DNA from: a virus
Virus record (IMG/VR): IMGVR_UViG_3300014838_000006
Location: 1-41,044 of that record
Length of the DNA: 41,044 bases
Reading direction: 5' to 3' (one strand)
Shown: positions 1-41,044 of the stretch, one piece after another
How the letters are laid out: each line of letters starts with the position of its first letter
How positions within the stretch are numbered: position 1 is the stretch's first letter
The notes under the pieces: generated by a model
Seen by the model: the letters and a program-made list of their open reading frames with translations, nothing else
Database searches by the model: none
What the model was told of the DNA's origin: nothing
Translations under genes and position numbers: made by a program

Positions 1-123
1 CCACCTATCGTTGCATTCCCGGACACACCGAGATCGGCGATGTCGAATGGATCTGTAACCGAAATCGTCAATGTACTTCCGGAAGCAGCAGTTGTGAGCT
101 GCGTTGCTGCACCCACTATGGAA
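1..123. repeat. Left copy of terminal direct repeat (circularity mark)
   Basis: These 123 bases are identical to the last 123 bases of the window (40922-41044). The repeat falls inside one continuous minus-strand reading frame, which is what an assembler leaves when it closes a circular or terminally redundant molecule. The genome unit is therefore 40,921 bp. I see no packaging-site features here, so it is more likely an assembly overlap than a biological terminal repeat. Confidence 0.95.
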
Positions 124-416
124 ATGTTTCCGGCCGAGGGAGAGGCTGTACCAGTATTTCCGGAGACAGTCGCTACGATGGCACTACCACCCGCAGAAAC
201 TTGCCAAGTATAAGTGAGAAGCCCATCAAAAGCAGAAATACTAGTAAGGGTATAGGCTGTGTTTGTAGATTGGTCGATCCATCTCTTACCGATGGGGTAA
301 ATGGCCCCTGTAGTAGAACTAGGTGGAAGTGAATTGGAAATTACGGGTATTTCGACGTTTTCTGGGTAAGAACCGAACCCTTGGGTATATAGCATTGCGC
401 CTGGCTGGACTGTCAT
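1..416 (-). CDS. Tail-fibre-like protein, 5' part (gene spans the window ends)
   Basis: The minus-strand frame starts at ATG 416, after an AAGGAG ribosome site, and stays open to base 1. Joined across the circular closure to the frame ending at 40414 it makes a protein of about 307 residues. The N-terminus (MTVQPGAMLYTQGFG) is followed by Ser/Thr/Gly-rich beta-structure sequence, including the pattern SGNTGTASPSAGNISIVG. That repeat style also occurs in the fibre genes at 37675-40060, so a fibre or receptor-contact role is inferred. It would be the first gene of the fibre cluster, transcribed towards 36352. No catalytic motif is visible. Confidence 0.75.
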   Translation of the reverse strand, partial: MTVQPGAMLYTQGFGSYPENVEIPVISNSLPPSSTTGAIYPIGKRWIDQSTNTAYTLTSISAFDGLLTYTWQVSAGGSAIVATVSGNTGTASPSAGNISIVGAATQLTTAASGSTLTISVTDPFDIADLGVSGNATIG

Positions 417-495
417 AGAAACTCCTTAATGTGTTAACTAAAAATTAAACTTTATAAGGATTTCTGCGCTACCGGAATGGTAAGTGTTTTTTTTC

Positions 496-518
496 AGAGA
501 ATTTTAATCAGATTCTCT
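496..518. promoter_or_regulatory. Small dyad upstream of membrane micro-operon
   Basis: AGAGAAT and ATTCTCT form a 7-bp inverted repeat with a 9-base loop in the 131-base space between the fibre start (416) and the plus-strand ORF at 548. A run of T precedes it rather than follows it, so it is not a normal plus-strand terminator. It could be an operator or a leader hairpin. No convincing -35/-10 pair was found beside it. Confidence 0.3.
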
Positions 519-547
519 CTATGATAGAGGGGAAAAAGGAGTGATTT

Positions 548-880
548 ATGGATATTATCCAACTAGTAATGGGTTCAAGTGGTTTAATTGGAGTAGCTTT
601 ATTGATTTTTAGAACTGGTAGAATTGTGGAAAAAATTGGCAATATTGATAAGAGAATTGACAATCTATCTACTGAATTGGTTCAGAAATTTAATAAGATT
701 GACGAAAGGTTTGATAAGATTGAAGAAAGGTTTAACAAAGTTGATGAGAAGTTTCAAAAGATTGAACAATCTTTAAATACTTTAAATGTTCAACTTGGGA
801 AGTTAGAAACTAGAGTTGAAGAGAGAACCTTAAGAGTAGTTCATATTCAGAAATCTGAAATAGAAGCGGTGTCGTTATGA
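548..880 (+). CDS. Membrane-anchored coiled-coil protein
   Basis: This is a 110-residue protein with a GAAAAAGGAG ribosome site just upstream. Residues 5-22 (QLVMGSSGLIGVALLIF) form one hydrophobic segment. From about residue 30 to 95 there are regular heptads of the form FDKIEERFNKVDEKFQKIE, a long parallel coiled coil. It should sit in the inner membrane with the coiled coil on one side. It overlaps the next gene by 4 bases (ATGA), so the two are translationally coupled. Proteins of this shape occur in phage lysis and exclusion cassettes, but nothing here decides between these roles. Confidence 0.7.
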   Translation: MDIIQLVMGSSGLIGVALLIFRTGRIVEKIGNIDKRIDNLSTELVQKFNKIDERFDKIEERFNKVDEKFQKIEQSLNTLNVQLGKLETRVEERTLRVVHIQKSEIEAVSL

Positions 881-1119
881 ATTCTATTGGCATTAAAGTT
901 TATTTAGGTGGCCTTACAGCAATTACAATCTTTTTATTATATTGTTCAGAAAGTCATTACAATAAAATTATGAAGCTTGAAGTTATCAATCATGTTTCTA
1001 AATATTGTAATCAAGAAAAAGATAAAGAACTATCGGATAAATGTAAAATAGCACGATTAGAAGCTCAAGTGAAAGTTATGATGAGCGAAATAAATAAACA
1101 AAATGAGGGGAAAAAATGA
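877..1119 (+). CDS. Small single-span membrane protein
   Basis: This 80-residue protein starts in the ATGA overlap with the upstream coiled-coil gene. A hydrophobic segment (VYLGGLTAITIFLLYC, residues 8-23) is followed by a charged helical tail. The Cys after FLLY is only loosely like a lipobox. The order of short membrane segment then charged helix resembles spanin or holin-accessory proteins, but no family is recognised. It is coupled by another ATGA overlap to a 19-residue membrane peptide. Confidence 0.65.
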   Translation: MNSIGIKVYLGGLTAITIFLLYCSESHYNKIMKLEVINHVSKYCNQEKDKELSDKCKIARLEAQVKVMMSEINKQNEGKK

Positions 1120-1175
1120 CATTTTTAATAGCTCTTGGGATTATTACATTCATGTACGTTTTGGCAGACAGATGA
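1116..1175 (+). CDS. Tiny 19-residue membrane peptide
   Basis: The sequence reads MTFLIALGIITFMYVLADR, one hydrophobic helix with a charged end. The ATG overlaps the stop of the preceding gene (ATGA), and GAGGGG lies 7 bases before the ATG, so it has both a ribosome site and coupling. It ends on the base before the convergent minus-strand gene at 1176. Size and hydrophobicity suit a holin-like or regulatory micro-peptide; this is inference. Confidence 0.5.
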   Translation: MTFLIALGIITFMYVLADR

Positions 1176-2450
1176 TTACTTATTAGGTCTAAGTCGATAT
1201 TTAGGTTTCTTTTCTTTTTCTAACTCTTTCTGGAATTCATCTAACTCTTTGTGAATCAATTTAGGATTATCTGCTGAGGCTGCACCTACTACCTTACCAT
1301 AATGTTTGGCTAATTCCCTGGATCTAATTACTCGAGTCCCTAGTTTTGCAGCAGCATAGGCAGCTCCTGTACCTAATCCAGCAGGAATACTCAACCAGCT
1401 CAACGCAGCCGGTGCTCCTATTCCAAATAGATGAGCTAGCCCCTCGGGGCGTCCTCTCATGAACTTTTCAAGTGTCCGGCTAACAAAATTTGATTGCTCC
1501 ACCGCGCCATGTGCTCTGTCCGCTGCTGAATATGTTTCCCACCATTGAGGGTTTTGTCTTCCATAATCTCGGAGGGTATTTCGAATAGATCCATTAATGG
1601 ATGTTGCCATTGATCGAACTCCTTCTCGGACGCTTCTATCTTTTATATCATATAAATGGGATTTTAATGTGTCATTTAGAGACCTTTTCATAGACTGAAG
1701 GGTTGACACAGAAATAGTTCCGTTTTGAGAGCTTTGGTGTATTTTACCAATTTCATCAATTACAAACCTTTCATTAGCTGATAATTGATCATATTGCCTT
1801 CCATTTGTTATTCTTCTTGTTGTATTTAATAAATCATTATTAAGTCTTGTGGTAGAAACAGTTGCATTTTGAGGAAGAATTCTCTCGGCATCGGCATAAA
1901 GGGTTCTGGAAACATCTTTAGCTCCACGAGGATTGAGCAAGGAGAAAGCAAGCATGGAACCATTCTTGACTATGTCTCCCTTAGACTTATCCCCAGTCCA
2001 TTGGGTTACCCCTTCCCCTAAGGTGTTGGCTCCCACTGCAATTCCAATTGATCTTAATGGACTAAAAGCATACTTACCCATTTTTAAATACCTTCCAGGA
2101 AGAAATAAACCGGCAGCATCCTCAGCTATCTCTTCAGAGAACTTTTCCACCTTGTTCTTAGGTTTAAGATAAGGGATGGCTTTCTCGAGATTTTTAATAT
2201 GTTGTTTAGTGGTTGGTAAAAGCTTCCCTATAGGAGATTCTTCATAAGGAACAGGTTTCCCTCCGGCAAGTTTAGTTAACGGAGCAGCAACTAGATCATT
2301 AGCTCCCTTAGCAAGATCCCCAAATGAACCTGGCAGAGAGGCAAGAATGGATTTAGCAGGTTGTACTAAACCGGCTCTGACAACATCCTCTGTTAACTCA
2401 CCTTTAGAAGGTTTAGGAGAAGACTTTTCAGGTAATAATTTATATGCCAT
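1176..2450 (-). CDS. Putative internal virion / ejection protein
   Basis: A 424-residue protein at the distal end of the tail and internal-protein gene run. The N-terminal 50 residues are Ser/Pro/Lys-rich. There are Gly/Ala-rich, weakly hydrophobic stretches (residues 335-370, IGAPAALSWLSIPAGLGTGA) and a long helical centre, ending in a highly charged tail (KELDEFQKELEKEKKPKYR). Such a mix, together with position after the tail genes, is typical of podovirus ejection proteins that cross the membrane with the DNA. No enzyme motif was seen. The assignment rests on context. Confidence 0.55.
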   Translation of the reverse strand: MAYKLLPEKSSPKPSKGELTEDVVRAGLVQPAKSILASLPGSFGDLAKGANDLVAAPLTKLAGGKPVPYEESPIGKLLPTTKQHIKNLEKAIPYLKPKNKVEKFSEEIAEDAAGLFLPGRYLKMGKYAFSPLRSIGIAVGANTLGEGVTQWTGDKSKGDIVKNGSMLAFSLLNPRGAKDVSRTLYADAERILPQNATVSTTRLNNDLLNTTRRITNGRQYDQLSANERFVIDEIGKIHQSSQNGTISVSTLQSMKRSLNDTLKSHLYDIKDRSVREGVRSMATSINGSIRNTLRDYGRQNPQWWETYSAADRAHGAVEQSNFVSRTLEKFMRGRPEGLAHLFGIGAPAALSWLSIPAGLGTGAAYAAAKLGTRVIRSRELAKHYGKVVGAASADNPKLIHKELDEFQKELEKEKKPKYRLRPNK

Positions 2451-2459
2451 TGATTTAAC

Positions 2460-3443
2460 CTATTCTTGTGGAACCCATTCTTTCCCATCAGATACAAATA
2501 TTTGGCCCGTTTCGGGGTCTTCTAACTCTCTTCCCATATACATTGAAGCATCAGGCATTTCAGAAAAATTGGCTTTCTCAGGATTAATGAATTCTTGTTT
2601 CATTTCAGCTATCTTCGAAGCATTTTGTTTTTTATACATTCTTTTTGCTTTACTGATAGATATTTTCCCTGGGCCTCCATATTTATCAATTATATTTAAA
2701 ACGCCTTCCCCTTCCATACGATTTAGTTTATTAACTATTTTCAAATCTCTTAAAACTCTTCTTCTTCCTTCAGGAGTATTTAAAAGATTAGGCAATGTTT
2801 TTAAATATGTATTAGCTTCGAAGTTTGTGACTCTAGCTCCAAATGTTTCTCTGGCTCCTTTGATTTCATCGGTAATTAACTTTACCGCCTCTTGCGCATC
2901 AGGTGACAAGGAGGCTTGAGCTAAAGGTGTAAGTTCACCCTCTTTCGTAAATGCCGCAGCCATTAATGCTGGAGGGAATTGATCTTCTAATTCAGGACTA
3001 AATAGTTGTGATAATCTTTCAAATTTCATTCCACTATGTTCTTGAGCTTCTAATTTATCTTCCATTTCAAGCAATTTAGGTTCGGCAGATAGTTCGAGCT
3101 TGGATTTCATTTTCTCTTTTTCTCTGCGCCCTTCCATGACTTTAGGAAATTTATAATCTAACCAAGCTTCTTCAAATTCTTCTTGGTCCGGAGTAGGTTG
3201 TTCTTCTGTATTATTTGTATAATCGTTGCTTAATTGATCTCCCATTCCTTCTGTGGGCTTGGTAATTCCGTTGCCACTTTTCTGAAAATATTTCTTGAAA
3301 ATGTCAAATTCTTGTTGTGCGTTGGCTTTTTCCATGCGCATCTTATTGGCAAACTCTTGAGACGAGGAAACCCCTTTTGATATTCCTTTTCCAAATTCAC
3401 CACCAATATCAGCCCATGGATTATACTCTTCTAGTTGGATCAT
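2460..3443 (-). CDS. Putative internal virion protein, acidic helical
   Basis: A 327-residue protein, mostly helical and acidic, with no membrane segment. It has a disordered region (about residues 58-90, rich in Thr/Glu/Pro), then a helical domain, then a short C-terminal module (MYMGRELEDPETGQIFVSDGKEWVPQE) that looks like a small beta motif. It overlaps the upstream gene at 3440-3443 by 4 bases and is followed after 9 bases by the gene ending at 1176, so the three are one transcription unit. A virion-interior role is inferred from this position only. Confidence 0.5.
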   Translation of the reverse strand: MIQLEEYNPWADIGGEFGKGISKGVSSSQEFANKMRMEKANAQQEFDIFKKYFQKSGNGITKPTEGMGDQLSNDYTNNTEEQPTPDQEEFEEAWLDYKFPKVMEGRREKEKMKSKLELSAEPKLLEMEDKLEAQEHSGMKFERLSQLFSPELEDQFPPALMAAAFTKEGELTPLAQASLSPDAQEAVKLITDEIKGARETFGARVTNFEANTYLKTLPNLLNTPEGRRRVLRDLKIVNKLNRMEGEGVLNIIDKYGGPGKISISKAKRMYKKQNASKIAEMKQEFINPEKANFSEMPDASMYMGRELEDPETGQIFVSDGKEWVPQE

Positions 3444-4042
3444 CCCATTCCGCCTTGCTGTTGATTATTATTTTTCCCACCAAACCACCCTTGACCCATT
3501 CCACCTCCGAGGCCTCCTAAGAATTGTCCACCAGCTCCTCCAAGACCCGCCAAAAGTTGCTGCCAAAAACTAGGGGATTTTTTCATGAATCCTTGCATAT
3601 TGGGTCGCTGATCCAGCAACTGGTTGCTCATTCCCATCAAATCTTTAATAGCTTGGTTTTGCAAACCCATTCTTTGGGACTGGAGCGCTTGAGCAAAATC
3701 AGAAGATGCCTGGTTCATGGTGTTTTGAAAACCGCTACTACGGCGCGATCCCGTACCCATACCACTAAATCTAGAAGCATTCTGTCCTTGCAACCCTTGA
3801 AACTGTTGCCATGCGGGAGCTTCCATTTCTTTAAACATCTCTTGATCGCCACCAGCTAATCTACCTAAAAAGCTATCGGGACCAAGATGCCCAAACATCT
3901 GCTGAAATAGTTGCATTTGCTCAGGAGTGAACTGCTGCATGTTAAAAGGGGTCTGTCCCCCTTTGCTTTTACCGTAAGATACCTTGGGTGCGCCTGTCCG
4001 CTGACCCATATTTGTACCGGTAGCCATAGATGGCATAGTCAT
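3440..4042 (-). CDS. Gln/Gly/Met-rich structural protein
   Basis: A 200-residue protein of strongly biased composition, rich in Gln, Gly, Met and Phe (MQQFTPEQMQLFQQMFGHLG), ending in a Gly-rich, Asn/Gln-rich tail (GLGGGMGQGWFGGKNNNQQQ). A ribosome site AGAGG precedes the ATG. It is the first gene of the 1176-4042 minus-strand unit and is probably an internal or ejection protein. The low-complexity tail is unusual beside its neighbours. Confidence 0.5.
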   Translation of the reverse strand: MTMPSMATGTNMGQRTGAPKVSYGKSKGGQTPFNMQQFTPEQMQLFQQMFGHLGPDSFLGRLAGGDQEMFKEMEAPAWQQFQGLQGQNASRFSGMGTGSRRSSGFQNTMNQASSDFAQALQSQRMGLQNQAIKDLMGMSNQLLDQRPNMQGFMKKSPSFWQQLLAGLGGAGGQFLGGLGGGMGQGWFGGKNNNQQQGGMG

Positions 4043-4228
4043 ATAGAAACCTCTTTTTCTTGGGATTGTAGCAGTTTATAGAAATTCCTTGATACTTGCC
4101 AAAAAACAAAATCCGCACAGTTTAAAAATGCGGGTTTCACCACGGGTTTGCAGATTTTCTTAAAATTTATGTAGACAAAAAAATGAAAAACATCAATTTT
4201 TGGCGCTGAATTAAGAAGGAGAAAAATT

Positions 4229-4588
4229 ATGAAAAACATCGAATGGGATACATTTATCACTGATTCTAAATTGTCACGTAGAGTTCAGAGGATTTTGTTG
4301 TCACACGGATTTGTTCAATTGAAGGACTTAAGGAATATGTCGATGAAACTCGCGAGCAAATGGAGAGGAATGGGTTCCAAGTGTGCTTCAGATTTACAAG
4401 ATTTCATGTGGAAACATTTAAATTACGAAATCCCATTGATAAATGAATTACACGAGAATTTTTTATATATACATCGATTGGAGAATTCTTTGCAAACTGT
4501 CATTATTTATGAAGACCAACTAGATTATATAATTAATATGTATAAAAAAAGAATATTTCCTAGACCTGACTTAGCCACTCAAGAATAA
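4229..4588 (+). CDS. RNA polymerase alpha-CTD-like helix-hairpin-helix protein
   Basis: A 119-residue protein with a strong ribosome site (AAGGAG). Residues 14-55 (LSRRVQRILLSHGFVQLKDLRNMS...WRGMGSKCASDLQDFM) follow the pattern of the alpha subunit C-terminal domain: two helices, a short strand-like turn, then a G-x-G-x-K/C helix start. That fold binds UP-element DNA and activators. A phage mimic could redirect host RNA polymerase to viral promoters. It is the only plus-strand gene inside the late block. Its last 29 bases overlap the convergent gene ending at 4560. The fold is recognised by pattern, the function is inferred. Confidence 0.55.
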   Translation: MKNIEWDTFITDSKLSRRVQRILLSHGFVQLKDLRNMSMKLASKWRGMGSKCASDLQDFMWKHLNYEIPLINELHENFLYIHRLENSLQTVIIYEDQLDYIINMYKKRIFPRPDLATQE

Positions 4589-5042
4589 CAGTTCCTTTGG
4601 TAATCGCAGGAGCCCCACCACCTGCTGTAACTACCAAGTTCGTTGGCGTTACCGATAAACTGATTTGATCGGTTGCAGATGTAGTATCTACATAAGGCAA
4701 AGGATACCAATTCGTCCCATCAGTAAAAGTGCCATAAATCTTGACGATATTGGTAATGGAAGCAAAGTTTATCCCATGTGGGTAACTTCCAGCACCGGTA
4801 ATAGGATATACCTGCCGAATAGATTGCTGCTTAGCAGATCCTCCCTGCAAATACCATTGCTCTCCTGTGACCGTAGATGCTTTGGAGGCAAAGATACCTA
4901 CAATACGTTCGTTGACACGCTGAGCAATATCAACGTAAGCTTTGTTGATCTCAACAGTCAATGCTTGGGTAGTATCCGTTGGAAATTGCCTTTGGACGCG
5001 CAAAAAAGGAGAAACTTGTATGCTGTTAGGTACTATTGTCAT
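4560..5042 (-). CDS. Tail-associated structural protein
   Basis: A 160-residue protein whose start overlaps the end of the large tail gene by 4 bases. The N-terminal half (QFPTDTTQALTVEINKAYVDIAQRVNERIVGIF) is helical. The C-terminal half is beta-rich (HGINFASITNIVKIYGTFTDGTNWYPLPY). I recall this arrangement from uncultured podovirus-like genomes next to tail-tube genes, but no function is known to me. Coupling to the 942-residue gene suggests a tail-tip or baseplate-like role. Confidence 0.55.
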   Translation of the reverse strand: MTIVPNSIQVSPFLRVQRQFPTDTTQALTVEINKAYVDIAQRVNERIVGIFASKASTVTGEQWYLQGGSAKQQSIRQVYPITGAGSYPHGINFASITNIVKIYGTFTDGTNWYPLPYVDTTSATDQISLSVTPTNLVVTAGGGAPAITKGTVILEWLSQV

Positions 5043-7867
5043 GATAGGTACGGTCCTGGATAAGTATCAAAGACAGCGGCATGCAAAGTCACTTCTGCAA
5101 TAGCATCTTGTAAATTACGCATCTGCGCATCATTTAGAGTAATTCCAAACTGCACCGTATCGCCAATCATAGAACTGTTCATGCGATGCCATATTTGACG
5201 CTGTGTAGAGGCTGTGGGCATTTGTAAATTGATATTGGAGGGTGTAAGTCCCAAGTTGGTACTTTCGGGACATGTATAGAGAATCTGTGAGTAAATAATA
5301 GCATCATTCAGATCATTTGGATTGGTAAGATCGGTTACCGACCCGGGTGAGTTGCGCACATTATCAGGGTCCATAGACAAATAAAGATCCAGTGTAACCT
5401 GGGAGTTAGCTGTTGCGTCCATTAGATATTGTTGCGTACCGAATCTAACCTGTCTTCCAAGGCCCCAAGCAGGAGGAAATTGTTTACTTTGTAACAAAGG
5501 CTGGCTGAGTCGAGAAAAGACTCCCAAGCCCAAATAAGGACTAATATCCGTCCATAAAATATCCAATACAAAATTGTTGGAATCTATTACCTCAATCACC
5601 TGACCTATTTGACCATTGAGGTTTACTGTTCCCAAACAGCCAGTAATATAAAGATAATCACCCGCTTCCAATGTGGGATTGCTTTGGCTTACACAATGAT
5701 TGTAGCTTGTAATCAGAGTATAATTAGGGTTACTGCCGGTATATGCCACGGCGTTTGCAATAGAGCCCGTTGGAGCCTCTCCAGTACCGCTACCCTTTAC
5801 TACTACAAAACCCTGGGGAGTTCCTGCGACTACAGAAGGAAATAGCGCCTGTTCTTCAGCGGAGTTCCAAGGGTCTAGAAAAGCTTCCCATGTAATATTC
5901 GTCAATGAACCCCATGTGATACCAGCATATCTCCAAAATGAACCATGGTGAGTAAAATTCTCGTAAAATATACCCCAAGTTTCTTCTCGGTAATTGTAAA
6001 AAAAGGTCTGTGTTGGAAATAGAGAAGTGGTAGGTTGATTATCCGGACAGTAGCTAAAATATAACCACTCTTTGTAAAAATCCCTACCAGAATTTATCCT
6101 TTGAACACCGAAATTGGTCGATTGCAACTGAAAAGCCAAATCGGGAATTTGCAAGTCAATTCTCTGCGCAGCCGTTTGAGAAGCGATCACAAAACCATAG
6201 GTTCCGAAAGCAATAACTCCTCTATCCAGATTAATAGATGAAAATGTTGCGCTAGCCCCAAGTTCCGAATTAACAGTGAAAAACACAAATGGAGAAATAT
6301 CGTTACTGGTATACGCAAGACGAGCATATTTTCCAGAAAATCCCAAGATCAGAACATCTTCGTTAACCCCTAAGGTAACAATCTGCTGCGATGTACCGGC
6401 GACTATGTAGCCTCCAAGACCCGTTTGATCAACGTAATAAGCTGTAAGCGCACCGCCTTCCGGGTAATCCAAAGAAAGCTCCGTTCCTGGTGTCAGTATG
6501 GAGTTATACCCAATAGGAACCGTTGTGGCATTAAAAGATGTCGTGTAATACGGAGAACCATTCCAAGACCAAATTACCCCATCTTGTAGGTAAATAGGCT
6601 TCGTTCCTGCTATCATGTTGGCAGCCGTAGAAATATAAGGGCCAAAAAACAAGATCCTGTCTTTATAAGGATACATGAATTTGCATCCTACCAAGTAAAA
6701 AGGAGTATTTCCCGAGTTGTAATTATCTATAGTCTGACCGGTAGCAGATAAGGGAGGAGCAAAATTTACCCATCCAGCAGCGCTAGTTGATGGTAATCCC
6801 GTTCCATTGGTAGGATCTCCATCATACCATTTGATACCATCACCAGTATTTCCAACGATGGTGGTTGTCAGGTATTGGATGATGCCCCCTGTGTAGGCTT
6901 CATCAGCGATTGCCGCATCTGGAAAGACAACAGTTATTGTTCCAACTCCCTCAGCACTTACATAACCGGTTTGACCATTGATTGTATTACTGTTAGTACC
7001 AGTTATTTCATTAACAAAAACAAAATCTCCTACAATCGCAGGAGATCCTGTTATTCCAAAAGTTATTTTTGTTGCCGAAACCCAAGTTATAGAGGTTATC
7101 GCCTGAACTTGCATGCCCGGATTGCCATTTGTAGCCCACATCGCTTGTTCAAAATTAGTAGTCCAAAACTGTTGCCAATTTTGTCCATGCCAAACAAAAG
7201 GCGTTTGCGCGGCTTTAGCAACATATGGAGTGGTTCCATCGGTATAAGTTGCATTAGGAACATTCTTGTAGTAGTTAACATTGTAAAAAGAAGTCATCTC
7301 CAGATTGGAAGAAGTGAAGTTTTGGTAGCTGTATTGGGTATCAAAAGCCACCAACAATGGATAAGTGCTACTTATTGTTTCGGACATTGCATTATTAACT
7401 GGGACAAAATCTTCTAATCCCATAACGGGCAGTCCAGGATAGTAAGAGAACAAACTTGTAACAAAGTCCGCTCCTCCTCCTGTTATTGTAAGAAGGCCAG
7501 TTGCATAATTTATAGTTCCTGTGCCTCCAGAACCTCCCACAAGCGCTCCAGTCAAAGGAAAGGATTCAGTATATGTCTGACCTCCTACAACCAAACTAAT
7601 CGAACCTGGGGCAATTGAGGAGGTCATTGGAAGTCCCAGAGCGGTTATCAGATTTACAGAACCAGCTGTTAAGACAACCGTACTAGCCGGAATATTGACT
7701 TGAAGTTGTAATCTTCCTAAAGGGGTAGTTCCGCGCTTTCTTTTTGCCCTTCCGCGCCAAGTATAAAAATTATACATTGTTGGAAAAGAATCGTTATCAA
7801 TATTAAATGGCAGAGGATTGAGAACTAAACCTTTTTGAAAGTTCCCGATATATATTTTATCCACCAT
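5039..7867 (-). CDS. Large tail protein (tail tubular B / stabilisation-like)
   Basis: A 942-residue protein. Its N-terminus (YIGNFQKGLVLNPLPFNIDNDSFPTMYNFYTWRGRAKRKRG) has the 'line up along the tube, name the strand' pattern seen in podovirus tail-nozzle and DNA-stabilisation proteins, ending in a basic WRGRxKRKRGTTPLGRL motif. The rest is Ser/Thr/Gly-rich beta sequence with Ig-like stretches and no enzyme motif. It follows the adaptor and small fibre genes, which fits a nozzle or hub protein. Exact family not certain. Confidence 0.6.
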   Translation of the reverse strand: MVDKIYIGNFQKGLVLNPLPFNIDNDSFPTMYNFYTWRGRAKRKRGTTPLGRLQLQVNIPASTVVLTAGSVNLITALGLPMTSSIAPGSISLVVGGQTYTESFPLTGALVGGSGGTGTINYATGLLTITGGGADFVTSLFSYYPGLPVMGLEDFVPVNNAMSETISSTYPLLVAFDTQYSYQNFTSSNLEMTSFYNVNYYKNVPNATYTDGTTPYVAKAAQTPFVWHGQNWQQFWTTNFEQAMWATNGNPGMQVQAITSITWVSATKITFGITGSPAIVGDFVFVNEITGTNSNTINGQTGYVSAEGVGTITVVFPDAAIADEAYTGGIIQYLTTTIVGNTGDGIKWYDGDPTNGTGLPSTSAAGWVNFAPPLSATGQTIDNYNSGNTPFYLVGCKFMYPYKDRILFFGPYISTAANMIAGTKPIYLQDGVIWSWNGSPYYTTSFNATTVPIGYNSILTPGTELSLDYPEGGALTAYYVDQTGLGGYIVAGTSQQIVTLGVNEDVLILGFSGKYARLAYTSNDISPFVFFTVNSELGASATFSSINLDRGVIAFGTYGFVIASQTAAQRIDLQIPDLAFQLQSTNFGVQRINSGRDFYKEWLYFSYCPDNQPTTSLFPTQTFFYNYREETWGIFYENFTHHGSFWRYAGITWGSLTNITWEAFLDPWNSAEEQALFPSVVAGTPQGFVVVKGSGTGEAPTGSIANAVAYTGSNPNYTLITSYNHCVSQSNPTLEAGDYLYITGCLGTVNLNGQIGQVIEVIDSNNFVLDILWTDISPYLGLGVFSRLSQPLLQSKQFPPAWGLGRQVRFGTQQYLMDATANSQVTLDLYLSMDPDNVRNSPGSVTDLTNPNDLNDAIIYSQILYTCPESTNLGLTPSNINLQMPTASTQRQIWHRMNSSMIGDTVQFGITLNDAQMRNLQDAIAEVTLHAAVFDTYPGPYLS

Positions 7868-7879
7868 TTTTTCATCTCT

Positions 7880-8437
7880 TTAAATTTGCAATATTAGGAT
7901 GGATACTGTACCGGCAGATGGATAAGCAAAGGTTAGAACACCAGCCAAGAAATTATAAGATGGAAGTCCCCCATTTGATGTGCTTATAAAAACAGCCACA
8001 TTATTACCGGTAGTCGCACCAGGAGTTAAAGTTACCGTGTAATTAGGCCCAATACTTGCGATGGTGGCGATATTAAACCCATTCAGTACCGGAATACTGG
8101 GATTGGTGGTAGAACCTGTACCTTGAAAAACACAAAAAGCAGCTACAGCGCTTAAAGGATAAGGAGACAGGGAGTTTCTAAAGAAATATTGGGGAATCCC
8201 AGGATCAGCTATTCCGGCTGCTGGATAAGCAACGGAAGCTTGTAAGGTGGGGGTCGTGGGAGAAGCAAGACCAGGAAAAGTAGTTTGTTTATGCTGACCT
8301 CCAGTAGCGTTATCAAATGTTACGTGATCAACTGCAAGAATAGTTTGAGTGGAGTTGAAGTTTTGTTGGATTAAAGGTTGAGAAGCAGCCAGTGTTTGGC
8401 TAGCAGAAGGTATTGTTGGTGTAAAAGGAAAGCTCAT
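7880..8437 (-). CDS. Short tail-fibre-like protein
   Basis: A 185-residue protein. The N-terminus (QTLAASQPLIQQNFNSTQTILAVDHVTFDNATGGQHKQTTFPG) carries the 'I..DH..F.....G.H' motif common at the virion-attachment end of small phage fibres. The C-terminus is a compact beta domain (NNVAVFISTSNGGLPSYNFLAGVLTFAYPSAG). It lies between the adaptor and nozzle genes with only 3-12 base gaps, so it is co-transcribed. A fibre or tail-knob role is inferred. Confidence 0.55.
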   Translation of the reverse strand: MSFPFTPTIPSASQTLAASQPLIQQNFNSTQTILAVDHVTFDNATGGQHKQTTFPGLASPTTPTLQASVAYPAAGIADPGIPQYFFRNSLSPYPLSAVAAFCVFQGTGSTTNPSIPVLNGFNIATIASIGPNYTVTLTPGATTGNNVAVFISTSNGGLPSYNFLAGVLTFAYPSAGTVSILILQI

Positions 8438-8440
8438 AAT

Positions 8441-9631
8441 TTAGTTAGTCCCCTGACCTATGTTGTTAACGTTTGTTTGACCTTGAGTCTGGCTGAAGAT
8501 TGTTCCTGTACGCTCAGCAGTAAATTGCCTTTGGCTGCGTTTCCATACCAGATTCTCTTGCTCCCTAAATAAAGGCTCATAAAACATGAACTGCTCGACA
8601 TCCCCAGTATCCGATAGAATCTTGCGAGCAGATCCTCTAGCAATGTATTCCGTCATGTATCCAAACGGAAACGATTGAGATGTATTTAAGAAAGCCGCAG
8701 GAGTCAAGTAACAATCCAGCTCAACAAAGTATTGAGTGTTTGGTGGAGGCCGGAAGGTAAGACAGTTGTTATAGAACAACACAGCTCTTGGAATCCCTTG
8801 CTCATAGAAGTAACATTGCACTTGGATTTCTGATCCTGCGGCTGGGGCGATTGGAAATGTGACATTCACCTCTCCTGTGCTGTAATTTACGGTATTTTGA
8901 GTCGTGGAATAGGTATTTCCCCCTAAAGGAGAATTTCCAAAAGGAAAGCCTCCTGATTCCAAAAGAAGTCCATAAAGTTGGAGATTGCTTCCACTATCTA
9001 AAAAGACACCGCTATCGGTAATCGTTGTGATGCTTCCATTGGCATTTTGATAGGTAATATTCACCCCAGGATAGATGCTAGTAGCGGGAATAGAAATGTT
9101 TCCTGTTGCATTCAAGTTGAACTTGCTAGCAAAAATAGGATCTTGTACATCTCCAACTCCCTGTGTTTGAGAGATGATTCCCGTAATATCTAAATGCCCA
9201 GGAATAGCTGGGAAGTAGGGTAAAAAGAATTGAAAAGAAGTTTTGCTTCCATCCCCCACCGCCACAGGCTGTAATTGCTGAATATAGTTGGGCCACAAAT
9301 TCCAGAAGTTATCGTGAGTCCCATAAAAAGGAATCTGAATGCCGTTAACATATGCAGCATCTCTAAATCCTTGATAAACCGGATAGGAAGCGATTGTTTG
9401 CCCTCCCGCTTCTGTTTGAACGTTATACAAGGGCATGTTGTACTGATCGATACCAGGAGTCATCTGGAACTGGTATTTTGTTTTGAAGTCAAAGAGCTGC
9501 ATCCTAGCATCCATATCTAGAAGCCAGAAGCGATTGATGTAATCAATAATTAAGGAGTCGGTGATCTGTGCATTAGAGGGACTTTTAATAATTCGGCGCA
9601 CATATGTGATAATATCACTCAGGAGGTTCAT
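8441..9631 (-). CDS. Head-tail adaptor / tail tubular A-like protein
   Basis: A 396-residue protein. The N-terminal helix pair (LLSDIITYVRRIIKSPSNAQITDSLIIDYINRFWLLDMD) is the recognisable start of gp11/gp4-like adaptors that dock on the portal and begin the tail tube. The remainder is beta-rich with many Tyr/Phe/Pro. It overlaps the small gene upstream (9615-9863) by 17 bases. Position between portal-side and nozzle-side genes supports an adaptor role. Confidence 0.6.
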   Translation of the reverse strand: MNLLSDIITYVRRIIKSPSNAQITDSLIIDYINRFWLLDMDARMQLFDFKTKYQFQMTPGIDQYNMPLYNVQTEAGGQTIASYPVYQGFRDAAYVNGIQIPFYGTHDNFWNLWPNYIQQLQPVAVGDGSKTSFQFFLPYFPAIPGHLDITGIISQTQGVGDVQDPIFASKFNLNATGNISIPATSIYPGVNITYQNANGSITTITDSGVFLDSGSNLQLYGLLLESGGFPFGNSPLGGNTYSTTQNTVNYSTGEVNVTFPIAPAAGSEIQVQCYFYEQGIPRAVLFYNNCLTFRPPPNTQYFVELDCYLTPAAFLNTSQSFPFGYMTEYIARGSARKILSDTGDVEQFMFYEPLFREQENLVWKRSQRQFTAERTGTIFSQTQGQTNVNNIGQGTN

Positions 9632-9863
9632 TTAATAAATCCCTCCCATCTGCGATGTGCGCAATGTCATATAGCTTATCTTTCACGTAATACAGTCCAT
9701 AGATCAGGTTGTGTAACAAATCGCTCTTTTTATCTTCGTCTAAGGTTTCGAAGTGATCACAAAAATCCTTTTTTCTTCCCGAGTATAAATCCCATACCTC
9801 TGCTTCAAGAAGAACATCAATCAATACGGAAATGCGACCTAGATCCTCTACGCGCTCTCTCAT
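9615..9863 (-). CDS. Small acidic conserved phage protein
   Basis: An 82-residue, helical, acidic protein (EDLGRISVLIDVLLEAEVWDLYSGRKKDFCDHFETLDEDKKSDLLHNLIYG). It overlaps the adaptor gene by 17 bases and the upstream 60-residue gene by 4 bases, so it is tightly coupled. It may be a chaperone or assembly factor for the adaptor. No family recognised. Confidence 0.5.
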   Translation of the reverse strand: MRERVEDLGRISVLIDVLLEAEVWDLYSGRKKDFCDHFETLDEDKKSDLLHNLIYGLYYVKDKLYDIAHIADGRDLLNEPPE

Positions 9864-10042
9864 TTGTGATGCATCTTCTTTAAAGTTTTAGCCAAATTCG
9901 CCCGCTTTCTAAGCTTGGGGTTTTTGGAATGTTCAGCCTTTTCCAACTTTTTTTCTGGGATCTTTTTTCCTTCTTTAACACCCAGTTCTCTATGAAGGGC
10001 TCCAGGTTTCTTTATCGCTTTTTGAATCCATTTCTCAGCCAT
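9860..10042 (-). CDS. Small basic phage protein (MAEKWIQKAIKKPGAL type)
   Basis: A 60-residue, very basic protein beginning MAEKWIQKAIKKPGALHREL. This opening is a familiar signature in many tailed phages, normally among capsid and tail genes, with the pattern 'W-I-Q-A-I-K-K-P-G-A-L-x-x-x-L-G-V-x-x-G-x-K-I-P'. The function is unknown. A nucleic-acid or virion role is plausible given 22 Lys/Arg residues. It sits 2 bases after the preceding gene. Confidence 0.65.
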   Translation of the reverse strand: MAEKWIQKAIKKPGALHRELGVKEGKKIPEKKLEKAEHSKNPKLRKRANLAKTLKKMHHK

Positions 10043-10044
10043 GA

Positions 10045-10632
10045 TTAGAACCCTTGCGCTCCCATGAAGATTGATTTAGTTGATGTATTAACAGGGTTAG
10101 CAGAAAGACGAGACTTGACCGTATCTACAACGATCTTTCCCGTGTAAGTTCCCATTTGGTCAGCGGCTCCGGTAGGAACGCGCTCGTCCATGGAGAATAC
10201 GTGATAGTTACAGTTCCTGATCTGCTCAGCTAAATATCGTGGACCCCATATAGGTTTGTTTGTAGGCACTTCCCAATATTCCGCCGGCTGTCCAGGAAAC
10301 CTTTTAGTCCACACTTCAATGTTGTTACCAATGAGCTCATAGTTTTCTGCAATAAACTGCACATATTCTTTTTGAAAATTGTAATCATTTCGCCATTTTT
10401 CATTAAAAGGCTCCTTGGAAGGTTGAGTCTTGATAGGCTTCAGGTAAATGTCTTTGGAGTTTGAGATCTCTTTTTGAGATAGCTTTGTCTGAGCTTCGAT
10501 CTCCTGAGGTTTGGCGCCCTCCATGCGTTCAATGGTCATATCTTTGATGTTCTGTTCGAATGCGTCGATCTGCGCTGCTGTCTTATCCAGTTCTTTTTGA
10601 CCTGCGCTATTTACTTTGGGTCTTTCGGACAT
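10045..10632 (-). CDS. Hypothetical structural-region protein
   Basis: A 195-residue protein. The first 90 residues are helical and charged. A central segment (YNFQKEYVQFIAENYELIGNNIEVWTKRFPGQPAEYWEVPTNKPIWGPRYLAEQI) looks like a folded core, with a disordered Ser/Thr-rich tail. AGGA lies 9 bases before the ATG. It heads a group of four tightly packed genes (8441-10632) and is possibly a head-completion factor. No family is recognised. Confidence 0.5.
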   Translation of the reverse strand: MSERPKVNSAGQKELDKTAAQIDAFEQNIKDMTIERMEGAKPQEIEAQTKLSQKEISNSKDIYLKPIKTQPSKEPFNEKWRNDYNFQKEYVQFIAENYELIGNNIEVWTKRFPGQPAEYWEVPTNKPIWGPRYLAEQIRNCNYHVFSMDERVPTGAADQMGTYTGKIVVDTVKSRLSANPVNTSTKSIFMGAQGF

Positions 10633-10727
10633 GAGAGTGATCCTATAAAGGTTATTGTTGAAAATAAACCTTATATATCACCAAAGAATTTATTGACGCT
10701 ACTTACACTACGAACCAAAAGTTGGCA

Positions 10728-11225
10728 TTACGAACCAGGAGTGGGGATATCAGCCGTATTTCCAGGAGCTGGAGATACATCGATAAAGCTACCGGGGATG
10801 AAAGCGATTGTCTGAGGAATAGGAGTGGTACCACTCTGTGCTACTAGGAAGATGTTGTTTATACCACCATTGTTTATATCACCAATCGGAAGGATTTGAG
10901 GAGGTGTAGGACCGTATGTAGGCGTTGGAATGAATGGGTCAACTCCCATAGAGTTTATAGTGGTCAGCACTTGATTGGGCGCTGGAATGCTAATGACTTG
11001 GCCTTGTTGTTCATTGAGTAACCTTGAGCCATAGGTAGGAGGGATAATCAGCCTAATAATTTGACCAATTACGTAATTATGAGGCAATGTAGTCGTAATC
11101 AACGTAGTCTTTCCTAAAGTGATTGCTTCGATATAGAATACACGCGGTAGATAGAAATCCGGCATAATAGGCGGATTGCGTTCTGGGGCTCGTGGCCCTT
11201 CATTAGGGGGAAATGGTTGAGTCAT
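10728..11225 (-). CDS. Small virion surface / decoration-like protein
   Basis: A 165-residue, Pro/Ile/Thr-rich protein with a disordered Pro-rich start (PFPPNEGPRAPERNPPIMPDF) and a beta core (TLITTTLPHNYVIGQIIRLIIPPTYGSRLLNEQQGQVISI). The phrase VIGQxIRLxIPPTYGSRxLN and LPIGDINNGG also occur in modified form in the larger neighbour 11361-12479 (VVGQEIAFRFPPQWGATSFNSLPN; LAVGDINSGG). The two are probably related proteins, one short and one long. A capsid decoration or tail-tip role is guessed. Confidence 0.5.
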   Translation of the reverse strand: MTQPFPPNEGPRAPERNPPIMPDFYLPRVFYIEAITLGKTTLITTTLPHNYVIGQIIRLIIPPTYGSRLLNEQQGQVISIPAPNQVLTTINSMGVDPFIPTPTYGPTPPQILPIGDINNGGINNIFLVAQSGTTPIPQTIAFIPGSFIDVSPAPGNTADIPTPGS

Positions 11226-11254
11226 TTTTACCTATATATCGTTAACGGAGGAAT

Positions 11255-11276
11255 TCCGGGGGTATAAACCCCCGGA
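11255..11276. other. Strong GC-rich hairpin without T-tract
   Basis: TCCGGGGGT and ACCCCCGGA are perfect 9-base arms around the loop ATAA. The hairpin lies in the 135-base space between two minus-strand virion genes, about 30 bases upstream of the start at 11225. No T-run follows on either strand, so it is not a classic terminator. It may be a processing or stability element adjusting the dose of the capsid-side transcript. Confidence 0.5.
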
Positions 11277-11360
11277 CGTCCGAGCTGAAAGAGCATTTTA
11301 AGCCCCAATCAACTTGCGTAGGTTTCCTCGCGGTCTCTACGCCATAAAACCCTAGAAATA

Positions 11361-12479
11361 CTACGGACTAGAATAATCATGCAAGAATGCACGCCATCTA
11401 ATCGTATCTCCAGAGCCACCTACCAGAATAGCAGTCGTATCAGTCACAGCCGTTCCAGATCCGATTATGAATCCTTGGGATGTGTTGTTGATAAACGCTC
11501 CACTGATCGCAGGCCCGTTGATAGTTGGGAATCCTCTTACTAACGGAGAAGGGTATAAAGCCCCACCAGAGTAAGGAGTTCCACCACTATTTATGTCTCC
11601 TACTGCCAGAACTTGTGGGAAACTAAGTCCAGGAACGCTGCCTACTGGCACGTTGGAATTGTAGTTATTCACAAAAGCTGGGTTAGTCTTGATTACGAAG
11701 GTATTGTCATTGACAATAGCCTGGACGTAAGCATAGACAGGAGAGCCGGGGATCAGGTTATTTGGTAAAGAGTTAAAGCTAGTAGCTCCCCATTGTGGTG
11801 GGAATCTAAATGCGATCTCTTGGCCTACAACGAAGTTGTTGCTTGTTGTCGTGATAACCTGCGTGGTTCCAGGACCAGATCCATTTGTTACCAATCCGGC
11901 GACATAAGACACGGAAGGAACGTACAGATATGGATACAGAACTTTTTTAACAACTGCACCCACAGGAGATCCGGAAAGAGCAGTATAGTTAGAACCTGAT
12001 GTGCTCCAGGGAACTTCAAACGTGTTCGCTGTTACACCTTCGATTCTGAACATCATACCAGCCATTTGCGGCATACCTGTAGTAGGCGTTTGGTATAGTC
12101 CTTCAAATACAACAACATCCCCAGTAGCATACCCGTGAGCAGTTACTGTGAAAGTAGTGAGCAAACCCCCTTTTGTGGAGGAAACCACCTGTTGTGTAGG
12201 ACCATATTGCAGCAATGTTCCAGCAGCGAATGTGCTGATACCATTTACAGCAACCGAGTCAGTTGTATAAACACCGGTACCGTTAAATAACGATACTTCG
12301 GCAGTACCTTGCCCATCATTAGCATCCCATGTTGCAGAAACAATACCGTTATCACGAGGAGTCGCATTAATGGTAACGTTTAAAAATTCAACATAGTCAG
12401 GTTGAAAGGGAAGGTTAATATATTGGGGCAATCCAGTTGATGTGAAAGTCCCCTTCGCCAATCTAGAATATTCAGTCAT
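11361..12479 (-). CDS. Post-capsid structural protein
   Basis: A 372-residue protein. I place the start at ATG 12479 (MTEYSRLAKGTFTSTG), with GGAGG 5-6 bases upstream. A longer frame to 12575 exists but reads back through the capsid stop region and has no ribosome site. The N-terminus (FTSTGLPQYINLPFQPDYVEFLNVT) is a pattern I associate with the gene directly after N4-gp56-like capsids. The rest is beta-rich and Gly/Thr-rich. It shares phrases with the 10728-11225 protein. It could be a decoration or tail protein. Confidence 0.6.
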   Translation of the reverse strand: MTEYSRLAKGTFTSTGLPQYINLPFQPDYVEFLNVTINATPRDNGIVSATWDANDGQGTAEVSLFNGTGVYTTDSVAVNGISTFAAGTLLQYGPTQQVVSSTKGGLLTTFTVTAHGYATGDVVVFEGLYQTPTTGMPQMAGMMFRIEGVTANTFEVPWSTSGSNYTALSGSPVGAVVKKVLYPYLYVPSVSYVAGLVTNGSGPGTTQVITTTSNNFVVGQEIAFRFPPQWGATSFNSLPNNLIPGSPVYAYVQAIVNDNTFVIKTNPAFVNNYNSNVPVGSVPGLSFPQVLAVGDINSGGTPYSGGALYPSPLVRGFPTINGPAISGAFINNTSQGFIIGSGTAVTDTTAILVGGSGDTIRWRAFLHDYSSP

Positions 12480-12492
12480 TGAAAGCCTCCGG

Positions 12493-12819
12493 TTAAGCTG
12501 CGAACGCGTTTGAGGCGCGCGTGCACAAAAGGTTTCTAATAGCTGTATCTTGTGTGATCGCTTGCGCTTGCGCAAACTTCACGGCGATTGTAGCATTCTG
12601 CGCCAACATACCAGAATAGTATGGATCTCTATAAATTAGGTTCATAGAGTAACCATCTTGGTTGATGTGCGTTACTGCTTGTTTTCCTACTACTGTATTG
12701 TAATAGACATCTCTTCCATTAGCAGATGTTCCACGCGCTACAGGAGCCTCAGATGATGTAAGGATGCGGATGTTGAATACCGATCCGTACTCAGCTGGGA
12801 GTGCTGATGCGTTTGTTGG
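12493..12819 (-). CDS. Major capsid protein, exon 5
   Basis: Encodes the last 108 residues, PTNASALPAEYG...ASNAFAA. The segment LPAEYGSVFNIRILTSSE...VGKQAVTHINQDGYSMNLIYRDPYYSGMLAQNATIAVKFAQA matches the C-terminal part of N4-gp56-type major capsid proteins (E(W/Y)G...R(F/I)L.SS...GK.AY......, then Y..P...GPLAQN). The exon begins at CCA immediately after the 3' end of the third group I intron. The join TAT|CCA gives NQWNYPTNAS in frame with exon 4. Confidence 0.8.
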   Translation of the reverse strand, partial: PTNASALPAEYGSVFNIRILTSSEAPVARGTSANGRDVYYNTVVGKQAVTHINQDGYSMNLIYRDPYYSGMLAQNATIAVKFAQAQAITQDTAIRNLLCTRASNAFAA

Positions 12820-13165
12820 CAAAATCTGTTACTTTTATGACCCAGACTACAAACATCTAGGCGGAGCAACCTCTTCGAATCGCTCTCTCTATGTTTCCAT
12901 AGAGTTCAGACTATCGCATCCTCTTTCGAGGCCTCTGGGTTTAGTCGTTCAGGCTGATTATTTTTCATTAATCTCTTCAAAGACTCCTTCACTATTAGCC
13001 CCGAATCACACATCGGTATTTCGGTTAATTTGTCTATCATTACTAACAGTGTTTCATTGCTAAGTTGAGATATACTCATAATCTTGCCCCTTGTTGTCCG
13101 TCTGCATACTATGCAACGAGGAGTTCCAAGTCAATTACCAAAGGTTTTAGAACTACACAACTTTT
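12820..13165 (-). ncRNA. Group I intron 3 of the capsid gene
   Basis: A 346-nt intron. The 5' site follows exon GAACTAT, which pairs perfectly (with the U-G wobble) to GTAGTTC 9 bases inside, forming P1. Within the loop GTTG pairs with CAAC at bases 2-5 of exon 5 (P10). The core boxes are R, GAACGACTAA (complement at 12941-12950), and S, ATGCGATAGTCTG (complement at 12907-12919). The intron ends in G. It shares long blocks with introns 1 and 2, including TTGACTTGGAAC near P4 and ACAACAAGGGGCAAG. A 57-residue ORF occupies the P6 region and runs into the core. Confidence 0.82.
12906..13079 (-). CDS. Intron-encoded 57-residue protein (intron 3)
   Basis: Starts at ATG 13079 after AAGGGG (7-8 bases) and ends at the TGA inside the S box. 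The protein opens MSISQLSNETLLVMIDKLTE and ends NNQPERLNPEASKEDAIV; that 18-residue end is read directly from the R, P8 and S core elements. It is the same length as, and colinear with, the ORF in intron 2 (13526-13699), and many codons differ only at the third base. This points to selection on the protein. Function unknown; a maturase-like or core-binding helper is a guess. Confidence 0.6.
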   Translation of the reverse strand: MSISQLSNETLLVMIDKLTEIPMCDSGLIVKESLKRLMKNNQPERLNPEASKEDAIV

Positions 13166-13444
13166 ATAGTTCCACTGGTTCAGGAAACCTGCGCCCGTGA
13201 GGCCGTCGAGGTCGGTTTGAAGCTCAGTAGAAGACAGCATGAAATATGCGCTACGTACTGGGCCTGTACCGAATCTATCCATTCCTTCGATACCGCTCAT
13301 AAATTTATAAGCGTTATTTGTATCGAGGGTCGTTGCCACTAACGAGAAGTCCGAGACTCCTAAGTTAGTTGGGTTGTCTCCGTTAGAACCGCCACCAGCA
13401 TTAATCTGGGAAGCTGCGGAAACAATATAGTCGCGAAGGATAAG
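13166..13444 (-). CDS. Major capsid protein, exon 4
   Basis: Encodes 93 residues from LILRDYIVSAASQINAGGG to GFLNQWNY. The stretch NGDNPTNLGVSDFSLVATTLDTNNAY...IEGMDRFGTGPVRSAYFMLSSTELQTDLDGL is the central domain of N4-gp56-type capsids (GDNPTEI...D......L..N.AY......G...FGT.PVR.A........L...L). The exon starts at CTT 13444 and ends at TAT 13166, and both joins are in frame by the P1/P10 placement. Confidence 0.8.
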
Positions 13445-13782
13445 CACACTGTTACTTTTATGACCTAAATTTTATTTTAGGCGGGAAAACCTCTTCGGAT
13501 TCTCCTCTCTATGTCTCCATAGAGTTCAGACTATCGCATCCTCTTTCGAGGCTTCAGGATTTAGTCGTTCAGGCTGATTATTTTTCATAAGTCTGATAAG
13601 CGCTTCTTTTACAAATACCCCAGCGTCACACATGGGTATTTCTGTTAAACTTCCCAACACCACTACCAATGTTTCGTTACTCAGTTTACTTATTTCCATA
13701 ATCTTGCCCCTTGTTGTCCTTCTGTTTATCCAGTTAGGAGTTCCAAGTCAATTACCCAAAGTTTATCGAGGACATTATCTCT
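13445..13782 (-). ncRNA. Group I intron 2 of the capsid gene
   Basis: A 338-nt intron. Exon end GAGGAT pairs perfectly with GTCCTC nine bases in (P1, U-G at the cut). GATAA in the P1 loop pairs with TTATC at bases 2-6 of the next exon (P10). R box complement at 13561-13570 and S box complement at 13527-13539 are identical in sequence to intron 3. It ends ...AACAGTGTG. Long identity with intron 3 shows a recent common origin, so one probably arose by transposition of the other within the same gene. Confidence 0.82.
13526..13699 (-). CDS. Intron-encoded 57-residue protein (intron 2)
   Basis: ATG 13699 follows AAGGGG by 7-8 bases. The protein opens MEISKLSNETLVVVLGSLTE, contains EIPMCDAG and ends NNQPERLNPEASKEDAIV. 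Compared with the intron 3 copy, conserved residues such as L, S, N, V, T, P, D, K and E are often written with different third bases, there are no indels, and the length is identical. The reading frame spans the P6 loop, R, P8 and S. No known domain is recognised. Confidence 0.6.
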   Translation of the reverse strand: MEISKLSNETLVVVLGSLTEIPMCDAGVFVKEALIRLMKNNQPERLNPEASKEDAIV

Positions 13783-13836
13783 ATCCTCGGCTTGGCGCAT
13801 CGCCACGGCTAGCCTTTCGCTAACCCAAGCTAACAC
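13783..13836 (-). CDS. Major capsid protein, 54-base micro-exon 3
   Basis: Encodes exactly 18 residues, VLAWVSERLAVAMRQAED. In capsids of this type the helix after the NEQV....(D/E) strand reads VL.....(R)L.....R...D and is the same length, so the segment is genuinely coding. It joins exon 2 at ...QEG|VLAW and exon 4 at ...AED|LILRD. The RNA itself folds: GCTTGG pairs with CCAAGC, and inside it GGTTAGC pairs with GCTAGCC around GAAAG. Confidence 0.75.
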
Positions 13837-13850
13837 CATTTATTGCCAAG

Positions 13851-14729
13851 CTAAGAGGGCGTGTTATTCAACATAACCATTTCTCTATAACAACCTTCAC
13901 GGAAATCAACCTCTTCTTCTGCAACTTTAGCCCTCCCATTTGTTGGAGTATAATGTCTGCAAAATTTAAGAAGTTTTATCGCTTGGATTGCTTTAGTTTG
14001 AAGAAAAGGAATGCATCTTTTTAAGAACTCAATCGCCTCGCCTCTTGCTGAAATAGACATTCTTAACGCACTCCCCCTTAAAGAAGAGTTTGCCTTAACA
14101 ATAGAAGCCCCCCCATATTCCATATTGGAAAGAATATGTTTTATAGATTTTTCTCCAACCATGGTCAGAAGAATTTTAGGTCTATATTTTATAAGGTCTT
14201 TTTTTTGTCTATTTCCTGGAGCTGGTTTTCTAACCGACCTCTCTATTGAAAAAGAACCATCGGTGTCCATTAAACCAGCTACATATGCCCAAAAAAATGA
14301 ATCTTCATTATGTTTCCTGTCGAGGGGATTTTCTGAAAAATCATCCATCTTTCTTGCCATATTTAACTCTTTGCAAGAAGCATAGTAATCCTTTCCATGA
14401 ACTGGATTTTCTAAAAACTCCAGAATCTCCCTGGCAGAATCTTGTTTCAAGATAAGATAAGGAAGAATTCTCTTAGAACACATCCTACATCCCTCTTTAC
14501 CTTGAAGCATCCACTTCCAAACCAGTCGATTTCCTTCTTTTCTTGGCTTATCACTAGCAAGAGTTCCTCCAAACACCTTCTTTAAATATTCTGGCATTTG
14601 TCTAACGGAATTATGAAGTTGAATTAAAGGAACGTATCCCTCTTCTCTACTTCTCATCCCTATATGGCCATCGCCATCTATTAATCCTGCTATATAAGCC
14701 ATCATTTCCTTCTCTTCGGGATCTTTCAT
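13851..14729 (-). CDS. LAGLIDADG homing endonuclease
   Basis: A 292-residue protein with a strong AGGAGG site before ATG 14729. It has two LAGLIDADG helices: AYIAGLIDGDGHI (residues 11-23), and AYVAGLMDTDGSF (about 148-160), so it is a single-chain double-motif enzyme. Asp residues at the helix ends are kept, so it should cleave. A CxxC-like pair (GCRMCSKR) follows the first motif. Its last codons (N-T-P-S-stop) contain the exon-junction guide. It has its own promoter and would make the double-strand break that spreads the insertion into intron-free capsid genes. Confidence 0.88.
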   Translation of the reverse strand: MKDPEEKEMMAYIAGLIDGDGHIGMRSREEGYVPLIQLHNSVRQMPEYLKKVFGGTLASDKPRKEGNRLVWKWMLQGKEGCRMCSKRILPYLILKQDSAREILEFLENPVHGKDYYASCKELNMARKMDDFSENPLDRKHNEDSFFWAYVAGLMDTDGSFSIERSVRKPAPGNRQKKDLIKYRPKILLTMVGEKSIKHILSNMEYGGASIVKANSSLRGSALRMSISARGEAIEFLKRCIPFLQTKAIQAIKLLKFCRHYTPTNGRAKVAEEEVDFREGCYREMVMLNNTPS

Positions 14730-14757
14730 ATATCCTCCTTTTTACTGGTTTGGATAT

Positions 14758-14786
14758 ATTATAGACCCTCCTACATTATGCTGCAA
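14758..14786 (-). promoter_or_regulatory. Sigma70-type promoter of the homing endonuclease gene
   Basis: On the minus strand, TTGCAG, a 17-base spacer and TATAAT, ending 28 bases before the endonuclease ATG at 14729. The -10 box is the perfect consensus. It lies entirely inside the intervening sequence, so the endonuclease can be expressed without capsid transcription. Confidence 0.65.
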
Positions 14787-14793
14787 GTTTATT

Positions 14794-14900
14794 ACCCTCT
14801 TGATCCTGGAGTATCACCTGTTCGTTGATTATACACCCAGTTCCAAAAAAAGCCATTTGTGCCTATCGATTATATCTCTCTGAGGCACTTGGGCTGGTGG
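14794..14900 (-). CDS. Major capsid protein, exon 2 (frame interrupted)
   Basis: 107 bases. From the intron 1 junction it reads PPAQVPQRDIID, then the frame must change by one base to read AQMAFFGTGCIINEQVILQDQEG. Both parts match N4-gp56-type capsids (PP.QVP...IDA.M.FYGTG..(L)NEQV.LQ.Q(D/E)). Between them, at GATAGGCACAAATGG, two bases are extra or one is missing. The next 7-T run (TGGCTTTTTTTGG) offers U-UUU-UUG, a sequence on which a -1 shift could occur. An assembly indel is equally possible. Confidence 0.65.
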
Positions 14901-15113
14901 CAATCTGTTGCTTTTTTGACCCCTTGCAGCGCAAGGCGGGAAAACCTCTTCGGATTCTCCTCTCGGATTTCATGTATTGTCCGAGATCAGACTATCGCAT
15001 CACCTTTCGGCGTCTTCTCACTTAGTCGTTCACGCTGCCAATAAAGCTTGCGCCCTGTTAGCCCATCGGCCGTCCAAGTCAATCAGAGAAGATTTTAAAT
15101 CGACACACCTTTC
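14901..15113 (-). ncRNA. Group I intron 1 of the capsid gene
   Basis: A compact 213-nt intron. Exon end AATCGAT pairs perfectly with GTCGATT (P1, U-G at the cut). GGTG in the loop pairs with CACC near the start of exon 2 (P10). R box complement 15022-15031 and S box complement 14988-15000 match the other two introns. It lacks the P6 ORF extension they carry and is therefore either the ancestral or a trimmed form. It ends with G at 14901. Confidence 0.82.
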
Positions 15114-15320
15114 ATCGATTCCCGAATTCCCCAACTGAATCGTTGGTGGAACTAAGGCTCTTGGTCTCATGAATCTGCAAGTCGTACCACCATTAGGAGG
15201 CATACTGACCTTATCGCAGATCAAAATATAGTTCATTGTGGGAGTTGGAACATATAATAGTGCAGGCGCGAGCGACTGCAAAATCATAGGGCCAAGGTTG
15301 CCACTTGTAGTTACCGACAT
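15114..15320 (-). CDS. Major capsid protein, exon 1
   Basis: Encodes 69 residues from ATG 15320 (MSVTTSGNLGPMILQSLAPALLYVPTPTMN...) to GNSGID. AAAGG precedes the start by about 8 bases. The segment MPPNGGTTCRFMRPRALVPPTIQLGNSGID is the typical early region of N4-gp56-type capsids (P...G.T..FRR...L.P...PL...G...). Reading on beyond GAT would give an unrelated tail ending at 15030, which is intron sequence. Spliced with exons 2-5, and allowing the one-base correction, the capsid protein would be about 324 residues. Confidence 0.8.
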
Positions 15321-15409
15321 AGTAAAACCTTTAATTGTCAGTTTCTAGTGATATGATCATCCGTGGACGATGCGTATTACGTCCGTTCTGAGTCATATCG
15401 GGCATCCTT

Positions 15410-15480
15410 AACGCTGGATCAGCGAACGCTTAACGCTGCGTGCGGAAATGATTGCATATAACGCTATGCGTGCGTATAAT
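15410..15480 (+). promoter_or_regulatory. Promoter with AACGCT repeats
   Basis: TTGCAT at 15452-15457, a 17-base spacer and a perfect TATAAT at 15475-15480 form a strong plus-strand promoter for the 15515-17239 cassette. AACGCT occurs four times (15410, 15425, 15432, 15460). Two of these extend to AACGCT(AT)GCGTGCG, one lying in the spacer. The repeats look like operators, probably for the HTH protein encoded next door. The transcript would start near 15487. Confidence 0.6.
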
Positions 15481-15514
15481 GTTGGATATCAAATTATTTA
15501 TTTATAGTGCTACA

Positions 15515-15934
15515 ATGGACAAGTTTGTTGCTTATTATAATTCCCCAGAAAAGATCGAGGAATTGTCTCAATATGTGCACGAGAACTTTAAATTAATATC
15601 TACAAAAATGATCTCAGAAATGAGAAGAAAACTGGATATTAACCCTTCCATGGACAACTCGGACGGGTATGTTTCTCTTATGCTGTCTTTACAAGGAAGA
15701 TTGTTTAATGAAATGGTCTATAGTATTGCGGGAGCATGTCAATCTACTGGTTGCAAATTTGTAGAAATGATCCCACCTATTACTATTGAAATTTTATTTA
15801 CCCTTATAAAGGGAGAAAACCCTCTTAACGGCAAGATGAGAACAGACATTACGGAGGATCTAACAGGATTTAAGGAATATTACCAGTCCCAGATTGAGTA
15901 TCTAAGAAGTGTCATTGCCGCTCTGCCAAAATGA
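15515..15934 (+). CDS. Hypothetical helical protein, first gene of the ParB-like cassette
   Basis: A 139-residue protein from ATG 15515 (MDKFVAYYNSPEKIEELSQYVHENF). The frame opens further upstream, but that would start before the promoter's transcript. The protein is all-helical with no membrane segment and ends YYQSQIEYLRSVIAALPK. There is no evident ribosome site, and the leader is only about 28 bases, so translation may be weak. It is followed by a gene with AGGAGG. No family recognised. Confidence 0.55.
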   Translation: MDKFVAYYNSPEKIEELSQYVHENFKLISTKMISEMRRKLDINPSMDNSDGYVSLMLSLQGRLFNEMVYSIAGACQSTGCKFVEMIPPITIEILFTLIKGENPLNGKMRTDITEDLTGFKEYYQSQIEYLRSVIAALPK

Positions 15935-15974
15935 CTAGGAATCCCCAATCCTATTTAGGAGGATATTTGTAAAA

Positions 15975-16436
15975 TTGGACAATTCAAAAAAAAAATGCAT
16001 CCGATTGACTCTGGAAGAAAGACACCAAATTGAAAGACTGGTAAAGCAAGGTCATTCCCAGAACTCGATTATTACACTTATGAGAAGATCTCGTCATTGC
16101 ATTAGCACGGAAATGAAACGCGGAGGAGGCAAAGGGAACTATTCAGCACAATTGGGGCAAGAGACTGCTTCTATCAATGGAATAAGAATGACTTCGAAGG
16201 TGCGAAGAGTATTTTCGGAAAAAGAGGTGCAACAAATCCATTCTTTAATGGACAGAAACGCCTCCCGATCCGTCATTAGAACTTCTCTGTCATGTTCATA
16301 TGCTGCACTGGATAAATGGATGGCAGAGAATTATCCCCACTATAAGGGGGGAATGGTTGCTAATTTAGACTTACGATTAAGTAACATCGAACAACAAATA
16401 GAAATTTTATTTTCACTTATTAAGGACATGAAATGA
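15975..16436 (+). CDS. IS30-type HTH DNA-binding protein
   Basis: A 153-residue protein starting at TTG 15975, with AGGAGG about 12 bases upstream; no ATG is available in frame. Residues 7-55 (RLTLEERHQIERLVKQGHSQNSIITLMRRSRHCISTEMKRGGGKGNYSA) match the N-terminal helix-turn-helix of IS30-family transposases (L..EER..IE.L...G.S...I...(L)(G)RS...IS.E..R......Y.A). A second HTH-like segment follows, then a leucine-rich coiled-coil end (LDLRLSNIEQQIEILFSLIKDMK). There is no DDE domain, so it is a regulator rather than a transposase. It overlaps the next gene by 4 bases and probably binds the AACGCT repeats. Confidence 0.7.
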   Translation: MDNSKKKCIRLTLEERHQIERLVKQGHSQNSIITLMRRSRHCISTEMKRGGGKGNYSAQLGQETASINGIRMTSKVRRVFSEKEVQQIHSLMDRNASRSVIRTSLSCSYAALDKWMAENYPHYKGGMVANLDLRLSNIEQQIEILFSLIKDMK

Positions 16437-17161
16437 GCTTAGAAAAGACAAAAAATTACGAAATTTTTAAAATTATGGATTGCAATAGAGAGCTGAGTGC
16501 AGCCAACTTACAAAAACTGATTGGGTCAATAAAATCCAGAAACTTGCTGGAATTTAGACCTATTATCGTTAATTCCAAAATGGAGATTATAGACGGACAG
16601 CACAGATTGGCAGCCGCTCGCGCTTTGGATTTGGAAGTTTGGTACAAAATAGATAAGGATGCTTCAGAATCGGACATATTACTACTAAACTTAAACCAGA
16701 AAACTTGGGATTTAGATGATTACTTGAAATATTACATGACCCAAGGATCGGAAGACTATAAAAAGATACATGAATTTATAAAAAATAAAGAAGTCGATAT
16801 TAGACAGGGACTTCGATTTGTCAATGAGGGAAACACCTTTGGATATAGAAACTTCAAGTCTGGTAAATTTAAATTTCCTGAGGGAATTGATCTAGTTAAT
16901 GTTATGAATTGTGTATCTAAGTATGATATAATAGTAAATACGATAAAAAATCAGAAAATAGAAGGTAACAAAATAACCGAGCGAAGTTTGTTCAAAACCG
17001 CTCTATTAGAAATATTAAAAAATGAAGATTTGGATTTCGAGATCTTCAAAGAAAAACTAAAAGTGAATCTCGATAAGGTAAGAGTCTGCGGTTCAGCCAG
17101 GGAATATCTCAATATGTTAGTGGAGATCTATAACTGGAAAAACAGAAAGCCTATTGAGTGA
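16433..17161 (+). CDS. ParB-like nuclease-domain protein
   Basis: A 242-residue protein. Residues 17-75 contain the ParB/Srx motif: a helix, the strand RPIIVNSKMEIIDGQHRLAAARALDLEVWY. The GQHR box is the nucleotide and catalytic site in this fold. The remaining two thirds are lysine-rich and helical, with no recognisable HTH. Phages carry such proteins as regulators or DNA-modifying factors rather than partition proteins. The ATGA overlap couples it to the IS30-type HTH gene. The tRNA follows 5 bases after its stop. Confidence 0.75.
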   Translation: MSLEKTKNYEIFKIMDCNRELSAANLQKLIGSIKSRNLLEFRPIIVNSKMEIIDGQHRLAAARALDLEVWYKIDKDASESDILLLNLNQKTWDLDDYLKYYMTQGSEDYKKIHEFIKNKEVDIRQGLRFVNEGNTFGYRNFKSGKFKFPEGIDLVNVMNCVSKYDIIVNTIKNQKIEGNKITERSLFKTALLEILKNEDLDFEIFKEKLKVNLDKVRVCGSAREYLNMLVEIYNWKNRKPIE

Positions 17162-17166
17162 ATTGT

Positions 17167-17239
17167 GGGAATGTAGCTCAGTGGTTAGAGCAGCGGACTC
17201 ATAACCCGTCGCGCGAAGGTTCAAATCCTTCCATTCCCA
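17167..17239 (+). tRNA. tRNA-Met (anticodon CAT)
   Basis: A full 73-nt cloverleaf: acceptor GGGAATG/CATTCCC, D-arm GCTC/GAGC, anticodon loop CTCATAA, T-arm GAAGG/CCTTC with loop TTCAAAT, discriminator A. The anticodon stem GCGGA/CCCGT has one A-C mismatch at its top and a G-T at its base. CCA is not encoded. CAT could also be read as Ile after lysidine modification; the loop sequence favours elongator Met. It lies at the end of the ParB-like cassette. Confidence 0.9.
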
Positions 17240-17249
17240 TATTGTCAGT

Positions 17250-17930
17250 CTAGTTAAAAATCCCAATCCTTTTCTGAGCCTGTTTCATCTTACTAAAGGC
17301 ATTTTTCTGTCCTTGCTCAGAGAAATCACCCTTCTGTTCGAAAGCAGGAGGCGACATACCACTTGGAGAGTAGAACATGTTTCTTCGGTTAGAATCGATT
17401 TGTTGCTGCATACTAGGCTTGGGTTCTTCCTTCTTGTGCAATCCCAGAGCCTTTATGCTCTTATAAACGAGCTTCTGGCGCTCAAACCCTTCGGGCATAG
17501 CAAGGATAGTCTCTGCAAGTTCAGGATCTCTATCTGCAAACGCTTGGGCATGATCCATTACTTCAAAGAAATCAGTGTTTTGCTTCATCCACTGAGCCTT
17601 TCTTTCCTCGGCAATAGCTTTGCGCACTTCTTGCTGAATCCTGGAATCTGTCTCACCTACTATTTTCTTCTCCATACGAGCTTGGGCTTTCTGAAGCCGT
17701 TTGTGATCGACGTATGGCTCATCCGTAAGCTCTTCATCTTCTTCTTCTGATTTGACTTTGCCCTGAACCATTCTTTCAAGCTGGGATAATCTTTCTTCGG
17801 CTTGCTGTCTTGCTAAACGCTCTTGTTCTAGCTTGCGGTTGAACATTTCCTCTTGTTTACGGAAATTAAGTTCCTTATCAGAAGGTGCAGGTTTCTGCTC
17901 TTCTGTTGCGATTGCTGGATTAACTGTCAT
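17250..17930 (-). CDS. Putative capsid scaffolding protein
   Basis: A 226-residue, very charged helical protein. Residues 15-60 form a coiled coil (FRKQEEMFNRKLEQERLARQQAEERLSQLERM), followed by an acidic patch (SEEEDEELTDE), a second helical part, and a basic C-terminus (QKNAFSKMKQAQKRIGIFN), which in scaffolds docks onto the coat protein. It lies upstream of the capsid gene in transcription order, as expected, although the plus-strand cassette 15452-17239 has been inserted between them. No protease motif was seen. Confidence 0.65.
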   Translation of the reverse strand: MTVNPAIATEEQKPAPSDKELNFRKQEEMFNRKLEQERLARQQAEERLSQLERMVQGKVKSEEEDEELTDEPYVDHKRLQKAQARMEKKIVGETDSRIQQEVRKAIAEERKAQWMKQNTDFFEVMDHAQAFADRDPELAETILAMPEGFERQKLVYKSIKALGLHKKEEPKPSMQQQIDSNRRNMFYSPSGMSPPAFEQKGDFSEQGQKNAFSKMKQAQKRIGIFN

Positions 17931-17955
17931 TAAAACCTTTGTCTTGACGCCGACA

Positions 17956-18007
17956 AGCGAGTTAAGTTAATAATTTGTTATGTACACTAAATTATTAATT
18001 ACTCGCT
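17956..18007. promoter_or_regulatory. Large dyad in divergent promoter region
   Basis: AGCGAGT (17956-17962) pairs with ACTCGCT (18001-18007), and TTAATAATTT (17967-17976) pairs with AAATTATTAA (17989-17998), around a 12-base loop. The element sits between the divergent scaffold gene (start 17930) and the gene at 18023. TTGACG at 17944 could be a plus-strand -35. It looks like a two-sided operator or an mRNA cruciform. No T-run follows, so a terminator is unlikely. Confidence 0.45.
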
Positions 18008-18022
18008 ACCAAGAGAAACTGC

Positions 18023-18496
18023 ATGAATGTAATGAAGATCAATCCCTCAGATGCCCACGATCGTTACAACTTTCTAACAAACCAATCGTTTGACATCGGA
18101 GAATGCTGCCAAGATTTGATCAACCAGCGCCCATTTGGCGATCATCCTTTTTACATATTTGCTCATACCAGAACCGATGAAGATGGAGTTACAAAGAGGT
18201 TGATATGGCAACCTAGACTTACAAAGCCAAAAGCTCAAACAAACTCTATGTTGTTTAAGGCGTACCCTGGCACAGACCTCATAAAGGTCATCTGGATGAT
18301 CCCAGCGCGTGAGTTGTGGGGTCAGTATGGTAATGGGCTGATAACCGAAAATAAGACCGTTTCTGAAAGCATCCACGACTTCCAATTCCATAGAAATAAG
18401 TTGGAACAAAAAGAAGATGATGATATGTCGGATGAACAGGTCAATGCGATCTACAAAGAGGTTTCAGTATATGCTCGACAAAAGAAAGCAGAATAA
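18023..18496 (+). CDS. Conserved phage protein (INPSDAHDRY type)
   Basis: A 157-residue protein: KINPSDAHDRYNFLTNQSFDIGECCQDLINQRPFGDHPFYIFAHTRT, a beta middle (RLIWQPRLTKPKAQTNSMLFKAYPG), and WMIPARELWGQY. I recall closely similar proteins in tailed phages near head genes; their function is unknown. The strong conservation of the core phrases suggests a structural or enzymatic core. It is the first gene of the methyltransferase cassette and overlaps the next small gene by 26 bases. AGAG lies before the ATG. Confidence 0.6.
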   Translation: MNVMKINPSDAHDRYNFLTNQSFDIGECCQDLINQRPFGDHPFYIFAHTRTDEDGVTKRLIWQPRLTKPKAQTNSMLFKAYPGTDLIKVIWMIPARELWGQYGNGLITENKTVSESIHDFQFHRNKLEQKEDDDMSDEQVNAIYKEVSVYARQKKAE

Positions 18497-18593
18497 GTTA
18501 GTAAAGGCACTATTAGAAGTCATACTTAAAGAATATTCTGTTTTATTGAGCCAAGAAAAGCTAGATATAAAAGCATTTCCTGAGGAGATATAA
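18471..18593 (+). CDS. Small 40-residue protein
   Basis: The sequence begins MLDKRKQNKLVKALLEVILK and ends KAFPEEI. The ATG at 18471 is inside the end of the previous gene, with AGAGG 10 bases upstream. It stops 3 bases before the TTG start of the methyltransferase. A basic first half followed by an acidic end would form one amphipathic helix. It fills the otherwise empty space between two coupled genes, which supports it being real. Confidence 0.45.
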   Translation: MLDKRKQNKLVKALLEVILKEYSVLLSQEKLDIKAFPEEI

Positions 18594-18596
18594 CAT

Positions 18597-19568
18597 TTGA
18601 ATGGTTTGGATTTATTTAGCGGAATCGGAGGAATGTCTATCGCCCTCAATGAATGGGTTAAACCCCGAGCCTATTGCGAAATCGACCCATATTGTCAAGG
18701 AATCATCTTGTCCAGAATTACGACTGGTGAACTTCAGAATGCCCCCATATGGGATGATATTAAAACATTGGACGGGTCTAAGTTCGCACGGGGATATGTC
18801 GATATTATATTTGGAGGCTTCCCATGCCAGGACATCAGCGTTGCAGGACGCGGAAGAGGCTTGGAAGGAGAGCGAAGCGGACTATTTTTCGAGATCGTGC
18901 GCCTTTCCAAAGAAATCAAGCCCAAGTTCATATTTCTGGAGAACGTCCCCGCTATCACCTCACGAGGGGGACTTCAAGTCGTTAGAGAAGTTGCCGAAAT
19001 GGGGTATGATTGTAGGTGGTGTGTTATATCCGCTGCGTCCATTGGAGCGTTACACAAGCGCGAAAGGTGGTTTCTACTTGCCTACGCCAAGAGCGAAGAT
19101 AGGGAACGATTGCCCATCGGAAAGGAGAAGAAACGATCCAAGCTGGGACAGTTTAATAGGGATGGGATTCCCAACTCCTCAGGCGTCAGATGCGAGCAAG
19201 GGTCCAGCGAAGGAATACATTCCGAATGGCAAGCAAGCGAGCATGAGGAATTTGGTAACACTTATAGCGAGATTTCAAACAAAAGACGGTCTATTACCGA
19301 CACCCACTGCCAAAGGATCTGCAAGTGGCAACCGTCACAACAAGAATGCGGAATACCGACCCACGCTTCCGGCGATAGCCAAATTTCAAACTACTGGCAA
19401 AATACTGAACCCCCAGTTTGTGGGGTGGCTTATGGGGTACCCCATCGGGTGGACAGAATTAGAGGATTGGGCAATGCAGTGGTTCCGCAACAAGCGAAAG
19501 AAGCGTTCAAAATCTTAATGGGAATTAAACCACCTGACGAGGTGGAGTCCCCAGTTGCTTCGGACTAG
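18597..19568 (+). CDS. dcm: DNA (cytosine-5) methyltransferase
   Basis: A 323-residue protein starting at TTG 18597 with GAGGAG about 11 bases upstream; no in-frame ATG precedes motif I. It contains all key motifs: I, LDLFSGIGGM; IV, GGFPCQDIS with the catalytic Cys; VI, FLENV; VIII, HKRERWF; and X, RGLGNAVVPQ near the C-terminus. It methylates C in a short target, protecting phage DNA from host restriction or modifying regulation. The target domain (about 185-280) is Ser/Glu/Gln-rich, as in other phage enzymes. A second long frame overlaps almost the whole gene. Confidence 0.9.
   Translation: MNGLDLFSGIGGMSIALNEWVKPRAYCEIDPYCQGIILSRITTGELQNAPIWDDIKTLDGSKFARGYVDIIFGGFPCQDISVAGRGRGLEGERSGLFFEIVRLSKEIKPKFIFLENVPAITSRGGLQVVREVAEMGYDCRWCVISAASIGALHKRERWFLLAYAKSEDRERLPIGKEKKRSKLGQFNRDGIPNSSGVRCEQGSSEGIHSEWQASEHEEFGNTYSEISNKRRSITDTHCQRICKWQPSQQECGIPTHASGDSQISNYWQNTEPPVCGVAYGVPHRVDRIRGLGNAVVPQQAKEAFKILMGIKPPDEVESPVASD
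18601..19518 (+). CDS. Overlapping 305-codon frame inside the methyltransferase gene
   Basis: This frame is +1 relative to the methyltransferase and open for 305 codons from ATG 18601. It contains the phrases SSYFWRTSPLSPHEGD...WGMIVGGVLYPLRPLERYTSAKGGFYLPTP, FPTPQASDASKG, LLPTPTAKGSASGN and the end LNPQFVGWLMGYPIGWTEL. I recognise these as belonging to a phage protein pattern I have seen next to cytosine methyltransferases. Whether it is translated here, or simply a passenger of conserved codons, is not decided. GAGGAG lies about 15 bases before its ATG, shared with the methyltransferase. Confidence 0.3.
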   Translation: MVWIYLAESEECLSPSMNGLNPEPIAKSTHIVKESSCPELRLVNFRMPPYGMILKHWTGLSSHGDMSILYLEASHARTSALQDAEEAWKESEADYFSRSCAFPKKSSPSSYFWRTSPLSPHEGDFKSLEKLPKWGMIVGGVLYPLRPLERYTSAKGGFYLPTPRAKIGNDCPSERRRNDPSWDSLIGMGFPTPQASDASKGPAKEYIPNGKQASMRNLVTLIARFQTKDGLLPTPTAKGSASGNRHNKNAEYRPTLPAIAKFQTTGKILNPQFVGWLMGYPIGWTELEDWAMQWFRNKRKKRSKS

Positions 19569-19746
19569 CTGGGATATACCCTATAGAATCTCCTCTCATG
19601 CGACCCATGGGATTTTTCATACCAAGCCCATAGTTGTCACCCATGGGCCCGCTCTCATAGGGAGTTACACCCGATTGCTCGCTAGTAGCCCCTGCACCCA
19701 AGAAGTTCTTGCGCTGGTTGATAGCAACGACTTTACTTTTGGCCAT
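19525..19746 (-). CDS. Small structural-region protein
   Basis: A 73-residue, Gly/Pro-rich protein (MAKSKVVAINQRKNFLGAGATSEQ...GLGMKNPMGRMRGDSIGY). Its end overlaps the end of the convergent methyltransferase by 44 bases. Composition resembles the neighbour 19752-20069, with repeated MG and GP phrases. It belongs to the minus-strand run between portal and scaffold and is a candidate minor virion protein. Confidence 0.45.
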   Translation of the reverse strand: MAKSKVVAINQRKNFLGAGATSEQSGVTPYESGPMGDNYGLGMKNPMGRMRGDSIGYIPASPKQLGTPPRQVV

Positions 19747-19751
19747 ATGTA

Positions 19752-20069
19752 TTAGCCTTTTTTGTCTTCATAAGTGAAGATCTCATTAGGAGAAAAGGCT
19801 TTATTGGCTTGAGGTATTGGCCCAGAAGACATGGGGCCCGCTTTAAACTTACCGAAAGGCTGCGTATATCCAACGCCATAATAGTCACCAGCCGGAATGC
19901 TTCCACTGGTACGATTGTCATAGGATGGAGCTTTAAAAGACCACTCTTTGCGACCGTTGGTTTTTTCACGAACAGCAATAGGATCAGCAAAAGGCTTTTT
20001 CATCTTAATAGGAGTTTTGAACTCCTCTTTGGAACCCATCGGATCGTCTGTTTTATTCTTAACAACCAT
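19752..20069 (-). CDS. Small structural-region protein
   Basis: A 105-residue, disordered, Lys/Pro/Gly-rich protein (MVVKNKTDDPMGSKEEFKTPIKMKKPF...GVGYTQPFGKFKAGPMSSGP). AGAGG lies 7 bases before the ATG. It directly follows the structured non-coding stretch 20086-20390, which would form its leader if the RNA is read from the minus strand. No family is recognised. Confidence 0.45.
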   Translation of the reverse strand: MVVKNKTDDPMGSKEEFKTPIKMKKPFADPIAVREKTNGRKEWSFKAPSYDNRTSGSIPAGDYYGVGYTQPFGKFKAGPMSSGPIPQANKAFSPNEIFTYEDKKG

Positions 20070-20085
20070 ACATAACCTCTAAAAT

Positions 20086-20390
20086 ACCGCTGATTTGTCC
20101 AGGCTGGTTCAGCGGTCAAACCTTTTAAGGTTCCGGAGACTAACTCCGGAACGGCCTCATAGATATACCATAAGGACTGTAAAATGACACCTTTGGCCGG
20201 GCAGCCTTCAAGGATTAAGGTGTAGAATCTCCTTCGAGTCGATTGGGAATTACTTTGACCTTCAACCTTTTACGGTAATATACCGGTCAAAAACCCAATC
20301 ACTTGCCCACTCATATGCAAGGCCGTTCTAGTTAGACATCGAACCGCACCTCTAACCACTTGTTTACAATCTAACGTTGCAAGGGGCCTT
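20086..20390. ncRNA. Structured RNA candidate, five or more consecutive perfect stems
   Basis: This 319-base gap between minus-strand genes has no ORF but dense complementarity: ACCGCTGA/TCAGCGGT (20086/20109); GTTCCGGAG/CTCCGGAAC around ACTAA (20130-20152); ACACCTT/AAGGTGT (20187/20217); GATTGGG/CCCAATC (20241/20294), enclosing TTTGACC/GGTCAAA (20254/20285) and CGGTA/TACCG; and AAGGCC/GGCCTT (20319/20385). GTTAGA (20331) can pair with TCTAAC at either 20351 or 20370, a switch-like choice. Strand is not decided; minus fits co-transcription. Neither a tRNA nor a group I core could be fitted. Confidence 0.55.
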
Positions 20391-20616
20391 AGTTTCTATA
20401 TCCAGGTTTCATTCTGCGGCTTTCTAACTTAGCCACGCCCGCTTTCTGATCTCTGTGAATATCTTCAGTAGTATCATCATATTCAGCTAAACGACCAGCG
20501 CCTTCGGTAGACACTTCTTTTTTTGTCTTGTGTGGTCCATCTGGAAATATTTTCCCACCACTATTGGTAGTTCCAGCCCACGTACGTTGATCTTCAATTC
20601 TAGGTGCTCTTGACAT
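20389..20616 (-). CDS. Small conserved virion-region protein
   Basis: A 75-residue protein (MSRAPRIEDQRTWAGTTNSGGKIFPDGPHKTKKEVSTEGAGRLAEYDD), polar and disordered. AAAGGAGTTACT before ATG is a good ribosome site. Located just downstream of portal-side genes in transcription order. Function unknown; possibly a head component. Its stop lies at the edge of the structured stretch. Confidence 0.5.
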   Translation of the reverse strand: MSRAPRIEDQRTWAGTTNSGGKIFPDGPHKTKKEVSTEGAGRLAEYDDTTEDIHRDQKAGVAKLESRRMKPGYRN

Positions 20617-20677
20617 AGTAACTCCTTTTAATGTATCTAAAATTTACTTTAAAAGGAGATGTCTTTTTCAGGCTATA

Positions 20678-21046
20678 TCAACATTTACACTCAATACATC
20701 GAGTATATAACCAGCCATCTTCTTTGAATAAAAGCCCTGGTTCTCCACATGCTTCACAAATATTCGCGCTTTTCTTCTCAGCTTCGTCTATAATCTCATC
20801 CATCCGATCGGTAGTTAAAGAAGTGTAAAATCGGAGCGTTCCGTGTTTCTCTTTCACTTGAGTGGCATAAATTAAAGATTCACCCTCTATAAAAGGAGGA
20901 TGCTCTTCAAGCGCTCTCTTTAGCCCTAGGATGCATTCTTTGATAATATTAAACCATCCATCCCCACAATCGAAACAAAACGATCCTGAGGGAAATAAAC
21001 CAGGAAACAGGGAAATCAACTCTTCAGTGTGCTTAGGAGACATCAA
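20678..21046 (-). CDS. Cys-rich zinc-binding phage protein
   Basis: A 122-residue protein. There is an early C-F-D-C-G-D-G-W motif and a C-terminal double CxxC (ICEACGEPGLLF...WLYTRCIECKC), consistent with one zinc site. The middle YATQVKEKHGTLRFYTS is a phrase I recall from many phage hypothetical proteins. It begins one base after the portal stop, so the two are coupled. It may be a regulator or a packaging helper. Confidence 0.6.
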   Translation of the reverse strand: MMSPKHTEELISLFPGLFPSGSFCFDCGDGWFNIIKECILGLKRALEEHPPFIEGESLIYATQVKEKHGTLRFYTSLTTDRMDEIIDEAEKKSANICEACGEPGLLFKEDGWLYTRCIECKC

Positions 21047-23182
21047 TTATTGCTGCATTGGTTGTTGTTGCATCTGTTGAGCTTGTTGTCCTCCACCTTG
21101 TGCCATATCCCCCATTAATTGGGTAATAAATTTGTTGGCATCCGAGGAAGCTTTGGCTTTTACACGCTCTCGATCTTCGTGCATATCCTCCTCAACGCTC
21201 ATCATGTCAACTTCTCCCATAGCCTGTTGCATCGCCATTTGGCCAGCCATTTGCTCTGCTTCTAACAACTTCATGACGGCTTCAGCTTTAGCTTTTGTTG
21301 AAAGGGATTGATTTTTACTAATCTCTGAAAGGCGCTCTTCCAGAAGGCCGATATTTGACTCCGCACGGCCGTGACGCTCTCTAGCAGTCGCGATTTGGGC
21401 TGTGGCTCTTGCATATAACTCCTTAAGTTTGGCCTCTTCAAAGGCGTGTTGAATGGTTTGCATCTCTTGTTGAGCAGCTTGAGCCGATTGCTCTTGTTGC
21501 TGTAAGAACTCGATAGCTTGGGCTTTTCCGGTAATATTGAGGTAAGGAACAACCATAGAAGGGGGAAATACTTCTCGACCGAACGCTGCGTTGATATCCA
21601 AGCGCGATTGGGCCTGCATGTTCTGCTGTGTAGGCGTTAACTCACCCTCTTCAACAATTACTTGGAATCTGGAGAATATCTTGCTGTAGAAGTACTCAGT
21701 CGGCTCTTCACCAATGATAAGCTTCACTTTGTCGGCATTCCAGTTATTCAAACAAACCTGCAATAGACGCTCTCCCACTAACTTTTTAGCGTAATCCCAT
21801 TGATCGAAGTACTTCTGCAAAACGGTCAAATTCGCAGCCTGTTTGAGCATAGTTGTCAAACTAGAAGCTTGCTTGTCATTTTGAGCAGACCAATTCTCTA
21901 GGTCCACTCCAGAAGTTCCGAATATAAGCGAGCGAAGTTGGTCAGCAAGAGCCATATCAGAGGCAGGAACTTCAGAAGGGATAATCTTTTCAACATCGGT
22001 TAACTCGTAACCTTCGTTGATGATGATATCCCAGCCTTGACCCGATCTTTTGAGGTTGTCTTCATTACCAACCGCACCGATCTTCCTTTTCCAACCAGCA
22101 TTAATAGTAGCTTCACTAATATCATGGTTAAGAATAATACGGCGGTTAAGCAAATAATTGGAATCGCGCATAGTGCGTACAAGACCGCGCGCGCGAAGGT
22201 CATAATAATTGATATGAGGTTCATAGTTCCAAACAACAGGTATAAAAGGACAATCATCGAATCCAAGGGGGTTAACACCTTGATACATTAGCTGATCGTT
22301 TAGAACAACAGCCAGCTTCCAACAAGGCACTTCTACGGTTACTTTTTCAAGATCAGGGATCTGATACAGCAGAGCATCCATTTCTTGGCCTGTTCCACCG
22401 AAATCAAAGAACATATTCTTGGACTTGCTGTACAGCTTATCTTTTTTGCGCTTCCACTTATACCAGACATATGATAAAACCATTAGGTCGTTGCGTGCCA
22501 TGTTGTAGTTTTCAGGCAAAAAGTAGAACGATCCATATCTTTGAGGAGTTCCAGCCATAGGGGCAATGTTCTGGATCTTATCGGGGAACTTGAATTGTGC
22601 TTCTTTTTTTGAAATATATTCTTGACACCAAACAAATTGTGCATCTGACATGTCCATATTGCGGAAGTAAGGATCAACCAGAAACGAGTTATACTCCCAT
22701 AACTTCATCTTTAGTTGACCTTGAGCGGGATCATATCCGTTGAAGTCTAAGTAAGGCTGCAACAGAACCATTCCCGTAATGCAAGCTTGCTCACATGCTC
22801 TAGAGAATTGCTCGTGAATGCCCTCGGTGTTGGCTTCCTGAGTGATTAGCTTGGTATATTGATCCGTGGTAATTGGGTCGGCACCATCAGACGGGATGAA
22901 CTGAAAGCCCTTTCTGTGCTGCCGTTCATAACCGGTGACCATGTTAACAGGCTGTTGAAGCAAATTAAAATAGAAGTTCTGATAGGAAGACGATGGCGTA
23001 AAGTTGAAATATCGGTTGATAAAAGTCTGGCTGCCAGCGTAGAATAAAGTATCAATGTTAGATTGGTTCCAACGAGCTTGCTCTATAGGCTGAAATTTGC
23101 TGTAGAGATTGTCGAGCCATTGGCGAACATCCCCTTGATTGGGTTCTAGGTCGTTGTTCCATGGTGGATAATAGAAAGACAG
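21047..23182 (-). CDS. P22-type portal protein, probable CTG start
   Basis: About 711 residues, comparable to the 725-residue P22 portal. It forms the 12-mer ring at the packaging vertex. The frame remains open to 23203. Residues read upstream of the first usual start (TTG 22963) continue the family pattern: GDVRQWLDNLYSKFQPIEQARW, then DTLFYAGSQTFINRYFNF, then LLQQPVNMVTGYERQHRKG. No ATG exists in that part. A CTG at 23182 follows GAGG by 5 bases and would give (M)SFYYPPWNNDLEPNQGD. The C-terminal 150 residues are a Gln/Glu/Met coiled coil ending in a Gln-rich tail (the barrel). Confidence 0.85.
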   Translation of the reverse strand: MSFYYPPWNNDLEPNQGDVRQWLDNLYSKFQPIEQARWNQSNIDTLFYAGSQTFINRYFNFTPSSSYQNFYFNLLQQPVNMVTGYERQHRKGFQFIPSDGADPITTDQYTKLITQEANTEGIHEQFSRACEQACITGMVLLQPYLDFNGYDPAQGQLKMKLWEYNSFLVDPYFRNMDMSDAQFVWCQEYISKKEAQFKFPDKIQNIAPMAGTPQRYGSFYFLPENYNMARNDLMVLSYVWYKWKRKKDKLYSKSKNMFFDFGGTGQEMDALLYQIPDLEKVTVEVPCWKLAVVLNDQLMYQGVNPLGFDDCPFIPVVWNYEPHINYYDLRARGLVRTMRDSNYLLNRRIILNHDISEATINAGWKRKIGAVGNEDNLKRSGQGWDIIINEGYELTDVEKIIPSEVPASDMALADQLRSLIFGTSGVDLENWSAQNDKQASSLTTMLKQAANLTVLQKYFDQWDYAKKLVGERLLQVCLNNWNADKVKLIIGEEPTEYFYSKIFSRFQVIVEEGELTPTQQNMQAQSRLDINAAFGREVFPPSMVVPYLNITGKAQAIEFLQQQEQSAQAAQQEMQTIQHAFEEAKLKELYARATAQIATARERHGRAESNIGLLEERLSEISKNQSLSTKAKAEAVMKLLEAEQMAGQMAMQQAMGEVDMMSVEEDMHEDRERVKAKASSDANKFITQLMGDMAQGGGQQAQQMQQQPMQQ

Positions 23183-23262
23183 AAAGACCTCAAGAATGTA
23201 ATATTACTTTTGAGGATATCTATAACATTAAAGATTTTATTTAAGCTAGAAGGAGCCGTTTT

Positions 23263-23478
23263 ATGGATATCGGAATAATCATAGCGATCAGCGCAGCAAC
23301 CTTTACAATTAGCGCAATTGTCATCAGTATGATGTTTTGGTGTAGATCCGAGATAAATGACGTTAGAAAAGAATTTTTAGACGTTATGGTGGAAATAAAA
23401 GAAGAAAACCGCGAGTTTCACTACCGATTGCTTGAGATAGAACGCAGCCGGCGCATTATTATCCAAAGCGGCCAGTAA
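23263..23478 (+). CDS. Small membrane-anchored coiled-coil protein
   Basis: A 71-residue protein with AGAAGGAG upstream. Residues 4-27 form one membrane helix (GIIIAISAATFTISAIVISMMFW), and the rest a charged helix with the phrase REFHYRLLEIERS. That phrase resembles DFHGRLCKLEEKY in the 53-residue protein at 31958-32119, so the two are probably related. It stands alone on the plus strand between minus-strand genes. A lysis or exclusion role is possible. Confidence 0.6.
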   Translation: MDIGIIIAISAATFTISAIVISMMFWCRSEINDVRKEFLDVMVEIKEENREFHYRLLEIERSRRIIIQSGQ

Positions 23479-23504
23479 GGGGTGATAGAGCTTTTTTGCA
23501 CATT

Positions 23505-24137
23505 CTAAAGCACCACACGAATAGGTTTATTCACCGGTTCATAGTTGTCGTTCATGTGCGCTGCGTTAACAAACATCGTACCACTAAACTTTACCTGCCC
23601 ATGGCCGGCATGAATGTGGCCGAAAACATGCAATTTTAGCGATATTTGGTCAATACGCTCCTTTAAGGCAATATCTCCGCAGTTTATGCCCATGTAATCT
23701 TGATCCAATATGGCAAATGGGGGGCTGTGAGTTATCAATATATCTATATCATGAGGTATTTTCGCCCATTTCGCTTCTAATTTGCTCTCAGATACCATAA
23801 ATGCGTTGCAGCGTGGATTTACCCCAGGGAACCATTGTGTCCAAGGAGAGCCCCAGATCTTCAATCCTTCGAACTCCGTTCCAGAATCGCAAAGATACGT
23901 AAATGCATCTTTCACTACTCCACGGGGCCCCTGATAGTTCTCCGCTTCCATGCGCATATCGTGGTTACCGGCTATCAAGATTTTCTTCTTATATCTCTGC
24001 TCCTCTAGCCAATCAAACACCTCGAAGTATTGCTGTTCGGTGTCGGTGCGTGTTAAGTCCCCTGCTACAATGAGCAGATCTCCGCCGTCTAGCTTTGGGT
24101 AATGTCCGTGAAGATCGGAAATGCATGTCACATCCAT
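23505..24137 (-). CDS. Calcineurin-type metallophosphoesterase
   Basis: A 210-residue enzyme with all metal-site motifs: CISDLHGHY (D-x-H), VAGDLTRTD (GD), AGNHDMRME (GNHD), ITHSPP (H), FGHIHAGHG (GHxH). It hydrolyses phosphoesters with two metal ions; the substrate is not known. It resembles the MPPED-like branch by the phrase HSPPFAILD. Start at ATG 24137 is chosen over an upstream TTG, because it overlaps the stop of the HNH gene (TAATG). Candidate role in nucleotide or RNA-end turnover. Confidence 0.85.
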   Translation of the reverse strand: MDVTCISDLHGHYPKLDGGDLLIVAGDLTRTDTEQQYFEVFDWLEEQRYKKKILIAGNHDMRMEAENYQGPRGVVKDAFTYLCDSGTEFEGLKIWGSPWTQWFPGVNPRCNAFMVSESKLEAKWAKIPHDIDILITHSPPFAILDQDYMGINCGDIALKERIDQISLKLHVFGHIHAGHGQVKFSGTMFVNAAHMNDNYEPVNKPIRVVL

Positions 24138-24799
24138 TAAATATGTCTCCAATTTTTTCTATTCACAATACGACAAATCATAGCGTGTCCAACTCCAAAA
24201 TCCCTTGCAAGCTTGGCTTTAGTTTCTTTAGGATAACGAGATCTGATCTCAAGAATTTGTTCCCTTTTCAGCTTAGATCTTCCCATCTTTTCCCCTAAGG
24301 CCCTATTCAGCCTAATGAGCGGTTTTGCCCCATCAACATGTCCCCATGTTTTACCAGTAATTACGCACTGAATGCAAAAAGGAGTAGTTTTGTATTCTTT
24401 TGCAAGGTCGACGGTGCTTTTAGAAGGATATAAACTTCTTATTTTCCGCACGTCTTCTTCGCTTAGGAACGTCTTATTGTTCGCAATCCCAAGCCTTAAT
24501 CTGCCTCTTTTCGATGCATCCATTAAATTCTCAGATTGAGTCCCAATCTCTAAATGTTCAATATTACAACAAGCACGGTTATCGCATTTATGCCTTACAA
24601 CCATCTTGTCGTCGTACAATCCACTCCTCAAAGTATTGAAAAGTAATCTAGGAACACTATAAGTGAAATTTCCTATGCTATAGACGCCATAGCCAGTTCG
24701 ACTGAGACCCATAGACCAATTCATACAGCCATTCTCATTAGGTTCGATCGAATCAATTATATTTAAAAAAGAAACGACACAGTTCTGCTTTCTCGCCAT
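24137..24799 (-). CDS. HNH homing-type endonuclease with two HTH-like modules
   Basis: A 220-residue protein from ATG 24799 (AGAGG upstream). Residues 15-100 carry the HNH_3 pattern: GCMNWSMGLSRTGYGVY, then VVRHKCDNRACCNIEHLEIGTQSENLMD with the catalytic His and metal-binding Asn/His. Then come two similar DNA-binding modules: EEDVRKIRSLYPSKSTVDLAKEYKTT and REQILEIRSRYPKETKAKLARDFGVG. It has its own promoter overlapping the upstream gene's stop and its stop overlaps the phosphoesterase start, as expected of a free-standing mobile endonuclease inserted in a gene row. Confidence 0.85.
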   Translation of the reverse strand: MARKQNCVVSFLNIIDSIEPNENGCMNWSMGLSRTGYGVYSIGNFTYSVPRLLFNTLRSGLYDDKMVVRHKCDNRACCNIEHLEIGTQSENLMDASKRGRLRLGIANNKTFLSEEDVRKIRSLYPSKSTVDLAKEYKTTPFCIQCVITGKTWGHVDGAKPLIRLNRALGEKMGRSKLKREQILEIRSRYPKETKAKLARDFGVGHAMICRIVNRKNWRHI

Positions 24800-24815
24800 G
24801 TTAACCTCTATGAGA

Positions 24816-24844
24816 ATTGTACCAAAGATCGCTGATGCAGTCAA
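24816..24844 (-). promoter_or_regulatory. Sigma70-type promoter of the HNH gene
   Basis: On the minus strand TTGACT, a 17-base spacer and TACAAT, ending 17 bases before the HNH ATG. Both boxes differ from consensus by one base. The -35 box overlaps the stop codon of the preceding gene (24841). Confidence 0.65.
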
Positions 24845-25077
24845 TTATCATTATCCCACCGCTTCTTGTAATGTTCTTTAGCTGCATTAAAATCAATACA
24901 GAATTCTTCATAGGTCAAGCCAGAGCGCAAACAACCATTAATCATCAAACTCCAGCAAGCACCATACCAAATAGTTGGCTCAATTTCTGGATGAGCAGCC
25001 ATAGCTGCTTCTAATATTTCATAAGCGGCCTGGGTATTAAACTGATCTGAATCCTTGGAAGGTCTACGTTCGGCCAT
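24841..25077 (-). CDS. Small hypothetical protein
   Basis: A 78-residue helical protein (FNTQAAYEILEAAMAAHPEIEPTIWYGACWSLMINGCLRSGLTYEEFCIDFNAAKEHYKKRW). AGGAG before the ATG. It belongs to the run of small genes between terminase and portal. The repeated short helices suggest a protein-binding role. Family not recognised. Confidence 0.5.
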   Translation of the reverse strand: MAERRPSKDSDQFNTQAAYEILEAAMAAHPEIEPTIWYGACWSLMINGCLRSGLTYEEFCIDFNAAKEHYKKRWDNDN

Positions 25078-25086
25078 ATTTTTCTC

Positions 25087-25263
25087 CTAATCCACCGGTA
25101 ATATAAATTCAACATAGTCGCCACAAGCGCAGCATTCAACATACAGGGCTGTGTCATATTCCCAAGACACCCTAGCCATCGTCCTTACCACAACGGTTTT
25201 CCCGCAATCGCAAGTCTGTACATAACACTCCCGAAAAGTCGCAGGGATCTCTTCAAGCTTCAT
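25087..25263 (-). CDS. Small zinc-ribbon protein
   Basis: A 58-residue protein with two Cys pairs (CDCGK and CCACGD) in a strand-rich sequence (VVVRTMARVSWEYDTALYVECCACGDYVEFILPVD), a typical four-Cys zinc ribbon. I use ATG 25263 (MKLEEIPATF), 11 bases inside the end of the upstream gene; a longer GTG start at 25323 would share more of it. It may act in transcription or packaging control. Confidence 0.5.
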   Translation of the reverse strand: MKLEEIPATFRECYVQTCDCGKTVVVRTMARVSWEYDTALYVECCACGDYVEFILPVD

Positions 25264-25519
25264 CCGGCAAATCCCACAATCGGGCAAATCCCACTTCCAC
25301 CATATTTTGAGACAAAAACTCACTGATCACTTTCACGCGCTCTTCATGAGTTTGCTCAAGCATCTCTCCAAATAACTCGGTAACAATATATGTCACCATC
25401 GCTGAAACGCCAACTTCTTTCGGTACCCTATTAATAGTAAATGCCTCTAAAATAATACGCAGAGCAGCCCTAACCTGGGGGACTTTTTCTTTAAAAGCAG
25501 TTTCGGTTGTCGTCATCAT
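25253..25519 (-). CDS. Small hypothetical helical protein
   Basis: An 88-residue protein (MMTTTETAFKEKVPQVRAALRIILEAF...), with AAGGGG just before a double ATG. It is helical throughout with conserved-looking hydrophobic spacing. The spacer upstream is AT-rich (25520-25579). Part of the terminase-side small gene row. Confidence 0.5.
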   Translation of the reverse strand: MMTTTETAFKEKVPQVRAALRIILEAFTINRVPKEVGVSAMVTYIVTELFGEMLEQTHEERVKVISEFLSQNMVEVGFARLWDLPDEA

Positions 25520-25579
25520 TTACCCCTTGACATAATCATGTTAATATAAACTTATAATATTATAGTCTGATAATACCTA

Positions 25580-25792
25580 TTACGTTGCATTGCTTAATGC
25601 ATTAACTAATTTATTCACGACTGACTTGCAACACTTTACGTCTTTCTCTTTCAATTCGATGTAATATTTGCAGATCTTTGAATATTGAGAGGCCTGGAAA
25701 TCGCGTATTTGTGCCTTCTTTGCTAAGTTCTGTTTATAGTAATCGTTTGAATATTTCATATTTTTAGCACTCAAGAATTTCCACTGATCCAT
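25580..25792 (-). CDS. Small basic hypothetical protein
   Basis: A 70-residue, Lys/Tyr/Asn-rich protein (MDQWKFLSAKNMKYSNDYYKQNLAKKAQIRDFQASQYSKICKYY). AAGGAG lies 7 bases before the ATG, which is inside the end of the upstream gene (29-base overlap). No recognised family. Confidence 0.45.
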   Translation of the reverse strand: MDQWKFLSAKNMKYSNDYYKQNLAKKAQIRDFQASQYSKICKYYIELKEKDVKCCKSVVNKLVNALSNAT

Positions 25793-26045
25793 TATATTTC
25801 TCCTTATCTTCTGACGCTCGTATCTGTAGCAAAACCGCGTAATTTCTAAGCGCTTCTTCTAAAAAACTTTTCATATCAACAACAGTAGCGCCATGTTTCC
25901 TCTTCACGGCCGCCACATAACACAGACATGCTTTTACAGCCTCTTCTTCCGGTAATCCGATTTCTTCTATTACTTGCCTTATTCCATCAAAAAACTTCTT
26001 GCCTTGTTCCATATAAGCATCTGAACTGCTCTCACCTAAATCCAT
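25764..26045 (-). CDS. Small acidic helical protein downstream of terminase
   Basis: A 93-residue protein (MDLGESSSDAYMEQGKKFFDGIRQVIEEIGLPEEEAVKACLCYVAAVKRKHG). GGGAG ribosome site lies within the terminase end, and 14 bases overlap with it. Translational coupling to terminase suggests a packaging or head role. Family unknown. Confidence 0.5.
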   Translation of the reverse strand: MDLGESSSDAYMEQGKKFFDGIRQVIEEIGLPEEEAVKACLCYVAAVKRKHGATVVDMKSFLEEALRNYAVLLQIRASEDKEKYNGSVEILEC

Positions 26046-27402
26046 AATCTCCCATTGGTTTGAAACTTCTCATCTGTTCCTTTCTTTGGTTATCTTCGTG
26101 TTGTTTTCCCCAATATTCAGTAGCTATCATCGGATTTACAGGCTTATGATTATACACCGCATAACGTAAAGCGTCTATGCTATGATCATTCTCTTTTAAA
26201 GGCTCATCCAATCCTCGAGCTGCCTTTTTGGGGTCCCAAACATACCCCTCTATCTCTCGTATCAAATTGGGGCAGCTATCACAAATGAACAGCTTCCCTG
26301 CCTTTAGATCCGCTGTCATCTTATTTATACCATTCTCAACGTCGTTGTCAGTATTGGCAACGTGTATCTTGCGCCTTTGCAGTTCAAGCTTAAAATGAGC
26401 CGCAGAAGGGTCCATATAGACGCATCGTACCGCATAAGGACGTAGAAAGTGTTGTACATCATCGGCATATTCACTAGCCGTCTTTTGCCTCTCTGTTTTC
26501 TGGCTATCCCAGTAATATTCTTTTTCGACCCACATCATGGGCGAGTCTTGAGTATATTGCCCAGTAGAGACACCCAACAAGACACACGCAAACGCATTGT
26601 TTGTACCATAATCCACACCCGCAATCCAATATTCAGCGGCTCGCGGCGGACGCGACACAACATAAACAGAGCGATCGAAGAAGTCAAATATAGCACCTTG
26701 AGCAAGACACCATTCGCCAAGATAGTTTCTTTTGTAAAATACGCCCGATAAGCTATGCTTCAGGCGCATCTTGAAAGCATCATCGACAAAGGGATTATCT
26801 TCAAGAGTGAATTTGAGCGAGTAGTAATCAGGGTCGCCAGCAGCAGCCTTGTCAATCCACCCTTTTAGTTTATGCGAGGGAGAAGCTGGGTTCATCGTGG
26901 CAAATAGCACCGAATGGGGATTAGATAGCCTGGTAGAGATCATATCTATAATGTTGTCGGGATATAGTGTCATTTCATCGCAATAGGCAATGGACATTGA
27001 CTTACCTTGAATAGCACCGATAGCGCCGCTATCTTTGGCTCCTACAGTACTAATGGTCTTGTCTTTATAGGTTAGCTCTCTATCACCCTTTTTCCATGTG
27101 CAATAAGGGCGAAAGATGCTCAGTGGATCTGGGCTGCCCGGTTTTGCAGGCTCTAGAATCAACCGTATAATGTTGTCGTACACCGTGCTAGATGTGTGGC
27201 CAATCACCCAGATTTGGCTATCGGGACACGCATCTACTGCTTGCATGAAGCGAAACGTTGCTCCCACGGTTTTACCACATCTCACGGAGCCATGAGCGAG
27301 ATTGATCTTTTTCGTGCTATGTATTATAAACTCCATTTGCTTATCGGACAAGACGCGAGGATAGGGATTTTCTTCGGGCGCATTAAGTGCTATTTTAGTC
27401 AT
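26032..27402 (-). CDS. terL: Terminase large subunit
   Basis: A 456-residue packaging motor and nuclease. Residues 30-45 (HGSVRCGKTVGATFRFM) hold the Walker A, and SIAYCDEMTL (about residue 140) the Walker B. The nuclease half has GVDYGTNNAFACVLLG, YMDPSA and NDHSIDALRYAVY, the three acidic clusters of the RNase H-like domain. I start it at ATG 27402 (MTKIALNAPEENPYPRVLSDKQ); the frame extends to 27576 but that part is hydrophobic and has no ribosome site. It drives DNA into the prohead through the portal. Confidence 0.92.
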   Translation of the reverse strand: MTKIALNAPEENPYPRVLSDKQMEFIIHSTKKINLAHGSVRCGKTVGATFRFMQAVDACPDSQIWVIGHTSSTVYDNIIRLILEPAKPGSPDPLSIFRPYCTWKKGDRELTYKDKTISTVGAKDSGAIGAIQGKSMSIAYCDEMTLYPDNIIDMISTRLSNPHSVLFATMNPASPSHKLKGWIDKAAAGDPDYYSLKFTLEDNPFVDDAFKMRLKHSLSGVFYKRNYLGEWCLAQGAIFDFFDRSVYVVSRPPRAAEYWIAGVDYGTNNAFACVLLGVSTGQYTQDSPMMWVEKEYYWDSQKTERQKTASEYADDVQHFLRPYAVRCVYMDPSAAHFKLELQRRKIHVANTDNDVENGINKMTADLKAGKLFICDSCPNLIREIEGYVWDPKKAARGLDEPLKENDHSIDALRYAVYNHKPVNPMIATEYWGKQHEDNQRKEQMRSFKPMGDYGFR

Positions 27403-27508
27403 CGACCATCCAATTAAATAATTTAAGAGTGTACCTAATGGAATATCAAGAAGAGTATTTAAGTTCCAGACAAGTAAAACTTGAGCTGTGGGGAGAAGGA
27501 GAATGCCC

Positions 27509-27745
27509 ATGAAAACAAATGTGACTGAAGCCAAAGCGATGTGTCTATTATGTGGGGATGTTATTTCATCCTGCACAGAATATGCGGAGGCAAGCTGTGG
27601 TTGCGGAGCGATCGGAGTTATTGGCGGGCCTGAGCTTATTTATAGAGGTAGAGAGAAACACATTATGATTCTGGAAGCGGAAAGTCCGATAAGCGATACT
27701 GCTTCAGGTAAAATCACCTGTCCCCATTGCGGAGGCAAGTTTTAG
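27509..27745 (+). CDS. Small Cys-rich zinc-ribbon protein
   Basis: A 78-residue protein from ATG 27509 (MKTNVTEAKAMCLLCGDVI), with AAGGAG 7 bases upstream. Four Cys at the front (CLLCGD, CGCGAIGVIGG) and two at the end (CPHCGGKF) give one to two zinc sites. The front resembles small phage zinc proteins of the pattern C..C.....S......C.CG.I.V.GG. It is the only plus-strand gene between the two terminase genes, a place usually occupied by packaging functions. Role unknown. Confidence 0.6.
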   Translation: MKTNVTEAKAMCLLCGDVISSCTEYAEASCGCGAIGVIGGPELIYRGREKHIMILEAESPISDTASGKITCPHCGGKF

Positions 27746-27761
27746 GTAAAGCTATTGATAA

Positions 27762-27881
27762 TCTCACGCGCTATAGAGCAAGTTACGATCATCCTACAGC
27801 GACAACTATTTCTTAAGTACAATGATCGGGTATGTAAATTTTCTTTTTTAACCTTTCCGGCTCCAATTACGGCGCGTGAGA
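27762..27881. ncRNA. Closed inverted-repeat element between terminase genes
   Basis: TCTCACGCGC (27762-27771) and GCGCGTGAGA (27872-27881) are perfect 10-base arms enclosing 100 bases. Inside, CGATCAT and ATGATCG make a second 7-base pair. No ORF is present. The element lies between the small Cys-rich gene and the terS stop. It could be a folded RNA, a packaging site recognised by the small terminase, or a transcription barrier. Its position beside terS argues for packaging, but this is inference. Confidence 0.4.
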
Positions 27882-27891
27882 AGTTAATACT

Positions 27892-28374
27892 TTAAGAAGT
27901 TGCAGGATTTGTTTCAAGTTCCCATTTTTCCGTCACAGAAATGGTAGTAGCTACGCTCTTTTGCATGTCGGCCATTTGTTGTAAAATGCAGTGCTGGTTG
28001 TGTTGAACAGAAACTACATCATTTTCTTCTTGTCTAGATACTCTATCCCATCCAAATTTGCAGCGCATTTTCATTTGCAAGGTAGCTGTGTTGTGGTCTT
28101 TATTCTTGCCAATTGCAGCGTCTTCAACCACCTGTTCCCAGCGATTATATCCTTTAGCTTCAGCTATCTGTTTTTTAATCGGGTCGAAATCAATAGGGTT
28201 ATCGCGAATATATTTTTCCATAGTTTCCCATGTGAGTTCGATTGGATCTTCTAAACACCAGGATTTCTTGTCTTTGCCCAAAGCTAAATGAGTGCAGTAA
28301 GAAGCATAAGCAACTGCTTTCAGTTCAGGAGTATTGAGCTTAGTTGCATTTTGATTACCGAATGGGGCTGGCAT
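27892..28374 (-). CDS. terS: Terminase small subunit
   Basis: A 160-residue protein. MPAPFGNQNATKLNTPEL, then LALGKDKKSWCLEDPIELTWETMEKYIRDNPIDFDPIKKQIAEAKGYNRWEQVVEDAAIGKN is the pattern of phage small terminases that read the packaging site (K.SWCLE...ELTWETMEKY). The helix-rich N-terminal part would bind DNA; the C-terminus oligomerises. The gene is separated from terL by the plus-strand zinc gene and the inverted-repeat element. Confidence 0.72.
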   Translation of the reverse strand: MPAPFGNQNATKLNTPELKAVAYASYCTHLALGKDKKSWCLEDPIELTWETMEKYIRDNPIDFDPIKKQIAEAKGYNRWEQVVEDAAIGKNKDHNTATLQMKMRCKFGWDRVSRQEENDVVSVQHNQHCILQQMADMQKSVATTISVTEKWELETNPATS

Positions 28375-28503
28375 ATATTGTTTTTTAACCTCTTATCTTT
28401 AGTGTTTAACAGAAAAAGAATTTTTACGCATTGTTTTTAATCATCGTTATGTTATTATGTTGGGAATAACGCAATACAGCGTAAGAAACAAAGGAGAAAA
28501 CAA

Positions 28504-28908
28504 ATGTCAACAAGAGCCACATACAGAATAAGCACAACTAATTATTGGGGAGTTGAAAATCAGTGTTTTTATATACATTATGACGGATACCCACGCGGAG
28601 CCGCCCGTTATTTTAAGGAATTTCTTTCTAACTTAGATCATCTAATAAATGGTGGAAGATATAGGAAGGGTAAAGCAGTCGTGGCCTTCGGAATGCTGGC
28701 ATTCTCTGAGTTTACGGAAGCCCATGAAAATCATGGAGACACTGAATATCGTTACAATATTTACCATGATCAACAAAAAGGAACATTTGTTGTTAATTCT
28801 TTTAAACATTCATGGGGGGAAGACTCCCAAGACATTTGGAGTGAGTTTTTTAAAGGGCCTCTAGAAGAATTTATAAATAAGCACGATACCCTAGAAGGAG
28901 AAGAATAA
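28504..28908 (+). CDS. Conserved phage protein (STRATYRI type)
   Basis: A 134-residue protein, with CAAAGGAG ribosome site. The opening MSTRATYRISTTNYWGVENQCFYIHYDGYPRGAARYFKEFL and the phrase HGDTEYRYNIYHDQQ are the signature of a widespread phage and bacterial hypothetical family. It is probably an early gene. It ends in a TAATG overlap with the next gene. Confidence 0.6.
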   Translation: MSTRATYRISTTNYWGVENQCFYIHYDGYPRGAARYFKEFLSNLDHLINGGRYRKGKAVVAFGMLAFSEFTEAHENHGDTEYRYNIYHDQQKGTFVVNSFKHSWGEDSQDIWSEFFKGPLEEFINKHDTLEGEE

Positions 28909-29177
28909 TGAGCTGCGAACAAAACGTAAAGTGTGAGGAGGCTTGTTTCGAGGCCTTTTTAGAGCTAACAGAATACAATTACGATTTAGAGGGAATGCTA
29001 GCTTACAGCTTCCTCGAATCCTGGGACTATTACAGAGTATGTAAAGAAGGCCATTGGTTGTGGGATCATACTACGCCAGATGTGGTGTTTGGAAGGCTGT
29101 GGGCATGGGACGCTGAGGGCATGTGCTACGATGTGGAAGGAACAATAAAAAGATATTACGAGGAGAAGCTTAAATGA
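28908..29177 (+). CDS. Small acidic early protein
   Basis: An 89-residue acidic protein rich in Glu, Tyr and Trp (ELTEYNYDLEGMLAYSFLESWDYYRVCKEGHWLWDHTTPDVVFGRLWAWDAEG). Coupled at both ends, by TAATG with the upstream gene and by ATGA with the RHH gene. Such acidic early proteins are often inhibitors of host nucleic-acid enzymes; here this is only a possibility. Confidence 0.5.
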   Translation: MSCEQNVKCEEACFEAFLELTEYNYDLEGMLAYSFLESWDYYRVCKEGHWLWDHTTPDVVFGRLWAWDAEGMCYDVEGTIKRYYEEKLK

Positions 29178-29374
29178 CTAAATGGGTTAGAACCTCAATA
29201 AACTTCTCCGATCGGCAATTCCGCAAACTCAGGTTAGTGGCTGCGTATCAAGAGTGTAGTATCTCGGAATTAGTACGAAGTCTAATAACGGCCGAAATAT
29301 GCCGCTTATCCAAGGATTCTTCGGAGATGCAAATTCACTTCGATAAAATAGATAAAATTCTTACTTCTGAATAA
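29174..29374 (+). CDS. Ribbon-helix-helix-like DNA-binding protein
   Basis: A 66-residue protein: WVRTSINFSDRQFRKLRLVAAYQECSISELVRSLITAEI. The short basic strand (VRTSINFS) followed by two helices with the spacing of the Arc/MetJ fold points to RHH. It overlaps the upstream gene by 4 bases. A probable early regulator of transcription. Confidence 0.6.
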   Translation: MTKWVRTSINFSDRQFRKLRLVAAYQECSISELVRSLITAEICRLSKDSSEMQIHFDKIDKILTSE

Positions 29375-29561
29375 CGAATATCGTCTTAACGGTAATGGTG
29401 GGGGCATCCGTGTCCCCTTCTGACTTGAATCTTTCGTATACCTTGGCGATTTTAGCTAATAGATCGGGATTATTGGCGCTTATTAGATATTCCAAGCCGA
29501 CGCACTCTTTCTCTTGTAGAGTACGGCTGTCATCTTTTATTTTAATAGAGAGTTCAATCAT
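29361..29561 (-). CDS. Small hypothetical protein
   Basis: A 66-residue protein (MIELSIKIKDDSRTLQEKECVGLEYLISANNPDLLAKIAKVYERFKS) with AAAGG before the ATG. It overlaps the RHH gene's end by 14 bases (tail to tail). A beta strand then two helices; no family recognised. Confidence 0.45.
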   Translation of the reverse strand: MIELSIKIKDDSRTLQEKECVGLEYLISANNPDLLAKIAKVYERFKSEGDTDAPTITVKTIFVIQK

Positions 29562-29573
29562 CGTTTTACCTTT

Positions 29574-29957
29574 TTAATCAATAGCTCGGTCATCTGCAAA
29601 ATTCCTTTTCCAGGCGGTGATTATATCTTCTTTTTTTAAGCGCAGTCCGTACCATTTGCGACCATCCCACCAGCCATTTATAGTTTTGTCTTTACCACGT
29701 CGCCGTAAATATAACAAATCCCTCGCTATCGGCAGATAGCGCAGTTCCGTTACAAACCCCTCTACATCCTTTGGAATGTGGGAATATTTTAAAAGAACCC
29801 GTTTCTTTACCGTTTTGTCCCAAATCAGATCTTTTCCAACTTGCACTATCTTTGGTGAGCTGCGCTTTTTGAATGGCTTTTTGGGAGATGTGATCGGTTT
29901 TGAGGATCGTTTGGAGGAAATCGTAAGTCTCTTGTCTTTCGATAATGATGTGTTCAA
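29574..29957 (-). CDS. Hypothetical basic protein, start uncertain
   Basis: The frame from TTG 29957 gives 127 residues: a Ser/Lys/Pro-rich leader, then a folded part GKDLIWDKTVKKRVLLKYSHIPKDVEGFVTELRYLPIARDLLYLRRRGKDKTINGWWDGRKWYGLRLKKEDIITAWKRN. The C-terminal part looks protein-like. A different frame starts at ATG 29976 and overlaps the upstream gene's stop like a coupled start; its first 50 residues also look like a protein. One frame change around 29800-29900 would join them. The C-terminus suggests a nucleic-acid-binding module. Confidence 0.4.
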   Translation of the reverse strand: MNTSLSKDKRLTISSKRSSKPITSPKKPFKKRSSPKIVQVGKDLIWDKTVKKRVLLKYSHIPKDVEGFVTELRYLPIARDLLYLRRRGKDKTINGWWDGRKWYGLRLKKEDIITAWKRNFADDRAID

Positions 29958-29969
29958 GGTGAGAGTCAG

Positions 29970-30128
29970 CTAACATTTTTTCTTTTTCATCTTTTTGTAT
30001 TTATCGATCATCGGATCGCGTACGCGCTCGTCGTAATTGGCCAAACGCGTATTTTCTTTTTCGGCTTTCTTCAATGTGGATTCAGCATTACGAATCTTTT
30101 TCGTAACCTTTCTCATCTTTTTATCCAT
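29970..30128 (-). CDS. Small Lys-rich coiled protein
   Basis: A 52-residue protein beginning MDKKMRKVTKKIRNAESTLK and ending DKYKKMKKKKC, with ATG 30128. Highly basic helix; likely DNA-binding or virion-associated in the manner of phage histone-like peptides. Its stop overlaps an ATG at 29974-29976. Confidence 0.45.
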   Translation of the reverse strand: MDKKMRKVTKKIRNAESTLKKAEKENTRLANYDERVRDPMIDKYKKMKKKKC

Positions 30129-30141
30129 TAGAATTGCCTGA

Positions 30142-30309
30142 TTATTTCTTTTTGGAGTGAGCCATTTTCGCTTTAAGAGCGTGTTTCATTCCTTTCGATT
30201 CCGCTTTGTGGTGCGCTTCTTTCTTATTGGCCTTGTGTCCGCCTTTTACTTCGTGCTCATGAGCTTCATGTTTAGATTCATGATGCTTTTCTTTTTTGTG
30301 GTGTGCCAT
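30142..30309 (-). CDS. His/Lys-rich small protein
   Basis: A 55-residue protein, about a third His plus Glu and Lys (MAHHKKEKHHESKHEAHEHE...KKEAHHKAESKGMKHALKAKMAH). ATG 30309 has AGGAAG 4 bases upstream. The repeated (K/E)H(H/E) phrases may bind metal or DNA. Composition is quite unlike the neighbours. Confidence 0.5.
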   Translation of the reverse strand: MAHHKKEKHHESKHEAHEHEVKGGHKANKKEAHHKAESKGMKHALKAKMAHSKKK

Positions 30310-30358
30310 TTTCTTCCTATTTGTTGGTGTTTTCATAATTTTTGTTTATCAAACTCAG

Positions 30359-30772
30359 TTAATTATTTACACTATCAAAATGTAGAGCCCCTGCTTTTTC
30401 CAAATATCTCAATTTTTTAGAGTGATGGGGTGAAAAGTTTTTCAATACTTCATACGTCTTTTTAGGGTGGTAATAACAACGATTTTTGTGAGTAAAATAA
30501 AAATCTGCTCCGGGATGTTTAAGTCTTAAAATCCAAAGACAGGCGTGGTTTACCCATTGACATTTTTCAATAAATTGTTTTGTCGGAATATACCCCATTG
30601 GCACAATGCTTTTTGGTTTTTGCTCCTCACCACCTTCTTCTTTTCTTATGATATGCAATGCAATAGCTTCAATCAGAGTTCTAAGATCATCATCGATGGG
30701 GTCTAGATCCTCCGTTTGGCTTAGGATGAATCTGTTCAATGATTGTTCAACAGCGTGAATAGTGTTGCTCAT
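30359..30772 (-). CDS. Hypothetical protein of the small-gene block
   Basis: A 137-residue protein (AVEQSLNRFILSQTEDLDPIDDDLRTLIEAIALHIIRKEEGG...), with a basic, aromatic second half (CQWVNHACLWILRLKHPGADFYFTHKNRCYYHPKKTYEVLKNF). AAAGG precedes the ATG. No family recognised; possibly an HTH protein. Confidence 0.5.
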   Translation of the reverse strand: MSNTIHAVEQSLNRFILSQTEDLDPIDDDLRTLIEAIALHIIRKEEGGEEQKPKSIVPMGYIPTKQFIEKCQWVNHACLWILRLKHPGADFYFTHKNRCYYHPKKTYEVLKNFSPHHSKKLRYLEKAGALHFDSVNN

Positions 30773-30786
30773 GTTATTTCACCTTT

Positions 30787-30942
30787 TTAAGCTTGTTGGG
30801 TTTTGCGATTTGGTATCATTTTTGTTTCTCTCAGTGCTTCTTTAGCTGATTTTGGAGGAGATGTCGCTATTGGAGATTGTTTTGATCCCGCATGCAGTGC
30901 CGGGGATATCGTTTTGGTAGGTACTTTTTTCTTTTTTGCCAT
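30787..30942 (-). CDS. Small Lys/Pro-rich protein
   Basis: A 51-residue protein, MAKKKKVPTKTISPALHAG... ending PNRKTQQA. The ATG directly follows the TAG of the DUF6496-like gene (no gap), so coupled. Phage-typical opening MAKKKK. Function unknown. Confidence 0.45.
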   Translation of the reverse strand: MAKKKKVPTKTISPALHAGSKQSPIATSPPKSAKEALRETKMIPNRKTQQA

Positions 30943-31095
30943 CTACTTTTTACCTTTTCTAGCTTCACTAAGGGCAATTGCGATGGCTTGCTTCTGGTTT
31001 TTAACTACGGGACCTTTTTTAGAACCACTATGTAGGCTATCCTCTTTCCATTCGTGCATCACTTTGGATACCTTTTTTTCTTTTTTCGACTTCAT
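30943..31095 (-). CDS. DUF6496-like small protein
   Basis: A 50-residue protein with the central phrase KVMHEWKEDSLHSGSKKGPVVKNQKQAIAIALSEARK. The pattern KVMHE(F/W)K...LHSGSK(K)GP.VK..KQAIAIALSEA is the hallmark of DUF6496, frequent in phages and bacteria but without known function. The gene begins 59 bases inside the end of the RusA-like gene. Confidence 0.75.
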   Translation of the reverse strand: MKSKKEKKVSKVMHEWKEDSLHSGSKKGPVVKNQKQAIAIALSEARKGKK

Positions 31096-31522
31096 CGTTT
31101 ATTCCTTTTTCATGTTCTTCTATATACTCGTTGTGATCTTGGACAACAATTGTCACACTAGGATCGTCCGCGTAGAATTTGTAGGAAGTAACCGATATAA
31201 CATTCTTGTCGTTGGTGATTACTATCCCCTGCAAACAATCCTCAAATAGCTTCTGCATATTAGTGCAATCGATCCGAGTGGGAAAAATTTCCCTATTCAA
31301 CATCCTTTGTTTCTGTATTTTTGATGCTGTTGTAGGAGTGGCAAAGGCGAAACAGAAAAATAAAGACGTGTATCCTGAATAGGGAAGATCTTGATACTGC
31401 TGGCGGATGTAATGCTTAATCTTGCGTTTGATGTCGTTGTGAGGAGAATATACCCCTTTTCTTCCCAATCTAGGAGCTTTCCAAGGAGTGGGGTCAACGG
31501 ATAACTGAAGGACGACTTTCAA
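31037..31522 (-). CDS. rusA: RusA-like Holliday-junction resolvase
   Basis: A 161-residue protein from TTG 31522, chosen because GGAGG lies 5 bases upstream. The fold pattern: an N-terminal strand (LKVVLQLSVDPTPWKAPRLGRKGVY), a helix (NDIKRKIKHYIRQQ), a strand (YTSLFFCFAFATPT), then DCTNMQKLFEDCLQGIVITNDKNVISVTSYKFYADDP. The last corresponds to the RusA metal site (D.DN..K...D.L.G....D..I). It resolves recombination junctions before packaging. The DN pair is replaced by CTN, which should be checked. Confidence 0.7.
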   Translation of the reverse strand: MKVVLQLSVDPTPWKAPRLGRKGVYSPHNDIKRKIKHYIRQQYQDLPYSGYTSLFFCFAFATPTTASKIQKQRMLNREIFPTRIDCTNMQKLFEDCLQGIVITNDKNVISVTSYKFYADDPSVTIVVQDHNEYIEEHEKGINDEVEKRKKGIQSDARMERG

Positions 31523-31576
31523 CAAAACCTCCAAAGTATAAATTTTAGATATTACTTTGGAGATTAAATGTAACGA

Positions 31577-31615
31577 ACTATTTTTTGGAGACTATTTTTT
31601 GGAGACTATTTTTTT
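31577..31615. repeat. Triplicated 14-base unit
   Basis: ACTATTTTTTGGAG occurs twice in tandem and a third partial copy (ACTATTTTTTT) follows, ending at the stop of the XRE gene. It lies between the XRE gene and the RusA gene. It may be an operator array of the XRE protein or a slipped-strand product. Confidence 0.55.
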
Positions 31616-31812
31616 AGCAGGGATTTCAGAGAAACTTTTTTATCCGTGAGATCATGAATTTTCATGGCCACATCCAACCTTAAAGTCGCTTTATTGTTTA
31701 TGTAGTTGTTAATTGTACCAATCGAAGTCTTTATACCTTCCCTTCTCAGCATTTCTACAAATTCCCGTTGCGATATTTTTCTATCAGCTAAATAAGTGCG
31801 CAATGTCATCAT
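31606..31812 (-). CDS. XRE-type regulator
   Basis: A 68-residue protein from ATG 31812 (MMTLRTYLADRKISQREFVEMLRREGIKTSIGTINNYINNKATLRLDVAMKIHDLTDKKVSLKSLL). The L...ISQ.EF...(L).....T...I..Y....(A)....A..I pattern is a Cro/CI helix-turn-helix. The frame continues to a GTG at 31914 but that extension is Cys/His-rich and has no ribosome site. Divergent from the early plus-strand gene at 31958, it probably controls both. Possibly the lysis-lysogeny or early switch, though no integrase is present. Confidence 0.65.
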   Translation of the reverse strand: MMTLRTYLADRKISQREFVEMLRREGIKTSIGTINNYINNKATLRLDVAMKIHDLTDKKVSLKSLLKK

Positions 31813-31957
31813 AAATTGTGTTAAAAACCCTTGTATGTGTTCAGAAGAATGAATATTAACACCATGGCAACATTTTTCACAATGTTCAGTTTTTTGGGTG
31901 ACAATAATTCGCACTTGTGTCAGAATCTTAAACGTTCTACAAAATGAGGAGGACTAA

Positions 31958-32119
31958 ATGGAATGGTACCATGTTATCTCAATATTGTTCCCAATAGCGG
32001 GCATGATTTGGGTAATGCACCGCGAAAATAGCAAAGAAATGAAAGATTTTCATGGAAGATTATGTAAGTTAGAAGAGAAGTATATCCAGGTGATGCAAAA
32101 TTATTGGAAAAATAACTAG
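31958..32119 (+). CDS. 53-residue membrane-anchored protein
   Basis: The sequence MEWYHVISILFPIAGMIWVM is one membrane helix, then a helical tail with DFHGRLCKLEEKYIQ. GAGGAGG precedes the ATG by 6 bases. Its tail matches that of the protein at 23263 (EFHYRLLEIE). This small type is a recurring phage membrane protein of unknown role. Confidence 0.6.
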   Translation: MEWYHVISILFPIAGMIWVMHRENSKEMKDFHGRLCKLEEKYIQVMQNYWKNN

Positions 32120-32175
32120 AAAAATACCCTTCGGGATTCGGCCCCCGAAAGGTATCAATTCAACAAAAAGGAAAA

Positions 32176-32364
32176 ATGTCTATGTCAGAACATCATACAG
32201 TCACGTCTAATAAATATGAACAAGAAGTTCTATTTCACATCAACGAAAGTCACTATTGGGAAGAGAAGGCAGAAGAGAGCTTAAAAGAGTATCACTTCTG
32301 CATGCAGCAGGTTCAGCGCCATCAAATGTCATTGGTAAAGATGGAGCAACCAGTATGCGCGTAA
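32176..32364 (+). CDS. Small early protein
   Basis: A 62-residue polar helical protein (MSMSEHHTVTSNKYEQEVLFHINESHYWEEKAEESLKEYHFCMQQVQRHQ), with AAAAAGGA ribosome site. It overlaps the next gene's start by 10 bases. Early gene preceding the recombination pair. Family unknown. Confidence 0.5.
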   Translation: MSMSEHHTVTSNKYEQEVLFHINESHYWEEKAEESLKEYHFCMQQVQRHQMSLVKMEQPVCA

Positions 32365-32510
32365 GTCATGATGAAATAGAAGATATGTACTTTGAGTGGC
32401 TGGAAGAAAATTGCAAATGTGATATTCAAAATGAAGGGTGTGGCTGCCCGGACGTTACCGAATGGTGGCTAGCGGAGCTAGATGACCTAGCAGAAGCATT
32501 AGCCGAATAA
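32355..32510 (+). CDS. Small acidic Cys-rich protein
   Basis: A 51-residue protein from ATG 32355 (MRVSHDEIEDMYFEWLEENCKCDIQNEGCGCPDVTEWW...). It has a CxC..........CxC set, which may bind metal, and ends in an acidic helix. GGAG lies 8 bases upstream, inside the previous gene. A longer frame to 32256 exists, without a ribosome site. Confidence 0.5.
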   Translation: MRVSHDEIEDMYFEWLEENCKCDIQNEGCGCPDVTEWWLAELDDLAEALAE

Positions 32511-32537
32511 CAAAATAACAAATATAGGAAAAACAAT

Positions 32538-33035
32538 ATGTCAAATTTCTTCGGAGAAGACAACAAGTTCATGGGAAATACAGATTACTTTAAAGTAGGG
32601 TCAATTCCAAATGGAGAGACCGTAAAAGTTCGAGCATTATCAACCGCGATTACAGGATGGGAATATTGGGAAGAAATGAAGCCGCGCAGATTCCGTCCCA
32701 AAGAAAAGCCAAGAGCTGTAAAAGATGTCAGTGAGTTTGTAGCGTTTTTAATATGGAACTACGAATTACAGAAGGTACAAATTTGGAGTTTCAAACAACA
32801 AACGATTAAGAAAAGCTTGGAAAAGTTAATAGGAACCTATGGTGATCCATTAAGCTTCGACATTCTAGTGACTCGTATGGGAACAGAAAAGGAAACGCGC
32901 TACTATTTGAAGGCACTTCCAGGAACAAAATGTCCCAAAGAGGCCAAAGAGCTTATTGAAATGCAACCGCTCGACCTAGCATTGTTATATGAAGGAAAAG
33001 ATCCGTGGAAGGAGGTCGCTAATGAGGTTGCCTAA
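32538..33035 (+). CDS. SSB-like recombination protein
   Basis: A 165-residue protein: an early strand FKVGSIPNGETVKVRALSTAITGWEYWEEMKPRRF, a strand region VQIWSFKQQTIKKSLEKLIGTYGDPLSFDILVTRMG, and a tail with acidic ending. The pattern (G)E..KVR.LS..I.GWE.W....P.R is one I associate with phage single-strand DNA-binding or annealing proteins encoded directly before a YqaJ exonuclease, as here. Its end overlaps the exonuclease start by 14 bases. Confidence 0.55.
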   Translation: MSNFFGEDNKFMGNTDYFKVGSIPNGETVKVRALSTAITGWEYWEEMKPRRFRPKEKPRAVKDVSEFVAFLIWNYELQKVQIWSFKQQTIKKSLEKLIGTYGDPLSFDILVTRMGTEKETRYYLKALPGTKCPKEAKELIEMQPLDLALLYEGKDPWKEVANEVA

Positions 33036-33924
33036 TTTTGAAACAGAAGCCCAATGGTTAGAATGGCGTCGCTCGGGTATCGGCGCCAGCGATGCAGCAT
33101 CTGCAATCGGAGAGCCGACAGCTTTCAGAACTCCTTATCAATTATGGGAATCCAAGCTCAATGGCAAAGAGATAGAAGACAACCACGCAATGAAAATGGG
33201 GCGCGATAAAGAGGGACCCGTGCGAGATTGGATAAATCACCATCTTGGGCAAAACTTTCAACCCGCTTTGTATTTCAGTGATGATCATCCTTGGTTATTG
33301 GCCTCTTTGGATGGTATTTTAGATTCCGAGGATTTGGCTATTGAGATTAAGAATGCAGGTAAACCGGATCACGAAGGAGCAGTCTCCGGAAAAGTTCCTC
33401 GCAAATACTGGATACAATGCCAGCATCAGATGATGGTAATTCCAACGTTAAATAGCGTTCTTTACGTCAGCTGTCCCATCAAGGGAAATCCCGATGAAAG
33501 TGTGATTCTAAAGATTGACAGAGACGATGATTATATAAAAAACGAACTGTTTCCAAAATTGCAGCAGTTCCAAGAGTTGGTAATTACAAAAGTAGCTCCC
33601 GAATTATGTGATCGAGATGTTCTTGATCTCGGAGAGAACGATCTTTTCAAAGAGTTCATAGAAAATACTATCGAGCTTAGAAAGCGGAAAGAACGGGATG
33701 ATAAGCTACGGGAAGAGATAAAACAAATCTCAGGTGGCCTGAGCTGCACCGCTTTTGGAGTGAAGTTTATGCGCCAAGAGCAGAAAGGTACGATCGACTA
33801 TTGCCAAGCCATAACCGATTATGTTGGAGAAATGAAAGCCAAGCACCCGGATATTAACTTTCCACCATTATCTTATGATAATTACAGAAAATCCTTTACA
33901 CAATGGAAGGCATACGGTATATAG
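33022..33924 (+). CDS. YqaJ-type (lambda exonuclease fold) nuclease
   Basis: A 300-residue protein from ATG 33022, with GGAGG 7 bases upstream. GIGASDAASAIGEPTAFRTPYQLWESKLNG is the typical start. Further on come AMKMGRDKEGPVRDWIN, ASLDGIL (catalytic Asp), AIEIKNAG (E-x-K) and IQCQHQMMV (Q). It degrades one DNA strand from ends, feeding the SSB-like partner for annealing recombination. The C-terminus (about 215-300) adds a helical domain. Confidence 0.85.
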   Translation: MRLPNFETEAQWLEWRRSGIGASDAASAIGEPTAFRTPYQLWESKLNGKEIEDNHAMKMGRDKEGPVRDWINHHLGQNFQPALYFSDDHPWLLASLDGILDSEDLAIEIKNAGKPDHEGAVSGKVPRKYWIQCQHQMMVIPTLNSVLYVSCPIKGNPDESVILKIDRDDDYIKNELFPKLQQFQELVITKVAPELCDRDVLDLGENDLFKEFIENTIELRKRKERDDKLREEIKQISGGLSCTAFGVKFMRQEQKGTIDYCQAITDYVGEMKAKHPDINFPPLSYDNYRKSFTQWKAYGI

Positions 33925-33953
33925 AAATTGTTTTTATCTCTTGTTTATACGTT

Positions 33954-33984
33954 CCCTCGGTGGGTTCTCTGCCGGGGGTTTTTT
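33954..33984 (+). terminator. Rho-independent terminator after the exonuclease
   Basis: CCCTCGG pairs with CCGGGGG (one T-G) around an 11-base loop, followed by six T. It lies 29 bases after the exonuclease stop and partly overlaps the end of the convergent gene at 33983. Confidence 0.8.
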
Positions 33985-34186
33985 ATTCTGAAAGTATGTG
34001 ATCGGTTAAGCTTAAGATATATTCCTGGTGCTTCATGACCATTTTTTCGAGTTCATAAATCTTGTGAAACTGCAATCTGACCTGTTTTTTTAAGCTTTCT
34101 TCATCAAAAGACTTAATCGTTTCTTCTAATATCTTCTTTTCATTGAAGTGAGTTAAAAAGCTGAGTTGTTTGGATGGAGTTGTCAT
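33983..34186 (-). CDS. Small coiled-coil protein
   Basis: A 67-residue protein (MTTPSKQLSFLTHFNEKKILEETIKSFDEESLKKQVRLQFHKIYELEKMVMKHQEYILSLTD), helical with leucine-type spacing. AAAGG before ATG. Opposite in direction to the recombination operon. No family recognised. Confidence 0.5.
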   Translation of the reverse strand: MTTPSKQLSFLTHFNEKKILEETIKSFDEESLKKQVRLQFHKIYELEKMVMKHQEYILSLTDHILSE

Positions 34187-34296
34187 AATGAACCTTTAAT
34201 TACAAATTTGATAAAACAGTCCCCCTAGTATACTGGAGAAAAAGGATTTGCAGCAAATGATTTGTAAAGATTAGGATGATGTCATTAAAAAAAGAA

Positions 34297-34357
34297 GGGC
34301 TTCCCCCAGCGAAAGCGGAAACCCCAAGATTGTTCACTCTAAGAACGCTAGTGATCT
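34297..34357 (+). ncRNA. Two hairpins upstream of the replication initiator
   Basis: The 262-base gap 34187-34448 has no gene. On the plus strand GGG-TTCC and GGAA-CCC close over GC-GAAA-GC (34297-34324), a stem with a GAAA tetraloop. A second hairpin follows: AGAT..CACT with AGTG ATCT (34327-34357). A run of eight G lies at 34412-34419, just before the ribosome site. This could be a regulatory leader or a replication-control RNA for the initiator gene. Promoter not identified. Confidence 0.4.
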
Positions 34358-34448
34358 TAATCTAGGTTATACAAAAACCACAAGATAAAAGAAAACTTAA
34401 AAATCTGGACGGGGGGGGAGCTCTTTAAAAAATATAGGAGATCCCCTC

Positions 34449-35363
34449 ATGGAAAACGCATCAAATATCTCAAGAGCATTCAAAGGAATCTGGATACCAC
34501 GCGAAGTGTGGCTAGACAAACGCCTTACTTATTTTGAAAAATGTCTACTATCTGAAATTCACAGTTTAGACAACGAACATGGTTGCCACGCTTCAAATAA
34601 ATATTTGATGGAGTTTTTTGAGGAAAAAGAAAGGACGATTCAATGCGGCCTGACAAAACTTAAATCTCTAGGATATATTAGGTATGAAGATTTTGATGGT
34701 CGCATAAGAACCTTAAGATCAAACCTTTATCCTGACAAGCCAATATTTAACACCCCTGACCCGCAAGATTCTGCACCTCTCCCCCGCAAGATTCTGCACC
34801 CCTCGCCCATAGGAGACTTCATAGAGCGGGATAACAAAGGAGATAGCAAAGATAAGAAAGAAGAAGAACGCCCTTCGGGCTTTACACCCTCGCAAGCTCG
34901 GGAATTATCTTTAGAACTTTTGGGAGCTATTAAGAAAACCAAGGAAAGCTTGAAGAATCCGAACATGCTCTTATGGTATGCAGAATTAGATCGAATGGTA
35001 AGAGTGGATAAGAGAAGTCCCAAAAGCATCAAGAAGGTTATTGATTGGCTCCCGAGCAATTCTTTCTGGGCGAAGGTTATACTTTCCGCAGCCTCACTTC
35101 GAAAAAACTTTGACCGGCTTGAATTAGAGCTAAATTCTTGTAAAAATAATAATTCAAATGAAGATTACCTGTTATGGGAGAATCTATCAAAAAGAACGGA
35201 TCTAATTAATAAAGGTAAAATTGTGATCGGCGACAACTACATCGAGTTTCCCGAGCTAATGAGGACTCATCAAGAATATCCTCATTACAAGATTGGAGAA
35301 CCTGGATTTCAGCAAAAAGTTCTAAATTGTTTGAAAAAAATGGGAATATCGCTAGCATCCTAA
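34449..35363 (+). CDS. Lambda-O-like replication initiator
   Basis: A 304-residue protein. Residues 8-90 (FKGIWIPREVWLDKRLTYFEKCLLSEIHSLDNEHGCHASNKYLMEFFEEKERTIQCGLTKLKSLGYIRYE) form a winged helix, standard at the front of phage replication initiators (GIWIP..W....L...EK.LL.EI..L....GC.ASN.Y......). A disordered Pro/Ser/Lys linker (about 100-145) contains the direct repeats, and a helical C-terminal domain would recruit the host helicase. No phage helicase or polymerase gene was found, so the host replisome must be used. Confidence 0.7.
   Translation: MENASNISRAFKGIWIPREVWLDKRLTYFEKCLLSEIHSLDNEHGCHASNKYLMEFFEEKERTIQCGLTKLKSLGYIRYEDFDGRIRTLRSNLYPDKPIFNTPDPQDSAPLPRKILHPSPIGDFIERDNKGDSKDKKEEERPSGFTPSQARELSLELLGAIKKTKESLKNPNMLLWYAELDRMVRVDKRSPKSIKKVIDWLPSNSFWAKVILSAASLRKNFDRLELELNSCKNNNSNEDYLLWENLSKRTDLINKGKIVIGDNYIEFPELMRTHQEYPHYKIGEPGFQQKVLNCLKKMGISLAS
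34760..34870. other. Putative replication origin inside the initiator gene
   Basis: CCCGCAAGATTCTGCACC occurs twice, at 34760-34777 and 34783-34800, 23 bases apart. Each unit has a partial dyad (GCA......TGC). It is followed by a strand-asymmetric purine-rich stretch (34825-34867: AAAGGAGATAGCAAAG...AAGAAAGAAG). The arrangement repeats the lambda ori, where 18-bp iterons and an A-rich region lie within gene O. Confidence 0.55.
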
Positions 35364-35384
35364 ACCTTTTGGAGGATTTTTATA

Positions 35385-35999
35385 ATGAATAGCGACTTTT
35401 CAATTGGATGGGATGGATTTGCAACCGGTGGCAGCTTAAGCGATATGGGATCGTTTGATACTGGATCAGCAACCCAAGATTACAATCCTGGAGGGCACGT
35501 AATCGTTGGAGGTGGTCACTTCCAAGGCAATACAAGTTCCTATGCTGGGCATTCTTGGAATGATAATACATCCCGTGTGGCTGTAGGCTCTCAAACTGTT
35601 TATTCCAATACGCCCTTTGATGCTGAAATGGAAAACCGCCTAGAAATGGCCTACAATCGAACAAAAGATCAAATGGCTACCGAGGTATTGACATTGCAAA
35701 ACAGTATCACTGGAAGGCAAATAACACGCATTGGAAGCGATTCTGAGTCCTCGGCCTGGGAAAAGTTCATGGAAAATACGCACGGACAAAATATTGTTGA
35801 AGCCTTTAAAGAATGGAGTTTGGCGTTTGGATCTCAAGGAGCGGGGGATGTTCAAGGAGCGATGGAACACGCTCTAAACGCTGCAATTGCTACTGGTAAA
35901 GTAGTCTTGCATGATTTAACATTCCAAAATCCTTTCTCCGATAATGGGAGAAATGAAAACATAGGCACGATGCCTATACAACCTGACAGGGACAAGTAG
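35385..35999 (+). CDS. Hypothetical protein after the initiator
   Basis: A 204-residue protein with GGAGG upstream. The first 70 residues are Gly/Ser/Asn/His-rich and disordered (GWDGFATGGSLSDMGSFDTGSATQDY), and the rest is helical (FDAEMENRLEMAYNRTKDQMATEVLTLQNSITGRQI). The Gly-rich front is unusual for an early gene. Could be a structural or lysis protein carried at the end of the early operon. No family recognised. Confidence 0.5.
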   Translation: MNSDFSIGWDGFATGGSLSDMGSFDTGSATQDYNPGGHVIVGGGHFQGNTSSYAGHSWNDNTSRVAVGSQTVYSNTPFDAEMENRLEMAYNRTKDQMATEVLTLQNSITGRQITRIGSDSESSAWEKFMENTHGQNIVEAFKEWSLAFGSQGAGDVQGAMEHALNAAIATGKVVLHDLTFQNPFSDNGRNENIGTMPIQPDRDK

Positions 36000-36000
36000 C

Positions 36001-36078
36001 ATGTTTTGGGTATATTTTGGAATTTTTACTGTACTCATAGCCATTGATTGTGTTATCAAATACAATAAAACCGATTGA
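36001..36078 (+). CDS. 25-residue membrane peptide
   Basis: The sequence opens MFWVYFGIFTVLIAIDCVIK and ends in YNKTD. One membrane helix with a small positively charged tail. The ATG is two bases after the preceding stop, with GGGA 8 bases upstream. A candidate holin-like or assembly peptide at the operon end, just before the terminator. Confidence 0.4.
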   Translation: MFWVYFGIFTVLIAIDCVIKYNKTD

Positions 36079-36087
36079 TTGAAAGTT

Positions 36088-36157
36088 TCTCCGCACTCCG
36101 TGTTTTTGGTTCTCCATAAATCGAAAACTCCAGAAATATGTTGTGCGGAGATTTTTT
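36088..36157 (+). terminator. Long-loop terminator of the initiator operon
   Basis: TCTCCGCAC (36088-36096) pairs perfectly with GTGCGGAGA (36143-36151), followed by six T. The loop is 46 bases, longer than usual. It lies between convergent genes, ending the 34449-36078 operon just before the lipoprotein stop at 36159. Confidence 0.6.
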
Positions 36158-36158
36158 A

Positions 36159-36323
36159 CTATTTTGAAACAGTCTTAACCGATGGCTTTTGATGAGGCAA
36201 ACCGCTTACATCTTCTATGACATTTTCAATAACCGTTGCTTCGCCTTCTAGGATATCAGTTGCCACCTTCCAAGTTGTCGGGGTGCAAGCGAACAAAAAT
36301 AAAAATAATGTAAAATATTTCAT
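36159..36323 (-). CDS. Small lipoprotein
   Basis: A 54-residue protein from ATG 36323: MKYFTLFLFLFACTPTTWK is a signal peptide with an L-F-A-C lipobox, so Cys13 would be lipidated and the mature 42 residues exposed in the periplasm or surface. AAGGAG lies about 12 bases upstream. It follows the fibre gene in the same direction. Candidate spanin outer component or superinfection-exclusion lipoprotein; this cannot be decided. Confidence 0.6.
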   Translation of the reverse strand: MKYFTLFLFLFACTPTTWKVATDILEGEATVIENVIEDVSGLPHQKPSVKTVSK

Positions 36324-36351
36324 AAGTATAGTGTCACTCCTTTTAAATTCT

Positions 36352-37668
36352 TTACCCAACTCTTGTAGCAGAAATTCTTCCAGCTGCTGTCGTGGTTCCT
36401 AACGCGAACACAGCTTGTCCTACTAAATAATATGTAGTTGATGCGGTTAATACCACCCGATACGAAGGGACACTTGCAGATAATAGAGTAGATAATGACG
36501 TTTCCATTTGAATAGAACTGTCGCCGTCTACTGTCCCTGTGAAAGAAGCACTGTTAGCACTTATTGCCAGTCTAATTTCCGAAAGATTCGCGCCCGTGTT
36601 GGTGAGCTGGCCTATGCCTGAAATATCCCACACCCCTGCCGTCAGAGATATAGAAGTTATATTTGTGGCAATTCCGACACTGACACTGACAGCACTCGCT
36701 GCTGATCGTATTTGTTCTCCTAGATATCCAGCAGAGGGTTCTTGATTGAGACCACCCTGTATCGTTCCTCCGGACAAGGTCATTCCACTGTTTATGGTAA
36801 GTGTGCCCCCTGGACAAGAAAGAATGCCATAATCTAGGATTCCTGTTCCGTCTATAACGGGGACGTTCGTGGAATACATCGTGGTGTCATAGCAAACGGC
36901 TATAGAACCGCTTCCCACTGATAAAGACGCTGATGCTCCTCCATTCAATAAACAAGAAGTAATTACTGGGGCTCCTCCAGTGGTCGAAGATAGTGGGACA
37001 ATATCAATAGATGATGTGTCTATCTCGGAGAAATTTGTATTCAACACGCCCGAGCCACTTACGGTGAATGCCACGTTTGAAGTACAGTAGTTGATATTCA
37101 CAGTCCCCGCAGTATTGATACCTGGAGAGCCTAGACCATCAGTATTCATTATAGTGCAGTTTGTGAAATTGATGGTTCCTGGACAACTAGAGGAATAGAA
37201 CGGCTGGTCAATTCCTGGGGTAAGTGAACCATCGAATGTACAATTTATAAAATTCGCCTGACTACCTGAGTCTGGATTTGTGAAAGACATTCCTCGTGAG
37301 CTTCCAACGATTATGTAGCAATCCACGAAATTCAAGAACATTTGAGAGGACCCGTCGAATAGAATTCCTGGAGATGTTCCTGGCTGGATTTGGATTCCGC
37401 TCAATGTGACACTGGCCGATCCACCATATTCTATCTGTCCCTGGATCACAACATTTGGGGTATAAGCATCGCATGTGAATGCGGTTAAATTTACCCCGTC
37501 TTCCATACTCAGATCTTCAGAATATGTTCCTGGAAGAATGAAAATCGTATTTCCAGAAACAGCATCATTTAGAGCCGCTGTAATCGATGTATGCGTCCCT
37601 AGAGTGGGATCTTGTGAAACGATGAAAGTCGCACATCCGAATGTATTTGTACTTAGTTGCTGCCCCAT
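36352..37668 (-). CDS. Tail spike/fibre with beta-helix domain
   Basis: A 438-residue protein. Residues 20-240 show a pectate-lyase-like beta-helix repeat with regular phrases such as NVVIQGQIEYGGSASVTLSGIQI and NFINCTFDGS, NFTNCTIMN. The C-terminal third (NQEPSAGYLGEQIRSAASAV...ISATRVG) is a compact domain typical of receptor-binding tips. It is the last of the fibre genes in transcription order. Binding to host surface polysaccharide is inferred; no catalytic Asp/Glu pair could be assigned. Confidence 0.65.
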   Translation of the reverse strand: MGQQLSTNTFGCATFIVSQDPTLGTHTSITAALNDAVSGNTIFILPGTYSEDLSMEDGVNLTAFTCDAYTPNVVIQGQIEYGGSASVTLSGIQIQPGTSPGILFDGSSQMFLNFVDCYIIVGSSRGMSFTNPDSGSQANFINCTFDGSLTPGIDQPFYSSSCPGTINFTNCTIMNTDGLGSPGINTAGTVNINYCTSNVAFTVSGSGVLNTNFSEIDTSSIDIVPLSSTTGGAPVITSCLLNGGASASLSVGSGSIAVCYDTTMYSTNVPVIDGTGILDYGILSCPGGTLTINSGMTLSGGTIQGGLNQEPSAGYLGEQIRSAASAVSVSVGIATNITSISLTAGVWDISGIGQLTNTGANLSEIRLAISANSASFTGTVDGDSSIQMETSLSTLLSASVPSYRVVLTASTTYYLVGQAVFALGTTTAAGRISATRVG

Positions 37669-37674
37669 GTTTGA

Positions 37675-38943
37675 TTATCCTATGTATTCGGTTATTATTA
37701 CTACTCCAGGAGCTCCCTCACCACCAAGGTTCAAAGGCTGACTAGTGGAGTTGGCAGCTCCTCCCCCTCCTGATCCATAACCTACAGCCGCGTGTCCCAC
37801 AGTATTCACGGAAGCATTTCCTCCAGCTCCCAGCAGACTGTTAGCTCCTATTCCGGCGATAGCTGCGAAGTTAGTTCCACAAATCGCCCAGTTACCTGGA
37901 GCTCCCGGCACTCTGTAAGATCCTCCAGTGCCTCCGGAGCCTCCTATGGGGCCGAACACCTCAGCGTTTATCGCGCTCGCTATTCCACTGCCGCCACCTC
38001 CGCCTCCCAGCGCGGAAATCAATGCACCCACACTGGTATTACCTCCTGCCGAGTCACTAGCTCCCGCTAGTCCCACAGATACAGCTTGAGAGGGCCCGAT
38101 TTCAGAGGCAGTGAATATGCCTACAGCATACTCTCCCGCAGCCCCTCCAGTCCCACAGGAATATTGTGCTCCGGTAGTTGCTGGAGCGCTTCCGCCTCCT
38201 CCCCCTCCGGCTATACATGCAATTTCGCAGTACAACATTCCGGAAGTCGGTGTATATGTCCCTGATGTAATGAAAGTTTGAATATTTATCGAGGAAATTA
38301 ATCCAGATCCCACAATTGTCAGCGTATTTCCCGTCGCCGAAGTTGTGATGGCTCCTGTTCCTACAACATTCAAAGCATTGGAGAAAGGTACTGCAGTTCC
38401 TGCGTTGGAAATGAACGCGGTGGGTACAGATCCTGTCGTCTCGACAATCAGGGTGTTTCCAGAAGCGGTTGTTGTAACGCCAGAGGCTCCAAAGACATTC
38501 AAAACTCCAGAAGCTGGTGTGGCCGTACCCGTGTTAGCCGTGTAGGTCGTTTCCGCCTCTCCCAAAGACGATATGGTCAAGGTATTCGTAGATGGATTAC
38601 CATCCACGGAAATCGTCGTTCCATCTCCCACGATGTTGACGTTATTCGTGGTGGGGGCTGGTCCCACTGGTCCACCCGTATTTCCTGTGACTTCCGCTAT
38701 ATATTTCATGAGACCTCCAATTTCTATCCAATCCGATGTAACCGATCCTCCTATAGAAGAAAAGTTTTTCAGCACCCACAAAGTATTATCGACTGTGTTC
38801 AGCCATTTCTGTTGAACGGAATAATTGACATCATTCGTAGTGGGGTCTCTGTCCATGAAAATATCAACAAAAGCGGTAGTTGAAGTACCGCTTATTGATC
38901 TTCCATAGAGAGAATTTACAACAGTGGTGTTGTTAATAGTCAT
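37675..38943 (-). CDS. Tail fibre with Gly-rich tip
   Basis: A 422-residue protein. The N-terminal 130 residues are a virion-attachment part. The middle has repeated units: TGTATPASGVLNVFGASGVTTTASGNTLIVETTG and NAGTAVPFSNALNVVGTGAITTSATGNTLTIVGSG. The tip starts QTFITSGTYTPTSGMLYCEIACIAGGGGGGSAP, a known phage-fibre opening, followed by poly-Gly loops as in T-even adhesins. These loops usually form the variable receptor-contact surface. Ends within 1 base of the next gene. Confidence 0.65.
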   Translation of the reverse strand: MTINNTTVVNSLYGRSISGTSTTAFVDIFMDRDPTTNDVNYSVQQKWLNTVDNTLWVLKNFSSIGGSVTSDWIEIGGLMKYIAEVTGNTGGPVGPAPTTNNVNIVGDGTTISVDGNPSTNTLTISSLGEAETTYTANTGTATPASGVLNVFGASGVTTTASGNTLIVETTGSVPTAFISNAGTAVPFSNALNVVGTGAITTSATGNTLTIVGSGLISSINIQTFITSGTYTPTSGMLYCEIACIAGGGGGGSAPATTGAQYSCGTGGAAGEYAVGIFTASEIGPSQAVSVGLAGASDSAGGNTSVGALISALGGGGGGSGIASAINAEVFGPIGGSGGTGGSYRVPGAPGNWAICGTNFAAIAGIGANSLLGAGGNASVNTVGHAAVGYGSGGGGAANSTSQPLNLGGEGAPGVVIITEYIG

Positions 38944-39536
38944 TAAACGACCGTTATGTTTCCAACTGAATCTAAAACCAAAAAGGTTGTATTAGCCACA
39001 ACACAAAGCAGATCAACACAATCATATTGATTAGTAGATGCTAGAGAACCTCCTGCACCGGTTGTTGTCGTCGATTTTCCAAAATGAATCGATTGTCCCG
39101 AGTTTTGAGCGATCAACCATCCACCAGAGCCAAATCCCGCTACTTTGATTACAGAGAACTGAGGGGCTGTAGTAGGCAGAGTAATCGTCACTAGAGCTGC
39201 GTTATCAGCTAGATATCCGTTATTTGGCGCTCCTGCTGCTGCTGTACCAGTAACATCGTTCCAAGTAAGACCACCACCTGTCGAGTTGATGGTAATCGAT
39301 CCTGCTCCGTTTGTGATGCTAACACCGGTGCCTGCTGTTAATGTGGCAGCTACCGGAGCTGCTCCCGTAGATCCAACTGCTAATTGGCCATTGGTCAAAG
39401 TTAAAGAATTGAGCGCATTGCTCACACCGCCATAAATGATCGCATTATTAGTTACTGTATCTGCTGAGAAAGTCCCGGCTCCGTCGTATTTGACAATACC
39501 GGCAGCTGAGATGTTGATGCTGTTATTTGTTGTCAT
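38943..39536 (-). CDS. Tail-fibre-family protein
   Basis: A 197-residue Thr/Gly/Asn-rich beta protein. It shares a C-terminal module with its neighbour at 39554-40060: (S/N)SGQSIHFGKSTTTTGAGGSLASTNQYDC... against AGQSIRFGNLSTTIGVGGSISSTQQGDT. Thus the two arose by duplication. Probably short fibres or fibre chaperone-like segments attached to a common base. Confidence 0.6.
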   Translation of the reverse strand: MTTNNSINISAAGIVKYDGAGTFSADTVTNNAIIYGGVSNALNSLTLTNGQLAVGSTGAAPVAATLTAGTGVSITNGAGSITINSTGGGLTWNDVTGTAAAGAPNNGYLADNAALVTITLPTTAPQFSVIKVAGFGSGGWLIAQNSGQSIHFGKSTTTTGAGGSLASTNQYDCVDLLCVVANTTFLVLDSVGNITVV

Positions 39537-39553
39537 TTTTCGTTCCTAATTGA

Positions 39554-40060
39554 TTAAACTATTGTTGGGTTACCCATGGAGCTAAGGACGTTCCATTTTA
39601 AATTTGCTGTTTGGCATACCATGCGGAATGTATCCCCCTGTTGTGTTGAAGAAATACTTCCCCCCACTCCTATCGTGGTGGATAAATTCCCGAACCGGAT
39701 AGATTGGCCTGCACCTTGGGTAATCGAAAAACTGGTCGATCCGTCTAGGGTAACTTCAATAATGTCTCCCAAAGCAGATACGGCAGGCAAAGACAACGAC
39801 AATGCTGCGCCACCAACACAAATGTAGCCTTGGTTACTGACAAGAGGTTGAGATGTTGCGATCAGATTCCATGCAGTCTCTCCAGAACCAGAAATAGTCA
39901 AAGTATTGGTTCCAGCGTTTCCTGTTACAGTAATGCCTCCAGAGCCAACTAGCATAATGGTATTTGAAACATTTGGAGGTACTGGACCGCCCGTATTGCC
40001 TTCTAGAAAGTCTACTACCCCCGAGGCTCCGCTCATACTGTTAACGCCAGACTGACTCAT
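39554..40060 (-). CDS. Tail-fibre-family protein, paralogue
   Basis: A 168-residue protein with the same C-terminal module as 38943-39536, preceded by a unit VPPNVSNTIMLVGSGGITVTGNAGTNTLTISGSG, also present in the longer fibre gene. Gene order and shared modules indicate tandem duplication and divergence. A separate function within the fibre complex cannot be deduced. Confidence 0.6.
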   Translation of the reverse strand: MSQSGVNSMSGASGVVDFLEGNTGGPVPPNVSNTIMLVGSGGITVTGNAGTNTLTISGSGETAWNLIATSQPLVSNQGYICVGGAALSLSLPAVSALGDIIEVTLDGSTSFSITQGAGQSIRFGNLSTTIGVGGSISSTQQGDTFRMVCQTANLKWNVLSSMGNPTIV

Positions 40061-40063
40061 GTT

Positions 40064-40393
40064 TTACTTCCCAAAGTAGTTGCTGATATAAAAGTTTCCC
40101 GTACCTACGGTTCCGAGAACATAAAACTGTGTGCCCTGCTGGATCTCAAAAGAGATCGCATTCTCTTTATTGGATGATACGTCAATTAGGAGGAATGATC
40201 CGGCCGGAAGGAAATCATGACCATTCACCCCATCCCAAGAGATCACAACAGTAGAAGTAGTATTATTTTGAAACTTCACAATCCTTGCTGATTGTGCCAA
40301 TGGGCCACCCACTGGCTGGTAAGCTCCCGTGAAGGTCGTCGCACTTATGATCCTTAAAACATCCGGATATACTACTGTTGAAAGGGGTCCCAT
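40064..40393 (-). CDS. Small conserved virion protein
   Basis: A 109-residue protein (DVLRIISATTFTGAYQPVGGPLAQSARIVKFQNNTTSTVVISWDGVNGHDFLPAGSFLLIDVSSNK). This beta-sandwich pattern recurs as a small phage structural protein next to fibres. Ends three bases before the next fibre gene. Function unknown; possibly a fibre-joining or decoration protein. Confidence 0.6.
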   Translation of the reverse strand: MGPLSTVVYPDVLRIISATTFTGAYQPVGGPLAQSARIVKFQNNTTSTVVISWDGVNGHDFLPAGSFLLIDVSSNKENAISFEIQQGTQFYVLGTVGTGNFYISNYFGK

Positions 40394-40413
40394 TTTTTAC
40401 CTATAGTGTATAA

Positions 40414-41044
40414 TTACGTTCGTGCTATTACGGACCAACGAAGGCTGTTGAAAATCATGAAGCAAGTACCAAAGTTTGTTGTGATCGCAGTCGTTGCTGC
40501 CGGAGCTACTCCCGATGAATCGATCAGCTTTCCATTACCGTTGATGGTAATGTTGTTGGTCGCAGCCGCTCCACCCACGTCGCAGATCGTTAGAACTTGA
40601 CCGATGATCGGAGCCAGGGGAAGGTTAATAGTGGAAGCGCCTGACAAGCTGTTAATGCTCACATAAAAGTCAGAGGCAAGTACGGTGTATCCACTGGCTA
40701 CCAAAGCCACATCGACATTAAGACCTACTGACATTGTCATTGAGGTTGGAGTGACCTGAATTGCAGGACCTGAAATGTTAACGGTAGAAGCTCCACTTCC
40801 AATGGTGGCGATCGCTCCATCGGTTGTGAAATTTCCTGTGACGAGTGCGGTTCCATCAACGGTTAGGGCACTAGTGACGACGGCATTCGTCATAGTTGTA
40901 GTACCAGTAACCCCCAGAGTACCACCTATCGTTGCATTCCCGGACACACCGAGATCGGCGATGTCGAATGGATCTGTAACCGAAATCGTCAATGTACTTC
41001 CGGAAGCAGCAGTTGTGAGCTGCGTTGCTGCACCCACTATGGAA
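40414..41044 (-). CDS. Tail-fibre-like protein, 3' part
   Basis: The 3' part of the gene that starts at 416. In circular coordinates it continues through the base pair 1/40921 and ends at 40414 (the 40922-41044 stretch is the repeat). It contains DPFDIADLGVSGNATIGGTLGVTGTTTMTNAVVTSALTVDGTALV, a repeated trimeric-fibre pattern, and a tip module NLPLAPIIGQVLTICDVGGAAATNNITINGNGKLIDSSG. The tip ends in WSVIART, much like the ends of the paralogous fibres. Confidence 0.75.
   Translation of the reverse strand, partial: SIVGAATQLTTAASGSTLTISVTDPFDIADLGVSGNATIGGTLGVTGTTTMTNAVVTSALTVDGTALVTGNFTTDGAIATIGSGASTVNISGPAIQVTPTSMTMSVGLNVDVALVASGYTVLASDFYVSINSLSGASTINLPLAPIIGQVLTICDVGGAAATNNITINGNGKLIDSSGVAPAATTAITTNFGTCFMIFNSLRWSVIART
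40922..41044. repeat. Right copy of terminal direct repeat
   Basis: Identical to 1-123. See the left copy; together they show that the sequence is closed as a circle of 40,921 bp. Confidence 0.95.

Follow-up and report, generated by a model that had tools for sequence, protein, structure and literature searches.

Two introns in the major capsid gene of a phage each hold an open reading frame of 57 codons, and these frames, ORF A and ORF B, are probably genuine mini-genes, exchangeable modules of a family of introns that reside in capsid genes. Judged from the sequences, the intron core seems to act as a platform on which swappable mini-proteins are expressed and fused. Two observations carry this reading: the mini-ORFs are under coding selection, and they follow a frame-0 rule where they enter the catalytic core.

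Two related mini-ORFs in introns of a phage capsid gene

In the window, the whole stretch of 41,044 nt of viral DNA that was analyzed, a phage major capsid gene lies on the minus strand and is interrupted by at least three related introns. Intron 1 (positions 14901–15113, 213 nt, boundaries placed by splice-site reading) carries no payload. It is followed by intron 3 (13445–13782, 338 nt) between the flanks ...QAED and LILRD..., an exon (13166–13444) that separates introns 3 and 2, intron 2 (12820–13165, 346 nt) between ...QWNY and PTNAS..., and the last exon (12493–12819), which matches the major head protein family phrog_1357 with an E-value of 6e-4; all of these lie on the minus strand. By sequence reading, introns 1–3 share a U·G pair in P1 at the 5′ splice site and a G as the last intron base. 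Joining the exons around intron 2 yields one open capsid frame, RSAYFML...QWNYPTNASALPAEYGS, which continues from ...QWNY directly into PTNASALPAEYGS... across the junction; at introns 1 and 3 a 2-nt shift close by and the insertion of an endonuclease gene disrupt the 90-nt frame-joining test. The Rfam family RF00028 was the best match in the region and lay on the correct strand, with 21.9 bits (E 0.011) for intron 2 and 19.4 bits (E 0.067) for intron 3 against a gathering score of 50. The P3 and P8 pairings are present in one minimum free energy fold, and the P7 pairing GACTA/TAGTC comes from reading only. On structural grounds the window introns are classed as group I introns, and their splicing is predicted.

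Three further features were observed in the window. A LAGLIDADG endonuclease gene of 292 aa (13851–14729, minus strand; PF00961, phrog_5046) lies within the capsid gene, flanked by the exon pieces ...ILQDQEG and AWVSERLAVAM, and outside the introns of the mini-ORF family. In the capsid exon after intron 1, at ~14850–14865 (minus strand), two extra bases follow ...RDIID in comparison to locus L003, which represent either a capsid frameshift or an assembly error. A tRNA gene is located at 17167–17239 (plus strand, 70.8 bits to Rfam RF00005).

ORF A (12906–13079) in intron 2 and ORF B (13526–13699) in intron 3 are complete minus-strand frames with stop codons and code for 57 aa each, which confirms the equal length given in the original prediction; the span of 12906–13699 assigned to the pair covers both ORFs and the capsid exon between them. 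Each ORF consists of a variable payload of 41 codons (12957–13079 in ORF A, where it occupies the P6a loop, and 13577–13699 in ORF B) and a core-coded tail with the stop codon (12906–12956 and 13526–13576, respectively), all on the minus strand. In ORF A the tail reads QPERLNPEASKEDAIV and derives from the 3′ strand of P6, the 5′ strand of P7, the 3′ strand of P3, P8 and the 3′ strand of P7. The core motif ACAAGGGGCAAG is found at 13083–13094 (minus strand) in intron 2, where it contains the P6 5′ strand GGC, and at 13703–13714 (minus strand) in intron 3 together with a likely Shine-Dalgarno sequence; the same motif occurs in payload-less introns.

The two proteins are 79% identical over 57 aa, and their alignment bears out the common phrases SNET, LTEIPMCD and NNQPERLNPEASKEDAIV. 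The likeness of the ORFs arises because one payload is a copy of the other. At the DNA level the payloads are 69% identical, with 38 differences in 123 nt and no indels; 13, 5 and 20 of the differences fall on codon positions 1, 2 and 3 (chi-square p = 0.012), in agreement with the claim of an indel-free frame that differs mainly at third positions. NG86 counting gave pS 0.68 and pN 0.22, corresponding to a dN/dS of ~0.15 with dS near saturation. The pN/pS ratio of 0.32 between the ORF A and ORF B payloads (95% bootstrap 0.17–0.57) compares with 1.01 and 1.83 in the shifted frames and, together with the absence of indels, lets the earlier observation on this pair stand. Frame 0 of the payload is free of stops in both ORFs, and the other sense frames contain 12 and 4 stops in ORF A and 6 and 4 in ORF B. 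The shared C-terminus was predicted to be read from the R, P8 and S elements of the ribozyme core. Its origin in the core holds, and its source is wider than stated: it comprises the 3′ strands of P6a, P6 and P3 in addition to the 5′ strand of P7 (R), P8 and the 3′ strand of P7 (S). A stretch of the type seen in the ORF A tail is also present in payload-less introns of the family.

An AlphaFold2 (AF2) model of ORF A contains two helices at residues 8–20 and 25–40 with pLDDT values of 75–79 over residues 1–40, and the core-coded tail is modeled at low confidence. A PDB search with the payload model gave no match below E 5.9, and ORFs A and B were without match in Pfam, DUF551 (PF04448) included. 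No homologue of the window payload was found by tblastn in 50,697 phage records. When viral contigs were searched with this payload, the core tail alone was recovered in two loci, with different or absent N-termini.

Inserts of related introns nearly always enter the core in one reading frame

Contigs of uncultured phages commonly contain related introns. We collected these introns from viral contigs with a pattern for the 3′ core from R to S (scan 1, at least 119 stretches), with the core motif plus ATG, leaving the downstream sequence unconditioned (scan 2, 94 stretches with 103 distinct places), and with the 3′ pattern of a second core type alone, leaving start and frame unconditioned (scan 3). 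The patterns cover P6 in its GGC form together with one or two variants of R, and the count of scan 1 is a lower bound, so that the sample represents part of the family. All tallies omit the window copies L001 and L002 as well as L210, and identical stretches were counted once. Among the at least 119 stretches of scan 1 the region between ACAAGGGGCAAG and R is bimodal, being either a hairpin of 12–23 nt or an insert of at least 100 nt, and in most inserts of 100–300 nt a mini-protein starts 0–3 nt past ACAAGGGGCAAG and runs into QPERL.... Scan 2 showed the same arrangement in most of its 103 distinct places, one of which (L130) has a phase that rests on a false R match, and brought out the second core type, QPERSKRED.... 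In scan 3, frame 0 was used in 74 of 83 inserts of at least 40 nt; the core was not found in 16 of 104 places, and the ‘own2’ entry for L124 stems from the anchor of a neighboring intron and is artefactual. A further tally was made by core anchors, of which 18 of 290 were set aside for lack of an R element. Frame 0 was used by 112 of its 131 inserts of 25–500 nt and another frame by 3; 9 had their own stop and 7 lacked a start.

As a control set we took all distinct P6 (P6a) inserts of 60–300 nt in the collected loci (n = 155; 24,016 nt). Stops in frames 0, 1 and 2 relative to the core number 45, 617 and 1050, and 146, 4 and 0 of the 155 inserts are stop-free in these frames, with 2.4 expected under shuffling; the antisense frames are stop-free in 20, 16 and 5 inserts. 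An ATG follows the core motif ACAAGGGGCAAG within 0–5 nt in 148 inserts and is missing nearby in the other 7. From this start, reading reaches the core stop-free and in frame 0 in 140 of the 148, and 143 are in phase 0 at R if the three with their own stop in this phase are counted. Besides these three, the eight exceptions comprise inserts with their own stop in phase 2 (two) or phase 1 (one) and two that are open in phase 2. Single linkage at E 1e-3 groups the N-termini into 108 clusters, of which 100 use frame 0 purely and one partly, so that frame-0 fusion to the QPER... tail is found in 101 of 108 clusters (p ~1e-39 against an expectation of 1/3).

Selection on the protein, as originally proposed, is thus supported in the ORF A/B pair and far more strongly in the 155 related introns. 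One close pair (L159/L172) gave a dN/dS of ~1.7 on 13 differences. For distant pairs dN/dS is lowered because pairs were chosen by protein similarity; the window pair has its shifted-frame control. The proposed check of homologous introns for frequent stops or frameshifts, or for a dN/dS near 1, was run and left the reading intact. The interpretation of ORFs A and B as members of a related protein family using the core is partly supported: the tail does come from the ribozyme core, but a family defined by a shared N-terminus misses the main feature, the same tail following 108 payload clusters elsewhere.

A few individual loci deviate. In the second intron of L028 and in L138 the payload enters the core in phase 2, and in L028 the stop is a TAA within R (GACTAA). 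L128, L136 and L195 have their own stop ahead of the core; these rare exceptions are possible natural controls. An 18-base pattern of core plus ATG had three matches in bacterial and archaeal genomes; both inspected ones (L211 and L213) are without such an intron and look like chance matches.

Pairing of P6 and P6a and a likely ribosome-binding site

We defined P6 as core bases 7–9 paired with the three bases preceding the T of R. All three pairs are intact in 262 of 272 introns, and five combinations (GGC/GCC, GCC/GGC, CGC/GCG, GCG/CGC and CGG/CCG) occur at least 13 times each. In 118 payload introns, pairs 2, 3 and 4 of P6a exceed all 1000 shuffles, with compensated forms including GATT/AATC, GAAT/ATTC and GATA/TATC. 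P6 and P6a therefore covary, and their pairing places the start codon at the mouth of the P6a stem. The sequence AAGGGG located 7 nt before the ATG is core sequence that is also present in payload-less introns; by its sequence and spacing it likely serves as a Shine-Dalgarno element supplied by the core.

A second variable stretch in P8 and module combinations

Many ORFs run on past QPERSKRED into P8, where they cross another variable stretch. Among payload-bearing introns, a long P8 (R–S >60 nt) is found in 53 of 86 of the S-type and in 12 of 48 of the L-type, compared to 1 of 112 payload-less introns; no S was found in 6 of 140 payload-bearing introns. The long P8 stretches (n = 61) are stop-free in frames 0, 1 and 2 in 49, 13 and 1 cases, respectively. 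At S the phases are distributed 30/16/2 in L-type and 14/32/40 in S-type introns, the latter being loose yet non-uniform (p = 0.002).

Module combinations vary. A survey of 138 payloads in 97 clusters and 52 P8 modules in 38 clusters, in which a few variant-R rows (L003_3395, L125) are labeled L-type though they are S-type, yielded nine multi-member P8 clusters, most of which pair with unrelated P6 payloads. P8 cluster 0, for example, was found with P6 clusters 3, 4, 12 and 74, and P6 clusters are present on both core types. At the capsid site of residues 180–182, each of 16 introns has a payload of its own; the median identity is 0.73 for the flanks and 0.48 for the payloads. An AF2 model of a two-slot protein reached a pLDDT of 50.7. 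A possible P8-loop ORF just past R, next to a bare or absent P6a insert, was seen in L123 (7004–7027), L216 (3658–3681) and L004 (3400–3700).

Payload content and endonuclease genes

Pfam searches (E 0.01) with 136 mini-ORFs identified DUF551 in three (best E 1.7e-8), DUF6980 likewise in three, and, once each and at weak or moderate strength, FYDLN_acid, DUF6300 and others. The PHROGs matched by the mini-ORFs are families of unknown function plus one weak Lar-like match, and CxxC pairs occur in many payloads. Endonuclease families were missing both from these Pfam matches, taken at E up to 0.01, and from the few named PHROGs. The payload of cluster 1 had no matches in the phage records, and one DUF551 payload weakly matched one Enterobacter phage. 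Guided by the DUF551, zinc-ribbon and weak Lar-like matches, one may guess that the mini-proteins are small accessory proteins acting against host or rivals.

LAGLIDADG genes lie in the same P6a loop in at least 9 of 31 inserts of >300 nt, in antisense orientation (L043, L117, L128, L140, L149, L190, L196, L198 and L019), whereas the mini-ORFs run in sense. These antisense frames are the likely source of intron mobility. Since a hairpin, an antisense LAGLIDADG gene and a sense mini-ORF were all found, P6a has three states.

Location in the capsid gene

Nearly all payload introns are located in the capsid gene: a capsid-gene exon is found at most 1.5 kb upstream or at most 2.5 kb downstream in 135 of 139 payload introns, and on both sides in 102. 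They occupy many sites of this gene, and at least two such introns are present in 23 of 111 loci. Among the flanking reading frames (n = 58), matches were to a major tail protein family in 16 cases and to a major head protein family in 10. The N-terminal 180 aa of the L003 capsid protein gave no tblastn matches in the phage records, and the capsid clade is therefore uncultured within that collection.

Proposed module exchange and competing explanations

In the reading that we prefer, a small group I intron would house, in its P6a loop, a coding module whose ATG lies directly past the 5′ strand of P6a. AAGGGG, as part of the ribozyme core, would recruit the ribosome, and the frame would cross P6 and the 5′ strand of P7, encoding the constant QPER..., into P3 and P8, which would hold a second module in many introns; reading would end in or near the 3′ strand of P7. 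Modules could move between introns and phages by homologous recombination in the conserved flanking core sequences, and with a fixed phase at the P6/P7 junction any P6 module would be readable into any downstream part. Such a phase convention, presumed to underlie the frame rule, would account for frame 0 being near-obligatory at R and for the use of all three frames at S. For the most far-reaching version the chances appear evenly balanced: the intron family would have turned into a platform for building proteins, the catalytic core would be ribozyme, ribosome-binding site and constant segment of a two-slot protein at once, the P6 and P8 modules would be traded among phages under one frame standard, comparable to integron gene cassettes or to phase-matched exons in exon shuffling, and the capsid gene would be a store of fast-changing mini-proteins.

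Translation and splicing would be mutually exclusive on one RNA, because the ribosome would occupy the core and would have to unfold it in passing P6, P7 and P3. A folded transcript would splice to give capsid mRNA, and an unspliced or unfolded RNA would yield the mini-protein. A splicing defect upon ribosome occupancy of the intron is described for T4 td (PMC3073962), which makes such a competition plausible here.

A simpler explanation is that genes in the P6a loop have lost their own stop and run to the next stop in the core, in which case tail and frame would be meaningless. Extension of loop ORFs into the core is indeed present in the introns of this family, and overlap of an intron ORF with P6a and P7 is known from I-TevI in T4 td (PMC3073962). 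AF2 models the tail as unstructured, its residues track variants of the RNA (QPER, QPDR, QPDS, QPES), and the far end at S is read in all three frames. However, this process predicts entry in any frame, and it is the far end alone that varies, with 140 of 148 ORFs entering in frame 0. The other frames have nearby stops in the core (TGA in GCCTGA, TAA in the L-type GACTAA), frame 1 of the S-type being open too, and own stops ahead of the core are rare. We consider it unlikely that run-through alone accounts for the pattern.

The phase convention does not fully explain the short-P8 L-type introns: frame 0 is near-fixed in L-type introns as well, which mostly have a short P8 and no obvious need of such a convention. 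A function of the QPER(S/L)... peptide itself, as a tag, a docking or an RNA-binding tail, for instance a maturase-like splicing aid, is therefore a real rival, though an unlikely one as we judge it. The peptide is charge-rich and is the sole constant protein part beside 108 payload clusters, and M, Q, P, E and R alone are conserved at ≥90% in 136 aligned ORFs. On the other hand, its residues are fixed by RNA pairing regardless and are present in payload-less introns, substitutions of E to D and R to S accompany RNA variants, and its predicted order is low.

P6 loops are classic sites of homing endonuclease genes, and in other introns of the family the same loop carries LAGLIDADG genes. We nevertheless rejected the view that the inserts are decayed remnants of such genes as very improbable: the LAGLIDADG frames are antisense to the mini-ORFs, endonucleases are missing from the Pfam matches and named PHROGs described above, and purifying selection acts on the mini-ORFs. 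Also rejected, as having next to no probability, was the view that the ORFs opened by chance in a structured RNA spacer and are held open by RNA constraint, as the tail part is by pairing; against it stand 146 stop-free inserts against 2.4 expected, the codon-position bias and low pN/pS in the true frame only, and recognizable domains such as DUF551 (E 1.7e-8).

Relation to known introns and implications

The closest likeness to mini-genes fused to the core is the T4 td intron, in the P6 loop of which the I-TevI ORF resides; its last 20 nt contribute to P6a, P6.0 and P7, an overlap termed ‘core creep’ (PMC3073962). Common to both systems are a P6-loop ORF, a 3′ end in the core and ribosome traffic set against splicing. 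The td intron encodes a 245-aa homing endonuclease with a 20-nt overlap and a ribosome-binding site sequestered in a loop hairpin (PMC3073962), whereas the introns studied here have a tiny, hypervariable non-endonuclease cargo, an overlap from P6 through P7, P3 and P8 to the 3′ strand of P7, a likely ribosome-binding site in the core and one prevailing entry frame. The Discosoma ND5 intron also hosts non-homing genes (15) in a peripheral loop, but these are complete genes in the P8 loop, and they are not described as core-fused or swappable (PMC3073962). Mycobacteriophage LittleE has a group I-like intron in its major capsid gene with a LAGLIDADG gene on the bottom strand; in contrast to the present family it is a single intron with an endonuclease only, for which no sense mini-ORF is described (PMC3706429). 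DUF551, found here in 3 of 136 mini-ORFs, is portable in the small mosaic Ea22/DUF551 proteins of lambdoid phages, which lie outside introns and are not joined via a ribozyme core (PMC10834534). A survey of Bastillevirinae reports many introns in phage genes with loop-coded proteins, but these are mostly HNH or other endonucleases and the host genes belong to DNA and nucleotide metabolism (PMC11878797).

We did not find the same arrangement in the open-access PMC literature, covered by titles and abstract openings. The claim that such a use of the core is without precedent does not hold in general, since the I-TevI ORF of T4 td runs into the core; it holds for a cargo that is highly variable and non-endonuclease, an almost uniform frame of entry, a Shine-Dalgarno sequence that the core likely provides and the second module in P8, which are new here.

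Introns in phage genes are usually seen as parasites bearing homing endonucleases. The family described here brings a large and rapidly changing repertoire of other small proteins into the major capsid gene, and its catalytic RNA seems to serve at the same time as a translation signal and a protein-coding constant region. If true, introns gain a role as carriers of cargo. With 108 clusters in a small sample, the family is a hunting ground for unfamiliar mini-proteins. Annotation likely misses introns with mini-ORFs, because Rfam scores fall below threshold for both window introns and the capsid gene looks broken. The family also offers a natural system to study translation and ribozyme folding on one RNA. 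A payload-less member was found, via weak DNA similarity, in the isolate Desulfovibrio phage 7757 (L210, 1900–2650), a possible laboratory system.

What the first reader, a model, noticed from the sequence alone, without database searches (positions are those of the whole stretch)
13837..14793. Coreless intervening sequence with a homing gene and a 14-nt exon-junction guide
Between exons 2 and 3 lies a 957-base insertion with a LAGLIDADG gene and no group I core. Yet TAACACGCCCTCTT near its 3' end is complementary to the last 8 bases of exon 2 and the first 6 bases of exon 3 taken together, the layout of a group I internal guide. The only core nearby is that of intron 2, starting 54 bases further on behind the micro-exon. 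Splicing might use that neighbouring core for both sites, or belong to a class not yet described. Known HEG-bearing group I introns always keep their own core.
Basis: partly seen in the sequence, partly recalled or inferred. Interest (0 to 1): 0.9.

Follow-up and report, generated by a model that had tools for sequence, protein, structure and literature searches.

The report
Coreless introns borrowing a neighbour's ribozyme
In a group of phages the capsid gene carries introns that lack any catalytic core but keep two short RNA guides, one for their own splice junction and one that docks beside the next, normal self-splicing intron, so one ribozyme appears to remove several introns; this looks like a natural version of a splicing arrangement so far known only from engineering.

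Summary
The 957-nt insertion 13837-14793 interrupts the major capsid gene, has no group I core, and carries a 14-nt guide for its own exon junction (8-bp P1 with the U.G pair, 6-bp P10). Spliced alignment to IMG/VR and GTDB relatives gave 44 distinct coreless introns (32-93 nt without a homing gene; 946-978 nt with one) at four sites of the same gene. The guides co-vary with the exons; at one P10 position all four Watson-Crick pairs occur. In 43 of 44 the next intron downstream is a normal cored group I intron; the other runs off its contig. The strand after the guide pairs with the exon directly upstream of that helper's P1, 7-11 nt from its 5' splice site, over exons of 24 to 168 nt. So P1(coreless), an anchor helix and P1(helper) abut, and one core probably serves both. 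Splicing itself is unproven: no RNA data were available. Two further findings: unspliced reading of coreless introns ends in ssrA-like ...LAA/LVA in 43 of 44, and phages with the q69 intron carry 1-2 extra nucleotides that it could excise. Closest analogues are engineered spliceozymes and trans-excision-splicing.

The parts
15114..15320 (-). MCP exon 1 (ends ..AUCGAU)
   Evidence: spliced alignment to uninterrupted relatives
14901..15113 (-). Intron A (q69), cored; IGS GGTGT.GTCGAT at 15109-15099
   Evidence: core model hit 14985-15103, 125.8 bits (this core was in the training set)
14863..14864 (-). 2-nt frame-breaking insert 'AG' in exon 2 (q81), candidate 2-nt intron excised by intron A's core
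14794..14900 (-). MCP exon 2 (ends AAGAGGGU)
13837..14793 (-). Coreless intron D (q104), 957 nt
   Evidence: no core; exact boundaries
14776..14793 (-). In-frame readthrough NKLAA-stop: ssrA-like C-terminus on the unspliced product
13851..14729 (-). LAGLIDADG homing endonuclease gene, 292 aa; its last codons overlap the guide
13861..13866 (-). Guide, P10 strand TAACAC (pairs with GTGTTA, start of exon 3)
13853..13860 (-). Guide, P1 strand GCCCTCTT (pairs with AAGAGGGU, end of exon 2; U.G at the 5' splice site)
13845..13851 (-). Anchor strand GCTTGGC in the intron tail
   Evidence: pairs with 13796-13790
13783..13836 (-). MCP exon 3 (54 nt, VLAWVSERLAVAMRQAED)
13790..13796 (-). Anchor site GCCAAGC in exon 3, directly upstream of helper P1
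13783..13789 (-). Helper P1 exon strand CGAGGAU
13767..13773 (-). Helper IGS GTCCTCG
13445..13782 (-). Helper intron B (q122), cored group I intron
   Evidence: core hit 13524-13682, 41.9 bits; RF00028 E=0.07, below gathering score
13166..13444 (-). MCP exon 4
12820..13165 (-). Intron C (q215), cored group I intron
   Evidence: core hit 12904-13060, 43.7 bits; RF00028 E=0.012, below gathering score
12493..12819 (-). MCP exon 5 and stop

Best explanation
D is a coreless, group-I-type intron: a substrate module without its own ribozyme. Its guide pairs with the end of exon 2 (P1, with U.G) and the start of exon 3 (P10). The next strand, the anchor, pairs with exon 3 immediately upstream of intron B's P1. 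The RNA therefore presents P1(D), an anchor helix and P1(B) end to end, like one P2-type helix with a P1 on each end. The single core of intron B can then dock either P1 and carry out both splicing reactions for D as well as for itself. The homing gene sits in the P1 loop of D. The complementarity, its covariation, the missing core and the constant coupling to a cored intron are shown. Removal of D from the RNA is inferred from conservation of the capsid frame. Catalysis by B's core is inferred. The order of splicing (helper first or together with D) is a weaker inference from the degron pattern.
For: (1) 44 distinct coreless introns at q88, q91, q104 and q114 of the same gene, 32-93 nt or 946-978 nt. 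(2) 0 of 33 minis and 0 of 8 homing-gene introns match the core model; 76 of 78 other introns do, and the two misses show core motifs by eye. (3) Guides fit their own exons better than other phages' exons: q88 244 Watson-Crick pairs vs permutation maximum 234, 0/20000; q104 6/20000; q91 942/20000. One P10 pair occurs as AU, UA, CG and GC. (4) 43/44 have a cored intron next downstream; the helpers of L446 and L508 were judged by length only, the others by model or eye. In the first relative search 19/19 genes with a coreless intron have a cored intron at q92-145, against 5/55 without, Fisher p=2e-13. (5) Anchor helix 7-11 nt from the helper 5' splice site in 39/43 at score >=12, against at most 8 in 200 tail shuffles; summed score 658 vs maximum 362. 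Two phages with a 168-nt exon pair GAACC/GGTTC and GATCC/GGATC at exactly 7 nt. (6) Folding the contiguous 1058-nt window RNA gives P1(D) pairs 0.73-1.0, anchor 0.98, P1(B) 0.96-1.0. (7) L376 carries a 93-nt version that lost the homing gene but kept guide and anchor.
Against: No RNA evidence of splicing exists here. A P1 not connected to the core by its own P2-P3 must dock in a non-standard way. L281 q88 has its helix 14 nt, not 7-11, from the helper, and L268, L288 and L414 score below 12. Permutation tests treat related phages as independent, and within-class anchor permutations are strong only for q88 (1/5000 and 6/5000), weak for q104 and q91. The spliced alignment gave a small bonus to exon-final T and intron-final G, so those two features are partly built in; guide and anchor were not used.
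Confidence: 0.8

Rival explanations
1. The coreless introns are removed in trans by any group I core in the cell (for example excised intron A), so the downstream neighbour is not special.
For: Trans-acting group I ribozymes work in vitro and in E. coli (PMC4094466, PMC6155759). The 1-2 nt inserts at q81 look as if they use an upstream intron's guide.
Against: 43/44 have a cored intron immediately downstream, while many have none upstream. The anchor pairs beside that intron's P1, whatever its site.
Confidence: 0.1
2. Exon 3 is skipped: exon 2 joins exon 4 and D, exon 3 and B leave together as one large group I intron.
For: Exon skipping between tandem phage group I introns is known (Twort orf142, SIOphi polymerase). 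In the window exon 3 is 54 nt, so skipping stays in frame.
Against: Exon 3 protein is nearly invariant. In relatives this exon is 38, 26 or 85 nt, so skipping would break the frame. P10 matches exon 3, not exon 4, and co-varies with it.
Confidence: 0.03
3. D is not spliced: a homing gene split the capsid gene and the two parts are translated separately (as in phage Aeh1 nrdA, from memory), or ribosomes bypass it (as in T4 gene 60, from memory).
For: The window has ATG just before exon 3 in frame, and the homing gene could be a free-standing one.
Against: Minis of 32-93 nt without a homing gene sit at four sites with the same guides, and most have no ATG in frame directly before the downstream exon. 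A guide matching the joined exons with co-variation has no role in translation. Bypass needs matching take-off and landing codons; take-off is GGT at q88 and q104 and the intron ends in ATG, TTG, TAG and others.
Confidence: 0.04
4. A ribozyme core of an undescribed kind is hidden inside the homing-gene frame.
For: Cannot be ruled out from the 957-nt form alone.
Against: The 32-49 nt forms have no room for one. L376 keeps guide and anchor after losing the homing gene.
Confidence: 0.01

Closest known systems
Phage group I introns (T4 td type; [quoted passage not shown]
   Same: U.G at the 5' splice site, P1/P10 guide, terminal G, homing gene in a peripheral loop, several introns in one structural gene.
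   Different: Known members carry their own core. Here 44 introns have none and carry an anchor to a neighbour.
Spliceozymes (Amini, Olson and Muller 2014, PMC4094466)
   Same: A group I core removes a different, coreless intron of 64-100 nt by recognising both splice sites; an extended guide duplex aids 5' site recognition.
   Different: Engineered and in trans. Here natural and in cis, with the guide carried by the substrate intron and the 3' site set by P10, not by a P9.2 duplex.
Trans-excision-splicing ribozymes (Bell, Johnson and Testa 2002; Baum and Testa 2005, cited in PMC6155759)
   Same: Excision of a single nucleotide or short segment using P1 plus P10/P9.0; matches the 1-2 nt inserts at q81.
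   Different: Engineered; no natural substrate was found in the literature searched.
Split, trans-spliced group I introns of organelles (from memory)
   Same: Splicing by non-contiguous parts.
   Different: There one core is split for one intron. Here one intact core appears to serve two introns.
ssrA/tmRNA degradation tags (from memory)
   Same: C-terminal LAA or LVA-like ending.
   Different: Here encoded by the DNA at the point where unspliced mRNA is read to a stop.

Membership tests
Group I intron | Conserved catalytic core P3-P8 with G-binding P7 | tested here: not met
   No core in D by R1 with filters off (E up to 10) or RF00028 (E up to 1); 0/33 minis, 0/8 homing-gene forms
Group I intron | 5' exon ends in U paired with G of the internal guide (P1) | tested here: met
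   All 12 distinct q88 guides are UG at this pair; window AAGAGGGU/GCCCUCUU
Group I intron | Guide also pairs with the 3' exon (P10) | tested here: met
   P10 of 4-9 bp, co-varying
Group I intron | Intron ends in G | tested here: met
   All coreless introns listed end in G, though the alignment gave a small bonus for it
Group I intron | Guanosine-initiated self-splicing | not testable with these tools
   needs RNA
Group II intron | Domain V/VI and GUGYG..AY ends | tested here: not met
   No Rfam match to any group II family at gathering score or at E up to 1; ends AAUAA..G
Works like a spliceozyme system (one core, separate intron) | Separate core physically coupled to the coreless intron | tested here: met
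   43/44 followed by a cored intron; anchor helix abutting helper P1; coupling is by sequence complementarity only, not measured
Works like a spliceozyme system (one core, separate intron) | The separate core catalyses both splicing steps | not testable with these tools
   needs in vitro splicing with core mutants
Split gene by free-standing homing endonuclease | Homing gene present and downstream part has its own start | tested here: not met
   36 of the 44 coreless introns are too short for a homing gene and fill the same niche

The most novel reading that the evidence does not exclude
A natural two-part RNA splicing system: a single group I core in cis removes its own intron, coreless introns of 32 to about 1000 nt that carry a splice guide and a helper anchor, and even 1-2 nt inserts, while unspliced messages are self-destructing because their reading frames end in ssrA-like degrons.
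Probability: 0.5. Interest if true: 0.98.

Novelty: categorically new. Interest (0 to 1): 0.94.

Why it matters
If true, this is a natural case in which introns have lost their catalytic core and depend on a separate ribozyme, linked by a second guide. That is the step usually proposed for the origin of spliceosomal introns from group II introns, here made by group I RNA. It makes the open question of how self-splicing introns become dependent substrates directly testable with constructs of a few hundred nucleotides. It also means core-based searches miss a class of phage introns, so interrupted structural genes are mis-annotated.

Tried and rejected
Exon skipping, split gene, bypass and hidden core: see rivals. 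Q95 2-nt difference in L018, L033, L041 and L376: looked for a GUUGAU-type guide in the gene and found no convincing one; unexplained. A frameshift at the T7 run in exon 2 was considered first and dropped when the 2-nt insert at 14863-14864 proved shared and tied to intron A. The capsid protein gave no match in the annotated phage collection. The L376 fold used the wrong strand and is disregarded. Literature searches found no report of coreless group I introns or of intron-encoded degrons, but most subscription papers are not in the library.

Full report
What is there. The window is an IMG/VR virus record of 41 kb with a P22-like portal, a terminase and a major head protein of PHROG 1357. The head-protein gene on the minus strand is in five exons. 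Four interruptions separate them: A (213 nt), D (957 nt, the finding), B (338 nt) and C (346 nt). All reported coordinates of D are right, and so is the guide: GCCCTCTT pairs with the last eight bases of exon 2 with G opposite the final U, and TAACAC pairs with the first six bases of exon 3. It is the only exact copy in the window.

No core in D. A covariance model made from 19 introns of this family finds A, B and C but nothing in D even with filters off. Rfam's group I model hits only B and C, weakly. Between guide and 3' splice site only 16 nt remain, so a core in the normal order cannot exist there.

Relatives. Starting from the capsid protein and the homing endonuclease I fetched relatives from IMG/VR and GTDB genomes. 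I aligned the genes to a profile of uninterrupted capsid proteins with a script that allows introns in any phase. It knows nothing of guides or anchors, but gives a small bonus to exon-final T and intron-final G. Besides ordinary introns it returned 44 distinct insertions without a core. They sit at protein positions 88, 91.2, 104 and 114. Thirty-six are 32-93 nt long; eight, all at position 104, are 946-978 nt and hold LAGLIDADG genes. The window's homing gene has relatives of 61-66% identity; that of L016 is only 32% identical to it. L376 holds a 93-nt form in which the homing gene has gone while both guides remain.

Splice guide. Every coreless intron holds a guide of 6-9 bp to the 5' exon and 4-9 bp to the 3' exon in one continuous register with G opposite the exon-final U. 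The guides fit their own exons better than those of other phages. At the threonine codon of site 88 the third base is T, A, C or G in different phages, and the guide changes to match in every case. These are synonymous changes in the protein, so the pairing is selected at the RNA level.

Helper. In 43 of 44 cases the next intron downstream is at least 190 nt long; the forty-fourth, in L269, ends at the contig edge. The core model hits 76 of 78 such introns in the 46 loci searched plus the window, and the two misses show core motifs by eye; 0 of 33 minis and 0 of 8 homing-gene forms are hit. The helpers of L446 and L508 were not scanned with the model. In the first relative search all 19 genes with a coreless intron have a cored intron at positions 92-145, against 5 of 55 genes without (p=2e-13). 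The helper sits at six or more different sites and the exon between is 24 to 168 nt.

Anchor. The strand following the guide pairs with the exon just upstream of the helper's own P1 strand. The end of this helix lies 7-11 nt from the helper's 5' splice site in 39 of 43 cases at score 12 or more; shuffled tails give at most 8. Summed score is 658, shuffled maximum 362. In L268 and L288, where the exon is 168 nt, the anchor is GAACC/GGTTC and GATCC/GGATC at exactly 7 nt. In the window it is GCTTGGC (13851-13845) with GCCAAGC (13796-13790), 7 nt from B's splice site. Folding of contiguous mini modules gives three abutting hairpins, P1(coreless), anchor and P1(helper) (the L376 entry there is on the wrong strand). 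Folding of the whole 1058-nt window stretch gives high pairing probabilities for all three.

How it most likely works. P1(D), anchor and P1(B) form one rod with a P1 at each end, the anchor standing where P2 normally stands for both. The core of B can accept either end. Shown: both pairings, their covariation and spacing, the missing core and the constant presence of a helper. Inferred: that the RNA is spliced, that B's core does it, and that the rod turns. The chemistry has engineered precedents: group I ribozymes that remove 64-100 nt coreless introns in trans and that excise single nucleotides in vitro and in E. coli. I found no natural precedent in the library searched.

Degron. Reading an unspliced coreless intron from the upstream exon ends in AA, LVA, AVA or QVA in 43 of 44 cases, often exactly LAA, as in NKLAA-stop here. 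In the smaller set, 63 of 121 introns of all kinds end in AA, against 0 of 242 readings in the two other frames. Many short q88 introns reach LAA in the exon beyond them because their length shifts the frame. Helper introns almost never do this (3/43), other cored introns often do (28/40; p=2e-9). The simplest reading is that truncated capsid proteins from unspliced mRNA are marked for ClpXP-type proteolysis, and that helper-retained, coreless-spliced messages are rare, so the helper leaves first or together with the coreless intron. This is inference; no proteolysis was tested.

One- and two-nucleotide inserts. All seven distinct phages with a cored intron at position 69 also carry G, AG or TG after AUCGAU at position 81, which breaks the frame; no phage without that intron does. 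The codon pair is ATCGAT in all of them, against 18 of 81 others. The intron's own guide GTCGAT fits AUCGAU, and its P10 strand fits the following GCAC or GCGC, with GGUGU/GCAC and GGCGU/GCGC matching in six of seven and one G.U (read). This is what trans-excision-splicing would use. Support is moderate.

Limits. There is no RNA. Contigs are metagenomic, although from many independent samples. Related phages are not independent data points. Within-class anchor permutations are significant only for site 88. E-values of the core model are rough, and the model was trained on introns of this family, including A of the window.

Noticed in passing
window 14776-14793 and intron 5' ends in relatives: Unspliced reading frames end in ssrA-like LAA/LVA/VAA in 43/44 coreless introns and 28/40 other cored introns but only 3/43 helper introns.
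   Followed up: partly
window 14863-14864; L018, L033, L041, L085, L145, L376: 1-2 nt frame-breaking inserts (G, AG, TG) after AUCGAU, always together with the cored intron at q69, whose guide fits both flanks: candidate natural trans-excision-splicing substrates.
   Followed up: partly
L018, L033, L041, L376 around protein position 95: A further small indel (AAT-AA/AG-CAGGTG in place of an intact Glu codon) that the splicing model does not explain.
   Followed up: partly
L376, 93-nt insertion at q104: Natural deletion of the homing gene from the coreless intron, guide and anchor retained.
   Followed up: yes
L016, L017 (q104): A diverged LAGLIDADG gene (32% identical to the window's) occupies the coreless intron at the same site.
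   Followed up: partly
window 13702-13500 and 13079-12880, minus strand: Introns B and C carry similar inserts between the start of the intron and the later core motifs, each with an ATG-started frame that looks coding (seen by eye).
   Followed up: no
L038 4177-5003: Helper intron with what looks like a homing gene on the opposite strand, next to a 49-nt coreless intron and a 1272-nt cored intron with a gene on the sense strand.
   Followed up: no
window 17167-17239 +: tRNA gene.
   Followed up: no
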